From: a virus
Length of the DNA stretch: 22,266 nucleotides
IMG/VR virus record: IMGVR_UViG_3300009177_000416
Location: 1-22,266 of that record
Reading direction: 5' to 3' (one strand)
Made by a program: the position numbers and the translations under genes. The notes beneath the pieces are model-generated. The model did not search any database, was not told where the DNA came from, and saw nothing but the letters and a program-made list of their open reading frames with translations. Shown piece by piece: positions 1 to 22,266 of the stretch (its first letter is position 1; each line of letters begins with the position of its first letter).

Positions 1-43
1 AAGAACGCGCGTCCCACATAATCTACAAGTGCGGGAAGCTAAC

Positions 44-328
44 ATGCCTACTAATGATAACCATGATACTAACACCTCTATGAAGGAACTATTAACAATG
101 TCTCTACAACTACTACCTCTCAGTGAAACAATTCCTAGCTGGAAAAGAGATGCATATGAGAGTAATAATCCAGCGCGCGCCTTTATAAGCTACAGTCACT
201 GTGATAATGAATGGGAACTGCGGATGAGCAGTGGACAACTAGTGGAAACTCATAGACATAGAGATGAGCTAGTTGTGGAACTAGAGATCTGGAGAGGTAT
301 ATGGAATAAGAAGTGGGGGATTATTTAG
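44..328 (+). CDS. Hypothetical small protein (doubtful)
   Basis: An open frame of 94 codons starts at the ATG at 44, with GGGAAG six bases upstream; an in-frame GTG at 29 is an alternative. Codon use resembles that of the neighbouring genes (AGA arginines, CTA leucines), which argues mildly for a real gene. The protein is acidic and His-rich, with no signal peptide or membrane segment. A short piece, AFISYSHCDNEW (about residues 46-57), resembles the first strand of a TIR domain, but the remaining 40 or so residues are too few for that fold and do not continue the pattern. I do not recognise the protein. It stands alone, separated from the next gene by 250 bases of non-coding sequence, and may be spurious. 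Confidence 0.4.
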   Translation: MPTNDNHDTNTSMKELLTMSLQLLPLSETIPSWKRDAYESNNPARAFISYSHCDNEWELRMSSGQLVETHRHRDELVVELEIWRGIWNKKWGII

Positions 329-578
329 GTTCATCCAGCTTAACCAAGAGAGACTATGTGGGTGCGCGACTCTGTTACTTAAGACAAAGCGCGCATCCAT
401 TACGGAACTAAGACAATGAAACTATCTACAGACGTGGTTTCAGGTAACTACCTCCTAGAAGAGAAGAAACTAACAATACTCCCTTTTTAAAGTAAAAAGA
501 GGGGAGACTACAATAAGATGCTTACAATCTCTATGCCACTAGTGTTAACCTTCAGAAGTAGTGAGGAGTAATAAGGAA
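329..578 (+). other. Non-coding leader region before the replication operon
   Basis: This 250-base stretch has no credible open frame on either strand. It contains a GC-rich element at 351-373 that closely matches one at 5291-5315, a CGCGC-rich patch at 389-394, and an imperfect inverted repeat at 479-506 (CTCCC and five Ts on one side, five As and GGGGAG on the other). The inverted repeat has no T-tract after it on the + strand, so I do not call it a terminator. I could not find a convincing sigma70 promoter here, although this is where one would be expected for the first operon. Confidence 0.5.
351..373 (+). repeat. GC-rich intergenic element, copy 1
   Basis: AGACTATGTGGGTGCGCG followed by ACTCT. 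It matches 5291-5315 (AGACCATGTGGGGGCGCG, then GC, then ACTCT) with two substitutions and a two-base gap. Both copies lie in non-coding DNA upstream of a gene (about 205 and 88 bases before the start codon). The core, GTGGG plus CGCG, recurs near 6244 and 10201. Confidence 0.55.
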
Positions 579-1835
579 ATGAGAATACAATGTCGCTTCA
601 GCGGTGTCTCCTTTTATTGCCAAGGCTATAATCAGCTAAAGGTAATGGGAGAACATCCATTGATGCAAGTGCCAGTAAGAACTTTATTAAGTAGAGCGGC
701 AGATTGGTCAAGGGATACACTAGATGACACGGAACGACGTATTCTTTTCGTTGCTCTGCTCAAAGCTTCAGAGCTTGTTGAGTTCAGAGTTCCGGCGGTT
801 CCAACAAAACAAACAATCGAAACAAACATGGAACTTCTCCTCAAGACAGTTTCTTGGAAAGAAGGAATTGGCGATAGCTTGCGACTCCCAAAATACAGGG
901 TCACTGAGAATAACTATAGAATTAAAAACATTGGAACCTTCCTCCGTAATTGGGATGATGAGAAGAGAGAATGGGATGGAAAGACTGCGGAGTGGAGACT
1001 AAGAGAGAAGCTACAGCGTAGAGAAGATGCGCTGAATAGGATTATTAGAAATGCACAGAAAGCTGGTGATTACTTGAAGAAGCTAGCTAGATGGACTATG
1101 GATGCTAGTGCAGCTCCGCAGTATATTAAAGATACTTGGGTAGAGATGTTCTCTACAGAGGATGATGTAGAGATCTGGAATATGCCAACAGTAGATATAG
1201 AGGAACTTCTAGAGCATCTACAGGGTCATCTAACTTACGGTAGCACAGCAGCTAATGCAGCTTTCAGAAGAGTCTATGACCTGCTGGATAAGAATAAGAA
1301 AGGTATTAACTTCTCACTAATGGATGAGGATGATGAAGAGAAAAAGAGGAATTATCAGAGTTATGCAGATAATCCTTTTCTTATTTGGGAAGAACCAGAG
1401 TTTCTGGAGGGTAGTAGGGAAGGAGAAGAGAGAGAAGATGTGGGGCGCGATCTCTTAGATCAGGCTGAGCGAGAGCGCAATAGGAGACTGTTTGGGGATG
1501 AATTTAAAGGGAAGAGTAGTGCTCAGGTAGATGCGGAGTTTGCAAGAAGCAATGAAAGAAGGATTATTTCTCTTGCTCCTATTGCTGAGCCTAAGAGAGA
1601 GAATTACCCTGGTCAAGTTCCCTATATTAAGGCACTCGCGTCCTACAGAATAGCAGTTAGAGAGCTAAAGAAACAACAAGAGGAAGATAGTAAGAAGAGA
1701 GAGGAAGCTCTAAAGAGGCAGAAAGAAGAAGGCTCTACGGAGAAGCTAGATATACCATTCTCTGATATTGATACAGAGACTAGTAATATAGTTAATATTC
1801 TACGTGAACGAGCAAGGAGTGCTAAAGATGAGTGA
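579..1835 (+). CDS. Hypothetical phage protein, first gene of replication operon
   Basis: This encodes 418 residues from the ATG at 579. I chose that start over the in-frame GTG at 561 because GAGGAG at 563-568 sits about ten bases before the ATG. The N-terminal half looks globular and mostly helical, with many Arg and Trp residues around 'LRNWDDEKREW'. An acidic linker, DEDDEEKKRN, follows in the middle. Near the C-terminus is a strongly charged stretch (from about 'VRELKKQQEEDSKKREEALK') likely to form a coiled coil. There is no signal peptide, membrane helix, nucleotide-binding loop or metal-binding cluster. I do not recognise the family. Because it heads an operon that ends in the helicase, a structural or loading role in replication is possible, but this is only inference from position. 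The next gene starts inside its last codons. Confidence 0.85.
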   Translation: MRIQCRFSGVSFYCQGYNQLKVMGEHPLMQVPVRTLLSRAADWSRDTLDDTERRILFVALLKASELVEFRVPAVPTKQTIETNMELLLKTVSWKEGIGDSLRLPKYRVTENNYRIKNIGTFLRNWDDEKREWDGKTAEWRLREKLQRREDALNRIIRNAQKAGDYLKKLARWTMDASAAPQYIKDTWVEMFSTEDDVEIWNMPTVDIEELLEHLQGHLTYGSTAANAAFRRVYDLLDKNKKGINFSLMDEDDEEKKRNYQSYADNPFLIWEEPEFLEGSREGEEREDVGRDLLDQAERERNRRLFGDEFKGKSSAQVDAEFARSNERRIISLAPIAEPKRENYPGQVPYIKALASYRIAVRELKKQQEEDSKKREEALKRQKEEGSTEKLDIPFSDIDTETSNIVNILRERARSAKDE

Positions 1836-2250
1836 GGCTACTTCTACCCGTGAGGACTTTAGAGCTACCGCAAAGATTGGGAGTAATGCTAATTTTGCTG
1901 GACTGGAATTTGGAACTATGCTCCGTAGGTATACTCTTATGAGGAGAATGTGGAAACTAGATCCAGAGGAACTCACTTGGGTTACTGCTATTTTCTTGAG
2001 GAAGACTACTGCTAGTAAGTTGCTCTCCATTCTTAATGAGAACCATGAGTGGAAAGATAGAGTGGAGTTCCAGAATAAGCTCTATGATCTGGAATTTATA
2101 GACATGAGTATAGATACTCTGGAGAAAGATATGGGAGCAGATGAAGAGTTACTGATTAGTATCAGGGAGAATAATGTCATGGACTTCTATGTCTTTCTTG
2201 TTAAGAAGAAAGATCAGAGAGATAGAGGTTATGTAAAGGAACTGATGTGA
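1828..2250 (+). CDS. Hypothetical protein, 140 aa
   Basis: The start is the ATG at 1828, eight bases after AAGGAG (1814-1819). An in-frame GTG at 1804 lies inside the upstream gene and lacks a better ribosome-binding site. The gene overlaps the end of the preceding one by eight bases, so the two are probably translationally coupled. The product is soluble, mixed charge and predicted mainly helical, with a basic stretch near residues 28-42 (many Arg and Met) and an acidic centre ('DTLEKDMGADEELL'). It has no Cys cluster, membrane segment or nucleotide-binding motif. I do not recognise it. Its place directly before the helicase suggests a DNA-metabolism accessory role, on position alone. Confidence 0.8.
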   Translation: MSEATSTREDFRATAKIGSNANFAGLEFGTMLRRYTLMRRMWKLDPEELTWVTAIFLRKTTASKLLSILNENHEWKDRVEFQNKLYDLEFIDMSIDTLEKDMGADEELLISIRENNVMDFYVFLVKKKDQRDRGYVKELM

Positions 2251-2290
2251 GGGGGTTAGAGAAAAGCTTCGCCAATCTCAAAAGTGAGAC

Positions 2291-2319
2291 TTGACACTGC
2301 TGAAAGTATGTAGTAGGCT
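2291..2319 (+). promoter_or_regulatory. Possible sigma70 promoter before the helicase gene
   Basis: A perfect -35 hexamer, TTGACA (2291-2296), is followed after 17 bases by TAGGCT (2314-2319), which keeps only the most conserved T, A and T of a -10 box. Transcription would start about 25 bases before the helicase ATG. The spacer contains a 17-base sequence repeated at 5276-5292. The weak -10 makes this tentative. Confidence 0.3.
2300..2316 (+). repeat. 17-base intergenic repeat, copy 1
   Basis: CTGAAAGTATGTAGTAG, identical at 16 of 17 positions to 5276-5292 (CTGGAAGTATGTAGTAG). Both copies lie in gaps between genes on the same strand, here inside the candidate promoter spacer. Confidence 0.5.
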
Positions 2320-2352
2320 CTTCTATTGTGAAAGTAAGAAAGGGTTGTAGAA

Positions 2353-4800
2353 ATGGACGCTGAGAAGTTTAAAGAGCTACTTGCTAAAGCAAGAGCTAAG
2401 GCCAGCAACAGAGAGATTGTTGAGGGCGCGGATTCCCTTAATAACCTGATGGAGACAGAGAAAGTAGCTGTTGTAGACACTACTTCCTTAGGGATCGGCG
2501 CATCCACTACAGATGAAGAAGTAGAGGAAGTAATAACTGAGCTTCTGGATACTTCCTCATCTCCAATAGAAGGAAGGAAAATCTTAGGTGTCGCGAGAGA
2601 TGATATTACCCTCAACGAAAAGCAGTCTGCTTTCCTTGATACAGTATTATCAGGAACTGACTGTGTTCTTATTGGAGCGGCAGGAACTGGTAAAACAACT
2701 TCCATGCGCGCTACAACAAGATCTCTCATTTCATCTGGAAGGCTGTCAGCTCTTACTAGAGGCTCAAAATATCTTATCGCAGGAAGACCTGGTGGAGCAA
2801 TTCTCTCCTATACGAGAAAAGCTGTTAATAATATTAGACATGCTGTCGTCGATGAACTCAAGCCTCACACACTCACAATACACAAATTGCTTGAGTTCGC
2901 ACCTATCTTCTATGAAATAGAGGACCCTGATAATAAGGGATTCTTTAAGAAGACTATGAGGTTTGAGCCGACTAGGAATCAGAGTAATCCACTACCTCCA
3001 GACTTAGTATTTCTAGCGTTTGAAGAGTCTTCCATGATAAGTGTGGAGCTATACAAACAGCTACAAGATGCTATGCCACACGCTCATCAGGAAGTGTTTC
3101 TAGGTGATATTCAACAGCTACCACCAATCTTTGGTCTGGCTATCTTAGGTTTCAAGATGGTGGAGTTGCCAGTTATTGAACTCACTGAGGTTTATAGACA
3201 AGCGAGAAATAGTCCTATTATTGACCTTGCATGGAAGATACTTGAAGGTAATCCCAAAATCTTTGATCCGAAGTTGGAGAGTTATAAAGAAGTAGTGAGA
3301 GGAAAGGAAGTTACAAAGTATCGTGCTCCGGCATTAGCGGCGTTTAATAAGAAGAATGAAGATGGAGAAGTGAAGTTCCAGATTTGGCAGAAGAAGTTAA
3401 GTCCTGATAATGGTCTGTTTACCGCAGTTAAGCAGTTCTGTGCATGGGAAGAAAGTGGTTATTATGATCCGGAGAACGATATTATCCTCTGTCCCTTCAA
3501 CAAAGCTTTTGGAACAATAGAGCTTAATAAAGGAATAATGCAGCATCTGGGGAAGAAGCGGGAGGCATTGGTATATGAAGTGATAGCTGGATTTAATAAA
3601 CATTACTTAGCTGTAGGAGATAGGGTTCTCTACGATAAAGAAGACGCCTACATTACTGGGATTAGGAGTAATGGACAGTATCTAGGGAAAAGAGCACAAC
3701 CAGCTTCTACTCAACTAGATCGCTGGGGGCACTTGATTAATGAGATGACAGAACAGGAAAAGTTGCAGGCTAAGATAGAGGACAGTGAGATTGATCTAGC
3801 TGCTATTGAGAACTTCATGGAGAGTAGTGTCCAAGAAGATCGAGTGCAAGCTGCTAGTCATGTAGTCACTATTAAGATGGCATATAGTGATGATGAGGGA
3901 GATGATGAGATAATCTTAGATGGTGCTATGGAGATTAATAACTTACTAGGAGGCTATGCTCTCACTGTCCATAAATATCAGGGTAGTGAGAACGATAGAG
4001 TGTTCTTCGTAACTCACAACTCGCACGCTGTGCTGAACCAGAGGGAAATGCTATATACAGCAGTAACGAGAGCTAAGAAGTTCCTGCATATAATTGCAGA
4101 GAACATCACGTTTGCTAATGGCATAAAGAGCCAGAGAGTGAAAGGAGATACTATAGAAGAGAAAGCTGCTTTCTTCAAGGGTAAGAAGGAGGAAGTGGAG
4201 AAAGCGGAGAGAGAAGGAACATTAGCTCTAGAGTTGCAGCATCATAAGCTGGAAGCGGTAAGAGAAGATGTGGGGCCGCGGACTGTTATCATCGGAGGAA
4301 AGCCAGCTATTAAACTGGAGGATCTTCCTTCTAATGAACTGAAGAATAGAGCTACTATTGCATTACAGCATCATTGGTATAGAGCACAAGAAATTTTTGG
4401 AGATGATATTGGAGAAATTCCAACTCTAAGTTACGACATGCGGCGCACAAATGTAGTAGGTATGGCTTATTTCCAGAGGCATCATATTAAGTTAAATCCA
4501 GTGTGGCTTGCTGCCGGATCTAAGGACTCTGAAGTGCTGGATAAGATGCTTAACCATACTATTCCACATGAAGTGTGTCATCTAGTAGCAGGGAAGAAGT
4601 GGAAAGACTATAAACATGGAGCTTATTGGAAAGTAGCTATGTTGAAGATGGGCTTTAAGACTAGTGGAAGAGATAGTATGCCTGGACTACCAGACTGGGC
4701 AGCTAGTAAGAATGAACTACTGAAGGAGGTGTTTACTGAAGCTGGACTTACTGCACCACTGCCGGAAACTGTAGAAACTGAAGAAGATGGAGTAGAGTAA
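2353..4800 (+). CDS. SF1B (RecD2/Dda-like) helicase fused to SprT-like metalloprotease
   Basis: This is an 815-residue two-domain protein. Residues about 85-600 carry the SF1B helicase motifs in order: Walker A GAAGTGKTT (108-116), motif II FEESS (223-227), motif III GDIQQLPP (251-258), motif IV EVYRQAR (279-285), motif V with 'LTVHKYQGSE' (537-546) and motif VI 'LYTAVTRAKK' (567-576). This is the pattern of 5'-3' helicases such as RecD2 and T4 Dda. Residues about 660-785 resemble a SprT-like zinc protease. The active-site helix is HEVCH (739-743), with H739 and H743 as likely zinc ligands and E740 as catalytic base. The third ligand, H755, sits in KHGAYWK, the usual HGxxWK context. The C-terminal zinc ribbon of many SprT proteins is absent; an acidic tail replaces it. 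SprT/SPRTN proteases degrade proteins crosslinked to DNA. A role in clearing protein roadblocks is therefore inferred. The stop overlaps the next ATG (TAATG). Confidence 0.93.
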   Translation: MDAEKFKELLAKARAKASNREIVEGADSLNNLMETEKVAVVDTTSLGIGASTTDEEVEEVITELLDTSSSPIEGRKILGVARDDITLNEKQSAFLDTVLSGTDCVLIGAAGTGKTTSMRATTRSLISSGRLSALTRGSKYLIAGRPGGAILSYTRKAVNNIRHAVVDELKPHTLTIHKLLEFAPIFYEIEDPDNKGFFKKTMRFEPTRNQSNPLPPDLVFLAFEESSMISVELYKQLQDAMPHAHQEVFLGDIQQLPPIFGLAILGFKMVELPVIELTEVYRQARNSPIIDLAWKILEGNPKIFDPKLESYKEVVRGKEVTKYRAPALAAFNKKNEDGEVKFQIWQKKLSPDNGLFTAVKQFCAWEESGYYDPENDIILCPFNKAFGTIELNKGIMQHLGKKREALVYEVIAGFNKHYLAVGDRVLYDKEDAYITGIRSNGQYLGKRAQPASTQLDRWGHLINEMTEQEKLQAKIEDSEIDLAAIENFMESSVQEDRVQAASHVVTIKMAYSDDEGDDEIILDGAMEINNLLGGYALTVHKYQGSENDRVFFVTHNSHAVLNQREMLYTAVTRAKKFLHIIAENITFANGIKSQRVKGDTIEEKAAFFKGKKEEVEKAEREGTLALELQHHKLEAVREDVGPRTVIIGGKPAIKLEDLPSNELKNRATIALQHHWYRAQEIFGDDIGEIPTLSYDMRRTNVVGMAYFQRHHIKLNPVWLAAGSKDSEVLDKMLNHTIPHEVCHLVAGKKWKDYKHGAYWKVAMLKMGFKTSGRDSMPGLPDWAASKNELLKEVFTEAGLTAPLPETVETEEDGVE

Positions 4801-5039
4801 TGGATAGTCTCATTGTTGCTGCTGTTATTGCAGTGTTTGGTATGGCTACTACTACCCACAGTCCTGTTGTGAAAGCACAAGTTATTGCTCCTGGAATACA
4901 GACTATGCAGCAACAACAACATGAATGGGCTAGACAACAGTATCAACAACAACAGATACAACAGGAGGTTCAGAGACAACTACAGCAACAGGAACAGCAG
5001 AGAGAGTTTAATAACAGTAGCATATTCCGTAAGCAGTAA
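4800..5039 (+). CDS. Small Gln-rich protein with N-terminal hydrophobic segment
   Basis: This encodes 79 residues, and its ATG shares one base with the helicase stop (TAATG), so translation is probably coupled. Residues 4-16 form a short hydrophobic segment (LIVAAVIAVFGMA) followed by 'VVKAQ', which could be a signal peptide cleaved after residue 26 or a membrane anchor. It lacks the usual basic N-terminus; residue 2 is Asp. From residue 34 on, the chain is dominated by glutamine (22 of 79 residues overall) in an amphipathic, coiled-coil-like pattern. I do not recognise it. A membrane or envelope protein in the middle of a replication operon is unexpected. It could tether replication to the membrane or act on the cell envelope, but nothing here decides that. 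Confidence 0.7.
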   Translation: MDSLIVAAVIAVFGMATTTHSPVVKAQVIAPGIQTMQQQQHEWARQQYQQQQIQQEVQRQLQQQEQQREFNNSSIFRKQ

Positions 5040-5073
5040 GAGAGAGAGAAAGGGTAGGAGGTAGTAGACAGTC

Positions 5074-5274
5074 ATGGCTATAGAGTTGGAGCTTTATACA
5101 GAGTTACTAGAGATACTGAAAGATAGCTGTGATTGTCCTAGACTTAATGAGTGGGAAAGTAAGTTTCTAGCAGATATGGGAGAGAGGTTTACTACTTATG
5201 AGATGGAAGTGAGACTTAGTGAGAAGCAGATAGAGACCTTTAGAAGGATAGCTAGGACTAAGATATATGTGTAG
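5074..5274 (+). CDS. Small helical phage protein with LSEKQ motif
   Basis: This 66-residue acidic protein starts at the ATG at 5074, with AGGAGG at 5056-5061, a somewhat long twelve-base spacing. The order 'NEWESKFL' (residues 25-32) then 'LSEKQIETFRRIA' (48-60) matches a recurring pattern in small phage proteins, in which a WE-x-FL helix is followed by an LSxKQ helix. I know of no firm function for that pattern. Two Cys residues (CDC, about 19-21) are too few for a zinc site on their own. The gene closes the first operon. It is followed by the promoter region of the next transcript. Confidence 0.75.
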   Translation: MAIELELYTELLEILKDSCDCPRLNEWESKFLADMGERFTTYEMEVRLSEKQIETFRRIARTKIYV

Positions 5275-5275
5275 T

Positions 5276-5292
5276 CTGGAAGTATGTAGTAG
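5276..5292 (+). repeat. 17-base intergenic repeat, copy 2
   Basis: CTGGAAGTATGTAGTAG, one mismatch from 2300-2316. This copy begins right after a stop codon (5272-5274) and abuts the GC-rich element at 5291, so the two repeats together form a composite upstream region. Confidence 0.5.
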
Positions 5293-5315
5293 ACCATGTG
5301 GGGGCGCGGCACTCT
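5291..5315 (+). repeat. GC-rich intergenic element, copy 2
   Basis: AGACCATGTGGGGGCGCG, then GC, then ACTCT; partner of 351-373. It ends 20 bases before the -35 box of the promoter at 5335, a position where an activator or phage-specific regulator could bind. Confidence 0.55.
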
Positions 5316-5334
5316 TAGTAAGCGAAAAAAGGGC

Positions 5335-5363
5335 TTGACTTTAGGGCTGCGATCCTATATGAT
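5335..5363 (+). promoter_or_regulatory. Strong sigma70-type promoter
   Basis: The -35 box TTGACT (5335-5340) is separated by exactly 17 bases from the -10 box TATGAT (5358-5363); each hexamer has one mismatch to consensus. Transcription should begin near 5370, leaving a leader of about 33 bases before the ATG at 5403, with AAGGGAG at 5383-5389 as ribosome-binding site. It implies recognition by the host vegetative RNA polymerase, so this is probably an early transcript. Confidence 0.8.
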
Positions 5364-5402
5364 CCTGTTGTTAACCTGAGTTGAAGGGAGTTAATAGAGA
5401 CT

Positions 5403-6173
5403 ATGAGCGACACACAAGCACACACTGGAAACGGCTCCGGTAATGCAGAGATTCCTGCTGCGGTGGCAGCTAATGCTTCTGCTAATCCTGCCGCTACAAT
5501 TAATGAGCGACTAGGTGCAGTGGAATCTCCGAAGGTTATGAACCAGGAGATGACATTCTACTTTAAGGCTCCTAGGAAAGATCCTACAACTGGAGAGCCT
5601 CCGGTAGATAAGGAGACTGGAGAGCCTATTAAAGCTCGTCCTCCAGTGAAGTTGATGGTGCCTATTCCTACGATGGAATACATCATTGATCTTCTCACAA
5701 GTGATAATGAGAAGTATAAGCAGTTTGTCATCAACACTTTTGCTGATCTTATCAAGAATAAGGTAAGAGAGCAGGTTAATGATGATAATGCTCCTGTTAA
5801 TCGACAGGAAGATCTTCAGCTTGAAGGCTTGACTCTGGAAGCATTGGCTGAAGAAGAGCCAGCAGAGCGTGCAGGTCGTGGTATTCTTAAGGAGACCTGG
5901 GCAGAGTTTGAAGAGGACTATATTGAAGTTATGGTTCCTGCTACTGGTAGGAGCTTGGATAAGGTTAAGGGAGCAGCTAAGTTTCTTGCTCAGAGACTTT
6001 ATCCTGTGCGGACTAATAGGAAGATTGTTACCTTCCTTGCAAGCCAGCTTGATATCTGGGCAAAGAACAGTCAGAGAATGGATGAGTTCAATGACCTGTA
6101 TCAGTTCCTTGTGAAGAAGGCTGATAGTTATATCAATATGGGAGAAGATACGCTGCTGGCGAACCTGGAGTAG
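5403..6173 (+). CDS. Hypothetical protein, probably well expressed
   Basis: This encodes 256 residues. The first 40 or so are low-complexity, rich in Ala, Asn, Gly and Thr, and likely disordered. Residues about 50-80 have a repeated 'TGEP' pattern with Pro and Lys. The rest looks helical and acidic, including a 'LTLEALAEEEPAERAGRG' stretch. There are no Cys, membrane or nucleotide-binding motifs. I do not recognise the family. Its setting is informative: it sits alone between a near-consensus promoter and a hairpin terminator. It also seems to use ATC, CTT and GCT codons more than its neighbours. Both suggest an abundant early protein, for example a DNA-binding or structural accessory of replication, but the function is unproven. 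Confidence 0.85.
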   Translation: MSDTQAHTGNGSGNAEIPAAVAANASANPAATINERLGAVESPKVMNQEMTFYFKAPRKDPTTGEPPVDKETGEPIKARPPVKLMVPIPTMEYIIDLLTSDNEKYKQFVINTFADLIKNKVREQVNDDNAPVNRQEDLQLEGLTLEALAEEEPAERAGRGILKETWAEFEEDYIEVMVPATGRSLDKVKGAAKFLAQRLYPVRTNRKIVTFLASQLDIWAKNSQRMDEFNDLYQFLVKKADSYINMGEDTLLANLE

Positions 6174-6192
6174 TAGAAGCCTCTAAGGTTAT

Positions 6193-6240
6193 AGCAGTGT
6201 TGGTCCTGAGCAAGACCTTAAACTGCTCATTTTTCTTTTG
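6193..6240 (+). terminator. Hairpin terminator, cassette copy 1
   Basis: The core stem is GAGCA (6208-6212) pairing with TGCTC (6224-6228), with an 11-base loop ending in AAAC, then ATTTTTCTTTT. A longer alternative pairs AGCAGT (6193-6198) with ACTGCT (6222-6227), with an inner GGTC/GACC. It ends the transcript of the upstream 256-residue protein. The architecture is repeated at 10157-10200, including flanking TCCT before the stem and TTTTGT then a GC-rich motif after it. Confidence 0.7.
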
Positions 6241-6255
6241 TAGTGGGCCGCGCTG

Positions 6256-6546
6256 ATGAAACTTTGTGTTAATTGCAAGCATTGTTATCCTTGGTTGGGG
6301 TTCATTAATTACAGAGATAAACAGTGTAAACATCCTAACTTGAATACTAAAGAAGTTAACCCTGTTAATGGGGAATTTATGCGCGTAGAGGAAGAATGTT
6401 ATGAAATTAGAAACAGTTCTGAATTATGTGGATTAGAGGCTAAATGGTGGGAAGATAAGTTTGTCAGTAGTAAGAGCCGCGCAGCAGTAACTAACACAAC
6501 TCCGCGCCCACAAAATAAGAAACCATCTCTTGAGGATCTCATGTAA
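6256..6546 (+). CDS. Cys-rich (zinc-binding-like) small phage protein
   Basis: This 96-residue protein has a CVNC pair at C4 and C7, then C10, C24 (QCKHP), C48 and C58 (LCG), followed by 'EAKWWE'. This order of a CxxC pair, a CxHP, a later Cys and a CG-x-EAKWW end matches a family of small cysteine-rich proteins common in phage genomes; its function is not established, though zinc binding is likely. The last 25 residues are a flexible Thr/Lys/Pro-rich tail ending in SLEDLM. A neighbouring protein ending at 7283 finishes with TLEDLM. The ATG at 6256 lies just after the GC-rich motif at 6244-6252, so the ribosome-binding site is poor (GGGCCGCG region). The stop overlaps the next ATG (TAATG). 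Confidence 0.85.
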   Translation: MKLCVNCKHCYPWLGFINYRDKQCKHPNLNTKEVNPVNGEFMRVEEECYEIRNSSELCGLEAKWWEDKFVSSKSRAAVTNTTPRPQNKKPSLEDLM

Positions 6547-6812
6547 TGGAGGATAGAGAGGTGAGGAAGTATGAGAAGATATGGAGGCAGCTAAAGGAGA
6601 GAGATAGAAGCACTGTAAAGATAGCTCATCCATCTCTAGCTAAGAGAGTTAGAGCTGGTGTTATTAAGGAGAAGAATAGAGATATGGCTTTTAAGATTCT
6701 GAATGATAATGGAGAGACTTTTAGGCTTAAGATAAATTATGATCCGGTTAAAGAGAGAATGGAGTTCCGACTAGTGCAACCTCTAGGAATCAGTGAGAAG
6801 GTAGTGGTATGA
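6546..6812 (+). CDS. Hypothetical basic protein, 88 aa
   Basis: The gene overlaps the upstream stop by one base (TAATG) and its own stop overlaps the next start (ATGA), so it sits in a translationally coupled chain. The product is highly charged and basic. Its first half is helical with many Arg/Lys ('VRKYEKIWRQLKERDRS'), and its second half looks like beta strands ('GETFRLKINYD', 'MEFRLVQPLG'). No Cys, membrane or catalytic motif is visible. I do not recognise it. A nucleic-acid-binding role would fit its charge and context but is inference only. Confidence 0.75.
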   Translation: MEDREVRKYEKIWRQLKERDRSTVKIAHPSLAKRVRAGVIKEKNRDMAFKILNDNGETFRLKINYDPVKERMEFRLVQPLGISEKVVV

Positions 6813-6973
6813 CTCAGACAAAGGAAGTAGGAGAAGTTACTCTAGATCTAAAGCTACCGAAGTATTTAGAAAATAGACTTAAGAAGATTGCAGAAAGATA
6901 TAATCTCTCACTACAGGATCTTATAGCAGACCTTCTATCAGAGCAAGTGTATAAGATAATGAGGGATCACTGA
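6809..6973 (+). CDS. Ribbon-helix-helix (Arc/CopG-like) DNA-binding protein
   Basis: This is a 54-residue frame from the ATG at 6809 (overlapping the previous stop as ATGA) to TGA at 6971-6973. Residues 7-16 read 'VGEVTLDLKL', a short alternating strand. They are followed by 'PKYLENRLKKIAERYNLS' and 'LQDLIADLLSEQVYKIM', two amphipathic helices. Strand-helix-helix at this length is the signature of Arc/MetJ/CopG repressors, which dimerise and place the strand in the DNA major groove. The product may therefore be a phage transcription regulator. It could act on the repeated intergenic motifs of this window, which is speculation. The family is called from the pattern alone, without an alignment. 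Confidence 0.7.
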   Translation: MTQTKEVGEVTLDLKLPKYLENRLKKIAERYNLSLQDLIADLLSEQVYKIMRDH

Positions 6974-6974
6974 G

Positions 6975-7283
6975 ATGAGTGAAAGCACAACAGTAGCACA
7001 GCTGCCAGGATCAGCTTCTTTCCTCCAGAAACTGGGAGAACTAGAAGAGAAAATAAGGGAGAGAGCGCCTGGATATGAATCTCTTTTGTATACTATTCAT
7101 AAGCAGTTAGCATCAGACGAACAGCTTGTCCATATGTTAGATGACCAGCAAATAGGAGTAGTGGTAGCTGCACTCACTAGGAGAAAGAATATCGTTCTTG
7201 CTGAAGTAGGGAAAAAGACTACTAAGAACACTACCATCGGGGGTAAGAAGCTGAAAGACTTCACCTTGGAGGACTTGATGTGA
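6975..7283 (+). CDS. Hypothetical phage protein, 102 aa, LEDLM tail
   Basis: The ATG at 6975 follows the previous stop by one base. The centre, 'PGYESLLYTIHKQLASDEQ' then 'VHMLDDQQIGVVVAALTRRK' (about residues 32-71), is helical and resembles a small conserved protein I have seen described in podovirus-type genomes without known function. After residue 78 comes a Lys/Thr/Gly-rich linker ending in FTLEDLM. This C-terminal hexapeptide pattern and its basic linker are shared with the Cys-rich protein ending at 6546. Such a tail could be a docking peptide, but no partner is known. GGAGGA at 7268-7273, within this gene, serves the next start. Confidence 0.8.
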   Translation: MSESTTVAQLPGSASFLQKLGELEEKIRERAPGYESLLYTIHKQLASDEQLVHMLDDQQIGVVVAALTRRKNIVLAEVGKKTTKNTTIGGKKLKDFTLEDLM

Positions 7284-7609
7284 CAAGAGAATATAATTGG
7301 ATACTTCCCAAAGAGACAGGCTTCACTGTGAGAGAGATAACAGGGGAGGCGGATTTCTCTCATTATGGAATAATTCACACAACTTGGGGCATTGTGAAGC
7401 TTCTGATACCAAGAGATGTAGACAAGGATATTACTGTTCAACTCGCTCTCTTTGGTGAGAGTAAATGTGAGGTTATTTTCAAGCCGCCGCGCCCTAAAGA
7501 TCCACTAAAGTTGGTGGAACTTATAGAAGAGAGACTCACTAAGACCTTGATTCGCTTTAATACTGAGCAACTAGAGAGCTACAAGCAGCGCGGTTTGAGA
7601 GTTCATTAG
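7280..7609 (+). CDS. Hypothetical protein, 109 aa, GTG start
   Basis: The start is the GTG at 7280, overlapping the upstream TGA by four bases; GGAGGA at 7268-7273 lies six bases before it, and no ATG fits as well. The product is predicted to be mainly beta strands in its first 70 residues ('YGIIHTTWGIVKLLIP', 'ITVQLALFGESKCEVIFKPPRP') with a C-terminal helix pair ('LVELIEERLTKTL'). I see no catalytic, metal or membrane motif and do not recognise it. It is part of the tightly packed operon leading to the nuclease. Confidence 0.75.
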   Translation: MTREYNWILPKETGFTVREITGEADFSHYGIIHTTWGIVKLLIPRDVDKDITVQLALFGESKCEVIFKPPRPKDPLKLVELIEERLTKTLIRFNTEQLESYKQRGLRVH

Positions 7610-7628
7610 AGGGAAGGAGATAGTAGTA

Positions 7629-8597
7629 ATGGTTCTACGAGAGCTACACCCTAATCTAAAGCTCCTATCTCATAATAGCCAGCTAACTCTTCATGGGTGT
7701 CCTAGAAAGTTCTATCTCTACAGGATGCTGAAGAAGCAGCTAGCTGAGGGAATAGAGAGAGGAGATATACATACAGACTTCGGTGGTATTGTAGGTTATG
7801 GCTGTCAACAGCTACTAACTGACTCTCCTAGACAGAAGACTATGGTAGAGATGCTCAGCAAGTGGAGGCTAGAGTTAGAAGAGGATACTGAGAAAAGACA
7901 GAAGAAAACTTTCTTCCATGCTTTACATGCAGTAGAGAAATTTGAAAATTTTTTGTTGGAGAGATTAGGGAATTATGAATTAGTCCAGTTGGGAGAAGAA
8001 GGTGGAGAAGAGCCAGCAATAGAACTAGGGTTTGAGATAGACTGTGGGGGCGGTTTCTCTTATCGAGGTCTCCTAGACGCTCTCTTAGTTAACAAGAGTA
8101 ATGGTAATTTTGCTGTGTGGGAAGGTAAAACTACCAGTGGACGCGCTGATGAAGCTATGTATAGGAACAGTAATCAAGGTCTCTCCTACTCTGTGGTAGT
8201 AGATGCTATTGCAAAGAGATTAGGTCATCCAACTGGTGCTAGTTATGAAGTTCTCTATGGTGTCTACAAAAGTGTAGCAGAAGAGTGGGAACTCTTTCCA
8301 GTTAAGAAGAACTATGTTGATAGAGCAATGTGGATTAAGAGCTTACTGCTTGACATTGAGAGGATACAGCAGTATGCTGATGCAGAGTTATTTCCAATGC
8401 ACGGTGAGCACTGTTATAATTACTTCCGCCAATGTGAATACTTTGGTGTCTGTAATATGAGTGATACTTACTTGGTTGGAGATAGTGAAAAGGTAGAACA
8501 GCTGAAGGAGGATGATGGTAAGTATTTCTTTAAATTCACTCTAGATGAGCTAGTAGCAGCACAGCTGGAGAAGATGGAGTTGGAGTTGAATCTGTAA
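7629..8597 (+). CDS. Cas4/RecB-like PD-(D/E)XK nuclease with Fe-S cysteines
   Basis: This 322-residue protein starts at the ATG at 7629, nine bases after AAGGAG (7614-7619). Near the N-terminus, 'LTLHGCPRKFYL' (C24) is the opening motif of the Cas4/AddB/RecB nuclease group. The active site follows in order: 'YRGLLDALLV' (D150), 'VWEGKTTS' (E165 and K167, the ExK) and Q183-x3-Y187, the QxxxY motif of RecB-type nucleases. C262, C269 and C275 cluster near the C-terminus and, with C24, would bind a 4Fe-4S cluster as in Cas4 and AddB. The enzyme should degrade or resect DNA ends. It lies directly upstream of a Sak4-like ATPase and an SSB-like gene, so it probably makes the 3' single strands used for annealing. 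The paired layout resembles the exonuclease-plus-annealase sets of other phages. Confidence 0.9.
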   Translation: MVLRELHPNLKLLSHNSQLTLHGCPRKFYLYRMLKKQLAEGIERGDIHTDFGGIVGYGCQQLLTDSPRQKTMVEMLSKWRLELEEDTEKRQKKTFFHALHAVEKFENFLLERLGNYELVQLGEEGGEEPAIELGFEIDCGGGFSYRGLLDALLVNKSNGNFAVWEGKTTSGRADEAMYRNSNQGLSYSVVVDAIAKRLGHPTGASYEVLYGVYKSVAEEWELFPVKKNYVDRAMWIKSLLLDIERIQQYADAELFPMHGEHCYNYFRQCEYFGVCNMSDTYLVGDSEKVEQLKEDDGKYFFKFTLDELVAAQLEKMELELNL

Positions 8598-8625
8598 GTA
8601 GTGGACTGGAGAGTAGGAGTAGAGA

Positions 8626-9675
8626 ATGACAAAGCTATCCAACACTGTAGATAGCGAAGCTCAGCATATCTGTATCTTTGGAGAGCCATATACAGGAAAA
8701 AGCACGCTGGCTATGACACCAGCAACTTTTGGTAAGTTACTACTGTGGTTCTCTTTTGATAGAGGACATACAGTATTGAGGAAACTAGCGCCTCATCAAC
8801 AGGAATTAGTAGATCTAGTTAGGATACCAGATACTAAAGATAATCCAGTAGGTATTCAGACTGCACTTAAGGTAATTAGTGGGGCCGCGATCACCATATG
8901 TGAGGATCATGCAGCAGTAGATTGTGCTGTCTGCAAGAGGGTAGATAGCTCTCTGTGGACTTCAGTTAACCTAAACGCGCTCTCACTAAATACTGTTGTA
9001 GTCTTTGACCACATAACTCAGATCGCCGATAGTGCTATGCAGTATGCTATTGAGAGATCTATTAGAAACCACGAGAAAGATGCTACTGGTGTTGTGCTTG
9101 ATATGAAAGAGAAAGACTACTTCAAACCTGGTCATGGACAATACATGATGCAGGGTTTTTTAATGACTAAGTTCCTTACTAATGTCCAGCAATCTAACAA
9201 TCATATTATTTGCATAGCTCATGTGGCGGAGGTAGAGCAGGAAGATGGTAAAAAGAAACTTGTTCCTCTCATTGGTAGTGTCCCTTACAGTAGGAATAGC
9301 CCTAAGTATTTTGACCATCTTGTTTGCTGTGAAGTAACTAATAAAGAACACCGCTTTGCATCTGATACTACCTATTCTGCTTCTATAGTGTCAGGAAGCA
9401 GGAGAGATATCAGTATAGAACATAAGGGTAAGCCTACATTAGAGCCATTCTTCTCAGGTTCTATACCTAAGATTAGTAATACTGGAGTAGTGGAAGCGAA
9501 AAAAGTCTTGACTTCTCTGGTCACACCTGCTATAGTGTCTCCCGTAGCCTCAGTAAATGATGCTACTAAGAAGAGAAGTGAGCTACTAGCTAGACTCAAC
9601 AAGACTACACCAACTACAACTACATCAGCTACATCAGCTAACACACAACCAACACAAGGACCAAACACACCATGA
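8626..9675 (+). CDS. Sak4-like RecA-fold ATPase (single-strand annealing/recombination)
   Basis: This 349-residue protein starts at the ATG at 8626, six bases after AGGAG. Walker A is GEPYTGKST (19-27), very near the N-terminus, and Walker B is VVVFDH (124-129, D128). A third strand, 'NHIICIAHVAEV' (192-203), fits the RecA core. The compact N-terminal RecA fold without the RecA DNA-binding loops is characteristic of Sak4, the phage single-strand annealing ATPase. Between the Walker boxes lies C92-x2-H95-x4-C100-x2-C103, a possible zinc knuckle. The last 50 residues are a Thr/Ser/Pro/Gln-rich tail, probably disordered. The stop overlaps the next gene's ATG by four bases. That gene looks like an SSB, the known functional partner of Sak4. 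Some related phage ATPases are annotated only as 'AAA ATPase', so the annealase role is inferred. Confidence 0.85.
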   Translation: MTKLSNTVDSEAQHICIFGEPYTGKSTLAMTPATFGKLLLWFSFDRGHTVLRKLAPHQQELVDLVRIPDTKDNPVGIQTALKVISGAAITICEDHAAVDCAVCKRVDSSLWTSVNLNALSLNTVVVFDHITQIADSAMQYAIERSIRNHEKDATGVVLDMKEKDYFKPGHGQYMMQGFLMTKFLTNVQQSNNHIICIAHVAEVEQEDGKKKLVPLIGSVPYSRNSPKYFDHLVCCEVTNKEHRFASDTTYSASIVSGSRRDISIEHKGKPTLEPFFSGSIPKISNTGVVEAKKVLTSLVTPAIVSPVASVNDATKKRSELLARLNKTTPTTTTSATSANTQPTQGPNTP

Positions 9676-10127
9676 GTGACTCAATTGTTAACTTTGATCT
9701 AGACGGCGGAACACTAGATGATATCAGTGATCTTCCTAGTTTTGGTGCCTTTCCTACAGGTGCATATCTTGTAAACCTGGCGAAAGGTATTGAGTTCAAG
9801 AAGATCAATGAGCATCCTGCAATGACTGTGGAGATGACACTAGTAAGTGTTGAAGAACTGAAGGAAGAAAGCCTTGATGAAGGTGAACTTCCTCCGAAAG
9901 AAGGTGATATTGCTACAGCTGCTTTCCTGATGGATAATGAGACTGGACAGGGATTCTATAAGAGGTTCGCTGATCCAATCTATAAACATCTGGGAGTCTC
10001 TAGACATAGAGAAGCTATTGAGCAGTCTAAGGGTTTGCAGTTGCTTGTTGTTATGAAGAGAGTTCATGGCAAAGGAGCCCGCGCAGATCAGCAGTATAAC
10101 CAGTTTGTTAATACAGCAGTGGCGTAG
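9672..10127 (+). CDS. Probable single-stranded DNA-binding protein (SSB-like)
   Basis: This encodes 151 residues, starting at the ATG that overlaps the previous stop (ATGA). The acidic N-terminus is followed by 'LPSFGAFPTGAYLVNLAKG' (about 21-39), a strand-turn-strand opening typical of phage SSB-like proteins, then by mixed strands ('MTVEMTLVSVEEL', 'GDIATAAFLMDN') and a C-terminal strand ('LQLLVVMKRVHG'). These fit an OB-fold, although I cannot confirm the fold. The acidic C-terminal tip of bacterial SSB is absent. The call rests mainly on the position directly after a Sak4-like ATPase, where phage SSBs are often found, and on the strand pattern. It would coat single strands made by the nuclease and the helicases. 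A terminator follows. Confidence 0.6.
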   Translation: MSDSIVNFDLDGGTLDDISDLPSFGAFPTGAYLVNLAKGIEFKKINEHPAMTVEMTLVSVEELKEESLDEGELPPKEGDIATAAFLMDNETGQGFYKRFADPIYKHLGVSRHREAIEQSKGLQLLVVMKRVHGKGARADQQYNQFVNTAVA

Positions 10128-10156
10128 CGGCAACCTGCGTTGAAACTACTGTATTA

Positions 10157-10200
10157 GCAGAAGCTCCTGGACATGAGCATAAACTGTCCTCTTTTGTTGT
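10157..10200 (+). terminator. Hairpin terminator, cassette copy 2
   Basis: GGACA (10169-10173) pairs with TGTCC (10185-10189) around an 11-base loop ending in AAAC, then TCTTTTGTTGT. It is laid out exactly like the hairpin at 6208-6228, with the same TCCT just before the stem. Two stem pairs differ in a compensating way (A-T to G-C and G-C to A-T). The GC-rich GTGGGGCGCG motif follows at 10201. Confidence 0.65.
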
Positions 10201-10210
10201 GTGGGGCGCG
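10201..10210 (+). repeat. GTGGGGCGCG motif before the polymerase gene
   Basis: GTGGGGCGCG lies directly between the T-tract of the terminator and the ribosome-binding site (GAAAGG, 10211-10216) of the polymerase. The equivalent position after the first terminator holds GTGGGCCGCG (6243-6252). Related copies are at 351-373 and 5291-5315. Confidence 0.5.
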
Positions 10211-10222
10211 GAAAGGTTAGTA

Positions 10223-12529
10223 ATGGAAAAAATACTCCTACACTGCACGGAAGATGACACTCCTTATCTAGCTCGCCTCAAGACCATAATTAGTGGTCGC
10301 GCGCAGGTTAAGCTCTCATCTAAAGTTCCAGTAACTTATACTGAAGTGATGATAGCTGCAAAGAACTTAGGTATCTCCAAAATTGCTACTACCTCTGAGG
10401 TTCTACTGAAGCTTCTCCTAGATGGAAAGATTAGTAAGAAGAATGACTACAGAGGCTCTCTACTAGATAAAGTGGGGGCGGAATGGCTTATATTACCTCC
10501 AATGGAATCCTTAGTTACTGTTCCACATGGCTCCTTTCTAATGCAGAGATACTTCAACAAATTTCTAGCTCCCTCAGACTGGCTGTCACTACCAGATTTT
10601 AAGTGGGAGTTATTTCATCCGCGCAACACAGAGTCTCTTCTCTCCATCTGCAATGCAGCTACTTTTATAGCAGTGGATATAGAGACAGGACTAGAGAGTG
10701 ATAGAGTCATTACTTGTGTTGGCTTCTGCGCTGTATCTATAGACTCTACTAACAACACCATCAGTCAAACTACCTTTGTAGTTCCTTTCTTAGAAGAGGA
10801 TGGATATAATAGAGCTTTCATTAAGCAGATATGCGGGAGCCACACTCCTAAAGTCTTCCAGAATGGGAAATATGATATTGCGTATCTACTTCGTTTTAAT
10901 ACCCCTGTATATAATTATCTCGGCGATACTATCAATCTATTTCACTGCTGGTATTGTGAACTACCTAAGAGACTGGATTTCATTACCTCCTTCCTGCTGA
11001 GGAAGTGGAGCTTCTGGAAAGATGAAAGTGCTACAGCAGTAGGCTCTATGGATTACTACCGCTATAATGCTAAAGACTGCTATGCTACAGCTATGTGCTT
11101 TCTTACTCTCCTTAAAGAGTTACCGCAGTATGCTTGGAAGAATTACCAGCTGGAGTTTCCTCTAGTATTTCCCTGCATAATGGCAGAGAATAGAGGTCTC
11201 CTAAGAGATAATGAAGAGATGGAGAGAGAGGAAGCTCGCTTTACTGAGAAGCTAGGAGAGCAGCTCTCTTCCCTCAGGAAGATGGTAGGTAATGAGAACT
11301 ATAATCCTAACTCTCCTAAGCAGAACATGCTGTTGTTGCAGGCATTGGGGAGCGGCGATGTTGGTAGTTCCAATAAAATAGCCTTAGATAAGGTGAAGCA
11401 GCGACACCCAATTAACTCTCGCATTTTCAATGCTGTGGAGAATTATCGTGCAGATATTAAACTCTGTGGCACGTATCTCCGAGACAAAGACCCAAAGACT
11501 GGAGAGACTAAAACCTGGAACGGAAGGATCTTCTATACTCTCAATCCTCATGGAACGGATACAGGAAGGCTTGCTAGTTCGGAAAGTCACTTTTGGTGCG
11601 GATGGCAGATACATAATATTCCCCGTGATAGAGATGACATTCAGGTTAGAAGAGGAATACTTGCAGATCCAGGATTTTATCTTGGAGAGTGCGATAGGTC
11701 ACAAGCAGAGACGAGAGATACAGCTTACTTATCCGGTGATAAGAAACTCATTATGGCTGTGGAGGATAAATCCAGAGACTTTCATGGACTTAACGCTTCG
11801 GCTTTCTTCGGTATTCCTTACGATAAGATTGTCAACAGTTCATACAACATGGAAACGGAAGGATGGGAACATAAAACAGTTGATAAGCCTCTGAGAGACT
11901 TAAGTAAGAGAACTAATCACGGCGCTAATTATAATATGGGAGCGCAAGTTCTGTTGAATACTATGGGAATAGAGAAGACATTGAAGGCGCGTGCTCTCCT
12001 CTCTTTGCCGAGAAACTGGACCTTATTACAAATAACTCAACACTTGTTAGATATCTTCAGTGAGACCTACTCCACTGTTAAGGGAGCTTTCTATGATAAG
12101 ATTAAGAATGACGTTAATAGCACTAAGAAATTGGTGGGACCAACGGGATGGACAAGGTATTGTTTTGGCAGTCCTAGCATCAATAAGCGGCATCTTAATA
12201 GCTATGTCGCTCACGTGCCTCAGTCTCTTAACGCTATGGAACTTAATAACGCTTACCTCAGAGTTTTTTACGAGATTGCACTCACAGAGCCAGTAGACTT
12301 TAAGCTAGGTCCTCAGATACATGACTCTATACTTTTCCAATACAGAGTAGGTAGAGTAGATCTAGCATATAAAGTTGCTGAGTGTATGAATAATCCTATT
12401 GACATAACCGATGTGTTTGGCTATACTAGGAGACTTACGGTTCCTACAGACCTCAAAGGGGAGAGTAGTAGGTGGAGCGATCTGAAGGTGCTAAAGAAAC
12501 AGAAAGTAGAGAGCCCAGCCTACGCTTAA
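10223..12529 (+). CDS. Family A DNA polymerase with 3'-5' exonuclease domain
   Basis: This encodes 768 residues from the ATG at 10223. I preferred it to the GTG at 10199, which lies inside the terminator tail; GAAAGG is six bases upstream of the ATG. The exonuclease motifs are complete: Exo I VDIETG (D152, E154), Exo II QNGKYD (N214, D218) and Exo III YNAKD (Y281, D285). The polymerase motifs are motif A CDRSQAE (D491), motif B with R558, K562 and Y570, and motif C IHDS (H700, D701). In motif B the residue matching E. coli Pol I F762 is H566, where most family members have Phe, Tyr or Leu. The residue matching E883 is S702. Both catalytic aspartates are present, so the enzyme should be active. 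There is no 5'-3' exonuclease domain. It is the replicative polymerase of this phage, and its gene overlaps the next by 58 bases. Confidence 0.95.
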   Translation: MEKILLHCTEDDTPYLARLKTIISGRAQVKLSSKVPVTYTEVMIAAKNLGISKIATTSEVLLKLLLDGKISKKNDYRGSLLDKVGAEWLILPPMESLVTVPHGSFLMQRYFNKFLAPSDWLSLPDFKWELFHPRNTESLLSICNAATFIAVDIETGLESDRVITCVGFCAVSIDSTNNTISQTTFVVPFLEEDGYNRAFIKQICGSHTPKVFQNGKYDIAYLLRFNTPVYNYLGDTINLFHCWYCELPKRLDFITSFLLRKWSFWKDESATAVGSMDYYRYNAKDCYATAMCFLTLLKELPQYAWKNYQLEFPLVFPCIMAENRGLLRDNEEMEREEARFTEKLGEQLSSLRKMVGNENYNPNSPKQNMLLLQALGSGDVGSSNKIALDKVKQRHPINSRIFNAVENYRADIKLCGTYLRDKDPKTGETKTWNGRIFYTLNPHGTDTGRLASSESHFWCGWQIHNIPRDRDDIQVRRGILADPGFYLGECDRSQAETRDTAYLSGDKKLIMAVEDKSRDFHGLNASAFFGIPYDKIVNSSYNMETEGWEHKTVDKPLRDLSKRTNHGANYNMGAQVLLNTMGIEKTLKARALLSLPRNWTLLQITQHLLDIFSETYSTVKGAFYDKIKNDVNSTKKLVGPTGWTRYCFGSPSINKRHLNSYVAHVPQSLNAMELNNAYLRVFYEIALTEPVDFKLGPQIHDSILFQYRVGRVDLAYKVAECMNNPIDITDVFGYTRRLTVPTDLKGESSRWSDLKVLKKQKVESPAYA

Positions 12530-13824
12530 TTGTTAATAACCAGAGGGATATTATTCGTGAATATCTCACTTATGCATCAGAGACGGAAAGTCCAACTGTA
12601 TTCCATCGCTGGTGTTTTCTCACGAGCATCGGTGCTTTGCTTGGGAGGAATGTATATCTACGGCATGGGCACTTTAGAATATTTCCTAACTTCTATACTA
12701 TGCTTGTGGGTGATCCTGGAACTAGAAAATCTGTTGCTATTAAAATGTGCCAACGTCTTATGGCAGCTACTGGATACACTAGTTTTGGAGCGAATAAGAC
12801 TAGCAAAGAGAAGTTTCTAATGGACTTAGAGGGGATAGTAGATGATCCTGAACTCAGTGAAGCGGGTAAAAAGGGAAGAATTGATTTTACTACTGAGCAA
12901 AATCTTTGGGGAGATAATTCAGAATTTAGAGAGCCAAGGGAAGTTTTTATTTGCGCAGATGAATTTAATCAATTCGCAGGAACAAATAATATTGACTTTT
13001 ACGATATCCTTGGAGACCTCTGGGACTGGGATAACAACTTACCTTATAAGCAAAGAGTTAAAAACTCTCACAGTGTTTCCATCTTCCAGCCTACTGTCTC
13101 AATCCTTGGAGGAAATACTCACGAAAATATGAGTAGAGCTTTTCCACCAGAATTAGTAGGGCAGGGATTTATGAGTAGGTTACTACTAGTGCATGGAGGG
13201 AAGCCTACTAAGAAGATAGCATTTCCTCCGCCTCCATTAGAGGAAGAGACACAGAAGATAGTAGAGAGATTAGGAGAAGTTAAGAGGAGATTTGATGGAG
13301 AGGAGATAGAGATTGATAAGGACGCGCGAGGCATTTTAACAGAGATGTATGAGAGCTGGGTTCCTCTTGCAGACCCTCGCTTAAGTAACTATAATACACG
13401 CCGCTTTACTCACCTGTTGAAACTCTGTCTTATTACAGCCGCGGCCACACATAAGCAGAAGGTAGATGAAGAAGTAGTAATCTACAGTAATACTATGCTT
13501 TCAGCAGTAGAGATGAATATGTCTCTAGCTCTAGGAGAGTTTGGTAAAGCTAGAAATAGTGATGTAAGTCATAAGATTATGAATGTTCTCTACAATGCTA
13601 GAGCACCAGTGTCTATTAGAACCATGTGGGAATATGTGCATAGTGACTTGGATAAGATAGGAAACTTACAAGAACTAATGCAAGGACTTGCAGCTGCTGA
13701 TAAGGTGCAGTTAGTTCTTGGAGCTAATGGAGGTTACTTAGCGAAGAAAGCAGTAACAGCACCAGTAGAATGGTGTGACTTTACTATGCTTACTGAGAGT
13801 GAGAGAATAGGAGTAGTGGAGTAG
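12472..13824 (+). CDS. Replicative helicase, DUF3987/MCM-like AAA+ ATPase
   Basis: This 450-residue protein starts at the GTG at 12472, eight bases after GGGGAG, inside the polymerase gene; no ATG precedes the conserved part. The ATPase core has Walker A GDPGTRKS (80-87, K86), Walker B FICADEF (159-165, D163 and E164), a sensor asparagine in LGGNTHE (N215) and a probable arginine finger in GFMSR (R236). A helical lid follows ('RRFTHLLKLCLITAAA', about 310-325). The C-terminus looks like a winged helix ('SHKIMNVLYNARAPVSIRTMWEYV', about 366-390). This is the layout of DUF3987 phage helicases related to MCM and SF3 proteins. No primase domain or zinc finger is present, so priming must come from elsewhere. 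The direct overlap with the polymerase gene suggests the two work together at the fork. Confidence 0.85.
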   Translation: MERSEGAKETESREPSLRLIVNNQRDIIREYLTYASETESPTVFHRWCFLTSIGALLGRNVYLRHGHFRIFPNFYTMLVGDPGTRKSVAIKMCQRLMAATGYTSFGANKTSKEKFLMDLEGIVDDPELSEAGKKGRIDFTTEQNLWGDNSEFREPREVFICADEFNQFAGTNNIDFYDILGDLWDWDNNLPYKQRVKNSHSVSIFQPTVSILGGNTHENMSRAFPPELVGQGFMSRLLLVHGGKPTKKIAFPPPPLEEETQKIVERLGEVKRRFDGEEIEIDKDARGILTEMYESWVPLADPRLSNYNTRRFTHLLKLCLITAAATHKQKVDEEVVIYSNTMLSAVEMNMSLALGEFGKARNSDVSHKIMNVLYNARAPVSIRTMWEYVHSDLDKIGNLQELMQGLAAADKVQLVLGANGGYLAKKAVTAPVEWCDFTMLTESERIGVVE

Positions 13825-13828
13825 TAGA

Positions 13829-14098
13829 ATGAGCACTATGGAAAGAAGAGATGCAGCACTTGTGGAGTGGACTAAGTGTTCTATTCATCCAGATGTGAGT
13901 CTCCCAATACCTCTAGTATTTGCTGAGGCATTTCTCTGCTATCGTTGTGTTCAAGAAAGTAGGTTAGCTACCTACAAGAGACAGAAGGAAGAAGCTAATG
14001 AGCGGCTACGATCATTCAATTCATCCATTACTATCTCTGAAGAAGATACCGCCATCAGTAATGCAGCTGAGAGAAGAATTGCAGAAGCCGCAGAATAG
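13829..14098 (+). CDS. Small protein with zinc-finger-like Cys/His pattern
   Basis: This encodes 89 residues from the ATG at 13829, four bases after the helicase stop. C17-x2-H20 and C37-x2-C40 (within 'CSIHP' and 'LCYRC') form a CxxH...CxxC pattern that could hold one zinc ion. Beyond residue 45 the chain is a charged helix ('YKRQKEEANERL') with an acidic end. I do not recognise the family. Its position after polymerase and helicase suggests a replication accessory, perhaps a DNA-binding or primase-related factor, since no primase was otherwise seen; that is speculation. Confidence 0.75.
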   Translation: MSTMERRDAALVEWTKCSIHPDVSLPIPLVFAEAFLCYRCVQESRLATYKRQKEEANERLRSFNSSITISEEDTAISNAAERRIAEAAE

Positions 14099-14282
14099 AG
14101 ATATCCATGACGCTGCAATTCTTGGAAGAAATTTTGAAGAGTGCTTAGGTATTATTGCTAAGGAACTCTCCATAGTATTAGATGGTGATTATGACGTAGA
14201 TAAGCTCTGCACACTGTTGGTAACACATCTGCGCGCCCGACATTATCTACCTCTAGCGACCAAACTTAAGCAAGTCAATTAG
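13998..14282 (+). CDS. Hypothetical protein overlapping the preceding gene
   Basis: This is an open frame of 94 codons, with an ATG at 13998 that has AAGGA at 13985-13989 but overlaps the upstream gene by about 100 bases. A second ATG at 14061 would give 73 residues and a shorter overlap but has no clear ribosome-binding site. The part beyond residue 22 looks most protein-like ('NRDIHDAAILGRNFEECLG', 'YDVDKLCTLLVTHLRARHYLPLATKLKQ'), helical and without special motifs. I do not recognise it. It is the last + strand gene before the tail-to-tail junction. Confidence 0.6.
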   Translation: MSGYDHSIHPLLSLKKIPPSVMQLREELQKPQNRDIHDAAILGRNFEECLGIIAKELSIVLDGDYDVDKLCTLLVTHLRARHYLPLATKLKQVN

Positions 14283-14474
14283 GACTTCTATACTGATTCT
14301 GTAAGAGAAGGCATTTCTAACTTTATTAGTCTCCCAGTAGTCTAGCTTTCTACGAAGTGCTTTCTCAGCTGCTTTCTTATAAGTTAGAAACTCTTTATTG
14401 CTAAGGCTGAGAGACTGCTGTGCTGGCTGAGGCCGGCGGATTAATGGCATAATCAGGTAACTTTGTTCCTCCAA
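14253..14474 (-). CDS. Possible small ORF past the giant virion gene (doubtful)
   Basis: On the - strand a frame opens inside the last 74 bases of the 1708-residue gene, in a different frame, and runs to 14253, overlapping the end of the + strand gene by 30 bases. The first possible start is a TTG at 14474; an ATG at 14450 has GGAGGA too far upstream (16 bases). The encoded 'YKKAAEKALRRKLDYWETNK' and 'ISIEVLIDLLKFG' look protein-like and basic. It could be a real short gene, a frameshift extension of the giant protein, or chance. Confidence 0.3.
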   Translation of the reverse strand: MEEQSYLIMPLIRRPQPAQQSLSLSNKEFLTYKKAAEKALRRKLDYWETNKVRNAFSYRISIEVLIDLLKFGR

Positions 14475-17400
14475 TACTCATCATCATCTGCTGTGCTAAT
14501 GGATGTGCCAAGTGCATAAAGACTTCATTAGCTCTACTAATGTTAGCATCCTTAGTCCAACTGATGATCTCTTTACCAAAGTTAGGCATAAAGCCTCCAC
14601 TCTGAGCATACTCCGCAGCGAAATTAGTAACAGCACTAGCTGGCATTGGGTTATTACCGTAGAGATAAGTCTTAGCGGCACTACCTAATTGTTGCATTCT
14701 AGTCCTATCTTTAGCTTCATATGCTGTGCTTCTGTAGAGAGCATCTAGAGACACAGCTTCATCTAGTGGGCGCGCGCCAGCAATTCTCCTAGTGAAATCG
14801 AGAGCTGTTTGTAGCTCACTCCAGCCTAATGTTCCATCGCTAAAGCCTGGAGTTGTTCTGCTTATGAGATCTCCATTTGCTGTAGTTGTAAATCCTTGCA
14901 TTAGCTGTCCTAGACCTGTCATTGGCCTAGAGAGACCATTGTGTTCCATAGCTAGGAAGATAGATGGAACTATAGCTGCTCCATTTACTACTTTCTGACC
15001 CAGTTGGAAGATAGCTTTACCGAAGTTAATTGCACCGCTAATAGCTGGAAATTCTAGTGGATTTAGTGGTAGAATAGAGACACTACGAGGATTTATGTCA
15101 CCTCTACTGTAGAGTCCAGTATGAGTAATATTAGAGACCGCGCCATACAGCAACCACTCCCCTAGATCTTTATCAGCAGTATTCATAGTAGTGCTATAGA
15201 TATCCTTATGTGCAGGATTCATAGCTAGATTACCAATAAGGTGTTGGTTAATAAGTTGTGCTCCAGGAAGTCCTTGTATTCCAAAGAGACCTCCCTGCAA
15301 TGCCATCATAGTTCCTAGAGTCTTAGCTTCTCCATTCTGGACATAGCGAAACATCTGTTGAAAGAAGTTAAGCTGATAGGTTTGGAAGAGAGACATAGCT
15401 GCACCAATAGGACCTTGGAAAGCTATTGGCCGCTGAGATGCAATATAGTTTCCATGAGTACGGTTAACAAAAGTTATCATGTTGTCAATGAGATCAGAGC
15501 CGCTTACGCCAGCAGCACTGTAGAGCCTAGTAGCCATTCTAGCACTTATAAATCTATTAAAGTCCTCCACATACTGACCGCCAGTAATCTTAGCAGCATA
15601 GCCTAGGACAGTCTTGATTTTAGAGTCTACTGCCTGTTCTGTAGCTCCAGTTCCAATAGGTAGTCCCATATTATCTTGCATCTTAGCAAAGTCATTAAGA
15701 CTCTCTCTAACTACTCCTAGCTGCTTAAGTCCAGGAAGTATAGAGTCTCGTAGTGGTTTATTAAACCAATCTCCTATGGCCTGTGCCATGAGTTTAGTTA
15801 CTGATGGTATCTCTACTGGAGTTCCAGGAACTTTAATAGCCATCTGCTTTAGTGCTGCGGAAGAAGAGAGAGTCTCTGCTACTGTGAGAATAGGAGCACT
15901 CACTAGGTTAATGAGAGATTGGAAACCATCATAGGTAATGGCGGTAGCTGATTGAACAGTATTCATAGTGTTAACAAAGCGAGAGAGAATCCTAGTTGGT
16001 GGTAGTTGATTAGCTATCTCTTGATAGCTCTTAAGAGCATCTACACCTCTAGCCCAAGGATTTCCTAGACCAAATCTCTCTGATATTGCAGAAGCTTGGT
16101 CATAAGAGAGAACTCCTTTCTGCACTCCTATGAAAGCACTTCTAGCCATTCTGAAAGCAGAGTCAGCAGTAGCTTCTAGCTTCTCTTGTCCATCTCTCCA
16201 AAGAGTATAGTTCTCATTGCGGATACCTAAGGCTGTGTTAATGTAGTCGCGATAAGGATTCTCTGCTTGTCTTCCTATCTTACTAGCCCACCAGGAGACT
16301 TGAGATGTAGCAGTGTTCTCATACATCTTACCCATCTGGTCAAGTTCAGAAAAGAGTTGATCATTACCTACTTCTACATAGTTGCGCGCGATCCTAAAAT
16401 TCTGGCGTCTACCATAGTCAATATAGTCTTTGAGAGTCGCCTCTACATTAACGTTCGGGAAGATATCATTAAGGATGCCGCGCCGACGCATCTCTCCATT
16501 AGCTTGACCAGTGTTAAAGTTAAGCTGACTATCGTAGTCACCTTGGATCTTGTGAAAAGTCTTAATATCATCCTTGGTGAAGATATCAAAATCATTTCTC
16601 AGCATAGCCATCTTCTGCTCTAGTCCTTCCTTACTAGCAGCAGTAATTACAGAGATGCCATCATCAGCAAAAGCCTTACCAGCAATAGGCTTAACAAGAG
16701 CAATAAAGGGATACTTATTTGTATCAATAGGTGGCGCATAGAGATTTCCTGGCTCTATCTTTTTAGGTAATCCTTGAGCAGTATAGAGATCATTAACTGC
16801 CTTTAGTCTCCTATCATTAACTTGCTGCCATGCATGTTCAAAATTAGCATGTTCATCATTTAGTTCGTACCAAGTTTTAAGACCCTTAGGTGTAGCTCCA
16901 GGCTCATGGTCAGCTAGAGAAACTCCAGGATAGAAACCCTCAGGTTGATAATCTGGATTCCAACCAGTTATGTTTCCATCCTTGTCCATGACTAGAGAGC
17001 GACGTAGAACAGCTACATTATCTTTATTAACAACAGTTGGCATCTCTTGTTCTACTATCTCTCTTGGTAGCCAAGTCCAGTTTTCATTAGTAGAGTGTCT
17101 AGCAGCTATGAAGCTGTTAAGTTCACTAGTAGCTACTGGATTACTTCTCATAGTAGCAAAGTGAGATGACATTACACCTTCATCTGCATCAATTTGTTTC
17201 TGTATAAAGCGAGTTAGAAATCCTCCTACAGTCTGAACGCGCTGAGCTAATGTTCCCATTGCTGCGTTAGTAAAGGAGAGTATTCCAGGCTTAGGTCCAG
17301 CTATAGTAGCATCCTTAGATGAGTAGCCGTCTATCCATAGATTCTCCCAGCCTTCACCAGCATACTTAGACAGCGCGGCTTTCTTATTATCTCTAATCAT

Positions 17401-19527
17401 TCCTATCTTCTGCTGGACTGCTACCATACCTCTTACTATCTGGCCATCCATACGAGAGGTATTACCAATGTCATAGGAGAGTTGGACATGATTCACTCTA
17501 GCTAAGTCTGGAGTATTAGCCATGAAGTCTTCTGGCTTAGTAGCTTTGAGTCCATTATTGATGTAGTCTTGACTTACATTTGCTCGGCGCGCGACCTCTT
17601 CTATACTCATTTTGGGGTTAGCTAACATTAGATCGTGGATGAAGTCATCTTTAGCGCCTTGGATCTTGGTAAGTAGCTGTTGTGGATTCTGAGATAAGGG
17701 ATCGCCGCTCGCAAAAGTTACTCCCTTCTTCTCTAGCTCCGCTACATGCTTTCCAAAGTCTCCACTCTTAGTAGCTTGATAGAAGAGAGTTTCCAGAGTT
17801 GGGAGATCAGAGTCTACTATAGTATCCTTAGCTCTAATTCCTCTATCAGCAGTCCAGAGATATCTAGCCATTGCATCTTCAGTTTCTGTAGTAGTAGTTA
17901 GCACACTACCAGTAGTTTGTGGTGAGAACTCTCTCCTTCCATATGTGACGCCGCGATTAATTACTTTAACTTCTCCGGGGTAATCTCCCAGCACTCTAAC
18001 AACATTAGTTACCACATTTCCATTGAGGACATTAAGGACTGTTGGAGCAGAATATAAGGGAGCCGCGTCCTTCGGCAACATACCAGTTTCTTTAAGACTC
18101 TTATACTCCGCCGGCTTTAGTGGTCTTCCCATTCCCTCTAGAGGAACTTCTACTAGATTAGGAGCATTAGGATTAACGTAGATCTGTCCTTTCTCAGCTA
18201 GAAAGATATCTTTACCACCTTCCCAAGCTTCTTCAGCAGTTCTAAATCTAGGCATCTCCAGACCATCTGGAGTAGTGAAAGTCTCATACCACTTCCCTAT
18301 TTCTGCTCCATTACTATAAGGTCTCATCTGGTATCGTTTAGAAAGATCAGCTCCATCATGAGCTACATTACTGAAAACTTCTGTAAGTGGAGCTGGAGAT
18401 AGCTGATTACCTTTATGGAATTTGTTGACGAAGAAGTAGTCAGCTGCTGGAGCTACATCTGCATCTCCTACAGGTCTGATACCTACTAGAGTTCCCATCT
18501 TATTAAGAGCATCTTCTTTACTCATGCTTGCATCTGCATACATTCTCCTAATCATACTAACAAAAGAGTCAGCGAATTTCTCATTATTAGTTCCGCTTAG
18601 CTCTCGCGCAGTTACAGTAATCTCATTAAGAGCTCTGTTAGTAGAAGTAGAGAGCTTTCTTCCAGCTAATGTAGATAGTTCCTCTTTAGGTAAGCTCCAC
18701 ATATGATCAAACATAGCAGCCATCTTAGCACCAGCTAGAGGCACATCTTCTAGTGTAGAGCCATCATCTTTGAAGATAGTTCTAACTGTTTCATAGTCCT
18801 TAGTAGCCTTATCCGCTGCTAGATAAGCCTGCTGGAACTTACTCCTAATAGCGTAGGCTTCTAGTCCACCTCCTACTACTGTTCCAAAGCCTATTCCAAT
18901 AGCCATATCAGATAGCATATCTCCCCAACTCTGATCTTTCATAAGTGGAGAGCCTTGCATAGCTGCTGCTGCGGCAGTCTCAAAAGCTAATGACTGCACT
19001 GCTTGATCTCGGAAACCTAGAGAGATAGCCTTGAATTTATCTGCTGCGAGACCTGGAAATAGAGCTTGGTCTCCACTTAATATTGTAGCTTCCGCACCCT
19101 TTACAATCTTATCAGTTGCAGGCATTAGTAAATTAGTAGCTCTTGCAGCAGTCTCTCCTAAGAAGCCTCCCTGAATAGCTTTCATAGCCTTAACGCCATA
19201 AAGTCCAGGAACTAGAGAGCCAGCAATAAAGCCAGCTGCTTCAACTCCCTGAGTATGCTCTTTGTAATAACTATCATAACTATCAAGGCCAAGAGATTGT
19301 AGTTCATTACTCATCTTAAGAGGCTCTATGTCCGCGCCGAACATATTAGCAAGCTGTATAGGAGTGTTAATAACACCGTTTATGGCGGCACCAATAGAAA
19401 GAGGAACAAATTTAGTAACTACATCTATAGCACTATCTACTGCACCCTGTCCTCCAAGAGTTGATGGAACATTAGTGGCATGAACTAAATCAGAAATGTC
19501 TCCAGTTTCAGTATCATAAAGTCCCAT
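14401..19527 (-). CDS. Giant internal virion / ejection-type protein (1708 aa)
   Basis: This single frame of 1708 codons shares a TAATG overlap with the upstream gene. Hydrophobic, Gly/Ala-rich segments that could insert into a membrane lie near the N-terminus ('AAGFIAGSLVPGLYGV', 'IGIGFGTVVGGGLEAYAI') and near the C-terminus ('MMALQGGLFGIQGLPG', 'AAIVPSIFLAM'). The long middle is soluble and mixed. A C-terminal part with 'RTHGNYIASQRPIAFQGP' followed by 'AAMSLFQTYQLNFFQQMF' resembles the end of very large structural proteins of podovirus-type phages. Length, paired hydrophobic regions and the two partner genes fit an ejection protein released into the cell with the genome, like T7 gp16 in role though not clearly in sequence. 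I found no lytic transglycosylase motif and no RNA polymerase motif. The role is inferred. Confidence 0.7.
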   Translation of the reverse strand: MGLYDTETGDISDLVHATNVPSTLGGQGAVDSAIDVVTKFVPLSIGAAINGVINTPIQLANMFGADIEPLKMSNELQSLGLDSYDSYYKEHTQGVEAAGFIAGSLVPGLYGVKAMKAIQGGFLGETAARATNLLMPATDKIVKGAEATILSGDQALFPGLAADKFKAISLGFRDQAVQSLAFETAAAAAMQGSPLMKDQSWGDMLSDMAIGIGFGTVVGGGLEAYAIRSKFQQAYLAADKATKDYETVRTIFKDDGSTLEDVPLAGAKMAAMFDHMWSLPKEELSTLAGRKLSTSTNRALNEITVTARELSGTNNEKFADSFVSMIRRMYADASMSKEDALNKMGTLVGIRPVGDADVAPAADYFFVNKFHKGNQLSPAPLTEVFSNVAHDGADLSKRYQMRPYSNGAEIGKWYETFTTPDGLEMPRFRTAEEAWEGGKDIFLAEKGQIYVNPNAPNLVEVPLEGMGRPLKPAEYKSLKETGMLPKDAAPLYSAPTVLNVLNGNVVTNVVRVLGDYPGEVKVINRGVTYGRREFSPQTTGSVLTTTTETEDAMARYLWTADRGIRAKDTIVDSDLPTLETLFYQATKSGDFGKHVAELEKKGVTFASGDPLSQNPQQLLTKIQGAKDDFIHDLMLANPKMSIEEVARRANVSQDYINNGLKATKPEDFMANTPDLARVNHVQLSYDIGNTSRMDGQIVRGMVAVQQKIGMIRDNKKAALSKYAGEGWENLWIDGYSSKDATIAGPKPGILSFTNAAMGTLAQRVQTVGGFLTRFIQKQIDADEGVMSSHFATMRSNPVATSELNSFIAARHSTNENWTWLPREIVEQEMPTVVNKDNVAVLRRSLVMDKDGNITGWNPDYQPEGFYPGVSLADHEPGATPKGLKTWYELNDEHANFEHAWQQVNDRRLKAVNDLYTAQGLPKKIEPGNLYAPPIDTNKYPFIALVKPIAGKAFADDGISVITAASKEGLEQKMAMLRNDFDIFTKDDIKTFHKIQGDYDSQLNFNTGQANGEMRRRGILNDIFPNVNVEATLKDYIDYGRRQNFRIARNYVEVGNDQLFSELDQMGKMYENTATSQVSWWASKIGRQAENPYRDYINTALGIRNENYTLWRDGQEKLEATADSAFRMARSAFIGVQKGVLSYDQASAISERFGLGNPWARGVDALKSYQEIANQLPPTRILSRFVNTMNTVQSATAITYDGFQSLINLVSAPILTVAETLSSSAALKQMAIKVPGTPVEIPSVTKLMAQAIGDWFNKPLRDSILPGLKQLGVVRESLNDFAKMQDNMGLPIGTGATEQAVDSKIKTVLGYAAKITGGQYVEDFNRFISARMATRLYSAAGVSGSDLIDNMITFVNRTHGNYIASQRPIAFQGPIGAAMSLFQTYQLNFFQQMFRYVQNGEAKTLGTMMALQGGLFGIQGLPGAQLINQHLIGNLAMNPAHKDIYSTTMNTADKDLGEWLLYGAVSNITHTGLYSRGDINPRSVSILPLNPLEFPAISGAINFGKAIFQLGQKVVNGAAIVPSIFLAMEHNGLSRPMTGLGQLMQGFTTTANGDLISRTTPGFSDGTLGWSELQTALDFTRRIAGARPLDEAVSLDALYRSTAYEAKDRTRMQQLGSAAKTYLYGNNPMPASAVTNFAAEYAQSGGFMPNFGKEIISWTKDANISRANEVFMHLAHPLAQQMMMSIGGTKLPDYAINPPASASTAVSQP

Positions 19528-21332
19528 TATGGCTGATCCTGAGTTTTAAGTTGTGAAGGTGGCGTTACTACAGGAGCAGGAACTGGACTGCCAGCACCTC
19601 TCAATGTCATCCTAGTAAGAGCATCATATACTGCACCAGCATTAGTCATATCTATAACAGTTCTAGAGCCAAAGGAACCAAGAGTTACAGCAGTCTTGAA
19701 ACCAGTGGAGGAGTTAGGACCATCAAATGCCATTCTCTTGTAGGGATATTTCATGTTATTATCAGCTATGATAGCCTCATAGATCTTATTAACTTGCTGC
19801 ACAGCACTATTCATATCATACTTGCCACTCTGAACTCCTAACACAGCAGCAGCTAGAATATCTTGAGCACGTGTAGGACCGTCAGTATTCTGAGCAGCTT
19901 GTGGAGTTAGATCTTTAGCTAGTGGAAGTTTGGAGATTTCTTGAATAGCTAAGACAGAAGCTAATGGACCAGGACTGAAGAACCCTCCAGTTGTTGGAAT
20001 GGCCTTAATCTCATCATTAATAGCTTTCTTAAGTCCATCATTTAACTTCGCTTCCTGAAGCGCAGGAGGGAGAGCTTTAAAAGTAAATTCTCCTGTATCA
20101 GTTATTGTCTTCTCATTAACAATACTCATCTTATTAGCTAGAGTTCCAAGTCCTGGAGGTGGAGTTATTGGAGCCTTAGATACTCTCTCCCAAGCTTTGT
20201 AAGGATTCCTACCAAGAGCGCCATCAACACTATTGATGTTAGGATCTGCTGCTAACTCTAAGACATAGGCTTGTAGTTGAGGACTGAGATACTTAAGATT
20301 TTCCACTTTAATAGGAGCTATAAGTCCAGTAGATGCAGCCTTATCTAAACCTACTTGCAGTTGAGCATTAGCTGCATCTGCTCTCTGCTTATCTCCAATG
20401 TTAATGTCATTCATTAGTTGCTGCTGTTTAGCAGCTGCTGCTTCTCTCTGATTACGCTCATCCTGTAGTGAGAGCTCATTGAAGCGGATAGCGTTCTCTA
20501 CACTCTTATTCTGGATATTAATAGAGTCCGTAACTGCTTGGAACTCTCTGCTATTAGCAGCTGTGCGGATATTAACTACACTCACGTTATTAACAGCAGC
20601 ATCATGCATTACTTTACCAAGATCAATCTTAGCCTGAGCAAAGATCATAGCTCTAGCATTTTGCTCTGCTGCAATAGAAGTATCCGCAGCAGCTAGCATA
20701 TGATCTCTATGCGCCTCATCCATAAGTTTATTAATACCAGACAGAACTTCCATGTTCTGCTTAACTTCTTCTTCAGCACCACCTAGTTGCATTATCCTAC
20801 CAGGCATAGTAAATTGATTAGTTAGCCACTTAATAGGATTATCAAGGAATCCTACTCCTAGATCACCTCGGATACTATCCTCTAATCGGAGAACATTCTG
20901 TTCCTTATCTCTGATGCCAGCAGATAGAGCAGCTACAGTCATACTTCCAGCACCAGGAAGAATACCTAGCTGTAGTCTAGTCTGATTATCCATCTGCTGG
21001 ATATGTCTAGCTACAGCTGCATCTATGCTGGCCTTTGTAGCCTCAGCTGTAGCTTTATCTGCAATACCAGTAGAGAGTGTAGAAGTAGCTGCACCAAAGC
21101 CTGGATCATAGTTTTTATAGGGTCTATTAGCATCAATGAAGCTTTGGAGGGCGCGGCCGTAATAACTACCTACATTTATCTCGTTATTTACTATTGCAGG
21201 TTCCGTGTTAGGACCAGCCCCTCCAGTCATCTTAGTTACTGCTTGCTGAGAGGGAGATAAGGGACGCGCGCCCCCTGCAATAGTAGCTACATCTACTGAG
21301 GGATTCTCATCTACGCCATAATCATCAGCCAT
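19527..21332 (-). CDS. Internal virion-type protein (601 aa)
   Basis: The start on the - strand has GGAGGA eight bases upstream, and a TAATG overlap with the gene before it. The protein is rich in Ala, Gln, Asn and Asp and predicted to be largely helical. A long middle part (about residues 190-340) is full of heptad-like repeats ('NAIRFNELSLQDERNQREAA', then Ala/Gln runs) that suggest a coiled coil. Before it, 'GFLDNPIKWLTNQFTMPGR' (about 160-178) resembles a short conserved stretch in podoviral internal proteins. The N- and C-termini are Pro/Gly/Thr-rich. There is no signal peptide or enzymatic motif. It probably forms part of the internal core or ejection tube together with its two neighbours, like gp15 of T7 in position; the family is not confirmed. 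Confidence 0.65.
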   Translation of the reverse strand: MADDYGVDENPSVDVATIAGGARPLSPSQQAVTKMTGGAGPNTEPAIVNNEINVGSYYGRALQSFIDANRPYKNYDPGFGAATSTLSTGIADKATAEATKASIDAAVARHIQQMDNQTRLQLGILPGAGSMTVAALSAGIRDKEQNVLRLEDSIRGDLGVGFLDNPIKWLTNQFTMPGRIMQLGGAEEEVKQNMEVLSGINKLMDEAHRDHMLAAADTSIAAEQNARAMIFAQAKIDLGKVMHDAAVNNVSVVNIRTAANSREFQAVTDSINIQNKSVENAIRFNELSLQDERNQREAAAAKQQQLMNDINIGDKQRADAANAQLQVGLDKAASTGLIAPIKVENLKYLSPQLQAYVLELAADPNINSVDGALGRNPYKAWERVSKAPITPPPGLGTLANKMSIVNEKTITDTGEFTFKALPPALQEAKLNDGLKKAINDEIKAIPTTGGFFSPGPLASVLAIQEISKLPLAKDLTPQAAQNTDGPTRAQDILAAAVLGVQSGKYDMNSAVQQVNKIYEAIIADNNMKYPYKRMAFDGPNSSTGFKTAVTLGSFGSRTVIDMTNAGAVYDALTRMTLRGAGSPVPAPVVTPPSQLKTQDQP

Positions 21333-22266
21333 TAGCCAGTTCCTCCACTTTGACTTACAGTTGGAACTATCTGACTAGCTATTTGCTGCCATTGGTAAGG
21401 ATCAATAACACCACTATCTGCTGTAGGATTAGGAGTTGGAGTTGGAGATACTACTGTAGGACTTGGAGCAATCTGCGCTGTTGGCTGTGCAGAAGGTTGT
21501 GGAGAACTAGATGGCTTCTGTCCAGTAGTTAGTGCTGCAATCAGCTGATTAGGATCACTGAAGGATATTCCATTAACTAAGTTATTAAGATCAGAACTAT
21601 CTGCTGTGAAACGGAACTTGGAGAATGCAGAGCCTAGATCTGGCAGTGTAGGAATAGCATCATTAGCATGTGGATTTGGTGTTCCTAAGAGTAGCGGCGG
21701 CCCTTCAATAGATGAGAGCTTCAATCCTGTCTTATCCAAGAAGGTGTTAAAGTTAGCTGCTTGCTGTTGGAAACCAGTAAGAGTGCTGAAGGAGTCTACA
21801 GATTGTGCTGTAGGTTGACCAAAGTTAAGTCTTCCATTCTCAGCAGTGGTAGGTAGGTAGAAGTAGGAGTTCTTAGGATTAGGACCTATGAGACCTCCAA
21901 GTAGTGTTCCAATGAGAGCGCCGGCAGCTGTTCCAATAGGTCCAGCAAAACTTCCAATTTCACTACCTAAAACTGCACCTCCACCAATACCACCAGCAAT
22001 TCCTCCAACAGTTCCTCCAATACTTCCTCCTACTGCCTTACCTTGAGGTGCAATAAGATGAGCTAATTCACTACCAACAAAACCAGCTACTGGATTAGCT
22101 AGATCTCCCACTACTGAGCCAAAACCAGAGCCAGTAGTAGCTAGTGTTCCTAAGTCACCAGGGAGATTAAGTAGAGAGCCAGGCTGATTAGCTAGTCCGG
22201 TCTTGATAAAGTCAGAAACGCCACTCACTGCATCTCCAAAGAAATCAGAAGTTCCAGCAGTTGCAG
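21332..22266 (-). CDS. Glycine-zipper protein, probable ejection protein (5' partial)
   Basis: The frame ends with a TAA that overlaps the next start (TAATG). A GTG at 22226-22228 is a possible start, but it lacks a ribosome-binding site. The frame stays open through the 38 bases beyond it, so the true start probably lies outside the window. Counted from that GTG, residues about 66-116 are a glycine-zipper region ('GGSIGGTVGGIAGGIGGGAV', then 'AGPIGTAAGALIGTLLGGLIG'), able to insert into or span a membrane. A Pro/Ser/Thr/Gln-rich linker (about 237-270) precedes a short C-terminal helix. Small glycine-zipper proteins encoded beside two larger internal proteins fit the first ejection protein of a podovirus, which forms the outer-membrane channel for DNA entry. 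Other membrane-active roles cannot be excluded. Confidence 0.65.
   Translation of the reverse strand, partial: ATAGTSDFFGDAVSGVSDFIKTGLANQPGSLLNLPGDLGTLATTGSGFGSVVGDLANPVAGFVGSELAHLIAPQGKAVGGSIGGTVGGIAGGIGGGAVLGSEIGSFAGPIGTAAGALIGTLLGGLIGPNPKNSYFYLPTTAENGRLNFGQPTAQSVDSFSTLTGFQQQAANFNTFLDKTGLKLSSIEGPPLLLGTPNPHANDAIPTLPDLGSAFSKFRFTADSSDLNNLVNGISFSDPNQLIAALTTGQKPSSSPQPSAQPTAQIAPSPTVVSPTPTPNPTADSGVIDPYQWQQIASQIVPTVSQSGGTG

Follow-up and report, generated by a model that had tools for sequence, protein, structure and literature searches.

The stretch of DNA analysed here (the window) comprises 22,266 bases and constitutes the whole virus record. An open reading frame on its plus strand, extending from an ATG at 2353 to a stop codon at 4798-4800 with no internal stops, encodes an 815 aa protein in which three Pfam domains score over their curated cut-offs: AAA_19 (E 4.7e-17) and UvrD_C_2 (E 1.5e-13), placing the helicase domains at residues 96-302 and 534-581, and SprT-like (E 3.4e-9) at residues 688-768. 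The features of this frame, with the evidence for each, are as follows.

2353..4800, + strand: helicase-SprT fusion gene, 815 aa, stop included (ORF, Pfam; full length kept in the related contig L002)
2353..2601, + strand: N-terminal helical extension, fast-evolving, residues 1-83 (identity to L002, pLDDT)
2602..4185, + strand: SF1B helicase core, RecD2/Dda-like, residues 84-611 (Pfam, PHROGs, structure match, motifs)
4186..4317, + strand: helix and low-confidence linker joining helicase to protease, residues 612-655 (pLDDT)
4318..4662, + strand: SprT-like zinc metalloprotease domain, residues 656-770 (Pfam, alignment, profile, AlphaFold2, Foldseek)
4567..4581, + strand: HEVCH, residues 739-743, with predicted zinc ligands H739 and H743 and catalytic E740 (H, E and H invariant in 24 SprT rows)
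4615..4617, + strand: H755, predicted third zinc ligand (invariant; aligns with the SPRTN GH histidine)
4663..4797, + strand: C-terminal tail, residues 771-815, variable, with an acidic end and no zinc ribbon (Pfam, alignment, pLDDT)

An earlier sequence-only reading of this locus had proposed that one chain joins a helicase to a SprT-like metalloprotease domain, citing GAAGTGKTT (residues 108-116), LYTAVTRAKK (567-576), HEVCH (739-743) and H755 within KHGAYWK. All of these residues lie where that reading placed them, and the proposed architecture is confirmed by Pfam matches for both domains, by a SprT profile that reaches human SPRTN, and by fold models: the two domains occur in a single chain, with their catalytic residues conserved. 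The full-length predicted model (pLDDT 82.5, pTM 0.64) has low pLDDT at residues 36-40 and 66-78 of the N-terminal extension, which is 45% identical to its L002 counterpart versus 79% in the helicase. Within the linker pLDDT falls below 50 at residues 625-642 and 646-648, delimiting a low-confidence stretch at 625-648.

Conservation of the fusion in related phages

The same fusion is present in a near-identical contig (L001), and the L002 protein is 69% identical over the whole chain, with the two domains and the motif intact. When the search was widened using alignments of the helicase and of SprT, the number of distinct fused proteins rose to ten, carried by separate IMG/VR contigs of uncultivated phages and falling into three groups: group I (the window and L002), group II (L009, L010 and L109) and group III (L014, L015, L171, L183 and L187). 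Helicase motifs I-VI and the HExxH...H...W pattern are kept in all ten. Estimates of dN/dS are 0.07-0.19 for the SprT part and 0.05-0.08 for the helicase, ratios that are rough because dS nears saturation in the more distant pairs and, for the helicase, is far from saturation only between L009 and L010. The SprT part of the fusion is thus under purifying selection. Fused proteins on independent contigs exclude a chimeric contig, and the reading of the fusion as an assembly artefact or a chance motif, to which we assign a negligible probability, is ruled out by ten distinct contigs in three groups, Pfam scores above cut-off wherever scanned, and purifying selection.

Most other helicases of this family end about 56 residues past motif VI. 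In the sister helicases nearest to groups I and II (L008, L011, L012, L162, L163 and L166) the tails are of low complexity and lack the SprT motif, and no SprT remnants were seen in them. Since the closest helicase relatives (L008, L162, L163 and L166) have no SprT tail, the protease is accessory to the helicase and not essential. Separately, a related helicase frame in L013 (5989-8400) is interrupted by one in-frame stop, located between 7347 and 7351, which may be genuine or an error.

The helicase core

PHROGs assigns the helicase to the Dda-like family (PHROG 325, E 1.7e-50). Motifs I (residues 108-116), II (223-228), III (248-258), IV (276-283), V (535-546) and VI (564-576) occur in order within a RecA-like fold, as in SF1B helicases of the RecD2/Dda type, and the helicase model is closest to RecD2 (3gp8, E 8e-22) and Dda (3upu, E 5e-16). 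The complete SF1B motif set claimed by the earlier reading is therefore present, with the qualification that motif II reads FEESSM, having EE instead of the usual DE. This Walker B variant is found in groups I and II, and IDE in group III and in L129, a contig described below; EE is a conservative change common to close relatives. By analogy with the family, the helicase is expected to move 5'-3' with ATP hydrolysis.

The SprT-like domain

The match to Pfam SprT-like (PF10263) scores 37 bits against a gathering cut-off of 25.6, and the cut-off is also reached by L009, L109, L014, L187, L171 and L183. In an alignment of 24 SprT domains, 7 of them from fused proteins and the remaining 17 from further phage frames (among them L129), H739, E740, H743, H755, W759, T736 and G703 are invariant. 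Compared with solved structures, the profile built from this alignment detected human SPRTN (6mdx, E 1.8e-5; 6mdw, E 6.3e-5) as the sole family found with confidence, with the HExxH motif and the GH histidine aligned between the two.

AlphaFold2 modelled residues 645-815 with a pLDDT of 85 and a pTM of 0.81. The top Foldseek match of this model among viral models is a 'Protein SprT' of an uncultured phage (E 1.1e-4, TM 0.80 on the target, rmsd 2.2); behind it come numerous SprT-like phage proteins, all with probability 1.0. The viral match at rank 32 is A0A6J5R4H4, a 1143-aa 'AAA domain containing protein' from an uncultured phage that may be another AAA-SprT protein. Among solved structures, the best ten Foldseek matches are minigluzincins (jannalysin, abylysin, selecase); these are weak (best, jannalysin, E 0.086), none falls below E 0.001, and SPRTN is reached by the sequence profile only. 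The relationship of residues 640-815 to SprT and zinc proteases that the earlier reading predicted was thus found, through the SPRTN profile, the phage SprT models and the weak minigluzincin matches. No Pfam match to a SPRTN/Wss1-type zinc subdomain or to a SprT zinc ribbon was obtained, and the tail has no Cys cluster.

A zincin-type fold class for this domain is well supported by the models, and its conserved residues suggest that it would bind zinc and act as a protease. Some zincin-like domains of mobile elements work without catalysis, as in ArdC (PMC7213743), and the SprT domain could by that precedent be a non-catalytic DNA- or protein-binding attachment. We consider this very improbable, given that the ten fused proteins, and likewise the SprT proteins that phages encode separately, have HExxH, the third His and W without exception.

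Origin of the helicase-SprT pairing

Of the 87 records that carry this helicase, seven encode the fused protein, six encode a SprT-like protein above the Pfam cut-off from a separate gene, and in one (L129) SprT comes immediately after the helicase; most relatives of the fusion's helicase have no SprT. Where the fetched flank includes this separate gene, it lies some 1.5-4 kb upstream of the helicase and shares its strand. That every fusion descends from one event, with no later loss or transfer, is rejected by the helicase tree (AU p 1.8e-9; second tree, 2.4e-6), which does not reject groups I and II as one clade (p 0.14). Because the fused proteins do not form one helicase clade, the pairing has arisen, disappeared or been transferred repeatedly; the trees do not discriminate between gain and loss. 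In the SprT-domain tree the window's protease joins group III (support 93/72) and not group II, whereas its helicase is nearer to group II. This conflict has weak support but agrees with repeated acquisition or exchange of the protease module. Related phages appear to have put helicase and SprT together on more than one occasion.

In L129 the helicase ends ...CCA AAA AAG TAG and the SprT domain runs on directly in the -1 frame (3743-4219), its homology starting upstream of the first start codon. An A_AAA_AAG heptamer (3740-3749) stands right before the helicase stop, and A AAA AAG, read in frame, is well known in bacteria as a slippery site. The heptamer is a candidate programmed frameshift site, which would yield both the helicase alone and a helicase-SprT protein. 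The RNA 3' of it folds just marginally better than shuffled sequences do (z -1.6). A search for a second copy of this arrangement found none, the site being known from one contig, and a one-base indel in the run of A would look the same.

A possible production of helicase without protease in L129 is among the points in favour of a timing switch, whereby the protease would act on its own chain or on phage proteins, for instance by cutting the linker to free the helicase or by trimming replication proteins. SPRTN and Wss1 self-cleave, and the linker of the fusion is predicted to be flexible; however, no conserved segment resembling a cleavage site was seen in the linker and most relatives need no such switch, making this reading an improbable one in our judgement. 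We advance with considerable reserve a broader proposal: that phages independently assembled, at least twice, a one-chain ATP-driven translocating protease that would digest roadblocks on DNA, with L129 adding the protease to part of its helicase molecules by -1 frameshifting.

Genomic context

Genes near the fusion encode a PD-(D/E)XK exonuclease, a Sak4-like annealing protein, a family A DNA polymerase and a DUF3987 primase-type protein, which places the fusion gene within a replication/recombination block. Immediately downstream, a 79-aa Gln-rich ORF with a hydrophobic start (4800-5039) has an ATG that overlaps the stop codon of the fusion gene, so that its translation may be coupled to that of the fusion. 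Two otherwise unlike small proteins per phage (at 6543 and 7280 in the window, 4241 and 5134 in L002, and 10561 and 11209 in L109) share a C-terminal motif, LEDLM, LDDLM or LEDL, a possible docking peptide through which both would bind one replication partner. On the strand opposite to the replication genes, the window also encodes a 1708-aa protein (14401-19527, minus strand) matching mainly PHROG 16165, of unknown function.

Proposed function of the fusion

We favour, by a modest balance of probability, the interpretation that the fusion is a single-chain roadblock remover, in which the motor runs into a DNA-bound or crosslinked protein and the tethered protease cuts it. The SF1B motor would engage phage DNA where it is single-stranded, close to a replication fork or a recombination intermediate, and travel 5' to 3', driven by ATP hydrolysis. 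On meeting a tightly bound or crosslinked protein, it would strip or partly unfold that protein and hand it to the SprT protease on the flexible linker, which would trim the block until what is left no longer stops the replisome. DNA targeting would then fall to the motor, a task for which SPRTN has zinc-binding and basic DNA-binding parts that are lacking in the phage domain.

Counted in support of this interpretation are the scores of both domains above Pfam cut-offs, the SPRTN profile match, the SprT fold model and the RecD2/Dda-like helicase, together with the retention of motifs in all ten fused proteins, the low dN/dS, the replication/recombination neighbours and the occurrence of SprT as a separate gene in other phages of the same helicase family, in L129 right behind the helicase. 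Weighing against it are the lack of a Foldseek match below E 0.001 among solved structures and the missing SprT tail in the closest helicase relatives. A cellular parallel exists in FANCJ, a helicase that gets onto ssDNA, moves along it into the crosslinked protein and, by unfolding that protein, makes it cleavable by SPRTN (PMC12279946); the FANCJ-SPRTN pair also bears out the earlier reading's premise that cellular SprT proteases rely on a separate helicase (PMC12279946). By analogy with it, the motor and protease of the fusion would be coupled and blocking proteins would be their substrates, although the fusion could instead serve only to recruit the two active sites together, with no mechanical link between them. 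The substrates that the earlier reading suggested, among them a DNA-protein crosslink, a repressor, a defence protein or a polymerase, are not told apart by the sequence.

The main rival to roadblock removal is a role in counter-defence or takeover, with the helicase bringing the protease to DNA to cut one host DNA-bound protein (a defence enzyme, repressor, RNA polymerase or recombination factor) and not crosslinks generally. The patchy spread of the fusion, its absence in close relatives and C-terminal swapping would fit an arms race, and similar patchiness led to the argument that SprT-like proteins of jumbo phages cut different host proteins (PMC7824862). Plasmid ArdC likewise combines ssDNA binding and a related metalloprotease with antirestriction activity, but that activity did not need the protease (PMC7213743). 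The replication/recombination cluster and the fusion to a translocase, not to a binding domain, favour the general roadblock role, and we regard counter-defence as a distinctly less probable reading.

Relation to known systems

Like SPRTN, Wss1 and bacterial SprT (PF10263), the phage domain has HExxH and a third His, a GxA strand and then W, and its profile matches 6mdx and 6mdw; it differs from them in having a core of about 115 aa, attached to a helicase, without a zinc ribbon or zinc-binding subdomain. By its domains, the phage protein would resemble the FANCJ-SPRTN pathway, in which a translocase on ssDNA unfolds the adduct and a SprT protease cuts it (PMC12279946); there, two separate proteins are involved and FANCJ is an SF2 helicase of the XPD family, whereas the phage protein is one chain with an SF1B motor. 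T4 Dda (about 440 aa) and RecD2 have the same helicase core and motifs as the fusion but no protease domain. The closest helicases of named phages (Polaromonas phage Tiera, Aeromonas phage P5, EBPR podovirus 3 and Pseudomonas phage PaMx41; 34-40% identity over residues 80-601) are likewise Dda-like and without a SprT tail, and Tiera has a separate SprT-like gene upstream of its helicase. ArdC of plasmid R388 also joins a DNA-binding part to a Spartan-like metalloprotease, but it has no motor, uses Glu as third metal ligand, and its protease is dispensable for its known function (PMC7213743).

Both domains were already known; their union was not found in limited searches covering named phages and plasmids (no match covering 80% of the query), 22 cellular helicase relatives, 120 genomes of one bacterial phylum (no SprT-like match above cut-off within an ORF of more than 500 aa) and a literature search beyond whose reach many journals lay.

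In animals, the repair of a crosslink can depend on two proteins, a helicase that unfolds the obstacle and a SprT protease that cuts it. With both activities naturally in one chain, a single purified protein and two point mutants would suffice to study how they are coupled, and the protein might also become a tool to digest crosslinked proteins. For the phages themselves, the fusion would offer a molecular handle on how protein roadblocks are cleared during replication.
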